Shown one piece after another: positions 1 through 64,000 of a stretch of 64,000 nt of DNA (its first letter is position 1; each line of letters starts with the position of its first letter). This stretch comes from Clostridia bacterium (GTDB lineage Bacteria; Bacillota; Clostridia; Christensenellales; SZUA-584): the NCBI GenBank assembly GCA_003249555.1, contig QKIQ01000025.1:1-64000 (forward strand). Reading direction: 5' to 3'. The translations under genes and the position numbers were made by a program. The notes beneath the pieces were generated by a model. That model saw only the letters and a program-made list of their open reading frames with translations, had not been told where the DNA came from and made no database searches.

Positions 1-93
1 GTCCATCACGCGGTTCAATTTTTCCAGCTGATCGCCAAGCTTCGACAGCTTCGCTAAACGGTTATCCTCAGCAAAAAAGTTCAATGTTTTCAT
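1..93 (-). CDS. Transposase N-terminus, IS5/IS1182-like (partial)
   Basis: Only the first 31 codons are inside the window; the rest runs off the left edge. The peptide begins MKTLNFFAEDNRLAKLSKLG and continues with a DQLEKLNRVMD segment, the characteristic start of IS5/IS1182-type DDE transposases. The start codon is at 91-93 on the minus strand. The family call rests on recognition of this N-terminus only, and intactness of the catalytic part cannot be judged. Confidence 0.75.
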   Translation of the reverse strand, partial: MKTLNFFAEDNRLAKLSKLGDQLEKLNRVMD

Positions 94-146
94 AACTAAT
101 TATACCATATTGTTGATGTTTCGGGGAGTTTTTAGAGGTGCCCTCA
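1..146 (-). mobile_element. Right-hand visible tip of an insertion sequence
   Basis: The stretch holds the start of a transposase gene and its upstream end. On the minus strand the sequence GAGGGCACCTCTAAAAACTC (about 127-146) precedes a TATAAT-like box and the transposase start. Such GC-rich G/C-starting ends followed by an A/T-rich leader are typical of IS5-group terminal inverted repeats. The exact end and target duplication cannot be set because the other terminus is outside the window. Confidence 0.5.
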
Positions 147-238
147 ATAAATATTTTGTCAACCATAAATTATTTTTTACTCAAATAAACATTTTTGTTT
201 GCACTGTTAACGTTTTGATATGATTTGATTAATTCTCT

Positions 239-994
239 TTATTTCCCTGAAAATTTGATGCTTCTGTCTTTAAAATTCTTTGGTGTAATTCCAATCTTTT
301 TTTTAAAAATAAGGCTGAATTGCGCGGGTGATGCAAAGCCGCACAACTGCGAAATCTCCGTGCAGCTAAGCTGATTTTGTCTTAAAAGCTGACAAGCATT
401 CTCTACGCGTTTGTTAATAATATAATCAACCGGTGATTGCCCTGTTACCTTTTTAAATCTGTGCCTGAAGTAATCGTAACTGTAGGAAACAACGTCTGCC
501 ATTTCCTGAACCGTCATATTAAATATTCTGTCTTCATCAATCATTTTGAGTAAATCATATATTTTTTGATCATTTTCATTTAAGCCCAGTTGTCTTGAAA
601 TATTTATAATGATTTCGGCAATCTTTATATTGCATAAATCATAATAAAAAGACTTTTTTTGTACCCATTCTTTTTGAACTTCAGTAAATGCCGCAAATAT
701 CTCTTTGTTTTTATTATTCGAATAAACGCCGCTTTTTAAGTACTCGTGAACAGAATCTCCTAAAAACCGTATGCAAATATAGTCTGTTTTCTGTATGCAA
801 TTATGCGACCTTACATCACCTGCTCTTGTGAAAATGATGCTGTTAGCTGAATAGTCGAAAAGCTCTCCGTTTATTTCCGTATCGCCTTTTCCACTCATAA
901 AATAAATCAGCTCGTGGTATTTTGTATGAAGATCCTGAAAGCCTGTTTCTGATTGATAGCACAATGAAAATACCGTTTCAAATGTTAAATCCAT
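239..994 (-). CDS. AraC-family transcriptional regulator
   Basis: 251 aa. The N-terminal half (about 1-130) has the cupin-like sugar-sensing character of AraC regulators (YHELIYFMSGKGDTEINGE). The C-terminal 100 residues carry two helix-turn-helix motifs, the second ending in CGFASPAQFSLIFKKKIGIT followed by P-x-x-F, the AraC signature. It is divergent from the GH2 glycosidase gene that starts about 150 bp away, so control of that gene in response to a sugar is the natural inference. The upstream gap is AT-rich and contains a TTGACA at 1088-1093. Confidence 0.9.
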   Translation of the reverse strand: MDLTFETVFSLCYQSETGFQDLHTKYHELIYFMSGKGDTEINGELFDYSANSIIFTRAGDVRSHNCIQKTDYICIRFLGDSVHEYLKSGVYSNNKNKEIFAAFTEVQKEWVQKKSFYYDLCNIKIAEIIINISRQLGLNENDQKIYDLLKMIDEDRIFNMTVQEMADVVSYSYDYFRHRFKKVTGQSPVDYIINKRVENACQLLRQNQLSCTEISQLCGFASPAQFSLIFKKKIGITPKNFKDRSIKFSGK

Positions 995-1147
995 TAAACA
1001 ATATCCCCAATAGTATAAAAAATAGATTTATTATGACCGTTTAATTATAGCACAGCTTATTCATAAATGCTATCGTTTTATTAAAGCTTGACATACGCGC
1101 TTCTTTCAAATGGCGAAAATTTCGATTAAGGAGCTTAAAACTTACTT

Positions 1148-3574
1148 ATGGATATTGTGGATATAAGCAGAAGGCTTGAGGACGGCGAAGGCTGTGCACA
1201 AAATTCGAGTTCTAACAACGAAATAAGAATTGAAAAAGATTTTAGCGGTTATCAATGGTTCATGGAAAGAATGCGAGTTGGTCAGGGTGTGGCTGAAGGG
1301 ATTCATCTTCTCCCCAATGAGCTTTCCGGCAACGATTTCAGCTGGAACATTGCACATGTACCGGGTGATGTTTACACGGATTTATATAACGCGGGCGAAA
1401 TTGATGACCCCATTTTCGGCAGAAACATGGGCCGCGCTAAATGGGTACAAGATTACGAATGGTGGTACACATATTCTTTTAATGTCCCTGAGCAAATGGA
1501 TGATAAAGATATCACCTTGATTTTTGAAGGCGTAGACTACAGTTGTGATGTTTGGCTAAACTCAACACATCTTGGCAGACATGAAGGGATGATGTCATCG
1601 TTCAAGTTTACCGTGACGGATCTCATCCATCATAACAGGCCGTTGGTTCCGGAAAATAAAATAATTATTAAGCTTGACCCTCCGCCCAAAAATCAAAAGA
1701 ATTTCGCCGGGATGAAACATAATTTTGCCGGTGACTATTTAACCGGTCTTATCCCTTTCGGAATATGGAAACCTGTAAAACTGATTGCGACAAAAAATGT
1801 CAGGATGGATAATTACCGGATTGAGACGCAAGTATCCGGCAACGATGCTGCTGTGAATTTTGAAGTGGATATCACCGGTTTTAAAAAGGCAACGCAAAAC
1901 CTTATGGCGCGCATTTCCTTATCAGACGGTGAAAAAAGCCATACGTGTGAAACGGCTGTTCATATAGAACAAGGCAGCAATCAATTTACTGCCCAAATTA
2001 ACGTTAAAGATGCTAAGTTGTGGTGGCCATACGATCTTGGTGATTCATTTTTATATGACCTTGATATCACAGTTTTTGATGGGGATTTGCCTCTTGATAA
2101 TATAAAAGAAAAAGCCGGCCTGCGCGAAGTCACCATGCAAATGAACCCCGGTTTCACAAATGATGAATCAGAGCTTCCGTGGACGTTTGTCATTAACGGA
2201 AAACCGTTGTTCTTGCGTGCGGCTTGCTGGGGCGGGCAGCCTTCATTCTTCTATGGCAGAAACAGCGACGAAAAATACCGTTTTTATCTTGAGAACGCAA
2301 AAACAAGCAATATCAACAGCCTGAGGATCTTTGGGTGGCATCCGGCTGAAACGCAAGATTTTTACCACATTTGCGACGAATTAGGCATAATGGTTTGGAC
2401 CAATTTCTCATTCGCTACGCAAGTATTCAGAGATGATCAGGCATACATTGACAAAGTATGTGAAGAAATTGCGGGGACGGTAAAGAATATCCGTAATCAT
2501 CCGTCGACAATTATGTGGATGGGCGGCGAAGAAGTCTACTATTCTGAGGCGCATGTTGAAAGCAACAATAAAAAGCTGATGGAGACGATAGGGAAAGTCA
2601 CACGATCGCTGACCAACGTCCCTTATGCGGATGCGTCTCCCCTCAGTACAACAGAAGGCGTTAAACTTGGCTACAAAACAAAAGAATCCGCCCATGCTAA
2701 CTCCCACTATTATGCAGCCGGGGCGATATTTATGGAAGACTACTATCCGCATCTGGATTTTTGTATCATTCCGGAGCTTACGGCCGCATCGTCGCCGAAT
2801 GTGTCGAGCCTGAAGAAGTTTATTCCGGAAAATGAGCTTTGGCCGATGGGCCCAAGCTGGGGCTATCATGCGGCAGATGTTCATGTTCTTAGAAATCTAA
2901 ACTATGAGGTGTTTGGCGATACCTGTATGGACAGCTTGGAGCACTTTGTGGATGCGACTCAGATTGCCCAAGGCACAGTTTTTCAGTTTGCGCTGGAGCA
3001 TTACAGAAGGTGCAAACCCAGAGTCAGCGGTGTCGCGCTTTGTCACTACATCACAAACTGGCCGATTATCAAGTGGGATATCATTGACTATTACGGCGAA
3101 TATAAGAAATCATATGAATATGTAAAAAGGTGCTATCAACCGTTATTACCGAGCATGAAATATGCTAAACGGCGATATCTCCCAAGTGAGAATTTTGAGT
3201 TCGGTTTATGGGTCGTCAACGACCACTATGCAGCACTGAGAGGTGTATTGTATTCGTATGAAATTTTAAACCAGGATGGGCACATTGTCTCTTCTGATCG
3301 TTTTCTTGTCGATATTGGGGAAAACAGCTCCGCCGAATTCAAAAAAATCAATTGGGTCGTCGAAGGAAAGATTGGAGAATCGTTTAACGTTAGGCTATCA
3401 TTAAAAAATGCTAGCGGCGATATTCTGTCGAATAACGAATACCGGCTTTTGATTGCTGACCAGGAAAAAGCCAAAGAAGAAGCCATGCAGCTTTATCTTA
3501 ATATGCACGCCGCAAAAGACAAATACGGCAGAGGTTACTACCGCTATACGCCCAACTGGATAGACATCACTTGA
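1148..3574 (+). CDS. Glycoside hydrolase family 2 (beta-mannosidase / exo-beta-glucosaminidase-like)
   Basis: 808 aa, apparently cytoplasmic (no signal peptide). Order: GH2 sugar-binding jelly roll (about 30-220, with VWLNSTHLGRHEG), an immunoglobulin-like domain (220-330), a TIM barrel (about 340-620) and a C-terminal beta domain. The barrel has NHPSTIMWMGGEEVYY; E461 or E462 is the likely acid/base. IIPELTAAS supplies E543 as candidate nucleophile. In place of the usual N-E pair of beta-galactosidases there is G-E-E, so substrate is uncertain: mannoside, glucosaminide or another beta-glycoside. An AAGGAG at 1130-1135 precedes the ATG by about 12 bases. The adjacent AraC gene is the likely regulator. 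Confidence 0.85.
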   Translation: MDIVDISRRLEDGEGCAQNSSSNNEIRIEKDFSGYQWFMERMRVGQGVAEGIHLLPNELSGNDFSWNIAHVPGDVYTDLYNAGEIDDPIFGRNMGRAKWVQDYEWWYTYSFNVPEQMDDKDITLIFEGVDYSCDVWLNSTHLGRHEGMMSSFKFTVTDLIHHNRPLVPENKIIIKLDPPPKNQKNFAGMKHNFAGDYLTGLIPFGIWKPVKLIATKNVRMDNYRIETQVSGNDAAVNFEVDITGFKKATQNLMARISLSDGEKSHTCETAVHIEQGSNQFTAQINVKDAKLWWPYDLGDSFLYDLDITVFDGDLPLDNIKEKAGLREVTMQMNPGFTNDESELPWTFVINGKPLFLRAACWGGQPSFFYGRNSDEKYRFYLENAKTSNINSLRIFGWHPAETQDFYHICDELGIMVWTNFSFATQVFRDDQAYIDKVCEEIAGTVKNIRNHPSTIMWMGGEEVYYSEAHVESNNKKLMETIGKVTRSLTNVPYADASPLSTTEGVKLGYKTKESAHANSHYYAAGAIFMEDYYPHLDFCIIPELTAASSPNVSSLKKFIPENELWPMGPSWGYHAADVHVLRNLNYEVFGDTCMDSLEHFVDATQIAQGTVFQFALEHYRRCKPRVSGVALCHYITNWPIIKWDIIDYYGEYKKSYEYVKRCYQPLLPSMKYAKRRYLPSENFEFGLWVVNDHYAALRGVLYSYEILNQDGHIVSSDRFLVDIGENSSAEFKKINWVVEGKIGESFNVRLSLKNASGDILSNNEYRLLIADQEKAKEEAMQLYLNMHAAKDKYGRGYYRYTPNWIDIT

Positions 3575-3618
3575 TTTGCGTTTTTTGGTCTATCGGTTCG
3601 TGTCGATAAAACTGCCAT

Positions 3619-3664
3619 TGATTCGGTTACTATTATATATATATATATATTAGTAACCGAATCA
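3619..3664. repeat. Long AT-rich perfect hairpin after the GH2 gene
   Basis: Arms 3619-3632 and 3651-3664 are perfect 14-bp inverted copies (TGATTCGGTTACTA and its complement). The intervening ATATAT tract can pair further, giving about 22 pairs with one mismatch. It lies 45 bases after the glycosidase stop. There is no following T-run, so it may protect the mRNA 3' end or be a remnant of a small mobile repeat. A weaker hairpin (GGCTGC...GCAGCC) follows at about 3684-3713. The rest of 3665-3980 shows no gene. Confidence 0.6.
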
Positions 3665-3994
3665 TTCAATTAATAATACAAAAGGCTGCGGGTATCACGT
3701 ACACGTTGCAGCCTAAGTTAAATTCGAATCATCAAAGCTTTTGAGCATGGGTATGAGACTCATTGTAAAGTATCCGTGCCTCTCCGTACGATATTGTTTC
3801 TTCCTTATTATATATATCATTTAATTAGTTATTATTCATGTATAGCATTTTAAAGTTTGGTGAAAGCAAAAAAGATCTGTACATCTCTCCAAATTTTTGT
3901 TTAGTTGTTATTGTTTTTGCGTTTTTATATGAACTTTTTTCCACGCATTATACTGCTTTTTACGGGACAAAATACTAACAAGGAGGTGAACATA

Positions 3995-4207
3995 ATGTCC
4001 AAATCAAATAATCAACATGTTGTTCCTCAGGCAAAGGATTATCTTAATAAAATGAAATATGAAGTTGCCGGAGAAGTTGGAGTCACGCTCAAAGAAGGCT
4101 ATAACGGTGAAATATCATCCAAAGATGCGGGGCGAGTTGGCGGTAATATGGTGAAAAAAATGATACAGCAGGCAGAAAGCTCTATGCAATCGGGTCAACG
4201 CTACTAA
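3995..4207 (+). CDS. Small acid-soluble spore protein, alpha/beta type
   Basis: 70 aa DNA-binding protein that coats and protects spore DNA and is degraded at germination. The ATG at 3995 is chosen because AAGGAGGTGAA sits 5-14 bases upstream; an in-frame extension further upstream has no ribosome site. KYEVAGEVGV contains the germination protease cleavage context (E followed by V-A). KDAGRVGGNMVKKMI matches the second conserved family segment. It is monocistronic, with its own terminator immediately after the stop. A forespore (sigma-G) promoter is expected, but I could not assign one convincingly. Confidence 0.93.
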   Translation: MSKSNNQHVVPQAKDYLNKMKYEVAGEVGVTLKEGYNGEISSKDAGRVGGNMVKKMIQQAESSMQSGQRY

Positions 4208-4241
4208 TGAAAAAGAAGAGCCAAAGAGCTCTTCTTTTTCA
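4208..4241 (+). terminator. Terminator of the SASP gene
   Basis: Perfect 14-bp arms 4208-4221 and 4228-4241 around a 6-base loop. The 3' arm itself ends in CTTTTTC, so the U-rich tail is inside the stem, and it could work in both directions. Confidence 0.85.
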
Positions 4242-4302
4242 TTGCCAATAAATCAGTAATATTGCGCCAATATTGCTTGTCCTTAAAGCGATATTTTACC
4301 AT

Positions 4303-4530
4303 TTACCATTCTGAAAGTATTAGTTCACAGGCGGAAATCGTGGCATCATTGATAATATCCCGAACTTCTCCCCTTCCAACCCAATCATTTCCTTGGTCAA
4401 CATAAAGCCCCATAAGAACACCTTCAAGCTCTTTCTTTGTAAACTCAGAATCGCTTTGTCTTCTTAGCTTCAATTCTTTGCAAACATTGTTAAATGTGTC
4501 CTCGTAAATTTTTTCTCTGTAATCGTCCAT
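4303..4530 (-). CDS. Small conserved-looking protein of unknown function
   Basis: 75 aa, acidic and helical (MDDYREKIYEDTFNNVCKEL...). GGAG sits 8 bases before the ATG, and the base composition resembles the neighbours, so it is probably a real gene. No membrane segment, signal peptide or recognisable motif is present. It converges on the SASP gene and shares its terminator region. Function unknown. Confidence 0.6.
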   Translation of the reverse strand: MDDYREKIYEDTFNNVCKELKLRRQSDSEFTKKELEGVLMGLYVDQGNDWVGRGEVRDIINDATISACELILSEW

Positions 4531-4632
4531 AGCAATCTCCGATGAATTTTTCTAAATGCTCCACTAATAAGATAGATGACAGATGCAAAAAAAGTCAAGC
4601 AAAAAAACTATAACGCTGACAAACCTTTTTTG

Positions 4633-5565
4633 CTAAGAGCAGAACAGGGACGTGGAAAGATATCGTTCGCCTGTATCCGGCAATATCACAACGATGGTTT
4701 TCCCTTCGTTTTCCGGACGCTTTGCAAGTTCTGTCGCTGCCCAAGCCGCAGCGCCTGACGATATGCCGATAAGCAGGCCTTCCGTTTTTGCAACCTGTCT
4801 ACCCGCCTCAAAAGCATCTTCGTTCTTTACTTTGATAATTTCGTTATATATGCTTGTGTCCAGAACTTCTGGTACAAAGCCTGCGCCAATGCCCTGTATC
4901 ATATGGGGCCCCGGCGTTCCTTCCGTCAGCATCGGAGAATCATAAGGTTCCACAGCCACCACCTTGATATCAGGGTTCATAGATTTAAGATATTGTCCTG
5001 TACCTGTAATGGTACCGCCCGTTCCCACACCTGCTACAAAAATATCCACCCCGCCTTGTGTATCGTCCCATATTTCCGGCCCTGTTGTGTCAAAATGGGC
5101 AGCTGGATTGGCTGGATTGACAAACTGCCCCGGTATGAATGCTCCCGTTGTCTCTTCGGCAAGCGCATAAGCTTTCTCTATGGCGCCCTTCATACCCTTT
5201 GCACCCTCGGTCAGCACCAACTCTGCCCCATAAGCTTTAAGGAGCTTACGGCGCTCAACGCTCATTGTTTCGGGCATTGTGAGTATAATTCGGTAACCTC
5301 GCGCAGCGGCTACCGAGGCAAGCCCGATTCCTGTGTTTCCGCTTGTCGGCTCTATAATGACTGTATCCGGTTTCAGCAAACCTTTCTGCTCGGCATCCTC
5401 AAGCATCGCTTTGGCGATCCTGTCTTTCACGCTTCCTGCGGGATTGAAGTATTCCAGCTTTGCGATCACTTTCGCTTTTAATCCATGCGCCTTTTCATAG
5501 TTTGAAAGCTCCAGAAGCGGCGTTTTCCCAATAAGTTCTGTTAGGCTTTTATATATTTTGTTCAT
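4633..5565 (-). CDS. cysK: Cysteine synthase (O-acetylserine sulfhydrylase)
   Basis: 310 aa, the usual CysK length. It makes cysteine from O-acetylserine and sulfide with PLP. The PLP lysine is K47 in [10 protein letters not shown]. The substrate loop [11 protein letters not shown], the phosphate-binding glycine loop [12 protein letters not shown] and the C-terminal [10 protein letters not shown] are all present. AAGGAA lies 6 bases before the ATG, but it forms the 3' arm of a perfect 22-bp stem-loop (see 5571-5619), which points to translational or operator control. It is transcribed away from the trp operon. The nearest minus-strand neighbour downstream is the small gene at 4303, about 100 bases off. 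Confidence 0.96.
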
Positions 5566-5570
5566 TTTTT

Positions 5571-5619
5571 ATTCCTTATCTTATTTCATATGTACTCCAT
5601 ATGAAATAAGATAAGGAAT
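5571..5619 (-). promoter_or_regulatory. 22-bp perfect palindrome enclosing the cysK ribosome binding site
   Basis: Arms 5571-5592 and 5598-5619 are perfect inverted copies around a 5-base loop. In the cysK mRNA the 3' arm ends in AAGGAAT, which is the Shine-Dalgarno 6-7 bases before the AUG. If the hairpin forms, the SD is completely paired. The dyad could equally be a DNA operator. No known cysteine riboregulator of this shape comes to mind. Confidence 0.75.
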
Positions 5620-5635
5620 GATTCTTTTCATGTCA

Positions 5636-5665
5636 AGAGCTTTAACAATTTATTGTTAAAGCTCT
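5636..5665. repeat. Second inverted repeat upstream of cysK
   Basis: Arms 5636-5649 (AGAGCTTTAACAAT) and 5652-5665 are perfect 14-bp inverted copies with a 2-base centre. It lies 17 bases from the SD-masking palindrome. A TTTAACA...TGTTAAA dyad of this type could be a repressor operator. Confidence 0.55.
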
Positions 5666-5675
5666 CATTTGGGTT

Positions 5676-5773
5676 ATGCAATGTTTTGAGTTTACGAACA
5701 ACATGAAATACGTTTAACTTGGGAAAAACTTCGGTTTTTCTCCAAACTCAAGAGACGGCCTCACGCCGTCTCT
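5676..5773. repeat. Intergenic stem-loop repeat
   Basis: It contains GCAATGTTTTGAGTTTACGA, a GGGAAAAAC-TTCG-GTTTTTCTCC hairpin (about 5721-5742), CAAACTCAAG and an AGAGACGGC-CTCAC-GCCGTCTCT hairpin (5751-5773). A related string, with the same TGTTTTGAGT and AAACTCAAG ends, occurs at 35611-35672. The remainder, 5774-6080, shows no gene I can support. Confidence 0.5.
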
Positions 5774-6081
5774 TGTCCCAGCCTCTCAACCATCATGCGG
5801 ATCATTCACGCCGCTGTGATGAACACGGACATCTTCTGGTAATCCAATCTGCTGCTTCGTATCGTCATTCAAATTCATTCGCGACTTTCGTGAATCATTC
5901 ATTCTTCTGGGATTCTTATTCTTTTTCATTCTCTTTTTCCTTCCTTATATTATTATGTACAAGTTCCAAGTTAATAAATACGGAATTTTTGCCACCGACC
6001 TAGAAAATTTACTTTTTCGTTCTCTTTCAGTTTTTTATATGTCATTTTTACTTATACGACCGTTTTATATGGTTTTTCACG

Positions 6082-6110
6082 TTGACAATTATACCGCAAA
6101 TGAATATAAT
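6082..6110 (+). promoter_or_regulatory. Consensus sigma-A promoter of the trp operon
   Basis: TTGACA at 6082-6087, a 17-base spacer and TATAAT at 6105-6110. It sits directly upstream of the T-box leader, so transcription should begin near 6117. Confidence 0.9.
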
Positions 6111-6116
6111 GAAGGA

Positions 6117-6392
6117 AATAAAACAAACCTTGGAGCAAGAAAAGTAAGAAAACTCGGGTGTACACAGAGAGCCGCCGTTGGTGTGAGTGCGGCAGCACAG
6201 ATTTTTCTGAATGGCCTTGCGAGGGTAGCTTGAAACTGCTAATGCAGAAGTAGACGCTGACGGGAACCCCTTCCGTTACCACTGGGGCGTATATGATGGT
6301 ATACGTGAGAGCGGATGATACATTTCATCAATTTGGGTGGTACCGCAGAAGCAACAGCTTTTGTCCCTTAACCGGGGGCAAAGGCTTTTTTT
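6117..6392 (+). ncRNA. T-box leader, tRNA-Trp specific
   Basis: The antiterminator T-box core GGGTGGTACCGC is at 6335-6346. Upstream, the Stem I region carries a GAA-TGG-CCT specifier loop, with TGG (Trp codon) at 6212-6214, preceded by the AGTA and GAGAG-like elements and followed by a GGGAACC...stem before the T-box. Uncharged tRNA-Trp should pair with UGG and the T-box bulge and prevent formation of the terminator at 6356-6392. Structure was judged by eye. Confidence 0.9.
6356..6392 (+). terminator. Conditional terminator of the Trp T-box
   Basis: AGCTTTTGTCCC pairs with GGGGGCAAAGGCT (with wobbles), followed by a run of seven T. It overlaps the 3' side of the T-box antiterminator, as expected for alternative folding. 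Confidence 0.85.
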
Positions 6393-6460
6393 ATTTCATC
6401 AAAGCCATACTAACACAGAAAGGAGCGTTTCATCTCCATCAGGATGAACATACGGATAAT

Positions 6461-7921
6461 ATGATACGACCCGACAGCAAGACCATCGAGGTGCTTGCAA
6501 AAGAGTACAACACAATTCCTATTTGCAAGGAAGTCTACGCGGATGTCATCACCCCCATCACGCTGCTACGCAAGCTTGCACAGCTGAGCCAACGGTATTT
6601 TCTGCTGGAAAGCGTGGAGGGCGGTAAGAAATGGGCGCGCTATTCGTTCCTCGGGCTGGACCCCGTGATGCGCGTGACCTGCTGCAACGGCGCCGTCACC
6701 ATTGAAGGAGATGAAACCAAAACCATTAAGACGAAAAAACCGCTGGACGTGGTGCGTTCACTGCTCAAAAACTATCATGCACCATCGCTTGAGGATATGC
6801 CACCGTTCACCGGCGGCTTCGTGGGATACTTCGCTTATTCCATGATTGGGTATGCCGAGCCGGTACTAAAGCTATTCAATGACGAAGGAAACGACTTTGA
6901 CCTCATGCTGTTTGACAAGGTGATTGCATATGATCATTTCAAGCAAAAGATATGTATCGTTGTCAACATGAGCGCAGACAATGTTTTGGAGAATTACGGA
7001 CGCGCCGTCACCGAGATTGAAAAAATCGTGCGCATCATTCAAAGCCGCGAGCCGCTGCCCCGTATACGAAGCACAGAAAAGCCTGAGTTCACATGTAACG
7101 TCACAAAAGACCATTACTACGATATGGTAGAAAGAACAAAAACGTATATACGCGAGGGTGACATTTTCCAGGCCGTCATCTCGCGGCGATTCAGCAGTGC
7201 ATATTCGGGCAGTCTGTTGGGCGCTTACCGCGTGCTGCGAACCATCAACCCGTCACCGTACATGGTTTATATGCATATTGATGAGCTTGAGGTGATGAGC
7301 ACCTCGCCCGAAACGCTTGTGCGGCTGCAAAAAGGACGTCTCGCCACATTCCCGGTGGCTGGCTCAAGACCACGCGGAAATACGGATAAAGAGGATATAA
7401 CGCTTGAAAAAGACCTGCTGACCGATGAAAAGGAGCTTTCGGAACACAACATGCTCGTTGACCTTGCCCGCAACGATTTGGGTAAAATATCGAAAATTTC
7501 TTCGGTCGAAGTCATGGATTACATGATGATACACCGGTATTCAAAGATCATGCACATCGCGTCTCGAGTGGAAAGCGACATTTCACAAGACCACGACGCG
7601 CTGGATGCGGTGGAAGCCATACTTCCCGCGGGTACGCTTTCGGGCGCTCCCAAAATCCGTGCATGCGAAATCATTGACGAGCTTGAGCAAACGCCGCGCG
7701 GCATCTACGGCGGTGCGCTTGGATATATCGACTTTTCCGGAAATCTCGATACCTGCATCGCCATACGCATGGCCGTGAAAAAAGACGGCATTGTCAGCGT
7801 GCAGGCGGGCGGCGGCATCGTGGCAGACAGCGTGCCAGAACGCGAATACGAAGAATCTGGCAACAAAGCGCTTGCCGTCATCAATGCCATATTACGCGCA
7901 AACGAGGTGGATGACGAATGA
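6461..7921 (+). CDS. trpE: Anthranilate synthase component I
   Basis: 486 aa. It makes anthranilate from chorismate, using ammonia from TrpG. The tryptophan feedback motif LLES is at 48-51. The chorismate-binding half carries PAGTLSGAPKIRACEIIDELE and the SVQAGGGIVADSVPEREYEE C-terminal block. The ATG at 6461 begins the homologous region, although its ribosome site is weak (GGAT 5 bases upstream). Longer in-frame reading back to 6293 would overlap the T-box terminator and is excluded. It is first gene of the operon; its stop overlaps the trpG start by 4 bases. Confidence 0.95.
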   Translation: MIRPDSKTIEVLAKEYNTIPICKEVYADVITPITLLRKLAQLSQRYFLLESVEGGKKWARYSFLGLDPVMRVTCCNGAVTIEGDETKTIKTKKPLDVVRSLLKNYHAPSLEDMPPFTGGFVGYFAYSMIGYAEPVLKLFNDEGNDFDLMLFDKVIAYDHFKQKICIVVNMSADNVLENYGRAVTEIEKIVRIIQSREPLPRIRSTEKPEFTCNVTKDHYYDMVERTKTYIREGDIFQAVISRRFSSAYSGSLLGAYRVLRTINPSPYMVYMHIDELEVMSTSPETLVRLQKGRLATFPVAGSRPRGNTDKEDITLEKDLLTDEKELSEHNMLVDLARNDLGKISKISSVEVMDYMMIHRYSKIMHIASRVESDISQDHDALDAVEAILPAGTLSGAPKIRACEIIDELEQTPRGIYGGALGYIDFSGNLDTCIAIRMAVKKDGIVSVQAGGGIVADSVPEREYEESGNKALAVINAILRANEVDDE

Positions 7922-8499
7922 TTTTACTCATTGATAACTATGACAGTTTTACTTACAACCTGTTTCAGCTGACAGCTGGTATCAGCCCCGATATCAGCGT
8001 GGTACGCAACGACGCACTTAGCGCGGGAGAAATACGGGCGCTTAATCCCTCGCACATTATGCTCTCTCCCGGCCCCGGCTACCCTAAGGATGCGGGCATC
8101 TGCGAGGATGTCATCCGCTTACTCGGCGGCGAAATACCGATACTTGGTGTGTGTCTTGGGCATCAAGCCATCTGCGAGGTATATGGAGCGAACATCACCC
8201 ACGCGCGGCAGCTTATGCATGGTAAAAAAAGCCGCATCAAGCTAAACACCGGAAATCAGCTTTTTGCCGGGCTTGCAGAGCATATCGACGCGGCGCGCTA
8301 TCATTCACTTATTGCCCGACGCGAAACCGTCCCCGATGACCTTGAAGTCATCGCGGAAGACGGCATTGGTGAAATTATGGCTGTGTCCCATAAGCGAATA
8401 CACGTTTATGGTGTTCAGTTTCATCCCGAATCCGTACTCACGCCCCAAGGGAACATAATAATAAGAAACTTTTTATCTCTGAAAGGAGGACGAAAATGA
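7918..8499 (+). CDS. trpG: Anthranilate synthase component II (glutamine amidotransferase)
   Basis: 193 aa class I glutamine amidotransferase that supplies ammonia to TrpE. The catalytic triad is visible: C79 in LGVCLGHQ, H169 and E171 in VQFHPES. The oxyanion region MLSPGPGYP is present. It is not fused to TrpD. It overlaps both neighbours by 4 bases (ATGA), which implies translational coupling. A paralogous role in folate synthesis (PabA) is possible, because this length is shared, but the operon position argues for tryptophan. Confidence 0.95.
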   Translation: MILLIDNYDSFTYNLFQLTAGISPDISVVRNDALSAGEIRALNPSHIMLSPGPGYPKDAGICEDVIRLLGGEIPILGVCLGHQAICEVYGANITHARQLMHGKKSRIKLNTGNQLFAGLAEHIDAARYHSLIARRETVPDDLEVIAEDGIGEIMAVSHKRIHVYGVQFHPESVLTPQGNIIIRNFLSLKGGRK

Positions 8500-9509
8500 T
8501 ACAGGAAGCCATCCGGCAGGCCATCGACAAAAAAGACCTGTCTTATGAAACAGCCGAAGAATCTATGCGGGAGATCATGCAGGGCAAAGCCACACCTGCG
8601 CAGATCGCGGCATTTCTAACCGCTCTTCGTATGAAGGGCGAAAGCATCGATGAGATTACCGCGTGCGCAAGCGTGATGCGCGCCTGCTGCACACATCTGC
8701 CGCACGATTTGGAAGTGCTCGAAATCGTCGGCACAGGCGGAGACGAAGCGTATACCTTCAACATTTCCACGGTATCGGCGTTCGTCATCGCGGCAGCTGG
8801 CGTTCCGGTCGCCAAACACGGCAACCGCAGCGTATCCAGCAAATGCGGTGCGGCCGATCTTTTTGAGGCACTGGGCGCCCGGCTTGACCTATCCGCAGAG
8901 CAAAGTGCCAAAATACTGGCTGACACCAATCTGTGTTTCATGTTCGCACCCGGCTATCACGCTTCGATGAAGTATGCCGCGCCCGTACGTCGTGAAATAG
9001 GTACACGTACGATTTTTAACATATTGGGTCCGCTGTCAAACCCCGCCGCGGCAACCATACAGCTGCTTGGCGTGTATGACGAAAAACTGATTAATTCGCT
9101 TGCGAATACGCTCAAAAACCTTGGAGTTAAGCGGGCAATGGTGGTTCACGGCAACGACGGGCTTGATGAAATATCGCTGACTGCCACCACACAGGTCTGC
9201 GAAATTGACGGGGAAACGCTAACGCATTATGAGCTGGATCCCCGCGAATACGGATTCGCACTCTGCATGCCGGAAGACCTTGTCGGCGGTGACGCCGCTA
9301 TGAATGCTGATATCGCGCGCGCCATACTTTCCGGCAAAAAAGGCCCCAAGCGCAATGTGATACTGCTCAACGCGGGCGCGTGTCTATATATGGCGGGCAA
9401 AGCAAACAGCCTCGCTGACGGCATCAAACTGGCCGCACAGACGATTGACAGCGGCGACGCAATGAAAAAACTGGAGGCGTTCGTACAAGCGACGAACGAA
9501 GCAGTATGA
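8496..9509 (+). CDS. trpD: Anthranilate phosphoribosyltransferase
   Basis: 337 aa, the family norm. It transfers phosphoribose from PRPP to anthranilate. The PRPP-binding glycine loop GTGGDEAYTFNIST is at about 78-91, followed by KHGNRSVSSKCGAADLFEALG and the anthranilate-site segment RREIGTRTIFNILGPLSNP. AAAGGAGGACGAAA gives a strong ribosome site. It overlaps trpG and trpC by 4 bases each. Confidence 0.96.
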   Translation: MIQEAIRQAIDKKDLSYETAEESMREIMQGKATPAQIAAFLTALRMKGESIDEITACASVMRACCTHLPHDLEVLEIVGTGGDEAYTFNISTVSAFVIAAAGVPVAKHGNRSVSSKCGAADLFEALGARLDLSAEQSAKILADTNLCFMFAPGYHASMKYAAPVRREIGTRTIFNILGPLSNPAAATIQLLGVYDEKLINSLANTLKNLGVKRAMVVHGNDGLDEISLTATTQVCEIDGETLTHYELDPREYGFALCMPEDLVGGDAAMNADIARAILSGKKGPKRNVILLNAGACLYMAGKANSLADGIKLAAQTIDSGDAMKKLEAFVQATNEAV

Positions 9510-10291
9510 TACTTGATACCATTGCGGCATCCACAAGGCAACGCGTGAGCGAGGCAAAAGCTGTGGTTTCCTTGGATGTCATAAAAAAGCAGGCTCTCTC
9601 TTTGCCAAAGGAGCAATTTACCTTTGAAAAAGCGTTGAGCACACAGGGCATATCTTTCATTTGCGAGGTGAAAAAAGCGTCGCCGTCCAAAGGGCTTATC
9701 TCCCCTGATTTTCCATACCTCCAGATCGCGTTAGATTATGAAGCCGCTGGCGCGAGTGCCATTTCAGTGCTCACAGAACCGGTGTATTTTCATGGCCGAG
9801 ATATGTTTCTTTCGGATATTAGAGCTCTCGTGAACTTACCGCTGCTCCGAAAGGATTTTACAATTGACGAATATCAGATATTTGAAGCCAAGACCATTGG
9901 CGCAGATGCGGTGCTGCTGATATGCGCGCTTCTTGATACAACTACCATTCGTCGTTATTTGGCAATCTGTGATGAGCTTGGGTTGTCAGCGGTCGTGGAA
10001 GCACATTCGGCGCAGGAAGTTGAATCCGCATTGAATGCAGGCGCGCGTATTGTCGGCGTTAACAACCGCGATTTAAAAACGTTTGAGGTGCATATTGAAA
10101 CGTGCGAAAAACTCAGGCCGCTGGTTCCCAAAAACGTACTGTTCGTTGCGGAAAGCGGTATAAAAACCGGTGATGATATCAAACGGCTCAGTGAGGCGCA
10201 AGTTGATGCGGTGCTTATCGGTGAAACACTGATGCGCAGCACCGACCCAAAATTCGCACTCGCAGCGCTGCGACAAGGAGACGGCCAATGA
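9506..10291 (+). CDS. trpC: Indole-3-glycerol phosphate synthase
   Basis: 261 aa TIM barrel, monofunctional. It closes the indole ring of CdRP. ICEVKKASPSKGLISPDF carries the catalytic lysine and phosphate-site residues. LLRKDFTIDEYQIFEAKTIGADAVLLI, GVNNRDLKTFEV and VAESGIKTGDDI are the other conserved barrel loops. ATGA overlaps exist with trpD and trpF. Confidence 0.96.
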   Translation: MILDTIAASTRQRVSEAKAVVSLDVIKKQALSLPKEQFTFEKALSTQGISFICEVKKASPSKGLISPDFPYLQIALDYEAAGASAISVLTEPVYFHGRDMFLSDIRALVNLPLLRKDFTIDEYQIFEAKTIGADAVLLICALLDTTTIRRYLAICDELGLSAVVEAHSAQEVESALNAGARIVGVNNRDLKTFEVHIETCEKLRPLVPKNVLFVAESGIKTGDDIKRLSEAQVDAVLIGETLMRSTDPKFALAALRQGDGQ

Positions 10292-10902
10292 GCAAAATCA
10301 AAATATGCGGTCTTACACGTCCCAGTGATATTGATGCCGTCAATGAAGCCTTACCCGATTACATCGGCTTTGTGTTTGCAAAAAGCCCAAGACAAGTGAG
10401 TTCTTTTCATGCGGCTGTGATGAAACAAAGACTTGATGTGCGCATTGCAACTGTCGGCGTGTTTGTTGATGCAGCTACCAGCATGATATCTGCTCTCTGT
10501 CAGGACGGCGTGATCGATATGATTCAGCTGCACGGCAATGAGGATGCAGACTATGTCAATCAACTGAAACAAACTGTGAGTGTACCTGTCATAAAAGCGG
10601 TACGCGTAAAAAGCAAAGAGCAGATCATCGAATCGCAATCAATTGAATGCGACTATTTGCTGTTGGATACTTGGCGGAAGGATAAGCAAGGCGGCAGCGG
10701 GCATGTGTTCGACTGGTCACTGATTCCGAAGCTTGATAAACCGTATTTTCTGGCAGGCGGTTTAAACGCCGCCAACCTAAAAGAAGCCGCAAGCCACAAA
10801 CCATATTGTCTGGACATCAGCAGCGGCGCAGAAACACAAGGCAGAAAGGACAGGAGAAAAATTATGGAGCTTGTGCGTATAGTAAGGAGTGAAGACAAAT
10901 GA
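10288..10902 (+). CDS. trpF: Phosphoribosylanthranilate isomerase
   Basis: 204 aa TIM barrel carrying out the Amadori rearrangement of PRA to Cd[14 protein letters not shown] holds the catalytic Cys at the start of the protein. [31 protein letters not shown] and the phosphate site [10 protein letters not shown] / [14 protein letters not shown] are all intact. Overlaps of 4 bases with trpC and trpB continue the coupled arrangement. Confidence 0.95.
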
Positions 10903-12083
10903 GCAAAGGACGTTTTGGCAAGCACGGCGGACAGTTCATCCCCGAAACACTGATGAACGCCGTCATTGAGCTGGAAGATGCCTATGAGTATTACCGTCAA
11001 AATATTGAATTCTGCGACCAATTCGACAAGTTGCTGCGCACATACGCGGGCCGGCCGTCGCTACTGTACTTCGCGGAAAAAATGACGCACGACTTAGGCG
11101 GTGCCAAAATATATTTAAAGCGCGAAGACCTTAATCATACGGGATCACATAAGATAAACAACGTGCTTGGGCAGGCATTGCTTGCTAAAAAAATGGGCAA
11201 AACACGTGTGATCGCGGAGACAGGCGCAGGGCAGCACGGCGTGGCGACTGCCACCGCCGCCGCCTTTATGGATATGGAATGCGAAATATTCATGGGTAAA
11301 GAAGATACTGAGCGGCAGTTGCTCAATGTATACCGAATGGAGCTTCTCGGCGCAAAGGTGCATCCTGTTACGAGCGGCACGCAGACGCTGAAAGACGCCG
11401 TCAACGAAGCGATGCGTGAATGGACGTCGCGCTTAGTTGATACGCATTATGTACTGGGTTCCGTGATGGGGCCTCACCCCTTTCCCACCATTGTGCGAGA
11501 TTTTCAAAGCGTGATCGGCAAAGAGGTTCGTCATCAGCTTTTCGAAGCAGAAGGCGTGCTGCCCGATGCGGTGGTCGCTTGCGTAGGCGGCGGCAGCAAT
11601 GCGATGGGACTGTTCCACGATTTCATCCACGATACGCAAGTGCGTCTCATCGGCTGCGAAGCGGCGGGTCTCGGCGCGGATACGCCCAAAACCGCGGCCA
11701 CCATTGCCACCGGCTCGCTTGGCATATTCCACGGTATGAAGTCATACTTCTGTCAGGATCAATTCGGACAAATCGCACCCGTGCATTCCATATCAGCGGG
11801 GCTTGATTATCCGGGTATCGGGCCGGAGCACGCAAACCTTTTTGATACGGAACGCGCTGAATATGTGCCGGTGACGGATGAGGAAGCTGTTTGCGCGTTT
11901 GAATATCTGTCTCGCACAGAGGGCATTATTCCCGCAATTGAAAGTGCACACGCCGTGGCGTATGTGCAAAAGCTGGCGCCGAGGATGAAAAAAAACCAGA
12001 TCATCGTCGTGAATCTCTCGGGCCGCGGCGATAAAGACGTGGCGGCCATCGCACGCTACAGAGGGGTGAATATCCATGAATAA
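10899..12083 (+). CDS. trpB: Tryptophan synthase beta chain
   Basis: 394 aa TrpB1-type chain that condenses indole with serine. The PLP lysine is K85 in [13 protein letters not shown]. The glutamate loop [14 protein letters not shown], the phosphate loop [12 protein letters not shown] and the C-terminal NLSGRGDKD are present. It overlaps trpA by 8 bases, consistent with stoichiometric synthesis of the alpha2-beta2 complex. Confidence 0.97.
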
Positions 12084-12858
12084 ACTGCATAAAGCGTTTG
12101 AAAACGGCAAGGCGTTCATACCGTTTATCACGGCTGGCGATCCGAATCTTGATATAACTGAGCAGCTTGTGCTCACTATGGCGGAAGCGGGCGCCGATCT
12201 TGTTGAACTTGGTATCCCCTTCTCAGACCCCATTGCGGAGGGCACGGTGATTCAACAGGCGGACGAACGCGCTCTCGCGGCGGGTACCACCACAGACGGT
12301 ATTTTTGACATGGTTCTTAGACTTCGCAAGAAAACAGCCATTCCCCTCGCATTTATGACATATGCAAATCCCGTTTTCGTTTACGGCGCGGATAGATTCA
12401 TGAAGCTCTGTGAGGAATGCGGCGTGGATGCCGTTATCGTGCCCGATCTGCCGTTTGAGGAAAAACAAGAGTTTGCTTCTGCGTGCCAATCCCACGATGT
12501 GAAGCTCATATCTCTAATTGCCCCGACCTCTCAGGCACGCATCGATCAAATCGCGTCCGAAGCGGAGGGCTTTGTGTATTGCGTCTCATCTCTTGGCGTC
12601 ACTGGCGTACGCAGCCAAATCACGACAGATATAAACCGTATGATCTCACAGGTTAAGGCTGTGCGCGATATCCCCTGTGCCATTGGTTTTGGCATTTCCA
12701 CACCTGAGCAGGCGCATGAAATGGCATCCATTTCCGACGGTGTGATCGTGGGCAGCGCAATTGTGAAACTTGTGGCGCAATACGGTGCAAGCAGCGTTGA
12801 ACCTGTTGCCGAATATGTTCATCAAATGAAACAAGCGGTTGTATCCGCAGGAGAGTAA
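12076..12858 (+). CDS. trpA: Tryptophan synthase alpha chain
   Basis: 260 aa TIM barrel that releases indole from indoleglycerol phosphate for channelling to TrpB. E44 in [10 protein letters not shown] corresponds to catalytic Glu49 of the Salmonella enzyme. The Asp60 position reads A-E-G (E55), a conservative change that I believe occurs in other Firmicute TrpA proteins. FMTYANPVF and [11 protein letters not shown] are the usual substrate loops. It overlaps trpB and is followed after 2 bases by the DAHP synthase gene. Confidence 0.95.
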
Positions 12859-12860
12859 TC

Positions 12861-13883
12861 ATGGTTTTTGTAATTAAACGCAATGTGCCCAAACAAAAAA
12901 TTGAAGAATTTATTAAAGCATTTGAAGCCAGCGGCTTTTCAACAATACTCAGCAAGGGCACTGAGCACACTGTCGTTTGCCTCATCGGCAATACCGCCAC
13001 AGTGGATCTTGATCACGTGGTGCAGACCAACGATATTGTGGAATACGGACGGCGCGTCACAGAACCTTATAAAGCCGTAAACCGTACCGTACATCCGGAA
13101 AACACCTTATTACAGGTAGACGGCGTCACATTTGGCGAAGGACATTTTCATGTAATTTCGGGGCCCTGCTCCGTGGAAAGCGAAGCGCAAATCATCGAAG
13201 TGGCGCAGTCAGTCAAAGCAAGCGGCGCTTCGATGCTGCGCGGCGGCGCTTTTAAACCGCGCACGTCACCTTATGCCTTCCCCGGTCTCCGCGAAGAAGG
13301 CTTGAATCTGCTTCTTGCCGCAAAAAAGCACACGGGTCTTCCCATCGTAAGTGAAATTATGAATCAGACCCAGCTTGAATTGTTTGAGCAGGTGGATATG
13401 ATACAAATCGGCACACGAAATATGCAGAACTTTGATCTGCTTCGGGAGGTTGGGCACGTACGAAAACCCATACTTTTAAAACGCGGCTTTTCCAATACGA
13501 TCGAAGAGTTTCTCATGAGCGCCGAATACATCGTCGCGTCCGGCAACCCCAATGTCATACTCTGTGAACGCGGAATCCGCACCTTTGAGACAATGACACG
13601 CAATACGCTCGATCTTTCGGCTGTGCCGTTACTTAAACAAAAATCACATCTGCCCGTTGTGGTTGATCCCAGCCACGCAGCGGGCATAAGAAGTCTCGTT
13701 CCCGCGCTGTCACGCGCGGCAGTTGCAGTTGGCGCCGACGGTCTAATTATTGAAACGCACAACGATCCGGCGCATGCGCTCTCAGACGGCGCTCAGTCAC
13801 TGGATCTTAAACAATTCGCCGTACTGATGGAAGACTTAAAGCGCCGAGCCGCGTTCGAAGGCAAAGACATGAACAAAGCATAA
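12861..13883 (+). CDS. aroF: 3-deoxy-7-phosphoheptulonate synthase, AroF (Thermotoga/Bacillus) type
   Basis: 340 aa. It catalyses the first shikimate step, condensing PEP with erythrose 4-phosphate. An N-terminal ferredoxin-like regulatory domain (about 1-70, [17 protein letters not shown]) precedes the barrel. [11 protein letters not shown] provides the metal-binding Cys. [41 protein letters not shown] and [10 protein letters not shown] are conserved. It begins 2 bases after trpA, with GGAGAG overlapping the end of trpA, so it is cotranscribed and should respond to the tRNA-Trp T-box. Confidence 0.95.
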
Positions 13884-14062
13884 TGAAATCGGCATACAGC
13901 ATGTTTCTGATATTCGTTATTATGGTATATATAGTTTATATGAGTATCCAATATGTATAATTCTTTATTTCTAGAGAAATAAGCATATTAGACTTGACAT
14001 GTGTTGGTTTTTGTAAGAATATATAATATATATTGCAAATCTATGACAGGAAGCGTGCTGTA

Positions 14063-15607
14063 ATGTCTATTTTTAAAAAACGTAAAATCTCCATCGTTGC
14101 CATCGCCGCCTTTACGATTGTTTTCGCGTTAGGTATCTATTCCGCCTTTGCCGTAGATGCCGTGGTTCCCGATGAGAACCTAAGCAATGCACTTATTACT
14201 ATCGGTGCAGATACAAGCGGAAACGGACAGATCGAGCAAGAAGAGCTATCCGCACTAACCGTCGCTCTTGATTTGTCTGGTAAAAACATCTCCGATATCA
14301 CTGGATTGGAGTACGCTACCAGCGTTACATATATCAATTTGCAAAACAATAAAATCAGAGATATCAGCAAACTTCTGTCCTTAATTGAGGCAAGTCCTCA
14401 TCCTCTTACAAGTGTTAACCTAAAAAATAACTATCTTATTATCTCGGACAACAGCGAGGATAAAGCAATCGTTGATCAGCTATCTGCAGAATGCGTCGTT
14501 GAATACGCCCCGCAGGATACGATACCGGTCGACAACGTCACTTTTGATTTTGAAACGCTTCTTGTAGGCGTTGACACAACAGCCACGCTGACCGCCACCG
14601 TTGCACCTGATGATGCGACCAATAAGAATCTCGTATGGGCTTCCAGCGATACAAACGTTGCCACAGTCGAAAACGGCACTGTGACAGGTATTGCGCCGGG
14701 CACGGCGACAATTACAGCGACATCCGAGCAAAACGCCAGCTTGACTGCCACGAGCATAGTCACAGTCAAGCGCTTTCATATTGAATCTCAGAAGTATTCT
14801 ATTGATAGGTCTCAAGGCATCATTAAAGGAATTTCCAAAACGACAGCCATTGGTGATTTCCTCAAAGACATAAGTAATGATGCAACCAATCTCACTGTTT
14901 ACGACGCAACTGGTAATCCTTGTACGGATACAACAATGAAAACCGGCATGACCTTGAAGCTAAACGTGGGCGGCACAGAACGCGAATCTTTGAAAATCGT
15001 TGTAACCGGTGACGGCAACGGAGACGGAGAGATTTCCGTTGCGGACTATACGCTGACGCGTCTTGATATACTGGGCCTAAAACCGCTGACTGATGTATAC
15101 AGAACGGCCTGTGATATGAACACTGATGGTCAAATCTCCATTGCAGACTATACGACGATTCGGCTGGATATATTAGGCGTTAAACCTGGCAATTCCGGCA
15201 CCGACCTTCCAAGTGTCTCCGATCCGCGCATCAGAGCTTTCCTTGATGTGGCGCTGATGCAGCAGGGCAAGCCGTATGTATGGAGCGCAGAAGGCCCAGA
15301 CTCGTTCGACTGCTCCGGATATGTATGGTATTGCTTAAGGCAGGTTGGCTACAACGTTGGCCGCACAACGGCAAACAGTTATAGTCAGAAAAGCGAGTGG
15401 CCATATGTGCCCAGAGATCAACTGCAGCCTGGTGATCTAATGTTCTACATCTCAGATAGTGACCCGAACAGAATTGGTCACATCGGTATCTACCTTGGCA
15501 ACGGCTATCATATACATGCATCTTCGTCATATGGCCGTGTTATCATCTGCCGTGTTGATGGATGGTATGACCAGATGCTTAGCCATGGACGCCGGGTATA
15601 TTACTGA
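14063..15607 (+). CDS. Secreted LRR / Ig-like / dockerin / NlpC-P60 peptidoglycan hydrolase
   Basis: 514 aa. A signal peptide (1-30, cleavage after SAFA) is followed by an EF-hand-like and leucine-rich segment (DLSGKNISDITGLEYATSVT), a Big2 immunoglobulin-like domain (about 155-240, ATVENGTVTGIAPGTATITA), a type I dockerin with two calcium repeats (DGNGDGEISVADYTLTRLDIL; DMNTDGQISIADYTTIRLDIL) and a C-terminal NlpC/P60 endopeptidase. C417 in DSFDCSGYVW, H473 in RIGHIGIYLG and H483/H485 supply the catalytic residues. The start at 14063 follows AGGAAG at 14048. It is probably exported and cuts cell-wall peptides. No cohesin is encoded in the window. Confidence 0.9.
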   Translation: MSIFKKRKISIVAIAAFTIVFALGIYSAFAVDAVVPDENLSNALITIGADTSGNGQIEQEELSALTVALDLSGKNISDITGLEYATSVTYINLQNNKIRDISKLLSLIEASPHPLTSVNLKNNYLIISDNSEDKAIVDQLSAECVVEYAPQDTIPVDNVTFDFETLLVGVDTTATLTATVAPDDATNKNLVWASSDTNVATVENGTVTGIAPGTATITATSEQNASLTATSIVTVKRFHIESQKYSIDRSQGIIKGISKTTAIGDFLKDISNDATNLTVYDATGNPCTDTTMKTGMTLKLNVGGTERESLKIVVTGDGNGDGEISVADYTLTRLDILGLKPLTDVYRTACDMNTDGQISIADYTTIRLDILGVKPGNSGTDLPSVSDPRIRAFLDVALMQQGKPYVWSAEGPDSFDCSGYVWYCLRQVGYNVGRTTANSYSQKSEWPYVPRDQLQPGDLMFYISDSDPNRIGHIGIYLGNGYHIHASSSYGRVIICRVDGWYDQMLSHGRRVYY

Positions 15608-15789
15608 TAAGCATTGTATCGCATATAAGGCGCTTTATAAGCATTCCCGACAAACTCATTAACAGATGAATTAACAACAATCTTTTTTGTTTCTGTTTGC
15701 TGATGCTTCGCGTATAAACCATTATAGTACAAGCTGTACCCCCCCGCACAAACAGATTAAAAACACACAAAACATTTCTCTTCTTTGTG

Positions 15790-15818
15790 TTGACAGTGTG
15801 GGACGATTCTTTTATAAT
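15790..15818 (+). promoter_or_regulatory. Consensus promoter of tRNA-Ser
   Basis: TTGACA 15790-15795, a 17-base spacer and TATAAT 15813-15818, about 22 bases before the mature tRNA start. Unlike the neighbours it is a perfect consensus. Confidence 0.9.
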
Positions 15819-15839
15819 GTAGTAGTTTCCGTTGGAATT

Positions 15840-15933
15840 GGAGAAGTACCCAAGTACGGCTGAAGGGGCTCCCCTGCTAAGGGAGTAGACCGGGGTAACC
15901 GGTGCGAGGGTTCAAATCCCTCCTTCTCCGCCA
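15840..15933 (+). tRNA. tRNA-Ser (anticodon GCU)
   Basis: Acceptor stem GGAGAAG (15840-15846) pairs with CTTCTCC (15923-15929). The anticodon loop CTGCTAA at 15874-15880 is closed by CTCCC/GGGAG, with anticodon GCT at 15876-15878. A long variable arm (TAGACCGGGGTAACCGGT) marks it as class II, and the T arm has GAGGGTTCAAATCCCTC. CCA (15931-15933) is encoded. Confidence 0.97.
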
Positions 15934-15938
15934 AACCT

Positions 15939-15970
15939 AAAAACCCTGTGTTTATCGGGGTTTTTTCTTT
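15939..15970 (+). terminator. Terminator of tRNA-Ser
   Basis: AAAACCC and GGGGTTTT arms with a loop of about 10 bases, then a T-rich tail (TTTTTTCTTTTT). Confidence 0.8.
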
Positions 15971-16052
15971 TTCCGACTTTCAGCGTGATAATTAAAAAAT
16001 GCGTATAGATTTATAAAAAATTGTTGTACTACCAACATTACCGACAACAAAT

Positions 16053-16079
16053 AAAAAAAGATCCCCGTTTCCGAGGCTC
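16053..16079 (-). terminator. Terminator of the sirtuin operon
   Basis: On the minus strand, CCTCG-GAAA-CGGGG is followed by ATC and seven T, 70 bases after the sirtuin stop. It closes the six-gene minus-strand operon. Confidence 0.75.
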
Positions 16080-16148
16080 CCATATAGCGGTCTGCCCTTT
16101 TGCTTAAAAGTGGCCTTGGTAATTTTCCTATTTCTTTCTATACATATT

Positions 16149-17057
16149 TCAATACAGAAAAACATTGCCGCCGCCATCATTTGCAGCGCTTAGAAGCTTT
16201 AACCTTTCTCTGATATCTCCTTCCAGCGCGATACCTTTTTGGCCAAGCGTATCTGGCAACTGAGATTCGCTTTTGTTCATACGAATAATTGTTGCGTTTG
16301 GATACTGGTGTGCCATTTGCTCAAAAGGCCATCGGATAATTGTTGGCGTGTTAAACCCAACGCCAATCTCCCAAAATAAAATGCTCCGCTCGTTGTTCTC
16401 TTCAATAAAGCGTTTGTAGTTCGCAAGCTTTTCCAGCCACGGCAATTCAACAAAGTTGCTGTCACAGCGCAGATTCGGTTCGAGCCGCTCACCGGTTTCT
16501 TCGTTGATCGGTATATCTTGTATGCGAATCTCGATCGCGCTTGGCATATTGTCTATCATTTTTCTTACCATATCTTCGTTATACCATAAACGATCATCCG
16601 CGCCGCTCACCGTTTGGAAGTAACCGTAATCTCCCTGCGTCGCTAGCACGTGTTCCTTACCAAACGCTTTTTGGGTCTGGTGGTCGCCATTCGTTGTGAT
16701 GATATAATACGGCGTGTGACCGATCAGACTGCGCAGCAGCGTATACGGCTCGGTCGCTTCCGGTTCATAACGTATGTGATAGATATGTCGGCACCAAAAG
16801 CCCCAGTACTTTTTCGCATCTTCGTCCGACAATTGTCCGATCGTCGTCACCCAATATCGCCCGATTATCGCACCGATCGTCGTCAAACCCATGTTGTAGT
16901 ATTCAGGATACCACTTTTTGCAAAGCTCACTGTCTGTATAATCAAGCCCGCCGGAAGCGGACATGCCCGAACCTATACCAACCACGATTGCATTTGCGTT
17001 TTCAATTGCTTCTTGCGCACGTTCCAATTCATGCAAGAAGTCTGTCATAGATTGCAT
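16149..17057 (-). CDS. Class M sirtuin (SirTM), protein ADP-ribosyltransferase type
   Basis: 302 aa. The NAD-binding start GIGSGMSASGGLDYTD and the core TTNGDHQTQKAF ... LATQGDYGYFQ match macrodomain-linked sirtuins. N123 and Q141 fall where SirTM proteins have Asn and Gln instead of the deacetylase Asn/His pair. Known SirTMs ADP-ribosylate lipoylated GcvH-L. I see no CxxC pair, so no canonical zinc ribbon. The start is 17057 because AAGGAGGA lies 5-12 bases upstream, which makes its 5' end overlap the macrodomain gene by 29 bases. No GcvH-L or lipoate ligase gene is present nearby, so the target is unknown. Confidence 0.88.
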   Translation of the reverse strand: MQSMTDFLHELERAQEAIENANAIVVGIGSGMSASGGLDYTDSELCKKWYPEYYNMGLTTIGAIIGRYWVTTIGQLSDEDAKKYWGFWCRHIYHIRYEPEATEPYTLLRSLIGHTPYYIITTNGDHQTQKAFGKEHVLATQGDYGYFQTVSGADDRLWYNEDMVRKMIDNMPSAIEIRIQDIPINEETGERLEPNLRCDSNFVELPWLEKLANYKRFIEENNERSILFWEIGVGFNTPTIIRWPFEQMAHQYPNATIIRMNKSESQLPDTLGQKGIALEGDIRERLKLLSAANDGGGNVFLY

Positions 17058-17802
17058 AGTCTTCCTCCTTAAACACGTTGAATACAACACTCAGATTGTA
17101 TTCGCGCTTTAGTTCGCGCACGGTGTCTACCGCGATTTGAGCCGCATCAAGGTTTGGAAACCGATATTCGCCGGTGGAGATACAACATAATGCGATGCTT
17201 GCCAGACCGTTTTTTGCCGCAAGCGAATAGCACGCTTGATAGCTGTTCGCTAAAAGTTCGCGATGCCGGTTCTTCAGCCCGCCAAATACGATCGGCCCAA
17301 CGGTATGGATAATCCGGTCACACGGGAGGTTGTATGCTTGAGTGATCTTCGCTTTTCCCGTCGGTTCATCACAAGCTTGTTTATTCATCAGCATCGCGCA
17401 CTCGTTACGCAGCTGCAGTCCCGCTGCCGAATGAATGGCATTATCGACACAGCCGTGGAGCGGCACAAAGCATCCGAGCATTTTATTGTTTGCAGCGTTA
17501 ACAATTGCGCCTACATCAAGACGCGTGATGTCTCCGCGCCACAGGTGTATTCCCGGTTCTCGTTCCTGAATCTGCGCTAAACTGATAACCCCCTTACGCA
17601 CCACATCTTCCGACAACACCGCGTCCTGAGCGGCGTAAAATGCGTCCGCAAGCTCGTTCGGCGGGCAGATATTCATCAAGAAGCGCATAAATTGCCTCTG
17701 GCTGTGTTCATCACCCGATACATGCGCTGCCTGCGCTTTCATTTCCGGCATAACAGACAGCAGATATCCATTGCAATACTTTACGTTTTCTAAGTAGGTC
17801 AC
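17029..17802 (-). CDS. Zn-type macrodomain ADP-ribosylhydrolase
   Basis: 257 aa. A helical N-terminal extension (1-80) precedes a macrodomain (about 84-257). Ligand residues are GDITRLDVGAIVNAANN (90-106) and CISTGEYRFPN (207-217). CFVPLHGCVDNAIH contains C111, H116 and C118, the Cys-His-Cys zinc site of the SirTM-linked macrodomains that reverse sirtuin-mediated ADP-ribosylation. It lies immediately upstream of, and overlaps, the sirtuin gene, so the two are translationally coupled as writer and eraser. Confidence 0.92.
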   Translation of the reverse strand: MTYLENVKYCNGYLLSVMPEMKAQAAHVSGDEHSQRQFMRFLMNICPPNELADAFYAAQDAVLSEDVVRKGVISLAQIQEREPGIHLWRGDITRLDVGAIVNAANNKMLGCFVPLHGCVDNAIHSAAGLQLRNECAMLMNKQACDEPTGKAKITQAYNLPCDRIIHTVGPIVFGGLKNRHRELLANSYQACYSLAAKNGLASIALCCISTGEYRFPNLDAAQIAVDTVRELKREYNLSVVFNVFKEEDYAIYDRLLA

Positions 17803-17840
17803 TTATTGCACTTCCTTTAGCATTCCATTTGTTATCATAG

Positions 17841-18569
17841 TCATTGCGCTTTCGCGAGCGTTTTTCTTCCACAGTCCCTTCTATCCGCCTCTTCCATCGT
17901 TGTTTTGGCATTGACCGCATTTGCCGGACATACCACATAGCACGACCCGCATTCGTCACAAAAGTTGCCAATGATTGAATACGATTCTCCCTGTACGATG
18001 GCATTGAACGTACATACCATTTTGCATGCACCGCACGCAACGCATTTTTCAGCATTGATCGAAAAGCCACACGGCTCTGCCTCTGCCCCGCCATGACTGA
18101 AGCGCATGCGTTCAATCTTATGGTCTCGCTGCGTTTTCTCAAAGTCGTAATCGAACACCTCGCCTTTAAAACGATACAGTACAAACGTCGTCATTGTTGG
18201 GTAGCGTTCAACGTCCTTGACGAGCGGCAAAAACCGCGCGTCCTTCTCGGCCTTTGCTGACAGCTCTTCAAACGGTAGTTCGCGTACATCGCCACTCACA
18301 CGGATATGAAACCCGGGCGGGAAGTCCGGCAAGCCATTTTCATCGTGCATCGCCGGGCCATCCGCCGCAATCAGCGCGCAAACCGCCACCTTCTTCGTCT
18401 CCTTAAGCTGCCGATAGAACGGCTTCACCTTCATCGTCATGAAATACAGACCCTCGTCGTCATACGTTAAAAAGTGAGCGATGCGGATTTCGGGATAATC
18501 TCCGTCAATAGTCGCAAAGCTGTATGCATGCATTTTTTCAAATCTCTCATAAACTTCTTTAATGGTCAT
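17841..18569 (-). CDS. PNPOx-like flavoprotein with two 4Fe-4S clusters
   Basis: 242 aa. Residues 1-150 resemble the pyridoxamine 5'-phosphate oxidase split-barrel (AYSFATIDGDYPEIRIAHFL; DDEGLYFMTM), which binds FMN or F420-type flavins. The C-terminal part holds two ferredoxin motifs: C176-x2-C179-x2-C182-x3-C186 and C204-x2-C207-x2-C210-x3-C214-P. It probably acts as a cytosolic electron-transfer reductase; the substrate is unknown. It sits 38 bases before the macrodomain gene and 20 bases after the ABC ATPase gene, in the same operon. In other SirTM operons flavin oxidoreductases occur too, so a redox link is plausible. Confidence 0.85.
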   Translation of the reverse strand: MTIKEVYERFEKMHAYSFATIDGDYPEIRIAHFLTYDDEGLYFMTMKVKPFYRQLKETKKVAVCALIAADGPAMHDENGLPDFPPGFHIRVSGDVRELPFEELSAKAEKDARFLPLVKDVERYPTMTTFVLYRFKGEVFDYDFEKTQRDHKIERMRFSHGGAEAEPCGFSINAEKCVACGACKMVCTFNAIVQGESYSIIGNFCDECGSCYVVCPANAVNAKTTMEEADRRDCGRKTLAKAQ

Positions 18570-18589
18570 ATCAATTCTCCCTAATATAA

Positions 18590-19303
18590 TTATGCTCTGT
18601 GTATGAATATCCGCAGTTTCTCCGTTTCCGGCTGCGCCAAATCTTCTATGCTTCCATGTTCAATAATGTTCCCTTCGTCCATAAACACAAAGTAATCAGC
18701 GAACTCACGCAGAAAGCCCATCTCGTGCGTGACGAAAACAAACTCCGCGCCATCGGACTTAAGCTGCTTAATGCTATCGAGCACCTGTTTCGTCAGCAGC
18801 GGGTCAAGCGACGCCGTCGGTTCGTCGAGAAACAGCATCTCAGGCCGGGTGCATATTGCACGTGCGATGGATGCACGCTGCGCCTGTCCGCCGGAGATCT
18901 TCGCCGGAATCTTGTGTGCTTGGTCTGTCAGCTGAAACTTCTTAAGAATCGTATCGCACCTTTCCTGCGCAGCCGCCTTCTCCAATCCCGCAGCCTTCGT
19001 TAAAATCAGCATGATGTTTCGTTCCACCGTAAGATGCGGGAACAGGCAGTGACGCTGAAATACCACGCCGATCTTTTTCTGATACGCAATCAAACTTTGC
19101 TGCGTTACTCGTGTTCCGTTTACAGTCACATTTCCACTGTCCGGAAACTCGATACCGGCGAGTTGGCGCAGCAAGGTTGACTTGCCGCAGCCCGATTCAC
19201 CGATAATTCCGACGACCTTCACACCATCAAGGTCAAGGTTCAACCCGTCGAGTATCGTTTTTCCGTCATATAACTTCGTCACGTTTTCAAGCTTCAATTG
19301 CAC
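18590..19303 (-). CDS. Polar amino acid ABC transporter ATPase
   Basis: 237 aa, GlnQ-like. Walker A GESGCGKST, signature SGGQAQRASIARAI, Walker B MLFLDEPTASLD and the switch His in VFVTHEMGF are present. The start is the GTG at 19303, preceded by GGAAGGAGG, which gives a 17-base overlap with the permease gene. An upstream in-frame TTG (19333) has no better ribosome site. It energises uptake by the permease and binding protein encoded upstream. Confidence 0.92.
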   Translation of the reverse strand: MQLKLENVTKLYDGKTILDGLNLDLDGVKVVGIIGESGCGKSTLLRQLAGIEFPDSGNVTVNGTRVTQQSLIAYQKKIGVVFQRHCLFPHLTVERNIMLILTKAAGLEKAAAQERCDTILKKFQLTDQAHKIPAKISGGQAQRASIARAICTRPEMLFLDEPTASLDPLLTKQVLDSIKQLKSDGAEFVFVTHEMGFLREFADYFVFMDEGNIIEHGSIEDLAQPETEKLRIFIHRA

Positions 19304-20036
19304 TACCAAACCTCCTTCCAAGATACGAAGCAAGCAGCGACATGGGGATTGTGATTATTAAATATAACACCCACATGACGAGATATCCTTCAATGCTTGC
19401 ATAGCTTTTATTGGAGATTACGGTGATTACGTACGATATTTCGCTCACCGACACAATCTTTAAAAGCGCGCTGCCCTTTATGATGCTCGACAGGTTGTTA
19501 ATCATCGCGGGAATCATTGGGCGAACCATCTGCGGAATAATGACATAGCGGTAGCGTTGCCACAGACGGAAATGATACAGCCGCATTACCGTGTACTGAT
19601 CAGCGTCGATAACCGCCGAGGCCGTTTCATACGCGTTTGCCACATACGGCGTCATATACGCCGTGAGCGAGACAATACCGAGCACGCTCTTTTGTGTCAT
19701 ACCGACTTTCACACCGAACACATACACGACGATAAAAATCATTACCAGCAGCGGCGTGCCCATGACAACTTCTTTCAGCGCATTCGCCAGTGTCTTTAAA
19801 AACGGGTTTTGACTTCGCATCGCAAGAAAGAACATAAACCCAAAGATCATGCTCATCACAAGCGTCACGATACTGATCCAAAGCGTTGTCACTAACGCCT
19901 CACCAAGCTTTACGCGCTCGGCTAGTATCAGGTCATACCGCAGATTATCTGTGGCGCTTAGTAGAATGACAGCGAACAACACCGCGATAAACAGATAGGC
20001 CGCCGTTTTTTGTATTTTTGTCTTCATCACATTCAT
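19287..20036 (-). CDS. Polar amino acid ABC transporter permease
   Basis: 249 aa, His/Glu/Gln/Arg permease type (HisM/GlnP). About five membrane helices are visible, starting with AAYLFIAVLFAVILLSA. The EAA loop reads A-Y-E-T-A-S-A-V-I ... VIIPQMVRPMIPAMINN. It is 8 bases downstream of the binding-protein gene and overlaps the ATPase gene. Confidence 0.9.
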   Translation of the reverse strand: MNVMKTKIQKTAAYLFIAVLFAVILLSATDNLRYDLILAERVKLGEALVTTLWISIVTLVMSMIFGFMFFLAMRSQNPFLKTLANALKEVVMGTPLLVMIFIVVYVFGVKVGMTQKSVLGIVSLTAYMTPYVANAYETASAVIDADQYTVMRLYHFRLWQRYRYVIIPQMVRPMIPAMINNLSSIIKGSALLKIVSVSEISYVITVISNKSYASIEGYLVMWVLYLIITIPMSLLASYLGRRFGSAIEA

Positions 20037-20044
20037 ATTTGCGC

Positions 20045-20878
20045 TTATTCCGGCCGAGTAACAATATAGTCGAGCCCGAAACTATTATTAAAGAAGACCT
20101 CACCAACTGCTGCATCGTACTTGTCTGCAAGCTGCTCATATAACCCGCCGTCTTCATACAAAGATGCAATAAACGTATTCGCCTGCTCCAGAAGGTCCGT
20201 ATTTCCTTTCTTCACCGCAAATGCCGATGTAGAATATTCAGGCACACCAAGATAAATCTCCGTGGTGTCCGGGTTGGCCGCGTGATCGCCGAAAACCATG
20301 TACGAACCGACCAATACATTGTAGTTTCCCGTTGTGACCTCCATGATTGCCGTGGCAATCTCCGTCGCTTCGGTTGCTTCTGCACCGTAGTTATATGGCA
20401 CAATCGTCGATATCGTTCCACTCAGACCGATAGCCTTGAGACCATCCAACGCAAAGAACTCTTCGACTGGCATATCGTCGCTGATACCGTTTGCCTCATA
20501 AAACTCCTTGTTCACCAGTGTCGCCGTTTTGCCGTAACGGTAGCCGTCCGAGAAGTCGACTTTCTGCTTGCGTTCCTCGTTGATCGACATGTCACTGATC
20601 ACAATATCCGTTTCCCCCGACTCGAGCGACGCAATTAGCATTGAGAAATCCGTATTGATGATCTTCACCTCTCTGCCAAGATATTCGCCGAACGCACGTG
20701 CCAGATCTGGCTCGAGCCCGGCGGGTTCGTCATTTTCGTCAAGATACATAAACGGCGGGTACTTCAAATCGATACCGACCTTAAGCACATCGCTTTTTGC
20801 CTTGCCTGCGCTGTCACACGCCGCCAGCACGCCAACGAGCATTATTACGATGATTACTATACTGAAAAACTTCTTCAT
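20045..20878 (-). CDS. Amino acid ABC transporter substrate-binding lipoprotein
   Basis: 277 aa. A lipoprotein signal peptide ends in GVLAAC. It is followed by an SBP_bac_3 fold (DLKYPPFMYLDENDEPAGLEPDLARAFGEYLG; DIVISDMSINEERKQKVDFSDGYRYGKT). The start at 20878 follows GGGAGGAAAAT. It is first gene of the operon that continues through permease, ATPase, PNPOx-ferredoxin, macrodomain and sirtuin. The exact amino acid is not readable; the FS-DGY hinge is common in cystine/polar amino acid receptors. Confidence 0.9.
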   Translation of the reverse strand: MKKFFSIVIIVIMLVGVLAACDSAGKAKSDVLKVGIDLKYPPFMYLDENDEPAGLEPDLARAFGEYLGREVKIINTDFSMLIASLESGETDIVISDMSINEERKQKVDFSDGYRYGKTATLVNKEFYEANGISDDMPVEEFFALDGLKAIGLSGTISTIVPYNYGAEATEATEIATAIMEVTTGNYNVLVGSYMVFGDHAANPDTTEIYLGVPEYSTSAFAVKKGNTDLLEQANTFIASLYEDGGLYEQLADKYDAAVGEVFFNNSFGLDYIVTRPE

Positions 20879-21024
20879 ATTTTCCTCCCATGTTGTTTTC
20901 TGTCTTTTAGGATAGCAAATAATGCGCCGCAATTGAATATGATAACGCGCAAAAAACTTATAAAAACGAAACCATACGATTTATACGCACCAAAACTATG
21001 CTATACTATGCTAGGGTGATTATT

Positions 21025-21891
21025 ATGCCGATTGGGAGAATTAGATATATTAATACAGACAAACGCGGTGCCGATTTCGAAATCGTCGCCCTGGAGCAGT
21101 TTTTTGCTACGCGTCCAAAGAAAATGCTCGAAAAAGACTATCGGTTGGATTTTTGGGCACTGTTCTATATCACGGAGGGAAGCGGCGTGCATTCGATCGA
21201 CTTTACGAACCATGCCTATCAAGCAGGCGATATGATTGTGATTGCCAAGAACCACGTGCATTCGTTTCGCGTCAATTACGATGCGCGTGGATACATTGTC
21301 CACATCAACGAACCGTTTTTTTTAAAAAGCGGCGTCACGCGTGATATGGACATGCTTGCATTTTTCGAAACACCAATGTGCCAGCCGATTCTGCACGTGG
21401 ACATATCGCCCTCTGCGACGAGTCGGCAATTGATCGACTTAATATATAAAGAATACCTGCTGGCGGAAGAAGAAATCGCCAATAAGCTCATCAAGTCTCT
21501 GATGAGTGCATTTGTTTTTTCGATCCGTGGCGAGAACGCTGCCGATATCCGCAGCTTTTCAACCGCGGCCTATCGTAACTACTTCGAATATCGAGAACTC
21601 GTGGAGCAGAACTTTACCAAGCTAAAAACTGTCACGGACTATGAGCCGCTGATGGGTGTCACAAAAAAAACGCTTAACGCCGCCTGCCGCGCCTGTGCTG
21701 GCATCAGCGCAAAAGAACTGATTACAAACCGCGTGATCCTCGAGGCCAAGCGACTGTTGGCGCAAAACGAGTTGAAAAACTATGAGATTTCCTATCAACT
21801 GGGTTTTGATGAGCCCGCTAATCTTGCAAACTTCTTTAAGCGCAACACGGGAATGAGCATGCGCAGATTCCGCGATATGCTTACCATGTAA
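21025..21891 (+). CDS. AraC-family regulator, divergent from the sirtuin operon
   Basis: 288 aa. The N-terminal cupin (about 45-100, FWALFYITEGSGVHSIDF...GDMIVIAKNHVHSF) and C-terminal AraC helix-turn-helix pair (NYEISYQLGFDEPANLANFFKRNTGMSMRRFR) are clear. The start at 21025 follows AGGGTGAT. It is transcribed divergently from the six-gene operon with about 145 bases between starts, so it is a reasonable regulator of that operon. An extended -10 (TGCTATACT) is centred near 21004. Confidence 0.9.
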   Translation: MPIGRIRYINTDKRGADFEIVALEQFFATRPKKMLEKDYRLDFWALFYITEGSGVHSIDFTNHAYQAGDMIVIAKNHVHSFRVNYDARGYIVHINEPFFLKSGVTRDMDMLAFFETPMCQPILHVDISPSATSRQLIDLIYKEYLLAEEEIANKLIKSLMSAFVFSIRGENAADIRSFSTAAYRNYFEYRELVEQNFTKLKTVTDYEPLMGVTKKTLNAACRACAGISAKELITNRVILEAKRLLAQNELKNYEISYQLGFDEPANLANFFKRNTGMSMRRFRDMLTM

Positions 21892-22092
21892 TTAAAGTCA
21901 TACCAATGCCGCCCAGCTTTAAACAACGGATAGATATCATTCGTGTACGGTTTTTTATCAAAGTTTTTATCCAGTTTATCTCTACTGATGCTCTCGATAT
22001 ACCCACGGGATGGAAATCCATCATCGTATCCGCACCTCCAATGGGAAGTATTCTCGGCTCATCAGTTGGTTTCAAAACGCATTACCCTTCAC

Positions 22093-22641
22093 CTATTCAC
22101 CCGCAAAGCGCATGATGTCATCCACATCTTTTCTTGGTGTGGGTGACGGCTGCTCATCCGGATACCCATAAACCATCAGCGCGGCAACAGTTTCTTCCTC
22201 TGGCAAACCAACAACTTTGGATATCGACTTGTCATCGATTACGCCCATAATTACCGTACCGATACCTTTTGCATGCGCGGCCAAACAAAATGTCTGGCAT
22301 GCGAGTCCCGCATCAAATACTTCCCATACATTCGTTTTCGATGTCGCGTATTCATCTTTGTCAAGTTTACCGCTTTTACCTTTGACAAAGCTTAAAACAG
22401 CAACATTCTTTGCATTTTCTAAAATGCCGACATTGTACATAAATCCATTAACGCCTTTGGATGCGATCTGTTTGATCATGGTTTCATCATCTACAAATGT
22501 ATATCTTGCTACCTGGAAATTCCCCCATGAGGGTGCCCAACGGCTAATGTCTACGATTTCTCTCATGGTTTCCCGGTTTACCTTTTCGTTCTTGAACTTT
22601 CTTACGCTTCTGCGCTCTTTGATCATTTCAATTGCTTCCAT
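22093..22641 (-). CDS. Nitroreductase-family protein
   Basis: 182 aa FMN-dependent nitroreductase of the short clostridial type. The start EMIKERRSVRKFKNEKV is the classic FMN-phosphate binding N-terminus. ISRWAPSWGNFQ and the C-terminal VAALMVYGYPDEQP are conserved. Monocistronic, with GGGAAA before the ATG. Substrate unknown; typically NAD(P)H-dependent reduction of quinones or nitro compounds. Confidence 0.93.
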   Translation of the reverse strand: MEAIEMIKERRSVRKFKNEKVNRETMREIVDISRWAPSWGNFQVARYTFVDDETMIKQIASKGVNGFMYNVGILENAKNVAVLSFVKGKSGKLDKDEYATSKTNVWEVFDAGLACQTFCLAAHAKGIGTVIMGVIDDKSISKVVGLPEEETVAALMVYGYPDEQPSPTPRKDVDDIMRFAGE

Positions 22642-22947
22642 TTTTTATTTCCCTTTTACCTTTTCTTAAAAAACTACATTCCTGCAATTCAAAAATCCTC
22701 TCCATTCTGCTTTGGACTACTTTCTCTGTCATAAGCCTGTTCTTCACTGTCCTTGTACGTTTTGTTCGAATCAAACTTTTCACTGATATCTTTCATTCTT
22801 CTTTTTCTCAAAAATATCACCTCCGATACTATTATGTCCATTGATTCTGTTTTCATGTCAACGCCAAGCCAAGGATATCACCATATTCTTTCTTGAGAAA
22901 TTTTGATGGTAAACCGACCGATTATCACGATGCCTTTCTCCTATCTC
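22642..22947. other. Gene-free interval
   Basis: About 300 bases, T-rich on the plus strand. It contains short open frames without ribosome sites and no hairpin or RNA motif that I can support. It separates two minus-strand genes and should hold the nitroreductase promoter. Confidence 0.5.
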
Positions 22948-24153
22948 TCACTTCTTTTTCGACAACTCATTTCCAAAACAATCATACAGAATGGCCGCAT
23001 CTGCTTTTTTCTTATCCCAAACGTTTTTATCATCCCATATAAAATCGCCACGGCCGCCTTTGCATGCCACAGTGAACATATCACCTTTATTCATATATGT
23101 CCCGTCAGGAAACATGTATATTTCCGATCCATTTTCAGAAAAAATCATGTATCCGGATATTTCAGCATCATCGCCGTTATTGACCAGCGTGACCGTTTGA
23201 GCATCTTTGTTTAACTCAATTATGTCAATTTGAGATTTCTTTTTTTTCGGCTCGGGATTTGAGACTTTAATGTTACCATCTGCGCGGACGGTCATTAATG
23301 CACCAACAATGCTATCCTGTGTCACAAGAACCTGCGCGCCATTCAGTGCTGAAAAGACTCGCTCGCTGGCCGAATCTTCATCAACCGATGTGTCAGTCGA
23401 TATCACGGCGATTTCGGGCGATACAGCCGATGCAAATCTCTGAGAAGTGGCATCCGGATTTCCGTGATTGCCCACCTTGAGCACATCTGCAGCCACGTCT
23501 GCACCGGCATTAAGCAGAGTCGTTTCCTCCGCAAACTGCATGTCGCCGGCAAAAAGAAACGTTTTTCCGTTAATCTTGAGTTTCAGCACAAGCGAGTTAT
23601 CATTATCATCATCGCTGTTGTATTCCAGCGGACCCAGTACTTCAAAACTCACCTCAGGTGTCATCTCAACCGTATCGCCTGCTCTTAGCTTCACATGAGG
23701 CAAAGACAGTTCCTCTGCCAATTGCTCAATTTTATTATTGTTTTTATCCTCAGAAATTTCTGCGGAATAAAGCACTTCTATATCGCATCTATTTGCAAGT
23801 GCTTCCATTCCGCCTATATGGTCGGTATGCGTATGTGTGAGAAAAACCGCTTTGAGCTCCTGAACATCTAGAACAGACATGGCCGTAAAAAGCGCAGGAA
23901 CCGAAGACTTTTCTCCCGTGTCGATGAGGTATGACAAGCCATCCACTTGAATAAGCGTTGCGTCCGCCCTCCCTACATTGATAAACATCACGGAAAAATC
24001 ATGATGATTCGCTGTTTGAGGACTATCCGCGCTGGTGGTTTGTGAATCATTTGCGCCGCGTCCGCAACCCGCGGCCCCAGCCGTGACCAAAACTATCATG
24101 AGCACAAATTTCATTATGCGAAAAACTACTTTATACTGATTTGATACTGCCAT
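22948..24153 (-). CDS. ComEC-like metallo-beta-lactamase-fold lipoprotein with lamin-tail domain
   Basis: 401 aa. An N-terminal signal peptide ends near TAGAAGC, a plausible lipobox. The MBL domain (about 45-280) opens with SVMFINVGRADATLIQVDG and has the metal motif THTHTDHIGG, then LFAGDMQFAEE and LKVGNHGNP, typical of the ComEC C-terminal nuclease-like family. Residues about 310-395 (DIIELNKDAQTVTLVNNGDDAEISGYMI...) resemble the lamin-tail domain that is often fused to secreted nucleases and MBL proteins. Extracytoplasmic phosphodiesterase or nuclease activity is an inference. Confidence 0.85.
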   Translation of the reverse strand: MAVSNQYKVVFRIMKFVLMIVLVTAGAAGCGRGANDSQTTSADSPQTANHHDFSVMFINVGRADATLIQVDGLSYLIDTGEKSSVPALFTAMSVLDVQELKAVFLTHTHTDHIGGMEALANRCDIEVLYSAEISEDKNNNKIEQLAEELSLPHVKLRAGDTVEMTPEVSFEVLGPLEYNSDDDNDNSLVLKLKINGKTFLFAGDMQFAEETTLLNAGADVAADVLKVGNHGNPDATSQRFASAVSPEIAVISTDTSVDEDSASERVFSALNGAQVLVTQDSIVGALMTVRADGNIKVSNPEPKKKKSQIDIIELNKDAQTVTLVNNGDDAEISGYMIFSENGSEIYMFPDGTYMNKGDMFTVACKGGRGDFIWDDKNVWDKKKADAAILYDCFGNELSKKK

Positions 24154-24255
24154 TACCCTTCTCTTTCGTCTGTTTTCACTGATTAACAGTTGGCATATCT
24201 ATTATATCAAAGAGAATAATAATTAACAGCAATATGCTCATATAAATGCTTGATA

Positions 24256-25281
24256 TCAGGTGCGGAGCCACGTATAACTTAACGCAATATAAACAACATA
24301 GATTAATAATAGAGTCAAGCCTTCCGGTTTTGTAATCTTTTCGTTCTTTCCTCTTGAAAACAATCTGAATATGACAAGAATAATAAGCATCGTCGGTATT
24401 TGCAGCTTATAGAAACTGACGGGCACAGCCAAGCCCCCCGGTGTCACGGCAGCCGCACTTCCTACCACAAAAAGCACATTGAGAATATCCGCGCCAACGA
24501 TATTGCCGACGGCAAGTTCTCCGTGTCCTTTGCGCACTGCCGTAATCGCCGTCACGAGTTCCGGCAGGCTGGTACCAAGCGCCACCAGAGTGGCCGCGAT
24601 AATGCTCTGCGGAATACCGATACGCACAGCTGTAATCTCTACAGTCGGTATGAGAATTTTGGACGATGCAATAACTAAAAATACACCGCCGAAAAGCTTA
24701 AGCAGTTGTATAATAAGCGGAGATTTCTTTCCCTCATCAAAACCTCCGGCATCCAAAACAGCCTGTTTCAAATCAGGAGTTTTCGTCCATCTGATTGAAA
24801 AATAAATGTAGATAATGAGCAAGGCAACAAACACGCCGCCCATCCATTGGCTGATGTTCCCCTGTCCCTGTGAAAACATCGGTATGCATACAATAGCAAG
24901 CAAAAAACCAGCTGCGATCTGAATTCTACCCTGACGCTTTACGATGACCTGATCGACCGGCAGCTTTCCAATGAGAGCCGCTAGACCGATAATGAGCCCG
25001 GTATCCGCGATGATCGATCCTATCGCGTTGCCCAGCGCCAAATCAGGATTCCCGTTTATTGCCGCCAACACCGATACCGTCGCCTCCGGCAGCGTTGTCC
25101 CTAAAGACACAACGGTTGCGCCGATTACCATCTTGGGAACGCCCCATTGAACAGAAAGGCTGACAGCCTGATCAACCAGTATATCCGCTCCTTTGCTTAA
25201 AACAAAAAGCATACCGGCGACTATAACTAGCAATACAATAGTCGGCAAACCGTCTAAACAGCCAAAAATAAATGAATCCAT
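24256..25281 (-). CDS. Calcium/sodium antiporter-type cation exchanger (YrbG family)
   Basis: 341 aa, about ten membrane helices. The two inverted alpha repeats of the CaCA superfamily are visible: GATVVSLGTTLPEATVSVLAA and AATLVALGTSLPELVTAITA. A cytoplasmic loop (TKTPDLKQAVLDAGGFDEG) separates the halves. GAGGAG precedes the ATG. The upstream leader looks like a yybP-ykoY Mn-sensing riboswitch with a terminator, which suggests Mn (or Ca) export as the physiological role. Confidence 0.92.
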   Translation of the reverse strand: MDSFIFGCLDGLPTIVLLVIVAGMLFVLSKGADILVDQAVSLSVQWGVPKMVIGATVVSLGTTLPEATVSVLAAINGNPDLALGNAIGSIIADTGLIIGLAALIGKLPVDQVIVKRQGRIQIAAGFLLAIVCIPMFSQGQGNISQWMGGVFVALLIIYIYFSIRWTKTPDLKQAVLDAGGFDEGKKSPLIIQLLKLFGGVFLVIASSKILIPTVEITAVRIGIPQSIIAATLVALGTSLPELVTAITAVRKGHGELAVGNIVGADILNVLFVVGSAAAVTPGGLAVPVSFYKLQIPTMLIILVIFRLFSRGKNEKITKPEGLTLLLIYVVYIALSYTWLRT

Positions 25282-25302
25282 ACACTATTCTCCTCTTTAA
25301 AA

Positions 25303-25353
25303 AATAAAACTCTTCAAAGAATAAAACCCTTTTTGTTCCATTCTTTGAAGAGT
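25303..25353 (-). terminator. Conditional terminator in the exchanger leader
   Basis: On the minus strand, perfect 14-bp arms (25340-25353 and 25309-25322, ACTCTTCAAAGAAT and complement) are followed by TTTATTTTTT. The 5' arm shares ACTCTTC with the closing helix of the aptamer, so the two folds are mutually exclusive. Confidence 0.85.
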
Positions 25354-25445
25354 CTCACTGGATACTTATCATTAAAGCCGGGAAGATGTTGTCTTCCGAG
25401 ATGACGACTTTAATCCCTTGACGGTCAGTTACTCCCTCTGCGCTG
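25343..25445 (-). ncRNA. yybP-ykoY-type (manganese) riboswitch aptamer, probable
   Basis: On the minus strand the leader reads GAGGGAGTAACTGACCGTCA ... ATCCAGTGAGACTCTTC. The GGGAGTA and GAGAC blocks, facing each other near the base of the structure and followed by a terminator, are hallmarks of yybP-ykoY. The downstream gene is a cation exchanger of a type regulated by this class. Formation of P1 uses CTCTT, which is also the terminator 5' arm; ligand binding should therefore permit read-through. Confidence 0.7.
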
Positions 25446-25447
25446 TT

Positions 25448-25476
25448 ATTATACGATTTTTTTTTTTTTATTGCAA
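25448..25476 (-). promoter_or_regulatory. Promoter of the cation exchanger leader
   Basis: On the minus strand, TTGCAA (25471-25476), a 17-base A-rich spacer and TATAAT (25448-25453) lie directly before the aptamer. Confidence 0.75.
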
Positions 25477-25583
25477 TCATATTTTCATGTCGTTTTTTTA
25501 CATATTACAGAAATTTCTTATATGAATACATAGATGAAACATTTGGGCAGACTAATTAAAAAAAGTATAAGGAGGAAATCAGC

Positions 25584-25754
25584 ATGCAATCACATAAGAT
25601 GAATCATGCAAATCCGGGGATCAAATGTCAGGTCCAATCATGTTATTACTATATGACCGGAGACCAATGCACTGCGGACTGTATTGAGGTGCTGCCCAAA
25701 GACGCGAACAGCACATCAGAAACTGACTGCGGAACTTTTACCAAAAAGCAATAA
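25584..25754 (+). CDS. DUF1540 cysteine-rich small protein
   Basis: 56 aa. TAAGGAGGAAATC precedes the ATG. The pattern I-K-C-x3-S-C-Y-Y-Y ... Q-C-x-A-x-C-I-x-V ... D-C-G-T-F, with six Cys in total (residues 15, 20, 29, 33 and 49 among them), matches the DUF1540 family, common in spore-forming Firmicutes. It is probably a metal-binding or disulfide-stabilised peptide; function unknown. A strong hairpin follows the stop. Confidence 0.88.
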   Translation: MQSHKMNHANPGIKCQVQSCYYYMTGDQCTADCIEVLPKDANSTSETDCGTFTKKQ

Positions 25755-25765
25755 CGATCGTCTAA

Positions 25766-25792
25766 AGAAAACCAGCGTCAAGCTGGTTTTCT
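25766..25792 (+). terminator. Terminator after the DUF1540 gene
   Basis: AGAAAACCAGC (25766-25776) and GCTGGTTTTCT (25782-25792) are perfect 11-bp arms around GTCAA. A near copy, CAGCCTCAAGCTGGTTTTCT, recurs at about 25851-25870 just past the panE stop, so one hairpin serves each converging gene. Confidence 0.75.
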
Positions 25793-25881
25793 GAGTTTGT
25801 CGAAAAGCCTTCGGTTTCCCGTAGTTTTATTATCAGCTTTTTTGGTAGCCCAGCCTCAAGCTGGTTTTCTTTAGCTGCAGC

Positions 25882-26799
25882 CTAATAAGTATTTTCAATT
25901 TCTTTGATTTTCTTATACAGCATCTCATTTACAGGCGTTTGCAAATGATGTTTTTTACCCAGTCGAAGCACCGTTCCGGAAAAAAGCTCAAGCTCGCTAT
26001 AGCGGCGGGCTTCCACGTCCTGCCTCATAGACGGCTTGCCTTGGGGATTGAGATGGCCGATAATATTCAGCCAATACTGCAAGTCGTCTTCATTTAAAAA
26101 AATGCCTTCTTTTCCCGACAGGTTGATGACTTCACGCATGGCGGCAATCATAACATCTCTTGCCTCACTTTCCCGTTGAACATATTTAAATTCCCCACCA
26201 AACACCGCGAGAGATTGATTAATACCCACATTGGCCATAAACTTGCACCAAAGCTTTCTGTACATCTTTGTCTCAACGATATGCGGAATTTGCATTTGCG
26301 TCAAAAAGTCATTCACTGATCGCGTTTTTTCGTAAATCACATTGGGCTCACGGTCTCCTATGCACAGTTCACCCATGTTTGCGTAAGTCAGCCGATTACC
26401 AACCTTAAGAGCATCCATTCCCTGTGCCACGCAATAAACGATGCTGTCCATCCCATATGTCTGACCGATGACTTCTTCACTGGCAATTCCGTTGAGTAAA
26501 GAGATGATGACCGTATTGTCATCAACGTGACCGTGCACAGCTTCTATCGCTTCATTGAGATGGTTGAACTTAACTGCAAAAATCAACAGATCAGCAGAAT
26601 CCACCTTCTGCTCAGGCGTGACATATTGAAAATCGCATTTCTCGCCATTGCAGTAAACACCATCGTTTAAGTATCTGTCAATTCTAGCCTTATCGGCGAC
26701 AATTCTCAAATCATTTCTTGGCATTCTGTTGGACAAATGATACCCGTACAATAATCCTAACGCACCCAAACCGATGATTGACACCTTATTTATCGTCAT
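25882..26799 (-). CDS. panE: 2-dehydropantoate 2-reductase (ketopantoate reductase family)
   Basis: 305 aa. It reduces ketopantoate to pantoate with NADPH in pantothenate synthesis. The Rossmann motif SIIGLGALGLLYGYHL is at the N-terminus. ILFAVK-like DLLIFAVKFNHL and the catalytic-lysine segment MYRKLWCKFMANVGINQ are present, and PSMRQDVEARRYSELE matches the C-terminal domain. No other pantothenate gene is adjacent. Related ApbA/PanE paralogs of unknown substrate exist, so the substrate is likely, not proven. Confidence 0.88.
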   Translation of the reverse strand: MTINKVSIIGLGALGLLYGYHLSNRMPRNDLRIVADKARIDRYLNDGVYCNGEKCDFQYVTPEQKVDSADLLIFAVKFNHLNEAIEAVHGHVDDNTVIISLLNGIASEEVIGQTYGMDSIVYCVAQGMDALKVGNRLTYANMGELCIGDREPNVIYEKTRSVNDFLTQMQIPHIVETKMYRKLWCKFMANVGINQSLAVFGGEFKYVQRESEARDVMIAAMREVINLSGKEGIFLNEDDLQYWLNIIGHLNPQGKPSMRQDVEARRYSELELFSGTVLRLGKKHHLQTPVNEMLYKKIKEIENTY

Positions 26800-26868
26800 T
26801 TTATAAGTATCCTTCTTTTTTCTATTCCATGTTGGTATTTCATTGCTTAAACCAATTTAGCAGCAATA

Positions 26869-27252
26869 CTAGACATTTTCGAGAATGGCATAGCTTTTGT
26901 TGTCTTCAATCATGATTTGAAGAGCAAACTTAAACTGATCGCTGATGTCTCTTGGCAGATCAATGAGATTTTTGCGAGAGTACGATGCGTTTTGATAAGA
27001 ATTATCTTCCTCAAAAATGTGCTTATCCGTCACATACGCATAATATACCGTTGGATCATCAATCGTGCTGTACGCGACATAGAGCTTCTCGACCCATAGC
27101 TGCTTGTATCCATCAGATATATATTGCGGCGGACTTCCCTTTTTTAAAAGAGCCGTACTAATTACATCTGCTGTGGGAGCCTTGATTCGTATTCTTTGCG
27201 CAATCCGTTCCGACAGCTCTGCCACCTCCCTGACATTTAAGTACATATCCAT
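26869..27252 (-). CDS. Protein of unknown function
   Basis: 127 aa, soluble. AGGAGA lies 7 bases before the ATG. The N-terminal part is helical (NVREVAELSERIAQRIRIKA); the rest is mixed (DDPTVYYAYVTDKHIFEEDNSYQNAS). No motif is recognised. It shares orientation with panE downstream, but a 70-base gap leaves cotranscription open. Confidence 0.65.
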   Translation of the reverse strand: MDMYLNVREVAELSERIAQRIRIKAPTADVISTALLKKGSPPQYISDGYKQLWVEKLYVAYSTIDDPTVYYAYVTDKHIFEEDNSYQNASYSRKNLIDLPRDISDQFKFALQIMIEDNKSYAILENV

Positions 27253-27386
27253 TGAGCGTCTCCTGTGCGTAATCTTTGTGTGTTTTGCTATAAACTATTT
27301 TATCAGTTTTAATCTCGCATGTCATGAATACAATGTATCTTTGATTCGTAAATTTTACTCTATATCTTTATTATAATACAAAATTT

Positions 27387-27418
27387 AAAAAAAACGCCTA
27401 TCATACTCGATAAACGTT
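27387..27418 (-). terminator. Terminator of the degV / PAP2-like pair
   Basis: On the minus strand AACGTTTATC pairs with GATAGGCGTT (two wobbles) and is followed by eight T. Confidence 0.8.
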
Positions 27419-27440
27419 TTGGTTGTATGAACTGAATATG

Positions 27441-28016
27441 CTAACCCAAGAATATAACCATCACGATTCCCAAAGCCGCGAAGGGAATTGAAGTACCGAC
27501 GAGCAACTGCGACCACGTGTGTCTCTTCATATAGACGCTGGCCAGACACGCCATTACCAAAACGCCTATACCCAGATATCCGATCATCTGCCCGAAGTAA
27601 ACGAGCAGCATAAACGGACCGGCCACGCCGCATGCATGTCCGCTTGCTTTAAAGTGGAACACTTTGTTCGCCAGTGCTACGAACAGTCCGGAAACCATAT
27701 AAGATATGTAAATGACCAGAACGGCGCTTGGCGCACCGATAATCGCAGTCGAAGCAAAACCGAGAATATATCCCGATACAGCAAATATTAACGCAAGCGT
27801 TCTTTGACCTTCCCGCCCTTTGTCTTTGTACTTTTTTATAAGCGGCTGAAGCGGATAAGCCAGCAGCGGGAGCACCACGAGAAAAAACACAGTCGATATA
27901 AAGACAGCTAAATTGCCAAACGTATAAGGGGCACGCAAATATAAAACCAACAGCAGTACCAATGCCATAATCGGCGCCACTGTGATGATTCGAATTATAT
28001 AAGCGACTTTTTTCAT
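27441..28016 (-). CDS. PAP2-like integral membrane protein
   Basis: 191 aa, about six membrane helices. FKASGHACGVAG resembles the SGH motif of PAP2 phosphatases. SVYMKRHTWSQLLVG resembles the S-R-x5-H-x3-D motif, but with Q where Asp is usual, and the first K-x6-RP motif is not evident. It may be a divergent lipid phosphatase or an inactive relative. It overlaps the upstream degV gene by 4 bases, so the two are coupled. Confidence 0.65.
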   Translation of the reverse strand: MKKVAYIIRIITVAPIMALVLLLVLYLRAPYTFGNLAVFISTVFFLVVLPLLAYPLQPLIKKYKDKGREGQRTLALIFAVSGYILGFASTAIIGAPSAVLVIYISYMVSGLFVALANKVFHFKASGHACGVAGPFMLLVYFGQMIGYLGIGVLVMACLASVYMKRHTWSQLLVGTSIPFAALGIVMVIFLG

Positions 28017-28897
28017 ACCCTTTCGTCTCCAACAAAGAAAAGCGCCACCGTCCCGGGCCCTGTATGCGATCCAATGACGGTACCCACACTGTTGATCATG
28101 ACATTTCCGTTGAGCTTTGGAAACGCGCTTTCAATAATATCGGCTACGGTTCTTGCGTCGTTATAGCACGCTGAATGAGAAATAAAGCACTTGCCGCTGT
28201 AATTCACGCCATCCTTGGCATGTTTGATCATTTTTTGCACAATCTCATTTATGACTTTCTTTTTGGAGCGAACCTTTTCCCGCGGAACAAGGTGCCCTGC
28301 AGCATCCATGTTGAGAAGCGGACAAATCTTTAGCAATGTGCCAAACACCCCTGCTGTTTTTGAAATTCTTCCGCCTTTGATGTAGGAGGTCAGATCCGAC
28401 GAGAAAAACCAATGGTGAACAAAAAGTCTGTTGTCCAGCGCCCATTGCCATACCTCGTCAAAGGAAGCGCCGCTGTCACGCAAGTCCGCCAGCATATCCA
28501 CGAGCAGACCATATCCCGATGACGCGCCCATCGAATCGACAATCTCTATTTTTCGCATCGGATACTGCATCATAAGCTCAAGCCTCGCCATTTTTGCTGA
28601 GTTGTAAGCACCGGAGATTCCCGATGATAAGCTGACATGAAGAATGTCTTTCCCTTGCTTCAAGAACGGTTCAAAAAAATTTTTGTATTCTTCCACATTA
28701 ACCTGTGACGTTTTTGTCTGCGCTCCGTCTGCTATCTTTTTATAAAAATCATCAAACGGCATTGACTTGCCAAGATCATCCGGATATGTTTTGCCATCTA
28801 TAATAAAGTGAAAACAAACGTAGCTAATGTTTCTTTCTTTGAAATAGGTTTCTGGCATGTCTGCCGTTGAACAACAGGTTAATACATAATCACTCAA
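28013..28897 (-). CDS. DegV family fatty-acid-binding protein
   Basis: 294 aa. DegV/FakB proteins bind fatty acids for phosphorylation by FakA. Features: N-terminal YVLTCCSTADMPETYFKERNI, the T-S-Q motif TKTSQVNVEEY, LHVSLSSGISGAYNSAKMA and SYIKGGRISKTAGVFGTLLKICPLL. The C-terminal SHTGPGTVALFF is canonical. It is first of a two-gene operon with a PAP2-like membrane protein, which hints at membrane-lipid handling. Confidence 0.95.
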   Translation of the reverse strand: MSDYVLTCCSTADMPETYFKERNISYVCFHFIIDGKTYPDDLGKSMPFDDFYKKIADGAQTKTSQVNVEEYKNFFEPFLKQGKDILHVSLSSGISGAYNSAKMARLELMMQYPMRKIEIVDSMGASSGYGLLVDMLADLRDSGASFDEVWQWALDNRLFVHHWFFSSDLTSYIKGGRISKTAGVFGTLLKICPLLNMDAAGHLVPREKVRSKKKVINEIVQKMIKHAKDGVNYSGKCFISHSACYNDARTVADIIESAFPKLNGNVMINSVGTVIGSHTGPGTVALFFVGDERV

Positions 28898-29092
28898 AGT
28901 ATCATTCTCCTTTTTACTTGCACAAATTGTCTATCGCTAAGCGAAAGCTTTATTAACACCATATAATAAAACTGCAATGAAGTCACTCTACTTCATCAGT
29001 CTTGCCATTCTCACCTTAGGTTTTACATTCGTAGAGCATTTTTCATCAATTCTACTAACGGTAGAGTTGTCTACTGTGTTTTCTTTATAAAA

Positions 29093-29121
29093 TTGATTGT
29101 TGATTTGGACTATGCTATACT
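29093..29121 (+). promoter_or_regulatory. Promoter of the XRE regulator
   Basis: TTGATT (29093-29098), a 17-base spacer and TATACT (29116-29121) with an extended TG. GTAGAG/CTCTAC repeats in 28990-29075 could be operator sites. Confidence 0.65.
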
Positions 29122-29157
29122 AAAGCAAGTTTGATTCAAGGAGGGCATCTTTGTTTT

Positions 29158-29751
29158 ATGATCGATATTAAATCTGTTGTCGCCAATAATATCATAGAAC
29201 TCAGAAAGTCCAACAACTGGACACAGACAGAGCTTGCCGATAAACTGAACTATTCGGATAAAGCGGTCTCAAAGTGGGAAAGAGCAGAATCTTTGCCTGA
29301 TGTGACCGTTCTTAAAAGAATCGCCGATTTATTTTTTGTTTCTGTGGACTATTTACTTGAAGAAGCGCATGCCAAAGAAAAAAAAGAAGCTCGGCCAAAG
29401 CATATTAGGCGTAACCATATTATCATTACGCTGCTTTCCGTCTCACTTGTGTTTCTTATTGCCACCATCGTGTTTGTGGTGCTTGGCCTTTTGCCAGTCG
29501 ATTTACCGATTTGGATGACATACATTTATGCAATTCCGGCTGTGTGCATTATCCTGATTGTTTTTAATTCCATTTGGGGCAAGCGCGTTTGGAATTATGT
29601 TTTTATCACAATACTTGTTTGGAGCATATTACTGGCAATTTATTTGTCTTGCATTGCAAAAAACATTTGGCTCATTTTCATAATTGGCATCCCTGCACAG
29701 ATCATCATTTTGCTATGGACAAGATTGAAATTTATTCATAAGCGAAAATAA
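29158..29751 (+). CDS. XRE-family regulator with C-terminal membrane domain
   Basis: 197 aa. Residues 5-65 form a Cro/CI-type helix-turn-helix (IIELRKSNNWTQTELADKLN...VSKWERAESLPDVTVLKRIADLF). A lysine-rich linker is followed by four hydrophobic helices (about 90-190). Membrane-tethered XRE regulators of this form are frequent in Firmicutes; the signal is unknown. The ATG at 29158 lies 13 bases after AAGGAGGG, and starts further upstream would include the ribosome site in the protein. Confidence 0.85.
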   Translation: MIDIKSVVANNIIELRKSNNWTQTELADKLNYSDKAVSKWERAESLPDVTVLKRIADLFFVSVDYLLEEAHAKEKKEARPKHIRRNHIIITLLSVSLVFLIATIVFVVLGLLPVDLPIWMTYIYAIPAVCIILIVFNSIWGKRVWNYVFITILVWSILLAIYLSCIAKNIWLIFIIGIPAQIIILLWTRLKFIHKRK

Positions 29752-29806
29752 ACGTTTTAAACCGATTCGTGTATTATAAGAGCGCCATTGCTGGCGCTCT
29801 CAGAGT

Positions 29807-29870
29807 GTGTTAAAAAAGCTAAGAATATAATACGTGGGCAAGACGGGCTTTGCCCTCGCAGCTTTGCACC
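29807..29870. repeat. Intergenic repeat, copy 1
   Basis: AAAAAAGCT, ATATAAT, GTGGGCAAGACGGGCT and a GGGCAA...TTGCCC hairpin recur in the same order at 35538-35612. The two copies are about 75 percent alike by eye over about 50 bases. Both lie between genes and contain a TATAAT string. Confidence 0.6.
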
Positions 29871-29887
29871 ATTTTCATTACATAGAA

Positions 29888-31492
29888 TTATTTCGGATGC
29901 ACCTCTATCGCAGAATATTCTGACAGACCGTTAGCAGACAAAAGATACGGGCCGCCCAAGAAATCGTTATTCTTCTTAAAAACGATGTATGCGTCGTACG
30001 TTGGCTCAACTTCTGCATTTTCTGCACCTTCTTGACCAAACGTAACGGTAGCACTGTCTGAACCGTTGCCCGAAAAACTCATCATCTCCGCAAGATTATA
30101 ACCTTTAAACGTATCACCGCCCGCATTTATATCCTGCAGTTCAACGCTCTGCCATACCATATCGCTCATTATGTCAAAGTTGCCTGCTATATTGAGCGTC
30201 CATGACGGACCATAATCATCAGCAGAATTTTGCATATCACCGTTTTGTATAATAAAAGGCGGCAAACCGTCCATGAAGCTGTCAAACGTATATACCCAGT
30301 ATTCATAGAGGTTGAATTGCTCATTCTCCCCCACAGCAAGATGCATAATCAAGTCACATTTATTGATATCAGCAGCGTCTTGATATAAATCATATTCAAA
30401 GTAGGCTTGGTTTTCTGCCGAACCATCCTCCCAGACAAACATGCGAATATTACCTTTCGCATCAAAAGCAAAGAAGAAGTTGTAAATCGTATCGTTTTTC
30501 AGCTCTAAGCTATTTTGCATAAAATCTGTTATTGGCATTTCAAAGAAGTTTGCGACATCGACAAACTTAACGCCGTCATCTCCAAACCAAAAATCAATTT
30601 CGTCCAATGCGTCAAACGAAATTCTGGCTTTCGTTATATCTGATGCTGAAAACTTAAGCAAAACAGCTTGCTGAGGAACTTTGTCCATGCCCACATCCGA
30701 CATACAAGTCATTAGGCTTGTATTGAATTTCGCACATGCGCCTGTGTCTTCTCCATATATCTCCAGCCTCTGCATGTCTGCGTTATATCCCATTTTTACT
30801 CCGCCGCCAAATTCGCCGCCGTTGTTCTCAGAAAACCCTAGACTTCCTTCGCTCCATAGTTCTTGAGGATTTGAAAGCATTGAGAACAACACATCGTCTT
30901 TATTAATGGACGGCTGCATCTCGTATCCGTCAAGCTTCATCTCGCCCTTTTGCATAATGAATGTCGCCCAGTGTTCTTTCATTTCGTCCGGCACATAGAT
31001 CACAACATTCGGATTATCCCAAGTATAACCAAATACATCGTCGCCGAACTCAGGTGTGCTGTTAAAGTGCATATCAATATTTGAGTCGTTTTCAAAATCG
31101 CCGCATTTGAAGAAGCATCTAAAGTTAAGCTCTGTGACGTTTTTGCCAGCCTCAACGCTTTTAAGGTTAGCACAAAAAGCCAAAGCGTAATCACCGATTA
31201 CTGTAACATCATCTCCAACAACAATGTTTTCTATCTCCGGCAGATACTCTGCCCAAGGCGCATTGCTTGTCGTACCGTCAAAATCCGGTGCATCCGGCTC
31301 AAACGCGCCCATATCAGCGTAAACAAAAAGCGTATTTGTCTCCGCGTCATATTCCCATTCACTCTGCGGCTCGGGCGTGGCTTGCTTCGTCTGCTCTGCC
31401 GCCTGCTCCGGTTTCGCTTCCTGTCCTCCTCCACATGCCGCCATACTCAAAAAAATGAGAATAGCTAACATGACCACCAGTAGTTTTTTCAT
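29888..31492 (-). CDS. Lipoprotein with BspA-like leucine-rich segment
   Basis: 534 aa. The signal peptide ends in SMAAC (lipobox), followed by a Q/E-rich linker. Residues about 60-190 are BspA-type LRR_5 (NIVVGDDVTVIGDYALAFCANLKSVEAGKNV). The remainder (about 200-534) is a large beta-rich domain with no recognised family. The start at 31492 follows GGAGGGAAACAA; an upstream in-frame extension is rejected. It is exported and membrane anchored; function unknown. Confidence 0.85.
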   Translation of the reverse strand: MKKLLVVMLAILIFLSMAACGGGQEAKPEQAAEQTKQATPEPQSEWEYDAETNTLFVYADMGAFEPDAPDFDGTTSNAPWAEYLPEIENIVVGDDVTVIGDYALAFCANLKSVEAGKNVTELNFRCFFKCGDFENDSNIDMHFNSTPEFGDDVFGYTWDNPNVVIYVPDEMKEHWATFIMQKGEMKLDGYEMQPSINKDDVLFSMLSNPQELWSEGSLGFSENNGGEFGGGVKMGYNADMQRLEIYGEDTGACAKFNTSLMTCMSDVGMDKVPQQAVLLKFSASDITKARISFDALDEIDFWFGDDGVKFVDVANFFEMPITDFMQNSLELKNDTIYNFFFAFDAKGNIRMFVWEDGSAENQAYFEYDLYQDAADINKCDLIMHLAVGENEQFNLYEYWVYTFDSFMDGLPPFIIQNGDMQNSADDYGPSWTLNIAGNFDIMSDMVWQSVELQDINAGGDTFKGYNLAEMMSFSGNGSDSATVTFGQEGAENAEVEPTYDAYIVFKKNNDFLGGPYLLSANGLSEYSAIEVHPK

Positions 31493-31664
31493 TTGTTTCC
31501 CTCCTGATTTTATTAGACTTTCTAAATCTTGTTTAAATATTATTGTAGTTGATTGGTATGACGTATAGTTTTTATCATATGATTGTTTTAGTAAATTATA
31601 CAATTAAATATCGTTTAATAAAAGATAATTCTAGTATTTGTCGTTTTGAAAAGATTGTTGACAT

Positions 31665-31703
31665 AAAAAAGGCTCCCGTCACATTTATTATGTTTGGGGA
31701 ACC
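31665..31703 (-). terminator. Terminator of the GlnQ-type ABC operon
   Basis: On the minus strand GGTTCCC pairs with GGGAGCC (one wobble) around a loop of about 19 bases and is followed by six T, 48 bases after the ATPase stop. Confidence 0.75.
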
Positions 31704-31750
31704 GACTATTCTTAATGGTACAACTGTAGATATGACTATCGTTTTTGCTG

Positions 31751-32488
31751 TTATCCGAGAACCCGCGTTAAGAACTGGCGCGTGCGTTCCTGACGGGGCG
31801 AACCGAATATTATCTCCGGCGTATCTTCTTCGACGATGATACCTTCGTCCATGAAGCAGACGCGGTCTGACACGTCTCTTGCGAACGCCATCTCGTGCGT
31901 GACGATCAGCATAGTTAGCCCCGAACCCGCTAAAGATTTGATAACGCTGAGCACTTCTCCGACCATCTCAGGGTCTAGCGCTGAGGTCGGCTCGTCAAAA
32001 AGCAGCACTTCAGGATCCATGGAAAGCGCGCGCGCAATCGCGACACGCTGCTTTTGCCCGCCGGAAATCTGCCGCGGTTTGGCATGAATAAACTGCAGCA
32101 TGCCAACCTTTTCAAGAAAATGCTTGGCCCTCTCTTCCGCCTCGTGGCGTTTTCTGCCGAGCACCTGAACCTGCCCCACCACGCAGTTATTGAGTACATT
32201 CATATTGTTAAAAAGATTAAATTGCTGAAATACCATGCCTACCTTTGTGCGGTATTTGGATATAGGCTGGTCTGAATGCTGAATGTTATGACCGTGAAAC
32301 AGTATCTCGCCCTTAGAAGGTGTTTCCAAAAGATTGACGCAACGAAGCAGCGTAGATTTGCCCGATCCGGAGGAGCCGATAATGCAAACGACCTCACCCT
32401 TATCCACGCTAAAATTGATGTCCTTGAGAACCTCGTTCTTTCCGAACATCTTTCCAAGATGATTAATCTTAATAACCGCTTCGCTCAT
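31751..32488 (-). CDS. Amino acid ABC transporter ATPase (GlnQ-like)
   Basis: 245 aa. Walker [15 protein letters not shown]-loop [10 protein letters not shown], signature [14 protein letters not shown], Walker [15 protein letters not shown] and switch [11 protein letters not shown] are all intact. It overlaps the permease gene by 4 bases and is third of a binding protein-permease-ATPase operon. It is a paralog of the gene at 18590. Confidence 0.95.
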
Positions 32489-33273
32489 TTTTTCTCCCCT
32501 GTTTTCTTGAATTGGGATAACTTCATCTCTTCCGCTGTCATATTCTGAGAGCCGAGCACGTACGAATCGGGGCCGTCCAGCTTTTTCTCAATTTTAAGCA
32601 AAATGCGTGTAATCGTAAAGTTAATCACAAAGTAAACGATACAAGCGATGGCAAACGCTTCAAATGTTTTATAGTAAGTTCCGGCGGCTGATTTTGTCAT
32701 AAAGAACATCTCAGCGACCGAAATGACGCTCAACACAGAGCTGTCTTTGATATTAATCACAAATTCATTTCCAATGGAAGGCATTATGTTGCGCAGTGCC
32801 TGCGGCATGATGACGTGCATCATTGTCTGCCAATGCGTCATGCCGATGGAATGGGCGCCCTCTGTCTGTCCTGTATCAATCGAGATGATACCGCCTCTGA
32901 CAATTTCCGCCATATACGCACCCGTATTGATAGATACAATCACGATACCGGCGAATAACGCAGGCATATCGATACCGAAATATTGGAGCGAACCATAGTA
33001 AATCAACATGGCCTGCACCATCATGGGTGTCGCGCGGAACACCTCAACATACGCAGTAAGTATCCCGCGCGCAACTCTTAATATGATTTTTTTCACCATG
33101 TTATCTTTGGGCAGAATCGGAATCGTCCGCACGATGGCCACCAGTGCGCCGATAATAAAGCCGATGATAGTACCCACAATGGCAATTAATATCGTCGTAC
33201 CTGCGCCCTGCAAAAACAGGGGGAAGTACTTTTCCACCAAAAATGCAATCCACCCCAAAAATGTTTCCGGCAT
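32485..33273 (-). CDS. Amino acid ABC transporter permease
   Basis: 262 aa, GlnP/HisM type. Helices begin with [23 protein letters not shown]. The EAA loop is [37 protein letters not shown] charged cytoplasmic tail ([21 protein letters not shown]) follows the last helix. It lies 33 bases downstream of the binding-protein gene. Confidence 0.93.
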
Positions 33274-33306
33274 AATCTCTTCCTAACTATAGTATTTGGC
33301 TCTCTT

Positions 33307-34182
33307 TTATTCTGATACCGGCTGATTTTTTACAGCAGTATTCATGATCTCCTGACGCTCTTCCTCAGAAATCTCCGCGAGAATCTTGTTGATAGCCGCC
33401 ACAAGGTCTTCCTGTCCCTTTGCGATACCCACAGCCACAGCCACATCGTCAGAAGACGCTTCAAAGCCATCGCCCTCCGCAAACTCAACGAAAGTCAAAT
33501 TCGGGTTGGATTCCATGGCCGATACGGCGCCCGGACGCTCAGACACATAACCGTCTATCGAGCCGGATTCAAGCGCCACGATCATCGCAGGGAATGTTTC
33601 CATCGCCGTCTGCTGATTCACATCAGGAATTTGAGGAATCACCGAATAGTGGAATGTGTTCAGCTGGCCTGTGATTTTCGCGCCTGAGAAATCGGCAAGC
33701 GAGGTGGCGTTAACATACTGGCTGTCCTTCTTGACCACCATAACAAGCTCAGATGTGTAGTAGTTATCAGTAAAGTCAATCGTCACTTTACGATCTTCCG
33801 TTGGAGACATACCCGCAATAATTGCATCAATCTTTCCGGATGTCAGCGCAGGCGGCAAACCATCCCATTCTGTTTTCACAATAACGAGCTTTCTGCCAAG
33901 GCCTTCCGCAATGCGCTTTGCGATTTCCACATCGTATCCGCCCGCATAGCCGCCGCTGGAAATTTCTACGGCGTTATTGCTGTCGTCAGTCTGGGTCCAG
34001 TTGAAAGGCGCATAATTGCATTCCATTCCCACACGTAACTCTTCTTGTTCGGCAGATGTATCAGCATCAGCCGCACCTGCAGATGCGGACGCATTAGGCT
34101 GCGAATTCGATGAACAGCCGCTCAGCGCAACCATTCCGACAAGCATAACCAGTACCAAAAGCAATACAAAAGTCTTTTTCAT
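33307..34182 (-). CDS. Amino acid ABC transporter substrate-binding lipoprotein
   Basis: 291 aa. Lipobox VALSGC, an A/S/D-rich spacer, then SBP_bac_3 (RVGMECNYAPFNWTQTDDSN; GYDVEIAKRIAEGLGRKL; IDAIIAGMSPTEDRKVTIDFTDNYY). Ligand not readable from sequence; histidine, arginine or similar polar amino acids are common for this type. First gene of its operon. Confidence 0.93.
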   Translation of the reverse strand: MKKTFVLLLVLVMLVGMVALSGCSSNSQPNASASAGAADADTSAEQEELRVGMECNYAPFNWTQTDDSNNAVEISSGGYAGGYDVEIAKRIAEGLGRKLVIVKTEWDGLPPALTSGKIDAIIAGMSPTEDRKVTIDFTDNYYTSELVMVVKKDSQYVNATSLADFSGAKITGQLNTFHYSVIPQIPDVNQQTAMETFPAMIVALESGSIDGYVSERPGAVSAMESNPNLTFVEFAEGDGFEASSDDVAVAVGIAKGQEDLVAAINKILAEISEEERQEIMNTAVKNQPVSE

Positions 34183-34326
34183 AATTCTATCCCCTTTATA
34201 TTAAATATTTAATAGCTTATTTACGCAATGAATATAAAAAACATATTTATCTTCTCATTTTATACCCGTTTCGTCAAGTGAAACCGACCTTTGATATGCT
34301 ATGTTCAAGCACAAACTTCCTGCTTA

Positions 34327-35277
34327 TTATATGTTCTTGTTATTCTTTGCTAAAATGCGGCGAAAAAATGTCTTCTTCGTTGCTGACACCTGAGATAATA
34401 TGATAGCGGCAAACATAAGAAGGCATCCGGTTATTTCTTTAACTGAGAAGCTTTCGCTAAGAAACAGCACACCCGTGATCGCCGCGAATACAGCTTCCAT
34501 ACTCATTATCAGCGATGCTGTGGTGGGTTCTGTGTTTTTCTGCCCGATAATTTGCAGTGTGTATCCGGCCGCCCCTGAAACCACGCCAAGGTACAAAATC
34601 GGCGCCCAGCCCGAAAGCAGCGCATGAAATGTCGGTTTCTCAAATAAGAGCATAAAAATGGCTGATATCGCCGATACCACAAAGAATTGTATACACGACA
34701 TCTGCACACCATTGGTGATGGGTGAATATTTATCAATGATCAGTATGTGAAACGAAAAGCACAAGGCTGAAAGCAGCACCAAGACATCTCCCCTGTTAAC
34801 CGACAAGCCTTCTTTCACGCACAGCAGATACAATCCGATGAGCGCAATCGCCACGCTGATCCAGACGGTAACTGATACTTTCTTCTTTACAAAAACGGTT
34901 ATTATCGGCACGAAGATAATGTAAAGCGCCGTAATAAAGCCTGCTTTTCCCGCTGTTGTATCTGCCATCCCCATCTGCTGCAGATTCGCCGCCACGGCAA
35001 GAAATATGCCGCACAATACACCGCCGGCGAAAAGAGTTTTCCGCTGTCTTTTTATTTCGAAAGCCGTCAGCGCCATATGCCGTTCGCTCAGTTTGTCCTT
35101 TTTTACGCCGATAAAAATAATGGGCAGCAGCGCAATACCGCTGATAAAAAACCGTGCGGCTGAAAACGTAAACGCATCGACAATCACAATACCGATTTTT
35201 TGGGCGACAAACGCGGCCCCCCAAATAAAAGCAGTTAGAAATAATATGAAGCTTCCCTGCCATTTGCGATTTGCCAT
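34327..35277 (-). CDS. EamA/DMT-superfamily transporter
   Basis: 316 aa with ten membrane helices arranged as two EamA repeats (GSFILFLTAFIWGAAFVAQKIG; GAAGYTLQIIGQKNTEPTTASLIMSMEAVFAAITGVLFL). The start is set at 35277 because GGAGGG is 6 bases upstream and would be inside a longer reading. Probably a metabolite or amino acid exporter; substrate unknown. Monocistronic. Confidence 0.92.
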   Translation of the reverse strand: MANRKWQGSFILFLTAFIWGAAFVAQKIGIVIVDAFTFSAARFFISGIALLPIIFIGVKKDKLSERHMALTAFEIKRQRKTLFAGGVLCGIFLAVAANLQQMGMADTTAGKAGFITALYIIFVPIITVFVKKKVSVTVWISVAIALIGLYLLCVKEGLSVNRGDVLVLLSALCFSFHILIIDKYSPITNGVQMSCIQFFVVSAISAIFMLLFEKPTFHALLSGWAPILYLGVVSGAAGYTLQIIGQKNTEPTTASLIMSMEAVFAAITGVLFLSESFSVKEITGCLLMFAAIILSQVSATKKTFFRRILAKNNKNI

Positions 35278-35289
35278 GATGCCCTCCAC

Positions 35290-35689
35290 GTCTGCCTTGC
35301 CGTTATTATTGATGCGCGAATATTATCTGTTTCAGCACAATTTAAATTTATAACACAGGCAGCTATAATTTGCAATCAAATTGAAAGCCGAATAAAACGT
35401 TATGCCGTGATTCACACTTGGGCGCCGCAAAACCACACAGCAATTACGTCCCAATATGTACCGATATCATTGTGCAAGGCATACTTATGAAAAGAAATGC
35501 AGATGAAAAAGCCTATATCATTTCTGTATAAACTTTAGACTGTCAAAAAAGTTTGAAATATAATCTGTGGGCAAGACGGGCTGTACCCGCACTGCCCACA
35601 CCTTTAAGTTTTGCGATGTTTTGAGTCTGCGAGGAACAAGCAAAACCGACAAACTCAAGTCTATATCCTTTTCTGCATAGGTTTTCTTA
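35290..35689. repeat. Gene-free interval with intergenic repeats
   Basis: No gene is supported. 35538-35612 is the second copy of the GTGGGCAAGACGGGCT repeat, with a GTGGGCA...TGCCCAC hairpin. 35611-35672 carries GCGATGTTTTGAGTCTGCGA and GACAAACTCAAGTC, related to 5676-5752, and in reverse orientation to CTGAGTTTGTCG at 25791. Confidence 0.5.
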
Positions 35690-36106
35690 CTAACGATAAA
35701 TTGTAACGAATTTGATGGAATACAAATCGCACATTAACAGATCGTCTGAATCAGTAGCTTGCAGAACTATATAGCTTTCACCAACCTCAACGAGCAACCC
35801 CGTTCTGTCTACAAGCGCACCGTTTGCCCCGAACAAAAATTGTACACGCATGTTCTGCCCAATATGTTGCTGTAAATATCCTTGCGATTGATATGGATTC
35901 CTCACTGGTTCATCCCTTTGGCTCGGCACAAGGGGAACTAAAGGAGATTCAGACGGCATCACGCTTTCTCCTGTGATCTGTTCGATCGGGGGAACGATCG
36001 TATATCCTGTATCACTTGGTTTCGTGAGGTTTTGCCTATCTCTGTACGCCTCACGCTCATATGTGTGATATTGATAGTTCATTCTATTATTTATATTTCC
36101 TGTCAT
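35690..36106 (-). CDS. GerQ-like spore coat protein
   Basis: 138 aa. The N-terminal 75 residues are polar and low-complexity. The C-terminal domain (GYLQQHIGQNMRVQFLFGANGALVDRTGLLVEVGESYIVL...DLLMCDLYSIKFVTIYR) resembles the conserved C-terminal part of GerQ/YwdL, a coat protein cross-linked by transglutaminase and needed for CwlJ function in Bacillus. The start at 36106 follows GGAAGGGTGGTGA. Mother-cell expression is expected; promoter not assigned. Confidence 0.75.
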   Translation of the reverse strand: MTGNINNRMNYQYHTYEREAYRDRQNLTKPSDTGYTIVPPIEQITGESVMPSESPLVPLVPSQRDEPVRNPYQSQGYLQQHIGQNMRVQFLFGANGALVDRTGLLVEVGESYIVLQATDSDDLLMCDLYSIKFVTIYR

Positions 36107-36238
36107 TATATCACCACCCTTCCTTTCATAAATGAAATATGCACATGCTTCAGCCACTTAAACTTACATCACAGGCATTATCATAGACTTCCTGCTATAT
36201 CATACGCTTAAATTAATTTTTGTTGATTGCTTTATAGA

Positions 36239-36276
36239 ACAAAAGGATGCATGAATTTTATGCACCCCTTTTTACA
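36239..36276 (-). terminator. Terminator of the sugar ABC operon
   Basis: On the minus strand AAAAGGGGTGCAT pairs with ATGCATCCTTTTG around AAAATTC and ends in a short T-rich tract, about 75 bases after the last permease stop. Confidence 0.7.
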
Positions 36277-36352
36277 AATATTGAACACTTGCTACTACGT
36301 CATTTTATATCTTGACCATACTGTTCAAATCCAGGTGTATCGTTTCTTCTCG

Positions 36353-37363
36353 TTAATGCTTCGTTTTTTTGCCCCCTATTCTTTGAGATGAGATGAAAAT
36401 GAATTGCTGCAGCATAATGAAAATGCATAGGAGGGCAGCTATGACCACCTTTGTCCACCAGGAACTGAGCGTACCCTGAAAAATAATCATCACCTGTATT
36501 AATCCTTGTATCAGCACACCCATAAAAGTACCCACAACTGTTCCCACACCGCCTGTAAGCAGCGTGCCGCCAATGACCGCTGAACTGATGGCATCCAATT
36601 CCAGACCGATATTTTGCAACCCGTAACCGGAAAGCGTATAAAAGCTGTATACCACACCCGCCAATGCAGCACAAAAGCTGCTTATGGTGTATACGATAAT
36701 CTTTGTTTTACCTACCGGCATTCCCATCAATCGGGCCGAGTACTCATTTCCGCCGACAGCGTATACACATCGTCCAAACTTCGTGTTCTTTAGAATATAC
36801 CAACACACCACCAGTACCACCAACGCAATGACAACACTGATAGTGATAAACGGCGGAGTTTTTTGTCCTGTGGATAAGAATGAAAACTCTATTTTGAATT
36901 GACTCAACCACCGAAATGTTTCATCTTCAATTGCAATTGAAGCTGTGCTGACAACCGAGCACATGCCCCGCATCAAGAATTGTCCGGCCAGTGTAATAAT
37001 AAACGGCTGTAAATAAAAGTTATTGATAAGCACACCCTGAAACACGCCGAAGCCGATGCCAATGGAAAGCACCACCAATATGACCAATGCCGCGGACATT
37101 CCCTGTTGTAATAAAAACGCACTCATCATGCCAGTAAAAGCCAATGTGGACGCAATGGATATATCGATCCCTGCGGCTATGAGCACAAACGTAATACCAA
37201 TAGAAGCGATAATTAAATGGGCATTATCAATGAGCAAATTTAAAAACACTTGCGGTTGGTTGAATCCCTTAAATGACCCAATTCCCACGACATACAGCAC
37301 AATAAATAAAACGATGGTAATAAGTAAGGATAGATTTTTTATCTTTGCGAATGCTTTGCTCAT
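36353..37363 (-). CDS. Sugar ABC transporter permease (YjfF/YtfT-like)
   Basis: 336 aa, RbsC-type BPD_transp_2 permease with about ten helices. GITFVLIAAGIDISIAS, GVLINNFYLQPFIITLAGQFLMRGM and YAVGGNEYSARLMGMPVGKTK are family blocks, the last being the EAA-like loop. The start at 37363 (ATGA overlap with the preceding permease stop) is preferred over an upstream extension. Two different permeases plus one double ATPase and a YtfQ-like receptor reproduce the E. coli ytfQRT-yjfF set. Confidence 0.9.
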   Translation of the reverse strand: MSKAFAKIKNLSLLITIVLFIVLYVVGIGSFKGFNQPQVFLNLLIDNAHLIIASIGITFVLIAAGIDISIASTLAFTGMMSAFLLQQGMSAALVILVVLSIGIGFGVFQGVLINNFYLQPFIITLAGQFLMRGMCSVVSTASIAIEDETFRWLSQFKIEFSFLSTGQKTPPFITISVVIALVVLVVCWYILKNTKFGRCVYAVGGNEYSARLMGMPVGKTKIIVYTISSFCAALAGVVYSFYTLSGYGLQNIGLELDAISSAVIGGTLLTGGVGTVVGTFMGVLIQGLIQVMIIFQGTLSSWWTKVVIAALLCIFIMLQQFIFISSQRIGGKKTKH

Positions 37364-38406
37364 GTGGCAACACTCCTCTCCTTCTTTGCCCTTTTCATTT
37401 TGAATGCATTCTGTATCTGCGGCGACTGTGCAAGACAAATGAGAATAACAATGATAGCTTTAACAACTTTTGTCACTTCCGGAGGAACGCCCATAGCATA
37501 AATGCTGGTGGAAATGGATTGTATAATGAGTGCGCCCACCAGACTGGCAGGAATAGAGAATTTGCCGCCGCTGATGATACTGCCGCCAATCGCCACTGCC
37601 AAAATAGCGTCCATCTCAATAAACAGGCCTGCATTATTGCAATCAGCACCCTTGATTGCGGCGCTTTCTATCAATCCGGCCACACCCGCACAAAATCCAC
37701 TGAAGGTATAAACAATAAACTTGATACGGTTTACGTTGATACCACAAAACGCGCTGGACACATGATTGCATCCTGACGCTTCTATAAACAGCCCCAACGA
37801 TGTCTTGCTGTTAATCAGCATCACCGCAGCCACTACTGCCAAAACAATAAATATAGGGACTGGCAGACCTAATAGATAACCACCGCTGATGTTATAGTAA
37901 GCTTCCACATTTGCGGCGGTATTGATGGTGACAATCTTTCCGTTGGTAACCAATTGCGCCAATCCTCGTCCTGCCACCATTACAATCATTGTTGCGACGA
38001 TTGGTTGTATCTTTACTTTGGAAACCAAAAATCCATTCCATGCTCCCAAAATCGTGCATGCCAGAACGGCAATCACAACAGCTGCCAATACACTTCCGTC
38101 AAATATGCCCAGCCGACCATCGACAATAGAGCATGCAATGGCTCCGCTGATTGCCATCAACGAACCGACGGATATATCGGTTCCACCCGTCGCTATTACC
38201 ATCGTCACGCCCGTTGCCAATAGCATCAGTCGGCTGGCGTTCCTAAAAATATCAATCAATCGTCCATATAAATGCCCATCTTTTAGTTCCAATGATAAAA
38301 ACGCCCCACTGCTTGCGGCTGTGTTTACCAGCAAAATCACAAGAAATATCACCAGTGGCCAAAAAATCATGGTTGATCTGAATCGTTTCCAATGCTTACC
38401 CAGCAT
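37360..38406 (-). CDS. Sugar ABC transporter permease (YtfT-like)
   Basis: 348 aa. GVTMVIATGGTDISVGSLMAISGA, GAWNGFLVSKVKIQPIVATMIVMVAGRGLAQL and FIEASGCNHVSSAFCGINVNRIK are the conserved RbsC-type blocks. It overlaps the ATPase gene by 11 bases and the second permease by 4, so a heterodimeric channel is likely. Confidence 0.92.
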   Translation of the reverse strand: MLGKHWKRFRSTMIFWPLVIFLVILLVNTAASSGAFLSLELKDGHLYGRLIDIFRNASRLMLLATGVTMVIATGGTDISVGSLMAISGAIACSIVDGRLGIFDGSVLAAVVIAVLACTILGAWNGFLVSKVKIQPIVATMIVMVAGRGLAQLVTNGKIVTINTAANVEAYYNISGGYLLGLPVPIFIVLAVVAAVMLINSKTSLGLFIEASGCNHVSSAFCGINVNRIKFIVYTFSGFCAGVAGLIESAAIKGADCNNAGLFIEMDAILAVAIGGSIISGGKFSIPASLVGALIIQSISTSIYAMGVPPEVTKVVKAIIVILICLAQSPQIQNAFKMKRAKKERSVAT

Positions 38407-39907
38407 GCGCTTCCCCTCCTGCCATTGCTTCCATCACCGTGCTCTCATTTATTTCATCGCCCGCAATTTCTGCCACAATCCGTCTGTCTTTATATATGAG
38501 CATACGGCCACAAGTCTGAAGTTCTTCGTCAAGCTCAGAAGATACAAATATCACGGCAATACCTTCATCGGCCAAATCCAGAACAATTTTCTGTATCTCT
38601 GCCTTTGTGCCAATGTCAATACCGCGTGTGGGCTCATCCAGCATCAGAAGCTCGGGCTTTGTTGCCAGCCAGCGCCCCAGAATGACCTTTTGCTGATTGC
38701 CTCCGGAAAGGTTTCCGATGGTTTGTTCGTGCGAAGGTGTTTTAATTTGCAACGCTTTGATATATTGATCGGCAAGCGCTTTGGCATCTTTGTATTTGAT
38801 CTTTTTGAATATTCCTTTTTGTGCCTGCAAGGCTATCACAATGTTGTCTCGTACGGAAAGCTGGCTTACAATACCTTGAACTTTTCTGTCTTCGGGGCAA
38901 AGTGCTATAGAACTCCGAATAGCATCAATAGGTTTGTTTATCCCTTTACATTTGCCGTGAATCATTATTTCGCCATTATCTTTTTTAAGTGCTCCAAACA
39001 AAAGATTGACAGTTTCAGTGCGTCCGCTCCCCTGTAGTCCTGCCAACCCCAGCACTTCTCCTTGATAAACATCAAAAGTTATCGGGCCAATTTTTTCGCC
39101 GCTCGTCAAATCCCGTGTGCGCAATAAAACATTCTTTTTTGTTCGTTGTTTTACATCAATATCTTTCTTATTAAATTCCACGTACTCTTTGCCAATCATT
39201 TTTGATACCAACTGAATACGCGACAGTTCACTCACACAATATGTTCCTACCAATTCACCATTGCGAAGAACCGTCATCCGATCTGAAATTTCATACACCT
39301 GATCCAAAAAATGAGTCACAAACACTATTCCCATACCTTGCTTTTTGAGCATACGCATAATATCAAAAAGCGTTTCTACCTCTGCCAATGAAAGCGACGA
39401 AGTGGGTTCATCCAATATCAGCACCTTTGCCGAGATGTCTACTGCTCGAGCAATGGCGACCATTTGCTGAACGGCTATGGAGTAATGATCCAGTGTGGCT
39501 GTTACGTCAATATCCAAATGAAACCTCTTGAGCAGTTCCTTTGCATCTGATTTCATTTTCGCCCAATCAATTCCAAGCCCTTTCATCGGTTCACGTCCTA
39601 CATAAATGTTTTCTGCAACAGAAAGATTGGAGCAAAGATTAACTTCCTGATACACCGTGCTGATGCCCAAATGCTGGGCATGAAACGGGCTTGCAGCCCG
39701 AATTGACTTTCCGTCAAAATTAATAGTACCTTCATCATACGGCTCAACACCTGTAAGTACCTTGATGAGCGTAGACTTCCCGGCGCCATTTTCGCCTAAC
39801 AGCGCATGAATTTCGCCGGCTTCCAGTGAAAAATCCACATTTCGCAAAGCTGTAACGCCCGGAAAGCTTTTATTAATTTTGCTCATGACAAGTAACGTAT
39901 TTTTCAA
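38396..39907 (-). CDS. Sugar ABC transporter ATPase with two nucleotide-binding domains (YtfR/MglA/RbsA-like)
   Basis: 503 aa. Domain 1 Walker A GENGAGKSTLIKVL with Walker B VLILDEPTSSLS; domain 2 has GLQGSGRTETVN and signature LSGGNQQKVILGRWL with MLDEPTRGIDIGTK. The start is taken as the TTG at 39907, with AGGAGGG 7 bases upstream; an ATG 7 codons later (39886) is the alternative. It lies 90 bases downstream of the receptor gene. Confidence 0.93.
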   Translation of the reverse strand: MKNTLLVMSKINKSFPGVTALRNVDFSLEAGEIHALLGENGAGKSTLIKVLTGVEPYDEGTINFDGKSIRAASPFHAQHLGISTVYQEVNLCSNLSVAENIYVGREPMKGLGIDWAKMKSDAKELLKRFHLDIDVTATLDHYSIAVQQMVAIARAVDISAKVLILDEPTSSLSLAEVETLFDIMRMLKKQGMGIVFVTHFLDQVYEISDRMTVLRNGELVGTYCVSELSRIQLVSKMIGKEYVEFNKKDIDVKQRTKKNVLLRTRDLTSGEKIGPITFDVYQGEVLGLAGLQGSGRTETVNLLFGALKKDNGEIMIHGKCKGINKPIDAIRSSIALCPEDRKVQGIVSQLSVRDNIVIALQAQKGIFKKIKYKDAKALADQYIKALQIKTPSHEQTIGNLSGGNQQKVILGRWLATKPELLMLDEPTRGIDIGTKAEIQKIVLDLADEGIAVIFVSSELDEELQTCGRMLIYKDRRIVAEIAGDEINESTVMEAMAGGEAHAG

Positions 39908-39997
39908 AGAACAGCCCTCCTGCCTTAATGTCACGATGGCTTGCCAGAATGAATGACAAGCCATCGCGTTACGTTTATTCTCTCCTCAACAATACGA

Positions 39998-41026
39998 TCA
40001 ATATTTGCGCGTAAGAATATCCTCCCCTGCTGTTTCCTGACAGAATATGCCTTCTTCGGATTTAATCCAGCGTTCTATTTCTTCTCCGTTCTTAAGCCGC
40101 CATGCCGCGTCAAATAATTGTTTGGCCAGCAATGGGTTGCACTCTACTGTCACATTTGCTTCACCCGCCACCATAGCCTCAAAAATGCCTTTTACGCCGT
40201 CACACGATACACTCTTAATATCCACGCCCGGCTGCAAGCCTGCTTCTTTGATCGCTTCAATAGCCCCCAGATACATATCATCATTATGCGCATAAACCGC
40301 GTCAATCTGATCGGGAAAAGATTTTATGAAAGATTCCATGACTTCTTTTCCGCCCACACGTGTAAAATCTCCCGATTGTGATGCAAGGACTTTTATATCA
40401 GTATCTGCGATTTCGTCCATGAACCCCTGCTGACGATCATTTGCCGGCGAAGAGCCTACTGTTCCTTCCAGTATGACAACATTTCCTTTGCTATCCAGAA
40501 GACGTTTCATTTCAATTCCTGCGTTGGTGCCTTCCAATACCACATCCGGCCCAATGTACGTTGCGTATAGATCGTCCGTTACATCCGCTTTTCTATCCAG
40601 AAAAATCACTGGGATGCCCGCATCTTTGCACTCTTGCAGTACCGCTTCCCATCCTGTGGAAACCACGGGTGCTACGCCGATGACATCTACGCCCTGCTGA
40701 ATAAATGTGCGTATGGCTTTAATCTGGTTTTCCTGCTTTTGCTGTCCATCTGAGAAATAAAGTTCGACTGTGTCTGCATGTGTTTCCGCATATTCTTTGA
40801 TGTCAGCTGTCTCCGCATCACGCCAACCGGATTCCTGCCCGATTTGCGCGAAGCCCATTACCAATTTGTCACTACCCGTTTCGGCTTCGGGCGCTTCATC
40901 TGCTGCTGCCGTTTCCTGTACGGCAGCTTGTGACGCCGAAGAAGTGCTTTCAGGAACTTCAGACGTACACGCCGCAAAACCAAAGACCATAAATACCGCC
41001 AATGTTACAATAAGGATTTTTTTCAT
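39998..41026 (-). CDS. Sugar ABC transporter binding lipoprotein (YtfQ-like, galactofuranose type)
   Basis: 342 aa. Lipobox FGFAAC at residue 20. MGFAQIGQESGWRDAETADI, DGQQKQENQIKAIRTFIQQGVDVIGVAPVVSTGWE, SQSGDFTRVGGKEVMESFIK and YAHNDDMYLGAIEAIKEAGLQPG closely follow E. coli YtfQ, which binds galactofuranose. Ligand is inferred from that likeness. It is first of the transport operon and lies about 210 bases downstream of the response-regulator gene, with room for its own promoter. Confidence 0.92.
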   Translation of the reverse strand: MKKILIVTLAVFMVFGFAACTSEVPESTSSASQAAVQETAAADEAPEAETGSDKLVMGFAQIGQESGWRDAETADIKEYAETHADTVELYFSDGQQKQENQIKAIRTFIQQGVDVIGVAPVVSTGWEAVLQECKDAGIPVIFLDRKADVTDDLYATYIGPDVVLEGTNAGIEMKRLLDSKGNVVILEGTVGSSPANDRQQGFMDEIADTDIKVLASQSGDFTRVGGKEVMESFIKSFPDQIDAVYAHNDDMYLGAIEAIKEAGLQPGVDIKSVSCDGVKGIFEAMVAGEANVTVECNPLLAKQLFDAAWRLKNGEEIERWIKSEEGIFCQETAGEDILTRKY

Positions 41027-41234
41027 GTGTTACTTCCTCCTTAAAAAATCTCACCTCATTCTACAAATTGGCTGTATCCCAGTCCATACGATAACGTATC
41101 ATATTAAATTCGCATCTTGGCTGCCTATAAATTTTTAGCGTAAATTTTCCAAGGTCTTTGCATAATAATAGGCACGCCATTGTGTCCGTGCCCATTTTTT
41201 TCTGTTTTCTATTATCATACGCCTTGTTGAATGC

Positions 41235-42812
41235 CTATTGCGAGGCGCACTTTTTACGGTATTCACTGGGCGTGATTCCTTCGTATTTTTTAAAAGTATA
41301 GCTGAAGTAATTTGCGTCGCTGTAACCTACCTCTTCCGCAATCTGGTTAAGCGATTTTAAACTTTTTTCTATTTGCTCTTTCGCTTGTTGCATTCGCACT
41401 TTTGTCAAATATTCAATAAATGTGGTGCCTGTTTTTTGTGAAAATACCATGCTAAAGTGATTTGGGCTAAGATGAACTTGTTTCGCAACAATGTGCAACG
41501 AGATGTTCGCATCCCCATAATATTGTTCTATATACTCTTTTGCCTTTTTAATAATAGGGAATGATTTATCTCGTTGCTGAGATTCTTTGAACTCTACGGT
41601 ACGAATCAACATATCCATCGCATAAGATTTAAAATCCTCCTGAGACTGTATCACCTTGTTTATATTTTGTATACCTTTCATACCCGGCAACACGTTCTCT
41701 GGATTGCCGCCAAAACTGTTTATGAGCCGCGCACACCCCAGATATAAATCTACAACCACATAGTAACAAAACAGCAATGAATGAGCTTCAGGCCCGTCGA
41801 TTTTAACGGATTTTTCAAATATCGATTGCACATCCGACATGGTTGCATATTTCAATTGATCGGCCAGAGAACCTTTTGCGATAAGCGTTTCCATTTCAGA
41901 CAGCGCAATTTCGTCTGCTGTGTTGATATGGTGCATCCCCTGTTCCATCATAATCTTTCTTGCCTTATCAGCTGAAGCAAACGACTTTGCCACCTCGCTC
42001 AACCTGGTAACGATTTTGCCCACACCTATTGTTGTCAGAGCACAGGTATGACGTTCGACCTCGTATTTCAAAGCCTGAGCAAACTCAAATACACGATCAT
42101 CCAATTCCGCAAACGAATTGCCCAACAGCACAAATACCACCCGATCGTTTCCCAAAAAGGAATATCTTACATCGCCGCAGCTGTTAACAAAATCCTCAAC
42201 AATACTCTCAATGACCGTATACTGGATAAACTCGTTTTCCGGTACGGTAAACTCGGCAGCCAATACCACATAGTACTTTGCGATTAAATCAATATCCAGG
42301 TCGTTTGCGCGCGCTAAAATTTCTTTCATTCCCTTTTTGGCATAAATCAAATCATAAATGATTTTGGACTTTTTTTCCGTTTCACTTATTATTAACTTGT
42401 TTTTGAGCAAAGATACTTTCATGCGCTCTTCTTTCTCTTTCTGGATTCGAGTTGCTGTCTTTTTCAATATTTCAAGCATATCTGCTGAATCGATGGGCTT
42501 GAGCAGATATTCTTCAACACCAACCGAGATGGCGCTCTTGGCATATTCAAATTCATCATGTCCGCTCAAAATGATGATTTTAATCCACGGCATGGTGCCG
42601 CGTACAATTTTTGATAGCTCCAATCCATCCAAAAAGGGCATGCGGATATCCGTAATTAAAATATCCGGTTTGACCTCCTGTATTAGCGAGAGTGCCATTT
42701 CTCCGTCTGCCGCTTCCCCGCAAAAAACGAAATCATGCGCTTCCCAATCAATGTTGTTGCGCACTGCTGAACGCACAACCACTTCATCATCCACCATCAG
42801 CACTTTAAGCAT
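41235..42812 (-). CDS. YesN-type response regulator with AraC output
   Basis: 525 aa. The receiver (1-120) has phospho-acceptor D55 in DILITDIRMPFLDG and the LLKPID switch lysine. A middle region of about 280 residues is typical of YesN regulators. The C-terminal AraC domain (NISLHIVAKQVHLSPNHFSMVFSQ; IAEEVGYSDANYFSYTFKKYEGI) binds DNA. It overlaps the kinase gene by 8 bases. The likely target is the YtfQ-like transport operon directly downstream. Confidence 0.95.
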   Translation of the reverse strand: MLKVLMVDDEVVVRSAVRNNIDWEAHDFVFCGEAADGEMALSLIQEVKPDILITDIRMPFLDGLELSKIVRGTMPWIKIIILSGHDEFEYAKSAISVGVEEYLLKPIDSADMLEILKKTATRIQKEKEERMKVSLLKNKLIISETEKKSKIIYDLIYAKKGMKEILARANDLDIDLIAKYYVVLAAEFTVPENEFIQYTVIESIVEDFVNSCGDVRYSFLGNDRVVFVLLGNSFAELDDRVFEFAQALKYEVERHTCALTTIGVGKIVTRLSEVAKSFASADKARKIMMEQGMHHINTADEIALSEMETLIAKGSLADQLKYATMSDVQSIFEKSVKIDGPEAHSLLFCYYVVVDLYLGCARLINSFGGNPENVLPGMKGIQNINKVIQSQEDFKSYAMDMLIRTVEFKESQQRDKSFPIIKKAKEYIEQYYGDANISLHIVAKQVHLSPNHFSMVFSQKTGTTFIEYLTKVRMQQAKEQIEKSLKSLNQIAEEVGYSDANYFSYTFKKYEGITPSEYRKKCASQ

Positions 42813-44280
42813 TTTTCGCCTCCTTTATCGGTATCGAAAAAGAAACTGTTGTGCCTTGTCCAAGAGAGCTATCCAGCCGCAAGGCGCTTTGAATATTGTA
42901 ATACAGGCTTAATCGTTCGTTAACGTTGTATAGACCATATCCTTCTATGGTTTCATTGCTTGAGGGACCGCCTGCCAGTTGACTTTGTATTTTCCGTAAT
43001 TGGTTTGAGTCCATTCCTTTCCCGTTATCCGTCACAGAAAAATGCATTTTCCCCTGTTGAATCCATCCCTTAACACATATTTTTCCCTTGCCTCGTCTCC
43101 CTTTAATACCATGGTAAATGCCGTTTTCCACCAACGGCTGTAATATCAACTTGAGCATGAGCTTGTTTTTCATGCTTTCTTCCACATCCACTGTGTATTC
43201 CAATATATCGCTGTAGCGAATTTGCTGTATCGTCAGATAATTAACGACATGCTCTACCTCTTTTTCCACCGAAATCCAATCCTTACCCTTACTCAAAGAA
43301 ATACGGAAAAAATTTGAGAATGCGCGTGTGACACGTATCACATCCTGAGCCTGCCCGCTCTCCGCCAAAAAGACGATTGTGTCAAATGTATTATACAAAA
43401 AGTGTGGTGTAATCTGTGCTTGCAATGCTTGCATTTCGCTGATTTGTCTGCTCTTTTGTTCCGCCACAACCTTTTTTAGCAATTGTTCAATTTGATCCGC
43501 CATTTTGTTTTGGCTGACAGCCAGTTCCCCCAATTCCCTATCCTTAGGAATATCCGCGCGGACAGAAAGATCTCCGGCCGCAATATCATGCATCATATCC
43601 TTTAATCGATCAATGGGTTTGGAAACAGTGTCTCTGATCCACATGAGCAAAGCCCAAACAAGCAGTGCAACCGCGAGAAAAATCATGGATGTCGCCCCAA
43701 TAGTAATACCAACGGAACGCTGTATCTGTTCATTAACTTCGTTTGCCGCTTGAATCTCATTAAAGGTATATTTCAGCAGCGTTTCATACAGCATCTGCGA
43801 AACAGATCGAATATACTCCAAAACTTCTTCATTTTGTTTTGTCGGTACGCCTTTTTGCATCTGCTCCTTTATTTCTTCTACATATTCACGCTGGGCATCC
43901 AGCATTCGCATGGCCACAACACCTGTTAATTCCGCATTTTGAGCGCTTGAGCTGTTTTGATAGAGCACCTCCAATCTTTTTTTAATATCGCTGATTATTT
44001 CATATTGTCTTCCCTCTTCAAACCGGTTTTTCCCTGCAATGATGTTCCACATTTCGCTGGATAAACTGTTTTCTACAATCGTATTTAGTGAGCTGGCCAT
44101 GTTAACGTTTGTAATCAAACTGTTATACTTTTCCGATAGGTTACGATAACTGATAAAGCTATAAGACAGCGGTATCATTAGCAATGAAATGATGACCGCA
44201 AAGCTTACCACCAATTTCCCCCTAACTGTAGACAATAAATGATAGTCTTTTAATCGCCATTTTTGCACTGCTATCTTCAC
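42805..44280 (-). CDS. YesM-type sensor histidine kinase
   Basis: 491 aa. Two membrane helices (about 22-45 and 195-218) flank an extracellular helical sensor domain; HAMP follows (VSKPIDRLKDMMHDIAAGD). H293 in QITPHFLYNTFD is the phospho-acceptor of the His_kinase family. HATPase_c motifs LVENGIYHGIKG, DNGKGM and GYGLYNVNERL are present. It overlaps the upstream anchored binding-protein gene by 4 bases and the response-regulator gene by 8. Confidence 0.95.
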   Translation of the reverse strand: MKIAVQKWRLKDYHLLSTVRGKLVVSFAVIISLLMIPLSYSFISYRNLSEKYNSLITNVNMASSLNTIVENSLSSEMWNIIAGKNRFEEGRQYEIISDIKKRLEVLYQNSSSAQNAELTGVVAMRMLDAQREYVEEIKEQMQKGVPTKQNEEVLEYIRSVSQMLYETLLKYTFNEIQAANEVNEQIQRSVGITIGATSMIFLAVALLVWALLMWIRDTVSKPIDRLKDMMHDIAAGDLSVRADIPKDRELGELAVSQNKMADQIEQLLKKVVAEQKSRQISEMQALQAQITPHFLYNTFDTIVFLAESGQAQDVIRVTRAFSNFFRISLSKGKDWISVEKEVEHVVNYLTIQQIRYSDILEYTVDVEESMKNKLMLKLILQPLVENGIYHGIKGRRGKGKICVKGWIQQGKMHFSVTDNGKGMDSNQLRKIQSQLAGGPSSNETIEGYGLYNVNERLSLYYNIQSALRLDSSLGQGTTVSFSIPIKEAKNA

Positions 44281-45281
44281 TCATCCTCCCAAGATTGTAT
44301 TTCGGAGATATTATCATATTCTGAAAATACTCGTGTGGGTTGATAAACAATCGGCCGATAAGGTTCACTTGTGGCCAAAGCGGATGCGCACTCCATGATG
44401 GCCTCTCCTAAAAGCGGCGAGCATTCCACTACACAATTCAGTTTTCCTTCCTTCAGCGCCTGTATGGCATCTTTTTCTCCGTCAAAAGAAACCACACAGA
44501 TATCTTTCCCCGGATTTAGGCCTTTCTCTTCTATGGCCTCAACGGCCCCCAGCGCCATAGAGTCGTTGTGACATAATATAACGTCCGCATCAGGATATAG
44601 TTGAATCCCCTCACGGGTCACTTCTGCTCCTTTGGAACGCAAAAAATCACCCGATTTTGAGAACACAATCTCAAAGTTGGGATAACCCGCAATCGCCTGC
44701 CTAATACCTTTTGCGCGCTGTTTTGCCGATGTCGAACTCTCTGTCCCGGCAATCTCAATGATTTTTGTTGGCTTTTTCCCATACTTGCGGATCAAAAATT
44801 CACCGGCTAATCGCCCTTCGAGCTCAATATCCGTGCCAACAAAAGCCGCATACAACGATGGTATTTTTGTCTCTATCCGCCGATCGGACAAAATTACTGG
44901 GATATTGGCTTGTTTTGCTTCCAGTAATACATCATCCCAACCATCTTCTACAATAGGCGTAAACGCAATGACATCCACTTTTGACGCAATAAAAGATCGT
45001 ATAGCGTTTATTTGATTTTCTTGCTTTTGTTGAGCATTTTTAAAAATTAGCTGAATTCCGCTTTGTTGTGCTGCTTGTATCACTGATTTCGTGTGTGTTG
45101 TGCGCCAAGAACTTTCATCCCCCATCTGCGAAAAGCCCAGCACTATCACATTGCTGTCCTCGAATTCGCCTGATTGTGTCTTTTCTTCTAAGCAGATTTG
45201 GTTGCTCAGTATCATGCTCAGCGATATCACGACAAGTAGCAGCGCAATACTAAAAAGCACGAAATATTTTTTGTTTTTCAT
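44277..45281 (-). CDS. Membrane-anchored YtfQ-like periplasmic binding protein, probable co-sensor
   Basis: 334 aa. An uncleaved-looking N-terminal helix (YFVLFSIALLLVVISLSMILS) has no lipobox. The body is a paralog of the transport receptor: LGFSQMGDESSWRTTHTKSV, AQQKQENQINAIRSFIASKVDVIAFTPIVEDGWDDVL, SKSGDFLRSKGAEVTREGIQ, CHNDSMALGAVEAIEEKGLNPGKD. It is first of a three-gene set with kinase and response regulator, overlapping the kinase by 4 bases. This context suggests that it presents the sugar to the kinase, not to the permease. Confidence 0.88.
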   Translation of the reverse strand: MKNKKYFVLFSIALLLVVISLSMILSNQICLEEKTQSGEFEDSNVIVLGFSQMGDESSWRTTHTKSVIQAAQQSGIQLIFKNAQQKQENQINAIRSFIASKVDVIAFTPIVEDGWDDVLLEAKQANIPVILSDRRIETKIPSLYAAFVGTDIELEGRLAGEFLIRKYGKKPTKIIEIAGTESSTSAKQRAKGIRQAIAGYPNFEIVFSKSGDFLRSKGAEVTREGIQLYPDADVILCHNDSMALGAVEAIEEKGLNPGKDICVVSFDGEKDAIQALKEGKLNCVVECSPLLGEAIMECASALATSEPYRPIVYQPTRVFSEYDNISEIQSWEDE

Positions 45282-45319
45282 AGGAATGACCTTTCCGATT
45301 ATCTTTGCAAAAACGCATG

Positions 45320-45760
45320 CTAATTTTTCTTTTTATCCCGCTTACGCAATGCCACAACCAGCAGCAATATACCTGCAGCCATCAAGATAACTGTTCCAAT
45401 AGACAATCTGGCATCTTGCTCAAGCGCGTTCAGATGCGGGAACACCTTTAGATAACGTATAGCCGTTCGTCCCATAGGTATTCCGGCGCTGTAAGCATTG
45501 CCAATGACTTTTGTATTGCCATAAACAATTGCCCCGTTATCCAGTGAAAATTCGTACCCAACAGAGTAAGTGTATCTGTTGGGCACAGCTACGTTACGCT
45601 CGCCGCCTTCACGCCGAACAACTGTGATTTCGCCCCACGTTTTTTCGCCTATCATGGATAAAAGCGGCATCATCGTGCCGTACAGCAAAAGTAAAATTCC
45701 GATGAAAGCAAGCAGTATTCTTGCAAACACATTTTTCACATCTTTGCAATGCATTCTCAT
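45320..45760 (-). CDS. DUF3592 membrane protein
   Basis: 146 aa. Two terminal membrane helices (ILLAFIGILLLLYGTMMPLL and IGTVILMAAGILLLVVAL) enclose an extracytoplasmic beta domain (NRYTYSVGYEFSLDNGAIVYGN ... GRTAIRYLKVFPHLNAL) characteristic of DUF3592. The ATG at 45760 follows GAAGGG and overlaps the end of the upstream gene (TAGGATG), so the two are coupled. Function unknown. Confidence 0.8.
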   Translation of the reverse strand: MRMHCKDVKNVFARILLAFIGILLLLYGTMMPLLSMIGEKTWGEITVVRREGGERNVAVPNRYTYSVGYEFSLDNGAIVYGNTKVIGNAYSAGIPMGRTAIRYLKVFPHLNALEQDARLSIGTVILMAAGILLLVVALRKRDKKKN

Positions 45761-45761
45761 C

Positions 45762-46895
45762 CTACGAAAGCCCTTCTTGTTCGTTACTCCAATAAACAAC
45801 CTCTATCTTCGGGCAAGTTACTGTGATTCCGTCAGAATCCACATACTCGTATATTCCATCTGCCACACCCCATGCGTTAATCCAATCGTCTGAAGTCATC
45901 TTAGGTTCATCCACACCATAGCGGTAAACAACGCAAACGGGATAGCTGTCATCTCCCATATGCCCAATAACAATCGTGCCATTTGCATTCTGATCACCCA
46001 TTGCGAGCGGGAACCCCCAGACTGCAACCGGATAACCAAACGTGTTGTCCTCAGCCATACATGCGTCGTACAGCAAGTCATCCATGCCCGTACACCCAGA
46101 TTTGAAGCCCTCTGAGCGTGCCTTACGTGCGTCCGCATTCTCCAGCAGCATGTCGTTTTGAAATTCACCTTCATAAAGCATCATACCGCTGCTGGTGTAC
46201 AGTGTCCCCTGCCCATGCAGCTTTCCACCTGTGCACATACCCGCGTAGCGCAATATGCCGCTATCCTTGATCTCGCAGTAGCCGTCCATCAGACCGCTCT
46301 TAAAGCTTCCTGTAAAGATAAAGTCATCCTGCGTCATTACACCTTCTCCGGTGATCAAGCCACTTACCCACTGCCCATCGTAACGCCAGTTTGCGCCAGT
46401 GTCGCTGCTGACCATTTCAAAGCTGCCATAACCGTTTGGCAAACCATCGCTGTTTACTTCACCCGTATAAATACCCTGGCCGCTGTCGTAGTCCATATTC
46501 ACTGTAATCGTCTGATTGGTGACTGTTTCAACCGTCTGCAAAGGTGACGGTTGAACAAATGGTGATATCGTCGTTTGAGATTGAACTAAAGCGGCCTCAT
46601 CTGCTGATTCAGCTTGTTTTTGCGTCGGCTCTGCCCATGTTTGATTCGTTTCTGCAGACGCTATGCTCAAATCATCAGTCGGCTGGGGGGCAAAGAACAA
46701 GAAGAAAGACGCTGTACAGACAACGACCACCACTGCTGCCGTGATAATGGCAGCCATTCCCAGTACAGACTTTTTTGTATGCTGCTTCGGTATAAAGCCC
46801 ACTGGTACAGTATTTTGTTGTTGCGCTCCACAATAGCTGCAAAAGCGACTGCCCGTTGTGATTATTTGACCGCATTTATAACAATATTGATTCAT
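45762..46895 (-). CDS. Zinc-ribbon membrane protein with MORN-like repeats
   Basis: 377 aa. The N-terminal zinc ribbon has C5-x2-C8 and C19-x2-C22. A membrane helix (about 44-70) is followed by a Ser/Thr/Gln-rich linker. From about 135 there are MORN-like repeats (IYTGEVNSDGLPNGYGSFE, YDGQWVSGLITGEGVM, FTGSFKSGLMDGYCEI, LHGQGTLYTSSGMMLYEGEFQ). The tail is an unrecognised domain. The C-terminal part is presumably extracytoplasmic. It is second gene in a set of three. Confidence 0.8.
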   Translation of the reverse strand: MNQYCYKCGQIITTGSRFCSYCGAQQQNTVPVGFIPKQHTKKSVLGMAAIITAAVVVVVCTASFFLFFAPQPTDDLSIASAETNQTWAEPTQKQAESADEAALVQSQTTISPFVQPSPLQTVETVTNQTITVNMDYDSGQGIYTGEVNSDGLPNGYGSFEMVSSDTGANWRYDGQWVSGLITGEGVMTQDDFIFTGSFKSGLMDGYCEIKDSGILRYAGMCTGGKLHGQGTLYTSSGMMLYEGEFQNDMLLENADARKARSEGFKSGCTGMDDLLYDACMAEDNTFGYPVAVWGFPLAMGDQNANGTIVIGHMGDDSYPVCVVYRYGVDEPKMTSDDWINAWGVADGIYEYVDSDGITVTCPKIEVVYWSNEQEGLS

Positions 46896-46928
46896 GTTCT
46901 GTCTCCCATATAAGCTGTTTAAACTCTC

Positions 46929-49412
46929 TCACTGCGTTTTTTTATAAACAAGCTGCTCCTGAAGTTGAATATCGGTATCAAAATCAGCCAACGTCGAACC
47001 ACCAAGGTCCCTGGTGATATCTTGGCCACTCAAATGAACAGACAAATTGTCAGGACTGCTAATCAAGACCAGGCTGTCATTTACATAGGCAATTGACATG
47101 TCACCTGAAAAAAATGCTGTCCATGTTGTTGCCGAATTGCTAAACTGGCACAAAGCTTCCACAGAACCGGAAATTTGCGCTCGTCCAGTACCCGTTTCCA
47201 AGTCAATTTGACCGCTTAATTCAGCCGCGCCAAAACTCGCATTCACATCATACTCTTCATTAATGCCGTAAACGCCTTTAAAAGTTGCGTCCTGAGCTGG
47301 CGCATTGCAGGAAATCTGTCCGCTATTATCAACCGTTATGTCTTTAAACTGGTATTGCATGCACTGCCGAAGCGCCCACTCATTAGGAAACATTTCAATT
47401 GCTCCACTCGCTGTATTTGAGTATGTTCCCGGAATACCCTGTTCCTGCCCAAGTACGATTTTGGTGAGCGGCATTTCGACATGCAGATCAACAGTCATAT
47501 AAGGATTGCCTGCTTTTAAATCTTTCTGCGTTTTGTAAAAACATACTTTATCAGGGCAGCCCTCTTTTAAATAGTTATTCAATGTGCAGGCAAAAATGAT
47601 GTCTTGTCCATAACGCCCCGGCTGGCAGACCCAGTCTTCTTGGTGAGCACTTGTGACAGACTCGATACGGATGATGTCGTTTGCAACACGCGTATGCTCG
47701 AATCCTTCCTTATCCGCTTCGGGATCGACAATGATGAACGCGATTTCAGTGTTGAGGTGCTTAACCAAATCGTTTGTCTGCTGCAACAGTGTTTTTTGCA
47801 TGTCTTCAACAACTGTTTGCTGCGCTCGCTCAAACACGGGTTTCAATTCACGCATCAGCTCGGCCTTTACTGCGTTTTTCATTTGCTGAGTTTCTGCAAC
47901 ATCTGGCCAGCGCCAGTCTTCCTCCGCAATGCCGCAGTAATCCTGAGCAAATTGGACTGGTTCTAATCCATCCAGCGTCCAAAAAACGTCCAGATATTCG
48001 TCGATCAGCGCATCGATACGCTCCTGCATGGCCTTTGGATCCTTTATATATAAATCATAGCAATCCATGAGTGCTTCTTTCCATTTTCCTGAAAAGCTTT
48101 GATTAAGTGATAACAATCCGGCACCATTTTGCGCAGATTCCCATTTCTTCGTTTTTGTATTATACGTCTGAAGCACGACCCAGGGCGATTCTTCTCCCGA
48201 ACCATCAGCCAGCGCCTTGGCGCGATTTTTATCATACGCAATGTGCGGATACATGCAATAATCGTAATATGCCTTATATGCAAATTGCAGAGAGTCATCC
48301 TCATATGCCGGAACAAGCACATAATCATATCCCAAACCAAGCATAAAAACACCTGCCGCAGCAACAGGCAGAAGCGTAGATGAAGGTATTGCGAGCGCCG
48401 CGCCGCCCAAAGCCAATTCGCATATATCGAATATATTGTCCTGAATTGTTTTGTTGATGGAATCTTGGGCTTGAAGCTGGTAAGCCACCTTTAATACGGT
48501 GAGCGCTCCGCCCACAAGCGTCAGCTTGTCGGCAAGCTCCTTTGCGGCCGCATCTCCAATTCTAGCCACCATAGCTTCGTATGAAACCGGAATGGACGTA
48601 TAACCAATAGCATCATTAGAAACGGCAAGCGCCTTGTTGATCAATTCATTAGAACCAATCTGACCTTTTTCTTCAAGAAAACGTTCGAACAGACCGTCTT
48701 CCTCAATACCATTTAAGGCCTTGCGCAATTCGTCGTAGTTGATCACAAGCGGTGTTAAAGGTCCGGCATAGCGATTGCGGTGATACTTAACGAGTCCGTA
48801 TCGAGAAAAATGCCGAGTGGAAAACACCACTTTGTCTCCGTTGATTTCATAAGGAACCTGCTCCCATTCTTGGATTTCTTCATTAAAGTACGCCACATAC
48901 GCCGCTTCGTCAAAGCCGGCTGTGTTTGGTAAAGTAATATCGACCGGCGAGGAAAACTGGCTTTGGCCTTGCAGCGTAAAATCATAAACATCGATACCGG
49001 TAAAATAATCACTTTTCGGCGCCTGTGTGCCTGTCTGTATACGAAGCTCAGTCTCCTCTATTATGTTTTCCCCAAAATCCACTGTGACGACGCCTATTTT
49101 TGCGACAGGATTATTTGAAGAAACCATAGCGCTCCCCATGCTTATTGCTTTATCCGAAGGTGCCGTGCCACCAAAGATTGTGCGCCCCCAAATAGCCGGC
49201 CCAATGACAAATTCAAAAAATAGAATAAGGGCCAGCCCCGATGCAATAATAGCAAAAACGCCTGCGGTTTGGTGTTTTTCAGTATGTGCATCAACTCTTT
49301 TTGGCTTCTTTTGAGAAAAACCAGAGGCATACCGGGGCACAGCTGTGCCGCACGCCGTGCAAAAGTTGTCATTTTCTTTCACCTGGTCACCGCACTTTGA
49401 GCAATAAGCCAT
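46929..49412 (-). CDS. Large zinc-ribbon membrane protein of unknown function
   Basis: 827 aa. Zinc ribbon C4-x2-C7 and C18-x2-C21, then one membrane helix (about 47-72) and a long extracytoplasmic part. Residues about 105-215 resemble a ZU5-like beta sandwich (VTVDFGENIIEETELRIQTG ... FSRYGLVKYHRNRY). The middle contains a helical Ala-rich region (about 230-390). The last 200 residues are beta-rich, with no known family. It is 33 bases upstream of the MORN-repeat gene, which shares the zinc ribbon-helix head. Confidence 0.75.
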   Translation of the reverse strand: MAYCSKCGDQVKENDNFCTACGTAVPRYASGFSQKKPKRVDAHTEKHQTAGVFAIIASGLALILFFEFVIGPAIWGRTIFGGTAPSDKAISMGSAMVSSNNPVAKIGVVTVDFGENIIEETELRIQTGTQAPKSDYFTGIDVYDFTLQGQSQFSSPVDITLPNTAGFDEAAYVAYFNEEIQEWEQVPYEINGDKVVFSTRHFSRYGLVKYHRNRYAGPLTPLVINYDELRKALNGIEEDGLFERFLEEKGQIGSNELINKALAVSNDAIGYTSIPVSYEAMVARIGDAAAKELADKLTLVGGALTVLKVAYQLQAQDSINKTIQDNIFDICELALGGAALAIPSSTLLPVAAAGVFMLGLGYDYVLVPAYEDDSLQFAYKAYYDYCMYPHIAYDKNRAKALADGSGEESPWVVLQTYNTKTKKWESAQNGAGLLSLNQSFSGKWKEALMDCYDLYIKDPKAMQERIDALIDEYLDVFWTLDGLEPVQFAQDYCGIAEEDWRWPDVAETQQMKNAVKAELMRELKPVFERAQQTVVEDMQKTLLQQTNDLVKHLNTEIAFIIVDPEADKEGFEHTRVANDIIRIESVTSAHQEDWVCQPGRYGQDIIFACTLNNYLKEGCPDKVCFYKTQKDLKAGNPYMTVDLHVEMPLTKIVLGQEQGIPGTYSNTASGAIEMFPNEWALRQCMQYQFKDITVDNSGQISCNAPAQDATFKGVYGINEEYDVNASFGAAELSGQIDLETGTGRAQISGSVEALCQFSNSATTWTAFFSGDMSIAYVNDSLVLISSPDNLSVHLSGQDITRDLGGSTLADFDTDIQLQEQLVYKKTQ

Positions 49413-49692
49413 TATTTTTATCTCCTTATGTCAATATGATGAAGTGCTTATATACCGTTTTTACACAGTTGTTAATTAGAGATATATAGAAACAAATATA
49501 AACAAATGTATAGCTATTTTATTATACATTAACTATTTATTTATTACTATTTTTTATTTACTATTGATAAATATGATTGATAAATATGATTATCAAATTT
49601 GTCACTTCACTCCAACAGCTGCTACCCCAATAAAAAAACCGAATATTCGGTGTTTATAAGGGTTTTGCAGCGTGCTAGGGCGGGGTGGGGGG
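49413..49692. other. AT-rich gene-free interval with tandem repeat and terminator-like palindrome
   Basis: It holds a 13-bp unit (ATTGATAAATATG) twice in tandem at 49563-49588. A 14-bp palindrome ACCGAATATTCGGT at 49638-49651, followed on the minus strand by seven T, can end transcription of the surface-protein operon coming from the right. Confidence 0.55.
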
Positions 49693-49718
49693 CGAACCCA
49701 TGACCTTTTGATTCGTAG
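49693..49718. repeat. Left core att repeat
   Basis: The 26-base sequence begins CGAACCCATGACC and ends GATTCGTAG. It equals 63486-63511 except at position 9 (T here, C there). On the minus strand it reads like the anticodon-loop to T-loop part of a tRNA, but no complete tRNA surrounds it. Confidence 0.65.
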
Positions 49719-49822
49719 TGGAAAGCATACCGTAATATTGTGTATCATTATAACGCAATGTGTCGATAAACAGTGATGTTTCGTCTATCCCTATAGCGTT
49801 TTTTCCATAGTGTTTAATCCGC

Positions 49823-49844
49823 GTTGCTACATCGGTTGCTACAT
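49823..49844 (+). repeat. Arm-type repeats, left end
   Basis: GTTGCTACAT at 49823-49832 and again at 49835-49844, same orientation. Two more copies stand next to the integrase stop codon at 63378-63398. Confidence 0.6.
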
Positions 49845-49848
49845 AAGA

Positions 49849-50112
49849 TCACGGATTAATGAACCTAACTCTTACACTTGACATTGATGCTGTAAGTACG
49901 CCGAAATCACGAATATTTATTCGGTCATTTTCCGCAAGCTCAATTATATTGACCCCGCTTCTGACTTCAATAACCGCCATTTTATCGGGGTAGTCTGCCA
50001 AAAGGCTGGTAAAATCAAACGGCAGCTCGCTAAAATCTACCAGCCTCTCGTTGCTATGAGCATCAACGCGCATACAAAGGGCAAGTATTCGTTTTGTAGG
50101 TATCTGCTTCAT
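49849..50112 (-). CDS. Small paralog of the neighbouring lipoprotein domain
   Basis: 87 aa, no signal peptide. LPFDFTSLLADYPDKMAVIE followed by V-R-S-G-V-N-I-I-E-L aligns with residues about 120-170 of the 470-aa lipoprotein just upstream (LCFDVSQVPDDLPQELSIIE...RPGVAIIEP). It is thus either a degenerate partial duplication or a small single-domain protein. It is last gene of the cargo operon, 14 bases downstream. Function unknown. Confidence 0.55.
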   Translation of the reverse strand: MKQIPTKRILALCMRVDAHSNERLVDFSELPFDFTSLLADYPDKMAVIEVRSGVNIIELAENDRINIRDFGVLTASMSSVRVRFINP

Positions 50113-50126
50113 GCTGTGAATTCTTT

Positions 50127-51539
50127 CTAACCGAGAGCATCTTTTATCGTGTCCAATAAGTCGTTTAGTTCATTTAAGTTGTTGCTATCTATAGTAGGTT
50201 CGCCGCGGAAATACTCGCTCCATGCTTTGTTTGCTTTGTCAAATACCGCCTGTCGCGCCGCGTTGTCCGCCATCGCCGCTTCCCTAACGGCTTTGCTGTA
50301 GGCTATCGCGTCCTGAATATATTTCTCGGTGAATCGGAGGCTGAACACCGCCTGCGTTAGCGTTGCCTCTACGTTCAAGAAATCCTCCGTCGGAGCGATA
50401 ACGCCCGTCACATGCATTGCGGAGGTTGGTGTCATATCGACGCCACCCACATAGTATGGATTTGTATTCCACAGAGACGCCATGAACATGCCGCCGCAGG
50501 CGCCGCCATTCGAGCCGCGAACCCCGGCGAACATCATCGACTCACCGGTGGTTGCCTGTGCAAAAGCCGTTTCGATCGGTACGCTCTTCTGGGGCATGAG
50601 GTTATTAAGCGCGGGCAGGCTAAAACCGAAACCGTATTTATCCGATATCGCCTGAAGTGCGTCAAACGTATAGAAAACGCTGCTCGCGCTGTCCATTGTC
50701 ACGACCGGTGCATCGTAGTACAACTCCGCGTTGGGAAAGCCCATGTTGCCTATATAGCTCGCCCAGCCGTTCTTGGCGTCGTAGCTCTTGTTCAGCGGTC
50801 CCAGATTGCCGTAGTAGAATATCTCATAGTCGGGGTTTTGCGGATCCCAGGCACGGAAGCCGAAGGTGGTGTATTGACCCATAGTCTGTATCTGCCAGCC
50901 TTCCGGCAGCATCACGGAAAAATAGCCGCCGTCGTATTTCACCAGATTTATATTTGCCGTCTGCTGCTGCGGAACTTGTAGCGGCGGATTGTTCTGCCCG
51001 CCCTCGTCTCCGCCTTGTACGAGTTCGTCTGCAGGCTGTTCGGCAGGCAAATAAACGATAGCAGTAAGTATACCGGGAAACTCCATCACTCTAAAACCAT
51101 CACCTGTTTCAGGCTCTATAATCGCCACTCCAGGTCTGATTTCGATAATAGACAGCTCTTGCGGCAGATCATCCGGAACTTGGGATACGTCAAAGCACAG
51201 ATCTCTTAAATTGATTACGCCTTCAGTAAATCCTTCACCTGGTTTGATGTCGATAACACCTTCTTCAGATATGGCATATAGCCCTGTAAGCTTCAAGGAA
51301 AAGTTGTTAAGGAATACTTCTTTTCTGCCGACGACACTGATACCGTTCAGATCAATCGTTTCGTCACCTGTCAGTGTAATGGTTGTGTTACCGTCTGTAG
51401 AAAACACGTCAATCAAGGTATCCTGTTGCGCAAAGTCACCTCCTTTTACGCCCGGATTTTCTGCGCAAGCTGAAAAACAAAGCATCAACACAGAAGCCAA
51501 CATCAAAGTAATAGCAAATTTTCGTTTTTTAGTTTTCAT
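50127..51539 (-). CDS. Cargo lipoprotein of unknown function
   Basis: 470 aa. Lipobox CFSAC at residue 25. Residues about 40-175 form a beta domain that is duplicated in the next gene. A Gln/Pro/Gly-rich linker (about 178-200) leads to a second domain (NLVKYDGGYFSVMLPEGWQI ...) resembling PsbP-like/DUF lipoprotein folds and ending in a long helix. It is exported and membrane anchored. It shares the operon with InlB-repeat proteins. Confidence 0.8.
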   Translation of the reverse strand: MKTKKRKFAITLMLASVLMLCFSACAENPGVKGGDFAQQDTLIDVFSTDGNTTITLTGDETIDLNGISVVGRKEVFLNNFSLKLTGLYAISEEGVIDIKPGEGFTEGVINLRDLCFDVSQVPDDLPQELSIIEIRPGVAIIEPETGDGFRVMEFPGILTAIVYLPAEQPADELVQGGDEGGQNNPPLQVPQQQTANINLVKYDGGYFSVMLPEGWQIQTMGQYTTFGFRAWDPQNPDYEIFYYGNLGPLNKSYDAKNGWASYIGNMGFPNAELYYDAPVVTMDSASSVFYTFDALQAISDKYGFGFSLPALNNLMPQKSVPIETAFAQATTGESMMFAGVRGSNGGACGGMFMASLWNTNPYYVGGVDMTPTSAMHVTGVIAPTEDFLNVEATLTQAVFSLRFTEKYIQDAIAYSKAVREAAMADNAARQAVFDKANKAWSEYFRGEPTIDSNNLNELNDLLDTIKDALG

Positions 51540-51584
51540 AAAATGCCTCCAATAAACCTGTCTAACAAAATCTCCGGGAATAAA

Positions 51585-53051
51585 TCATTCGTTGTTTAAT
51601 TTTCTCTTCCTGACCGTAATAAACATGATTATTAATGCGCTTAAAACGACTAACCCCACCACAACCCAGAGTATCCACCATAAGTTTGCGGATTCGCCAA
51701 GAACAGCATTCCCAATCTCCATAAGCTGAAAAACAGAGAAATGCGACGTATAGAATGTCAGCGTCCCTGCTTCACGATCAAACACGCTTTCCAGAACTTC
51801 AGTTTCGCCTGTCTGCGGATTGACGTAAACCATCTTTAGGTTGTCCGGGTTCTCAATAGCGGCCAACTCCTCCTCTGTCAGCTTGATCGTGATGCTAACC
51901 ATTTCATCAAAATCCGTTAGGTTCTGAACACTTCCGTCTGCCATGAGCAACTCCAGCGCGAAGCTATACGGGGAACCAATGAGTTGGCCTTGCTCTCCGG
52001 CAGACAACTTAAACAGGCCGGTGTCAGCACCGTCCAGGTTCTCTTCTCGCCCGCTCACGATACGCACAGACGAAGACCCTGTTACCCTTGCTGCCTGTGC
52101 AAGCACCGCAGCCGGGATATCTATTATGGCATTGTCGATTTGTGTTCTCACTGATATTCCGTTTTCCGCCATGATTTGAGCCAATTCTGTGTCAAACTCA
52201 ATACTGCCCAGTGTTGTATCGGGTGGAAGCTCGACTTTTGGAAGTTCAATCACAGCTTTACCCGGTTTGATCTGCCCGGTTCTGATACCCTGTAGAATCT
52301 GATCAATAGCTTGCTGCAAAGCGCTGTCGTCAACCACTGCTCTGACGATACCCTGATCAATAGATGTTTTTACACCGTTTTCATCCACCTTGATGACCGA
52401 CCCTTGAATAAGTGCGGGCGTTTGTGTCGGCGACGTTGTCGGCGCGGGCGTGGCCGTTGGCAAAGGAGTCACGGTTGGCTCGGGATCTGTGTCATATGAA
52501 ATTTCCCGCCATTTTGCGTACAGATTTTTATCATCTGTCTCACCCGCGCTCCAACCCGTCACCTTTGTCGCAAATGAGCTTTCGGTATACCAACCCGAAA
52601 AACGATATCCACTGCGTGTGGGCGCAAGCAGACTGACGCTTTCGGTCGAGGAATAAACACTGGGATTCGCCGCATTGTTTGTTCCGCCGTTTAAATAATA
52701 GGTGATTGAATAGAGGTTAAATGTTTTCTCTGTAAATGATCCTCCTTCGTAATCCGAAGCCTTGACGGTGTATACACCTGCGCTTGTCAGACTAATACCC
52801 ATTTCGCCGGAGAACGCACCGCTGCTTTTTACCTCGCATGTGTCCATCATCATCAGATTGCCGTCTGGGTCAAAGAGCAGCACCGCCGCCGCCTTCACGC
52901 CTGAAGCCACAGTTCCGCTGTAGGAGACTTCGCCTTTTGCGCAAGAGACGTTCAGTGACATCACGGAACGGTTTTCAGCAAACGCCGATAGGGGGTAGAC
53001 GCTCATAACCAGCACAATAACTGCAGTCAATATAATCATTAGCTTTTTCAT
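51585..53051 (-). CDS. Surface protein with InlB B-repeat and C-terminal membrane anchor
   Basis: 488 aa. The signal peptide ends near LSAFA. A beta domain is followed by an InlB B-repeat (ITYYLNGGTNNAANPSVYSS ... APTRSGYRFSGWYT ... LYAKW), a Thr/Pro linker (PTVTPLPTATPAPTTSPTQT), an unrecognised domain and a final membrane helix (WILWVVVGLVVLSALIIMFI) with basic tail RKRK. No LPxTG. The start at 53051 follows AAGGAGGATGATAATA; reading further upstream would run into the preceding gene. Confidence 0.85.
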   Translation of the reverse strand: MKKLMIILTAVIVLVMSVYPLSAFAENRSVMSLNVSCAKGEVSYSGTVASGVKAAAVLLFDPDGNLMMMDTCEVKSSGAFSGEMGISLTSAGVYTVKASDYEGGSFTEKTFNLYSITYYLNGGTNNAANPSVYSSTESVSLLAPTRSGYRFSGWYTESSFATKVTGWSAGETDDKNLYAKWREISYDTDPEPTVTPLPTATPAPTTSPTQTPALIQGSVIKVDENGVKTSIDQGIVRAVVDDSALQQAIDQILQGIRTGQIKPGKAVIELPKVELPPDTTLGSIEFDTELAQIMAENGISVRTQIDNAIIDIPAAVLAQAARVTGSSSVRIVSGREENLDGADTGLFKLSAGEQGQLIGSPYSFALELLMADGSVQNLTDFDEMVSITIKLTEEELAAIENPDNLKMVYVNPQTGETEVLESVFDREAGTLTFYTSHFSVFQLMEIGNAVLGESANLWWILWVVVGLVVLSALIIMFITVRKRKLNNE

Positions 53052-53065
53052 TATTATCATCCTCC

Positions 53066-55807
53066 TTATGGCTTCGTCCATGTGACGCCGGTTCCCGACC
53101 CATAATCCACCCCGCCAAAGGTATTGCCAGCAGCTGGCGCATTTTTCAGCACCAGCACCGAAACCTCGACAGGCGCAGAAGCAGCATCCGGCCCCGCATA
53201 AATCAGATAGTCGGCCACATTCGCCCATCCGGATGAACCGTCATTGTATATAAATGCCTTCTTGACCGGATCGAATAAATCTGCCGATGCAGGATGCGGG
53301 CTGGCCATCGGTTGTGTGATAATCTGGGTTTCGATTCTGCCATCCGCGTATTTTCGGGTCACATATAAACCGTAAGGTCGCTCGTCGTCGTAATCGGGGA
53401 TGAAATAAGACGCGGTGATCTTGTACTCGTTACTATCCGCGAAATCCACGAGATTGCCATATTGCGTGCCATGAAACACCGTTCGCGTCGAGGACGGGTT
53501 GCCATCTGCCGCGTTGTGCACCTGTATATCCACGCCGACTCGGTGAATAATCAAATTTCTTTGTACCGTGCCGCCGCTCTGCCGTGTGATCGTGAGTGGT
53601 ACGGTCACTTTATCGTAGTAATCAGACAGAAAATCGATTGTGATGGTGCCGTCGCTGTTGTTGGCAAATGTGTAGCCGGGGCTGTCGGACGCAGCCGCTC
53701 TCATGCTGGCAATGTCTCCGATATTGTCCCGAGGCTTTTCGAGTATGACACGGTCGTTGCCGAAGAACACCTCCTGCGTGGCGTCACCCAAAGTCACATG
53801 AGGATATGTATCGAGATCCCATGTGAACGTCTCCTGTGTGCCGGTTTCCGAGGTGGCCTGCACGTTCATGCACAGAGCATCTTCCGTTATCAGGGTCATG
53901 GGGAACCAGTTCAGTTCCTTTCCCGATTGACGGCCTTTATTCGCAACATGCAATTGCAATACGTGCACACCCTCTACCGATATCATATTGTAATTCTCCG
54001 GATAAACATTAGGATATTTGTCCTTAAAAAATATAGCCACATACTCTGCTGAATAGGGTCCAAAAACAATTAAACTAAGTGGCTTAGAAGGCATTCCAAC
54101 TTGAACGTCGCCGGAAAGCGGCTCGGCATAATCAACAATAAATACATTATCTTTAATTGTGTCACCATCTTTATAGTAAACAATTGTTACTATATCGCTG
54201 TACTCATCAACTGTATAAAATATATAAGATTGAACGTTGTCAACTCTTACATGTATCGTATCATACGCTACGCCATTCGCCGATATATAAGAATGCCTTT
54301 CAGCAATGGTTATGTCCTCAACTTGAGCGCTACATCCCAGTAAGCCCAACTCTCTTTTTACAGCCTCTTTGATAAGATCGTCCGACGTCGCTTCGCTGTT
54401 TAAAATAGACAGCCAGTGTTCCATAAGGCCTCGTTTAAATTCTATTCTGATAGTATAATTGAACATGGTCTCAATATCGATGCGAATTTGTTTTGATGCT
54501 TCATCATAATAATAATCATGCGTCACATCTATGTCCTCGCCACCTTCTACCTGCAAAACAATACTGGAAATATTGTAGGCTACATATGAATAGGAAGATG
54601 ATGAACCGGGAATGGATGTGATGACTGTATCGGTGGTAATAAAATAGGATACCGTTTCCCCTGTATTGCTGATGATGACCGTTCCCCCTTCCGGAACAAC
54701 CCCGTCTTCACCTACAATCTGTATGTCTCCGTGAGCAGGCTTTGGTATGGTAATGGTATGCGCTACGGACTCCATAAAAGTTACTTCAAGCGTCATGCTG
54801 CGCTGCACGTTGAACACCGTAAACTGGCCGGATTCATCCGCCATTTCAGGAAGGCCATCCACCCGCAGCTCATCGATGATATAGCCGGGGTCCGGCGTAA
54901 TGGTGAATGTGACATCGCTGCCGGCTGCCACTTCGGGATTTTCTGGCGTAACGGAGCCGTTCGGGCCTGCAACGGTCGTGATGGTATACGTGATGTCTTC
55001 CGCAAAATCGACAGACAGCGTTCTGTCGTTCTGGACATTGTATAAAGTGATCTGATTGTGCTCATCCACACTTTCTGGATTCCCGTCCACTGACAGAGAA
55101 CGGATTGAGTACCCGGGATTCGGGGTAATGGTAAACGTCACGTCGCCGCCGTGGCTGACCTGCGGGTTCATTGGGCTCAATGCGCCGTTTGGCCCCACGT
55201 TGGTCGTGATGGTATGCGGAGCCAGTCTAAATTCAGCGGACACGCTGATATTCTCATTAACGGTAACGGTTCGGCTGAATTCCCCCGACCTGTCGCCGAT
55301 TTCCCCGTCCGTGCTGTAAGTCGTTGCGCCTATCGTTATGCTGTCGATTTCATAACCGGTGCTTGGGCGTACGGCAATATCCGCTTCGTTGCCTTCATCA
55401 ACGGTGACGGTGGTGCCGTTTTCGCCCGATCCATTGATGAGTATCTCTCCATTTTCAACAGCTGCAACAGTGATCGTGTTGGTATTTCTCACAAAAGAAG
55501 CACTGATGCTGTGCGCCGAGGTTACATCATTAAATGTATACTGCGATATCGCTCCCTCGGAAAAGCCGTCCACCATGACATCATCAATTGAGTAATGGCT
55601 CTCCGGAATGATATATATCGTGATATCATTACCTTCATCAACCGAAATATCGCCGTTTTCGGAAGGGCCATCTTCAGACCTGGCAATTCTTCCTCCGTCT
55701 CCAGCGGATACGTTGATGTCATACGACGACCCTACCGCGCTCGCATTTATCGGGAATGAAAGCAGTAATAAAGTTAAGCATAGAAAAATGGCGGCTAATC
55801 TTTTCAT
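53066..55807 (-). CDS. Large secreted protein with divergent InlB-type repeats
   Basis: 913 aa. The signal peptide MKRLAAIFLCLTLLLLSFPI ends near INASA. At least four divergent InlB B-repeat (Flg_new_2-like) units fill residues about 30-350; two read ITTNVGPNGALSPMNPQVSH and ITTVAGPNGSVTPENPEVAA, each followed by G-DVTFTITP-PGY. The C-terminal 500 residues are beta-rich with no clear family, and no membrane anchor or sorting signal is visible. It lies 14 bases upstream of the anchored InlB-repeat gene and overlaps the small gene before it by 4 bases. Confidence 0.85.
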   Translation of the reverse strand: MKRLAAIFLCLTLLLLSFPINASAVGSSYDINVSAGDGGRIARSEDGPSENGDISVDEGNDITIYIIPESHYSIDDVMVDGFSEGAISQYTFNDVTSAHSISASFVRNTNTITVAAVENGEILINGSGENGTTVTVDEGNEADIAVRPSTGYEIDSITIGATTYSTDGEIGDRSGEFSRTVTVNENISVSAEFRLAPHTITTNVGPNGALSPMNPQVSHGGDVTFTITPNPGYSIRSLSVDGNPESVDEHNQITLYNVQNDRTLSVDFAEDITYTITTVAGPNGSVTPENPEVAAGSDVTFTITPDPGYIIDELRVDGLPEMADESGQFTVFNVQRSMTLEVTFMESVAHTITIPKPAHGDIQIVGEDGVVPEGGTVIISNTGETVSYFITTDTVITSIPGSSSSYSYVAYNISSIVLQVEGGEDIDVTHDYYYDEASKQIRIDIETMFNYTIRIEFKRGLMEHWLSILNSEATSDDLIKEAVKRELGLLGCSAQVEDITIAERHSYISANGVAYDTIHVRVDNVQSYIFYTVDEYSDIVTIVYYKDGDTIKDNVFIVDYAEPLSGDVQVGMPSKPLSLIVFGPYSAEYVAIFFKDKYPNVYPENYNMISVEGVHVLQLHVANKGRQSGKELNWFPMTLITEDALCMNVQATSETGTQETFTWDLDTYPHVTLGDATQEVFFGNDRVILEKPRDNIGDIASMRAAASDSPGYTFANNSDGTITIDFLSDYYDKVTVPLTITRQSGGTVQRNLIIHRVGVDIQVHNAADGNPSSTRTVFHGTQYGNLVDFADSNEYKITASYFIPDYDDERPYGLYVTRKYADGRIETQIITQPMASPHPASADLFDPVKKAFIYNDGSSGWANVADYLIYAGPDAASAPVEVSVLVLKNAPAAGNTFGGVDYGSGTGVTWTKP

Positions 55808-56139
55808 GATATGTCCCCCTCCTGAATCGTCTTGTTTTTATCGCTGTGGCGTGCGCGTTCTATCGTTCCCGAAAGCTCGTCCAGAATAACATCGCCCCAT
55901 ACGTTTATGATGTTTTTACCAACACCGTGAGAATATATGTGAACCTGTGTGCGATTAGTGTCGCCGGCAGCGTCCAGCGCAACTCGCATGCTCCCCGTAT
56001 GCTGCGCATCTGAAACAATCAGCGTTCCGCGCACACTGTTTGAACTGTCAAGACTTAGCCCTATCGCTTCAATGGTATCGTACAACGCGTTAATCACGAT
56101 GCTTTTCTCATAGGGAAACCATCGGTTCTTTATCTCCAT
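55804..56139 (-). CDS. Small cytosolic protein, first gene of the cargo operon
   Basis: 111 aa, no signal peptide. MEIKNRWFPYEKSIVINALY is helical; a beta-rich part follows (GTLIVSDAQHTGSMRVALDA ... IINVWGDVILDELSGTIERA). GGAGGTGGGCGAT precedes the ATG at 56139, and the stop overlaps the next start (ATGA). No family recognised. Confidence 0.7.
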   Translation of the reverse strand: MEIKNRWFPYEKSIVINALYDTIEAIGLSLDSSNSVRGTLIVSDAQHTGSMRVALDAAGDTNRTQVHIYSHGVGKNIINVWGDVILDELSGTIERARHSDKNKTIQEGDIS

Positions 56140-56203
56140 ATCGCCCACCTCCTTTATCAGTTTAAACGGTAATTGCCTAGATGGACAGGCCAGAAAGGGC
56201 ACA

Positions 56204-56289
56204 GGTATACAAAAACAGGGTATAGTTTTGGTATAGGTGGCACTATTTCTCTTTTTTACGCATGGAATAATGTCTAATTGTATGGTATA
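56204..56289. promoter_or_regulatory. Repeated GGTATA motifs between divergent cargo genes
   Basis: GGTATA occurs at 56204-56209, 56219-56224, 56230-56235 and 56284-56289 in the interval between the surface-protein operon and the MFS-LuxR gene. Direct repeats of this kind may be operator half-sites for the LuxR domain. The plus-strand start also has AGGAGAAG at its ribosome site. Confidence 0.4.
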
Positions 56290-56327
56290 AATGATAAAAA
56301 GCATCATTTACCGACAGGAGAAGAAAT

Positions 56328-57698
56328 ATGACGAAAAACGGCCATGCCCGAACGAATAATAAATATCTCTATTTCGCTGCGCTGATCGGTTTCGGTTTTC
56401 TTTGGACGGGTGCCGCGTATATTGTACAGGCTTACCGGATGCTACAGTTTTTGGATGGAGGGATGGTAAACCTACTGGCATGCGGTGCTTACTATGTCTG
56501 TCAGGCTGTTGGCATAGGCGCTGTCGCTATCGCTTTTGCAAAACGCCTTGCTATTGCTGGCGGACGCGCACTGCCTTTTTGGGCAACCATAATCACGGTT
56601 GCCTGCGCTGCGGCAACTGTGTTTTCATCCTCTTTGGCAGTTATCATCACGGCTGGTACGCTCATGAACGTGACGATCGGGATGCTGTCAGGCTGTTATC
56701 TCACAAGGCTGGCTACTGATATCCCGCAACAGCGTCGCGGGCTTGTTTTTGGTAGCGCTTATGCTTTCGGCAGCGTTGGCACATGGTTTTTGTCTTTGCC
56801 GATGGGCGGTAAATTTCTTTGGAGCAGCCATAGTTTTATCGCCATAGTTGTACTTGCGGCCATATCACTTCTGCTTTTGCGGCATCTTTCTCCGCCTCCG
56901 AAACCGGAACGCAGCGGAGAGCATCTACGCGTCGGGTTCAGCAAGAATGTCGTTTGGCTGGCGACAGCAGTGCTCTTTCTGCTGTGTCTGGAAAACACGC
57001 TTGGTTTTTCATTCCCGCTCAAGAGCGCTTCAGGAAGCGTATACATAGAATTCACACGTGCGTTTTACGCAATTGGTCTTATCATTGCAGGCCTTGTCAG
57101 CGACAAAAACCGCAGATGGGGTGCAGCATGCTGTTTGGGGGCGCTGGCCTTTCCTTTCGCGGCGCTGGCGCTCGGCAGCAGCATGACTGGAGAAACCACC
57201 ATGTGGATGTTGGCGTATCTGTTTTTGGGGTTCTGGGCGGCATACCGCATCCTTGTGTTTTCCGATATCTCATCGAAGAGAGGGCTCCCTTCGCTTGCGG
57301 TAATCGGGCTTTTGGTGGGACGGCTCGGAGAAGCGGCGGGTACGCTCGGCGCGAGTCTGCTCACTGGTACACCGCTCGTTGTGGTTTCCGGAGTCGCTTT
57401 TGCTCTTGTTATCGCCTTGTTCTTTACTCTCTATCAAAAGATTTATTCTCCGATCATTAATACGGAAGAAATTGAAAAACGGCGATTATCAGAGTATTCA
57501 AGTCATTTTGGACTGTCAGCCCGAGAACAGGAAATTTTCAGTCTCATCATACAGGGTATGTCGAACGCCGAAATAGCCACCGCTTTGTATATTACCGAGA
57601 GTACAGTTAAATTCCATGCGCGCAATATCTTCAAGAAAACCGGTCTGGGCAACCGTTCGGAGCTGACTACTGATTATAAACTTGGAAATAAAGTCTAA
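56328..57698 (+). CDS. MFS-like membrane protein fused to a LuxR DNA-binding domain
   Basis: 456 aa. Residues about 15-380 form ten to twelve membrane helices in an MFS-like arrangement (GFGFLWTGAAYIVQAYRMLQ; YLTRLATDIPQQRRGLVFGSAYAFGS). The last 65 residues are a LuxR/GerE helix-turn-helix (FGLSAREQEIFSLIIQGMSN, AEIATALYITESTVKFHARN, IFKKTGLGNRSEL). Such transporter-regulator fusions probably sense a small ligand in the membrane and control a neighbouring gene. The divergent surface-protein operon and the downstream lipoprotein gene are the obvious candidates. Confidence 0.88.
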   Translation: MTKNGHARTNNKYLYFAALIGFGFLWTGAAYIVQAYRMLQFLDGGMVNLLACGAYYVCQAVGIGAVAIAFAKRLAIAGGRALPFWATIITVACAAATVFSSSLAVIITAGTLMNVTIGMLSGCYLTRLATDIPQQRRGLVFGSAYAFGSVGTWFLSLPMGGKFLWSSHSFIAIVVLAAISLLLLRHLSPPPKPERSGEHLRVGFSKNVVWLATAVLFLLCLENTLGFSFPLKSASGSVYIEFTRAFYAIGLIIAGLVSDKNRRWGAACCLGALAFPFAALALGSSMTGETTMWMLAYLFLGFWAAYRILVFSDISSKRGLPSLAVIGLLVGRLGEAAGTLGASLLTGTPLVVVSGVAFALVIALFFTLYQKIYSPIINTEEIEKRRLSEYSSHFGLSAREQEIFSLIIQGMSNAEIATALYITESTVKFHARNIFKKTGLGNRSELTTDYKLGNKV

Positions 57699-57728
57699 TA
57701 ACATGCTTTTATGCTTGGAGGTATGAAT

Positions 57729-58199
57729 ATGTTTACCAAAAAAAGTATCCTGATTTTCAGCATTTTGTTACTTCTTACGGTTTTATTCTGCTCTTGCGGA
57801 GATGTTATTGTAGAACCAAAATGGATTATAGGTGTTAAGGGCGCTGATGAAGCCGTGTTTTCCAGCCTTGATTACGCCAAGCTAAGCGAAGTCACAATTA
57901 CAGTCGAAAATGAACAACAGGATGGCAGTGTCTTGGAGGAAATATGGGAAGGTGTATATTTGAAAGACGTTCTTGATTATCTCGGCGTTGTTGAATATTC
58001 TTCAGTCACCCTATCGTCCTCTGATGATTTTGCAATTGAGTATTCTCCTGAGATTATTAACGACTCCCTGACCATACTTGCCACAAATGTGAACGGCAGA
58101 GATATTAAACATGAAGACGGATATGTACAGGCTGTCGCCGGAAATCAGCCGGAGAATATGTGGATAAAGCAGCTTTCAAAAATATCGGTAAACAAATAA
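57729..58199 (+). CDS. Lipoprotein with molybdopterin-oxidoreductase-like fold
   Basis: 156 aa. Lipobox VLFCSC, then WIIGVKGADEAVFSSLDYAK, LSEVTITVENEQQ and WEGVYLKDVLDYLGV. This pattern resembles the sulfite-oxidase-type (Oxidored_molyb) domain, but the conserved cofactor Cys is absent, so it is likely a binding protein without redox activity. The start is the ATG at 57729, 6 bases after GGAGGT. It follows the MFS-LuxR gene by 30 bases and is probably cotranscribed. Confidence 0.75.
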   Translation: MFTKKSILIFSILLLLTVLFCSCGDVIVEPKWIIGVKGADEAVFSSLDYAKLSEVTITVENEQQDGSVLEEIWEGVYLKDVLDYLGVVEYSSVTLSSSDDFAIEYSPEIINDSLTILATNVNGRDIKHEDGYVQAVAGNQPENMWIKQLSKISVNK

Positions 58200-58334
58200 G
58201 CGACATACACACCGTACAGCCCCCTCCGCAAGTGCCTCCATTTCTTGTCCTCACAATACGTACAGCAATAGCGAAAACGCTGCACACAGAGTACGGCGGA
58301 TATTTTCCGCCGTGCTCTGTGCGAGCTACCTGTA

Positions 58335-59276
58335 TTATCGCTCCATCTGTCTGTTGCTCTTCACTCGCTTCAATTCCTCCATTACCTTCGGCGGTATCTT
58401 GTCCAATAGCCGCTGCTGAGATTTCAGCGAGTGCCGCATATACGCCGCTTCCATACTCAGCTCCGTAAATCGTTCTTCCTTTTCGCTCAGCTTCTTCGAC
58501 AAAGTAGAACTTGTATCCACCAGTTGATTGATATAATCCTGTGTACCCTTTACCTGAGCCGTGAATTTCTCCGCTTCCGGCAGCCACAAAGTCAGAGCTT
58601 TAAGCGCCTCATCCCGCTTCTTACCCGCATTGAACACGGTAATGTCCTTCAACAATTGCTTTATTTTTTCAGCTTGTTTGTCCAGCCGCTGCGCCTTTTT
58701 GTAGAGCCACACGGGGATATGCTTCCGATGCGTATCCATCGCCGAAGCGCCACGTTCAAGCTCGTTCCACCTAGCCGACATGTGCTCGTGGAACTTCGTC
58801 TGCCACTCGGAAAGCTTCTTCTGGTTTCCCATAATCGTCTTGGCAGATAACCGCTTGTCCGGCGTTAGGGGAACCATGCACACGTGCATATGTGGATTCC
58901 GCTCGTCCATGTGAACCGTGGCCGCGAATACGTTTTCCTCTCCCATTTCATTTCGTATAAAAGCAAGTGCATGTTCAAAATACTCACGCTGTTCGGCAGA
59001 AGGACGTGCTGTCATAAACTCAGGGCTGGCCGTAATCAGCGCCTCAATCATCAGAACACTGTCCTTGCGAAGTCGGCATTTCGCCGCTTCTACCCGGCTC
59101 ATGATTTCGGCATAGTATTTATGCTGCGGCTGTATCAGGTGATAATTATCAGCCGATTTTACGGTGTCAATATCAGGATTGCTTTTGTATTGCTCCTTCT
59201 GGCGCTCGTTGTGAGCCTCCATCGAGTTGATAGAACCCTTTTTTCTTTTTGCAAACCGCATAATGGCATATGGCAT
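58335..59276 (-). CDS. MobV-family relaxase (Pre/Mob)
   Basis: 313 aa. It nicks oriT and pilots the strand during mobilization. N-terminal MPYAIMRFAKRKKGSINSME and the metal-binding HMDERNPHMHVCMVP motif (about 130-144) define MobV. The C-terminal half is coiled coil (KKAQRLDKQAEKIKQLLKDI ... KKLSEKEERFTELSMEAAYM). AAGGAG lies 7 bases before the ATG at 59276. The oriT is 240 bases upstream. Confidence 0.93.
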   Translation of the reverse strand: MPYAIMRFAKRKKGSINSMEAHNERQKEQYKSNPDIDTVKSADNYHLIQPQHKYYAEIMSRVEAAKCRLRKDSVLMIEALITASPEFMTARPSAEQREYFEHALAFIRNEMGEENVFAATVHMDERNPHMHVCMVPLTPDKRLSAKTIMGNQKKLSEWQTKFHEHMSARWNELERGASAMDTHRKHIPVWLYKKAQRLDKQAEKIKQLLKDITVFNAGKKRDEALKALTLWLPEAEKFTAQVKGTQDYINQLVDTSSTLSKKLSEKEERFTELSMEAAYMRHSLKSQQRLLDKIPPKVMEELKRVKSNRQMER

Positions 59277-59504
59277 GTTGATTCTCCTTTGCATGCACCG
59301 TTATGGTGCAAATCCCTGTAATCAGTGTCATTCATGAACCATCATGGTTCACATCTCCTGATGCATGTATTCCTTTCCGGAACACCGCTATTGCTGATGT
59401 ACCCACAGCGCTTCACCACAGAAAACACCGCGTCACCTCAAAGCTTTGAGCAGCTCGACCGGCCTGCAACGAACCGGCAGACCGAGCGAGCCACTCCGAA
59501 CAAT

Positions 59505-59550
59505 AGCGGTGTAACACACTAGACTTTGCGCGCAAAGTCAGTGTGCTCTG
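59505..59550 (-). other. MobV-type origin of transfer (oriT)
   Basis: On the minus strand GCACACTGACTTTGCGCGCA is followed by AAGTCTAGTGTGTTACACC. The 18-bp palindrome GACTTTGCG/CGCAAAGTC (59522-59539), flanked by CACACT/AGTGTG and ending in TAGTGTG-TTA, has the layout of the pMV158-type oriT. The expected nick is between 59515 and 59514 on the minus strand. 59277-59504 holds no gene. Confidence 0.85.
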
Positions 59551-59555
59551 CGAGG

Positions 59556-60600
59556 CTAGCTGTCACCACAGGTGACAGTTGGTGACGGTTGTGACGGCTG
59601 TTTCCCTACCGAGATTTCGGTGTCACAACTGTCACAACCGTCACTCCGCAGCCGGATCAACCGGCTTTTTCCGGTACGGTGATATCGATACTCAATGCCG
59701 TTTTCGGCCAGTATGATACTGGTTCAAAAGCTTCGTCACCGCATTGGCTGCTGTAATGGAATCCTCCATATCGGTCAGCAAATCTGTGGCATTGCCGCAC
59801 CATTCGCTGTGTCTGTGCATGAAGTCAACCACCAGAAAGATAAAATCCGGTGTTTCGCGTTTGCGCACTTCTTCGGCATTTTCGCAGGAGAGACATTCCC
59901 ATATGCAGCTCTCAAACTGCAGCGACAGTTCCATGTACTCCACATCCCGGCCGGTCACATATAGCTTTGCGACATTTTCAGAGCGCTTGTCCTTTTCCAG
60001 CACATATGAGGTATCCACACCGCCAGTAATACCGGTAGTACCGGACACCATAATGAATGGGTCTTTGTCCGTGTTCTTTCTCAGATGGTGTACCAGCAGG
60101 ATCGCGACCTTGTGTTTGTCCGCAAGCTGCTTGAGCTCACAGATATCACGGTAATCATTCGCATAGGCGTTGGCAGCCGTATCCACTCCACGAACACGCT
60201 GCAGCGTGTCAATCACGATCAGCCGCGTTTTAGGCTCCTGCTTTAGAAAGCATTCGATCTGCTGCTGCAATCCGGTGCCTATCTGATTGGCCATAATGGC
60301 AAAATGCAGATTGGCAGGTGCCGAATCCGTGATCTCGAATAGCCGGTTCTGAATCCGGTTGAACGTATCCTCAAGGCACAGATACAGCACACCACATTGA
60401 TTGGCTTGATGCTCCCACACTGGCTCCCCAGTCGCCACCTTAAGGCACAGCCACAGTACCAGCCAGCTCTTCCCGATCTTCGGGCTGCCTGCGAGAATAT
60501 GCAGTCCACGCGGAATCAGCCCGTCCACGATAAACGGGACGGGCTTAAGCGGCGTAGCCAGCAGCGTTTCAGCATCAATGGTTTGCAACCTAGCGCTCAT
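59556..60600 (-). pseudogene. RepA-like AAA ATPase, frameshifted near its C-terminus
   Basis: The main frame (59692-60600, 302 aa) has Walker A AGSPKIGKSWLVL, Walker B RLIVIDTLQRVRG and VHHLRKNTDKD, typical of RepA/RecA-like helicases on plasmids and mobile elements. It stops early with HTGRKRH. In another frame the sequence continues as AENGIEYRYHRTGKSRLIRL, then RSDGCDSCD...PSQPSPTV, to a stop at 59556-59558. That tail looks like the normal C-terminus of this family, so a 1- or 2-base change near 59700 has split it. The truncated protein may still fold, because the ATPase core is complete. Confidence 0.75.
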
Positions 60601-60800
60601 ACTGCTTCACCACTGTTTCTTTCAATCCATTGGATGAAGCGTTCCTTGCTTACCATCATTCGTTTTCCAATCCGCAGCGTCGGAAATCCCTCGCTGTGCA
60701 TCAGCTCGTATGCTCCGGCTCGGGAGATTCCGAGCGTCTGGGCTATTGCGTTGGCGTTGAGCATAATCGGCAGTTGGTCATATGATGTTTTCTGATTCAT
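60597..60800 (-). CDS. xis: Excisionase-type helix-turn-helix protein
   Basis: 67 aa. PIMLNANAIAQTLGISRAGA, then YELMHSEGFPTLRIGKRMMV and SKERFIQWIE, is the helix_turn_helix_17/Xis fold used as excisionase or MerR-like accessory factor. AGGAGGAG precedes the ATG at 60800. It overlaps the RepA-like gene by 4 bases. Confidence 0.85.
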   Translation of the reverse strand: MNQKTSYDQLPIMLNANAIAQTLGISRAGAYELMHSEGFPTLRIGKRMMVSKERFIQWIERNSGEAV

Positions 60801-60890
60801 GGCGGCTCCTCCTATTCTTTTGTCAAGGTTCTTTTCTTGCTGCTTCTTTGCGGCAATTGCGTCGTTATGATTCCAAACTCCTTTCCATAT

Positions 60891-61020
60891 AACGACTATC
60901 GTTTTTAGATATATTATTATCCGTGTTGACATAATAAGTGATGACTGATATGATTGCAATGGATTTAGACAACATATTTAATGACTAGTAGTTATCGTTT
61001 ATAGGCGATAGCGATAGTCG
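60891..61020 (+). promoter_or_regulatory. Promoter with flanking inverted operator-like repeats
   Basis: TTGACA (60926-60931), 17 bases, TATGAT (60949-60954) point to the gene at 61038. CGACTATCG at 60893-60901 and its inverse CGATAGTCG at 61012-61020 flank it; additional TATCGTTT and GCGATAG copies lie between 60990 and 61017. It is the control region between xis and the DUF6076 gene. Confidence 0.6.
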
Positions 61021-61037
61021 GTTTTGAGGAGTGTTAC

Positions 61038-62144
61038 ATGGCGTATTATGCAAGGATATCTGAGAACAAAATGCAGGTTTTGATTGAAGGTCAGGAACAG
61101 ATGCGTCATCAGCATGAAATGTTGATTGGTCAACAGTTGCTTGATTTCATCTATTTCGATGTAAAAAGGCTTAATGAAGCATTAGATCATGCGTATAGCA
61201 TAGCTCACTATTTTAAAGAGCCGGATTTTGAAGGTACACTAAAAAGGATTGATACGCAAAACATCTATCTTCGTTTCTTTGTGGAATTGTTTTTTGATAC
61301 AAGCATTAACCACAAGCCAAACACAAAGCTAGGTTTTGAGGCGCTGTGTAATCAATATTCGAAGGAAATTGCGTTTTTGGAGCAAAACAGCGAGAAGTTC
61401 AAAAACGTTACCTATCGGACGATATCCAAGCCTTTTATGATCGGTATATTTTCTGTTCATGCTATGGGTATGCAATCCTTCATGAAGCAGCAGCTTGAGT
61501 TCTGTGTGGAGGGTGCAAACGACGAAAAATATCAGCAGCTTTCACCTATCGAAAGGCTCTATATCTATGAGCAATGGCGCAAATCAAGGGGAGAGCAGCC
61601 TTTATATTTTGAGACAGACACTTTCTCTTCCCGGCTGGTCATCAGCAAAGAAATCTCAACAGATGAGGATTTCTCTATTGAAGAACTGACCGACAAGCTG
61701 AAAAAACAAAAGCCGCAGATTGCCGAAATGACGGTGCTGCCCACAGGCTGGGCGCTGATGCGCTTTGAGCTGATGAAGATGATTTCTCAAGGTGTCCCGA
61801 TAAATAAATGCGCCAACTGCGGGCGGTATTTCATCCTGGATGGCAGAAGCGATATAGCGTATTGTTCACGTCCGCTGGCCGACCAGCCGGGGAAGACATG
61901 TCAGGATGTGGGGGCGCTTAACAAGTACATGGATAAGGTGCATGCCGACCCGATCCGAAAGGAGTTCCACAAGGCGTACAAGCGCAACCATTCCCGTGTG
62001 CGCGTCGGCACGATGACGCAGACTGAATTCCTTGAATGGTCGGACGAGGCCAGAGATAAGCGAGATCAGTGTATTGCGGGAGAGATGGATGAAGATAAAT
62101 TTATGGAGTGGATCAATACGGATCGCAAATATAAGAAAAACTAG
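61038..62144 (+). CDS. DUF6076-type zinc-finger-like protein
   Basis: 368 aa, soluble. The C-terminal quarter has KCANCGRYFILDGRSDIAYC, then SRPLADQPGKTCQDVGALN, a Cys4-like cluster (C-x2-C...C...C) followed by a helical basic segment. The N-terminal 240 residues are helical, with no known domain. I recognise the overall form as DUF6076, common next to integrases in Firmicute mobile elements. GAGGAG lies 8 bases before the ATG. Function unknown; DNA binding is plausible. Confidence 0.75.
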   Translation: MAYYARISENKMQVLIEGQEQMRHQHEMLIGQQLLDFIYFDVKRLNEALDHAYSIAHYFKEPDFEGTLKRIDTQNIYLRFFVELFFDTSINHKPNTKLGFEALCNQYSKEIAFLEQNSEKFKNVTYRTISKPFMIGIFSVHAMGMQSFMKQQLEFCVEGANDEKYQQLSPIERLYIYEQWRKSRGEQPLYFETDTFSSRLVISKEISTDEDFSIEELTDKLKKQKPQIAEMTVLPTGWALMRFELMKMISQGVPINKCANCGRYFILDGRSDIAYCSRPLADQPGKTCQDVGALNKYMDKVHADPIRKEFHKAYKRNHSRVRVGTMTQTEFLEWSDEARDKRDQCIAGEMDEDKFMEWINTDRKYKKN

Positions 62145-62210
62145 GCCAGAAATTCGTACAGGCTTATTAGTATAATAAACCTTAAACTAATCTAGCGTTG
62201 GAGGAAAGCA

Positions 62211-63370
62211 ATGAGCAAACGCGGCAATCAAGAAGGCAGTATTTACCGGCGGAAATCTGATGGAAAATGGTGTGCATCGGTTAGTCTCGGAAGACAAGAT
62301 AATGGAAAATTGAAGCGGAAAATATTATATGGAAAGACTCGGCAAGAAGTAGCGGCGAAACTGCATGAAGCACAAGAGTTAACCCGTCAGGGTGTTGACA
62401 TTTCCACTGGAAATATTACTGTAGAAGATTGGACTCAAAGGTATTTCAAAATCTATAAAGAATCAAATTTAAGGCCGCTAACATATGAGGGATATTTGGT
62501 TACAGCAAAAACTATATTTATCCATATATTGGACATAAGAATATTGCAGCTTTGCGTCCGGATGTTATTCAGGAATGGTTGAACAGGTTAATGACCACTC
62601 CGCAGAAATATAAATCGGACAAAACACTCTCGGCTCGTACGGTAAACTTAGCAAGGACAATATTGAAAGCTTCACTAGAGCAGGCTTGTCGTGATGGGAT
62701 TATCATAAGAAATCCAGTAAGCGGCACAAAGCCTGCACCGAAGGATCCAAGAAAATGGCAGGCACTAACACGAGATGATCAGAAGAAGATCGTTGAATAC
62801 TTAAATAAAAGCGTAAGCGATTATGCAAACATATTTCTTTTTGCTCTTTTTACAGGCTTACGCCCTTCGGAAGCATCTGCGTTAAAATGGAACAATGTCG
62901 ATATGCAAAGCAGGTCTTTTAAAGTGAAGGAAAGTGTACAAACCAGCTACGGAAAGACATTTTTGAGTCACACGAAGACTTCTTCTGGTGATCGCGTATT
63001 CCCGATGACAGATGAAATATTTACTTTGTTGCAGAATCAAGAAAACGCTATAAAAAACATTGACAATCCGCTTGATCTGGTATTCCCAAGCCGTGCCGGT
63101 TCATATCTGGATGGGAAGAATGTTGCTCGCGCATTAAAACATGAATTCAAAGAAGCAGGCGTACCGTATACATCTATGCGAGGATTGCGTCATACGTTCG
63201 GCACGCGGGCTGCGGAAGCTGGTGTGAATCCGGCAATTACGCAGCAGCTTATGGGACATTCGTCTTCACAAATCACCCTTGACTATTACACAGAAGCGCA
63301 AACTGAAGCCAAACTCAACGCACTTTCGATGATAAATGGCATAAATGCGTCTAATATTTCTAATGAATAA
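62211..63370 (+). pseudogene. int: Tyrosine integrase, split by a -1 frameshift
   Basis: The N-terminal part (62211-62582) has the AP2-like arm-binding domain (GSIYRRKSDGKWCASVSLGR). It loses frame at an A5 run (62507-62511): in the next frame NYIYPYIGHKNIAALRPDVI leads straight into the core-binding and catalytic domains, which end at 63370. Catalytic residues are visible: R in FTGLRPSEASALKW, H-x2-R in LRHTFGTR, H in MGHSSSQ and Y in LDYYTEA. One extra A would restore a single protein of about 386 aa. Read error, true mutation and slippage are all possible. Confidence 0.85.
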
Positions 63371-63377
63371 CGTACTG

Positions 63378-63398
63378 GTTGCTACATGGTTGCTACAT
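63378..63398 (+). repeat. Arm-type repeats, right end
   Basis: GTTGCTACAT at 63378-63387 and 63389-63398, 8 bases after the integrase stop and in the same orientation as the pair at the left end. Confidence 0.6.
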
Positions 63399-63432
63399 TT
63401 AGCCCGAATTAAAAGCAACTTTAAATTATAAA

Positions 63433-63464
63433 AGTCCCATAAACCGCTTGGTTATGGGACTTTC
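63433..63464 (+). terminator. Terminator after the integrase
   Basis: AAAGTCCCATAA pairs with TTATGGGACTTT around ACCGCTTGG; the 3' arm ends in CTTT. It can act on both strands. Confidence 0.75.
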
Positions 63465-63466
63465 TG

Positions 63467-63511
63467 TGGCGTGCCCGGGGGGATTCGAACCCACGACCTT
63501 TTGATTCGTAG
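63467..63511 (-). repeat. Right core att site resembling a tRNA 3' end
   Basis: On the minus strand CTACGAATCAAAAGGTCGTG, followed by GGTTCGAATCCCCCCGGGCACGCCA, resembles the anticodon loop, variable loop, T arm, acceptor 3' strand and CCA of a tRNA. The 5' half is missing: no GTGCCCG acceptor partner or D arm is found to the right. Its inner 26 bases repeat at 49693-49718. Confidence 0.65.
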
Positions 63512-63700
63512 TCTCGCATGATTCCCTATCAGATTCATAATAGGGCTGCCATGCCATTTTCATAATAATAGAACGCATTTTTTATCTAGTGTTACAGCGA
63601 ATTCCGCCCACATTTTGAAGATATATTCATAATCTTTTCTGTCTACCCAGCGAAACCTCGAGCCCTCCACGTCAAAAGTCCTTTGCAACATTATTCGTCT
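63512..63700. other. Flank outside the element, no gene seen
   Basis: About 190 bases between the core repeat and the ECF T gene. I see no open frame with a ribosome site and no RNA motif. Confidence 0.4.
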
Positions 63701-64000
63701 TCAACAGCCTTTTTTTAAACGACTGAACCGCCATTCGCCCACAATCTGCAAAATCAAAGGCAATAGACTCAAAAAAGCATAGGCGGCATAGAAAACATAG
63801 CTGAGCGGCGTTATCGGATTCAATATAATCTGCGGATCGTACAATATTTTTGTCTGATCTAGCGCCATCCCCGTCAGTACCACCGTAATTGCAGCAGATA
63901 AGGCTATCACAAAGCAACGGTCACGGTTGTCAAACCGATAGATGGAAAACGCCGTCCTTCCCTTCAAAGCGTACCCCCGGCTGCGCATCGAATCGGATGT
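63701..64000 (-). CDS. ECF transporter T component, C-terminal part (partial)
   Basis: The visible 99 residues begin inside the protein (TSDSMRSRGYALKGRTAFSI...). The S-x-R-G-Y-x-L-K-G-R-T motif is the second conserved coupling helix motif of EcfT/CbiQ proteins. Two hydrophobic helices follow (CFVIALSAAITVVLTGMAL; PLSYVFYAAYAFLSLLPLIL), and the protein ends GEWRFSRLKKGC. The N-terminal part lies beyond the right edge. ATPase subunits are not visible. Confidence 0.85.
   Translation of the reverse strand, partial: TSDSMRSRGYALKGRTAFSIYRFDNRDRCFVIALSAAITVVLTGMALDQTKILYDPQIILNPITPLSYVFYAAYAFLSLLPLILQIVGEWRFSRLKKGC

Follow-up and report, generated by a model that had tools for sequence, protein, structure and literature searches.

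Gene organization of the locus

What does a class M sirtuin (SirTM) modify when it is encoded behind an amino acid importer, in an operon that contains neither GcvH-L nor a lipoate ligase? Lipoyl-GcvH-L is the sole SirTM target known (PMC4518038; PMC11490716), and the targets of SirTM/Zn-macrodomain systems beyond GcvH-L were stated to be unknown in the 2024 Zn-macrodomain paper (PMC11490716). The absence of both genes from the operon, first noted in a sequence-only reading of this locus, holds, and the six-gene minus-strand operon described in that reading is borne out by gene order, strand, and spacing. The coordinates below refer to the window, that is, the whole stretch of 64,000 nucleotides that was analysed (contig QKIQ01000025.1, assembly GCA_003249555.1).

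16063..16076, minus strand: terminator-like hairpin and T run, 3' of the SirTM stop codon (weak consensus match, 5 pairs)
16149..17057, minus strand: class M sirtuin (SirTM), 302 aa, ATG start at 17057, Shine-Dalgarno-like AAGGAGG (PDB 5a3a, 2e-25)
17029..17802, minus strand: predicted Zn-dependent macrodomain (Zn-macro; ADP-ribosyl hydrolase), 257 aa, GTG start (PF01661, 1e-34; NF003163; PDB 8rsi, 7e-62)
17841..18569, minus strand: protein of the PNPOx fold that ends in a 2[4Fe-4S] ferredoxin tail (PNPOx-FeS), 242 aa (PNPOx_N; two Fer4)
18590..19303, minus strand: polar amino acid type ABC ATPase, GTG start (PF00005, 1e-37; GlnQ/ArtP-like, under the equivalog cut-offs)
19287..20036, minus strand: polar amino acid type ABC permease (PF00528; TIGR01726, 49 bits, cut-off 42.2)
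20045..20878, minus strand: family 3 solute-binding lipoprotein (SBP; PF00497, 5e-34; LAAC lipobox read from the sequence)
20998..21891, plus strand: divergent AraC-family regulator (PF12833, 7e-16; PF02311)

Adjacent operon genes are separated by 8 (SBP-permease), 20 (ATPase-PNPOx-FeS), and 38 (PNPOx-FeS-Zn-macro) nucleotides or overlap, by 17 (permease-ATPase) and 29 (Zn-macro-SirTM) nucleotides. A Shine-Dalgarno-like sequence precedes five of the six starts, the lone exception being the permease gene, where none is clearly seen. The expected terminator at the operon end corresponds to the minus-strand hairpin at 16076-16063, and the divergent AraC gene was recovered with both of its domains. 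The Rfam scan yielded a tRNA as the sole match. We considered whether an insertion element had entered at the tRNA-Ser gene, which lies just past the operon, and rejected this: the 20 bp at the 3' end of this gene have no second copy, and hence form no att repeat, within the window, and the GC content is unremarkable.

The sirtuin, the macrodomain, and the probable iron-sulfur flavoprotein

The SirTM gene starts at ATG 17057, not at GTG 17090 of the raw ORF. Its product is divergent from its homologs and has no match in Pfam or NCBIfam; the closest solved structures are SpySirTM (5a3a), followed by a fungal fusion protein (8rsn, 2e-18). Every signature residue tested in SirTM and Zn-macro is present. 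The usual sirtuin HG is replaced with QG (Q141; Q in 93 of 93 homologs), and N123 and R197, the counterparts of N118 and R192 in SpySirTM, are likewise invariant in 93 of 93 homologs; all three residues are also invariant in a smaller set of 9 homologs. The zinc-coordinating ribbon is a general feature of sirtuins that is present in SpySirTM and does not define class M. The window SirTM lacks the ribbon cysteines (the four positions read T, A, N, and T), and 14 of the remaining 92 homologs also have changes at these positions. From homology and the conserved catalytic residues, we infer that SirTM is a protein ADP-ribosyltransferase.

Zn-macro scores 297 bits against the protein-ADP-ribose hydrolase model NF003163 (cut-off, 272), and its NAAN, Cx4HxC, and Dx3H motifs are intact (NAANNKMLGCFVPLHGCVDNAIH), located behind an N-terminal extension of about 85 residues. 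By homology and conserved residues, it is the predicted remover of the ADP-ribose added by SirTM.

The PNPOx_N match of the window PNPOx-FeS (25.6 bits) falls just under the cut-off of 28.1; its homologs in loci L076 and L112 score 30.6 and 41 bits, respectively. The tail contains the cluster motifs CVACGACKMVC and CDECGSCYVVC, and the protein is probably an FMN protein with electron flow through two [4Fe-4S] clusters. Its AlphaFold model, built from one sequence, has a pLDDT of 39.6, too low a quality to judge FMN binding, and was set aside.

The importer

The importer shares the SBP (SBP_bac_3), permease (BPD_transp_1), and ATPase (ABC_tran) families with polar amino acid ABC importers of the GlnPQ/HisJQMP type, and the best PDB matches of the SBP are reconstructed ancestral binding proteins and amino acid binders. 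However, cystine, the substrate suggested in the sequence-only reading, is not borne out, with the NCBIfam cystine models matching at 81.9, 55.6, and 190.3 bits, all far under the respective cut-offs of 312, 300, and 406, and the glutamine and arginine models are also below cut-off.

The suggested link to amino acid uptake itself is not supported and was rejected on conservation. We compared 95 SirTM loci, most of them from the order to which the window belongs, from which 396 genomes were sampled. The SBP and permease genes adjoin SirTM in one locus, that of the window, and the sirtuin-macrodomain pair is conserved without the transporter in the relatives. The nearest relatives of the transporter (41-53% identity) are standalone, with no SirTM alongside, and no close relative with the window's arrangement was found. 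These observations weigh against the alternative that the whole operon is one unit in which ADP-ribosylation would control the importer, for example its ATPase, by NAD or redox state. The tight packing of the genes, with no strong promoter or terminator found between the ATPase and PNPOx-FeS genes, fits this alternative, which we nevertheless regard as quite unlikely. The position of the transporter beside the other three genes looks like a local accident, outside the conserved system. A functional coupling of the transporter may nevertheless exist in the window's lineage alone.

Conservation of the neighbourhood across SirTM loci

A macrodomain gene is located within 4.5 kb of SirTM in 85 of the 95 loci, and PNPOx-FeS lies upstream of the macro-SirTM pair in 22, representing 16 families. 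Mapped on the SirTM tree, presence of PNPOx-FeS changes 16 times, at least 8 of these on well-supported branches, so the link between PNPOx-FeS and SirTM recurs. Conversely, 19 of the 30 strong PNPOx-FeS matches in the 396 genomes adjoin SirTM, and 11 lie away from it. One PNPOx-FeS gene in Methanosphaera has radical SAM genes and a helix-turn-helix regulator as neighbours, and neither SirTM nor macro is annotated nearby. The link of the flavoprotein to the pair is conserved; that of the transporter is not. One PNPOx match (L080) was removed from the count as it lacks the Fe-S motifs. An open frame in L065 that joins PNPOx-FeS and macro was not counted as a fusion because its second cluster motif is broken, probably by a frameshift.

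The closest SirTM (44-46%) belongs to locus L112, which consists of HxlR, PNPOx, PNPOx-FeS, Zn-macro, and SirTM genes, with the transporter absent. A divergent HxlR-type regulator is found near 49 of the 95 loci, in contrast to AraC in the window; the HxlR representative is most similar to the redox regulators RrpB/RrpA, under their cut-offs. Together with the 22 loci with upstream PNPOx-FeS, these 49 support the redox link raised in the sequence-only reading. A cupin is encoded in 28 loci, 8 loci on the SirTM tree have plain PNPOx only, and further loci have neither. In Enterococcus casseliflavus and Treponema saccharophilum, plain PNPOx adjoins the pair. A Roseburia plasmid carries a 4Fe-4S protein, a hydrolase, and SirTM together, and a Subdoligranulum plasmid is a further named record in support of the cassette.

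SirTM is distributed patchily (94 of the 396 genomes of the order) and is absent from the four other genomes of the window's family that were compared. This pattern and the plasmid occurrences would be expected if the pair were a different stress or defence module, an NAD-consuming effector with a macro antidote or a toxin-antitoxin, with incidental redox neighbours. However, the genes that recur nearby have redox functions or encode redox-type regulators and are not those of defence, and the class M sirtuins assayed to date act as specific transferases (PMC4518038), making such a module very improbable. PADLOC gave no match for any of SirTM, macro, and PNPOx-FeS, and an anti-phage role specifically was rejected. 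A scan of viral contigs, taken as uninformative, returned three stretches of SirTM; each was located at a contig end or close to it, one had a partial macro alongside, and PNPOx-FeS accompanied none.

GcvH and lipoate

Lone SirTM/Zn-macro pairs without GcvH-L and LplA2 have already been published (PMC4518038; PMC11490716), so the missing genes are not by themselves unusual. Nevertheless, GcvH is undetected in 73 of the 94 SirTM genomes of the order, so a target other than GcvH-L, as the sequence-only reading proposed, is likely. Across the 396 genomes, 21 have both GcvH and SirTM, 73 SirTM only, 91 GcvH only, and 211 neither; the two are not associated (odds ratio 0.67, p 0.15), and GcvH as a general SirTM target was rejected.

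The window genome was checked for GcvH-L and a ligase elsewhere: on other contigs, it encodes a single GcvH-like protein (112 aa, contig C86), which has the ExxKx10G lipoylation motif in a neighbourhood not of the glycine cleavage system (GCS), and a single LplA above cut-off (contig C120), and no GcvH-L structure was matched. The glycine decarboxylase matches in this genome are all below cut-off. The pair might accordingly act in trans on this carrier, lipoylated by LplA, with PNPOx-FeS exchanging electrons with the lipoyl group, a route that would involve the one known kind of SirTM target. We consider it unlikely: besides the lack of association in the order, the protein resembles ordinary GcvH, same-genus genomes contain GcvH matches but not SirTM, and Zn-macros of lone pairs failed to de-modify GcvH-L in vitro (PMC11490716).

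A putative redox-linked ADP-ribosylation cassette

The reading we favour, with a probability of roughly one half, is that PNPOx-FeS, Zn-macro, and SirTM comprise a redox-linked reversible ADP-ribosylation cassette, in which PNPOx-FeS would be the conserved functional partner and to which the importer would not belong. SirTM would use NAD+ to ADP-ribosylate an acidic side chain of the target protein, and Zn-macro would take the ADP-ribose off again; PNPOx-FeS may be either the modified protein or a redox enzyme whose client is modified. In the relatives, the cassette often sits beside redox-type regulators; in the window it has ended up behind an ABC importer of the amino acid type that is accompanied by an AraC gene, so that it would be co-expressed with the importer. 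The recurring partner gene, present in 16 families and in genomes mostly without GcvH, offers a short candidate list of SirTM targets and would link ADP-ribosylation to flavin/Fe-S redox chemistry in this bacterial group.

More tentatively, PNPOx-FeS itself might be the ADP-ribosylated client, with SirTM and Zn-macro reversibly switching a flavin/iron-sulfur electron carrier in an NAD-dependent manner. We find this doubtful as it stands; if true, PNPOx-FeS would be the first substrate of SirTM that is not a lipoyl carrier, and the operon would represent a second extended type. As 73 of the 95 SirTM loci lack PNPOx-FeS, it cannot be the sole client.

Relation to known systems

The proposed redox-linked cassette shares with the described SirTM/Zn-macro pairs, lone ones included (PMC4518038; PMC11490716), the same enzymes, overlapping genes, the QG, the catalytic N and R, and the Cx4HxC Zn-loop. 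It differs in being tied to PNPOx-FeS, often with a divergent HxlR gene, and, in the window, in a SirTM without the zinc ribbon. The searched text of these two papers contains no mention of linkage to PNPOx-2[4Fe-4S] or HxlR, and a literature search that lacked many subscription papers found none that joins SirTM or macrodomains to HxlR or to pyridoxamine/ferredoxin.

Staphylococci and streptococci have an extended SirTM operon (with GcvH-L, LplA2, OYE, and the luciferase-like LLM) in which the writer and eraser enzymes are likewise encoded next to flavin-type oxidoreductases. Here, GcvH-L, LplA2, OYE, and LLM are missing (no PF00724 or PF00296 match among the window genes scanned), and a flavoprotein of another family, with a ferredoxin tail, would fill the place of OYE and LLM. 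The cassette is best read as an extended SirTM operon type that would work as a reversible ADP-ribosylation switch coupled to an FMN/Fe-S redox protein.

A further relationship is with the ACGX radical SAM/peptide system (TIGR04340), which was not found in the window and which no paper names in the same literature search. At 6 loci of the order or phylum and on 2 plasmids, the radical SAM gene of this system shares an operon with PNPOx-FeS, Zn-macro, and SirTM; a nitroreductase is nearly always present as well.

Operon structure and family membership

The sequence-only reading described six minus-strand genes packed into an operon; their order, coordinates, spacing and domain assignments are borne out.

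Genes of the operon in the window, assigned by domain and structure matches
20045-20878, minus strand, binding protein (SBP) of a polar amino acid type ABC importer
19287-20036, minus strand, permease
18590-19303, minus strand, ATPase
17841-18569, minus strand, PNPOx-fold protein with a 2[4Fe-4S] ferredoxin tail (PNPOx-FeS)
17029-17802, minus strand, Zn-dependent macrodomain protein (Zn-macro)
16149-17057, minus strand, class M sirtuin (SirTM)

From SBP to SirTM, the genes are spaced by 8, -17, 20, 38 and -29 bases. Shine-Dalgarno-like sequences are present at five of the six starts; no clear one was found at the permease start, where the 8-base stop-to-start gap suggests translational coupling to the upstream SBP. 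As proposed, the operon ends at a terminator-like site, a hairpin (16076-16063) downstream of SirTM. With this hairpin beyond the last gene and no strong minus-strand promoter at the ATPase-PNPOx junction, the six genes are likely co-transcribed. Downstream lie a plus-strand tRNA-Ser(GCT) (15840-15933), its 3' end toward the operon and with no att-like repeat in the window, and a gene (14033-15607) whose product unusually combines modules of cellulosome type with those of cell wall hydrolases: Big_2, dockerin and NlpC/P60.

The window SirTM residues N123, Q141 and R197 occupy the positions of SpySirTM N118, Q137 and R192, whose roles are taken from PMC4518038, and do not vary across the 93 homologs aligned. 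The macrodomain carries NAAN, Cx4HxC and Dx3H, the defining Zn-macro features (PMC11490716). All four zinc-ribbon cysteines are gone from the window SirTM and are missing, partly or wholly, in 14 of the 92 other homologs; the closest relative, L112, retains them.

SirTMs with zinc-ribbon loss
window 16149-17057; L072, L075, L117, L119, L122-L124, L128, L137, L140, L146, L158, L161, L163

In these 15 of 93 proteins, the catalytic residues are intact, and the losses fall at no fewer than two separate places on the SirTM tree, suggesting that the ribbon is dispensable in this class.

Recurrent association of SirTM with PNPOx-FeS

Within the window's order, 94 of 396 genomes carry a SirTM; a sample of 398 genomes from the phylum yielded 24 that do, and the four other genomes of the window's family have none. 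Identities are 23-51% (mostly 30-37%); L112, from another family of the class, is nearer (46% by genome search, 44% by alignment). DNA around SirTM at 95 loci was compared with reference families, counting matches within 4.5 kb: macro (85 loci), divergent HxlR-type regulator (49), upstream cupin (28), PNPOx-FeS (22; of 23 matches, L080 was excluded for missing Fe-S motifs), plain PNPOx (11), NAD(P)-binding protein (8), nitroreductase (7) and radical SAM (6). Matches to Pfam and NCBIfam families bear out HxlR, Cupin_2, NAD_binding_10, PNPOx_N, Fer4 and ACGX-system radical SAM. Loci with a small cupin upstream of macro and a divergent HxlR (for example, L061:7806-8156) are common in the order and clustered on the tree (9 changes versus 23.7 when shuffled). 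A nitroreductase, which recurs within SirTM operons elsewhere, lies at 22093-22641 in the window, past the divergent AraC gene on the same strand.

The 22 PNPOx-FeS loci span 16 families, 11 within the order and 5 outside, and this label requires 16 changes on the 93-row tree; branches with good support account for 8 that cannot be avoided. The window and L112 SirTMs form a deep clade (SH-aLRT 100), the exact root being unsure in this quick tree, where both are long branches. A PNPOx-part profile gave 30 strong matches (>=80 bits) in the 396 genomes, 19 beside SirTM by coordinates, a share biased upward by a profile built solely from SirTM-linked members. Public plasmid records are in line with this linkage. 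That of Roseburia sp. 831b has HxlR-type, acgA, acgM and nitroreductase genes together with a 4Fe-4S protein, protein-ADP-ribose hydrolase and SirTM, and that of Subdoligranulum variabile agrees; a plain PNPOx accompanies the pair in Enterococcus casseliflavus (hydrolase, SirTM, PNPOx, NUDIX) and on Treponema saccharophilum pTS1 (NAD(P)H-binding, PNPOx, Rrf2, SirTM, hydrolase). At L065:5463-6866, a single 467-aa open frame holds PNPOx-FeS and Zn-macro; this is more likely a frameshift than a true fusion, judging from the broken second Fe-S motif. On an archaeal Methanosphaera plasmid (L208:4496-5579), PNPOx-FeS has a helix-turn-helix gene and two radical SAM/SPASM genes as neighbours, and the annotation shows neither SirTM nor macro in the vicinity.

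The proposed transporter link is not supported: among the 95 loci, SBP and permease adjoin SirTM in the window only. The closest permease (44%) belongs to an SBP-permease-ATPase operon (proteins 41-53% identical) accompanied by a MarR-like gene but no SirTM, and two more transporter relatives stand alone or nearly so. Family models and structure matches give no assignable SBP substrate. The juxtaposition in the window is most plausibly a local feature. It may nonetheless matter to this organism, since importer and cassette would be co-expressed under the AraC regulator.

Target and proposed mechanism

The published extended operon pairs SirTM with a lipoyl carrier (GcvH-L) and a ligase (LplA2), and a different target had been proposed here. 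The search for GcvH in the window's genome returned a single match, a protein of 112 aa whose gene lies downstream of cysS with unrelated neighbours. It does not reach the NCBIfam GcvH cut-offs, and its nearest structures are those of ordinary GcvH. The genome also has one lipoate-protein ligase, and its glycine decarboxylase match stays below cut-off. This lone GcvH is still a competing candidate target, but in this genome only. Across the 396 genomes, GcvH (E < about 1e-18) shows no association with SirTM (both, 21; SirTM only, 73; GcvH only, 91; neither, 211; odds ratio 0.67, p 0.15). The 73 could not drop to a small number through a few percent of missing genome sequence, and therefore most SirTMs of the order must act on something other than GcvH.

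The PNPOx-ferredoxin type of extended operon is a variant of known SirTM systems; we found no description of it in the portions covered of PMC4518038 and PMC11490716 or in literature searches of incomplete coverage. SirTM is an ADP-ribosyltransferase using NAD+, and Zn-macro is the matching hydrolase (PMC4518038, PMC11490716). The cassette and its catalytic residues are seen to be conserved. The PNPOx-fold protein would bind FMN, pass electrons via its two [4Fe-4S] clusters and serve as the ADP-ribosylation client or the client's redox partner, and the regulators would place the cassette under the control of redox or electrophile stress. The HxlR representative is closest to the redox regulators RrpB/RrpA, scoring below their cut-offs. 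This fits the role in oxidative stress that has been proposed for the GcvH-L operon, the flavoprotein here being another one.

ACGX radical SAM loci

The gene for the ACGX radical SAM protein (TIGR04340; L114 scores 547 bits) lies in the same operon as PNPOx-FeS, Zn-macro and SirTM at several loci, and a nitroreductase is almost always present too.

Loci with ACGX radical SAM
Order and phylum loci: L064, L113, L114, L120, L141, L164
Plasmids: L205:665-4861, L209:2325-6271

The L205 annotation includes an ACGX-repeat peptide, a further candidate for ADP-ribosylation.
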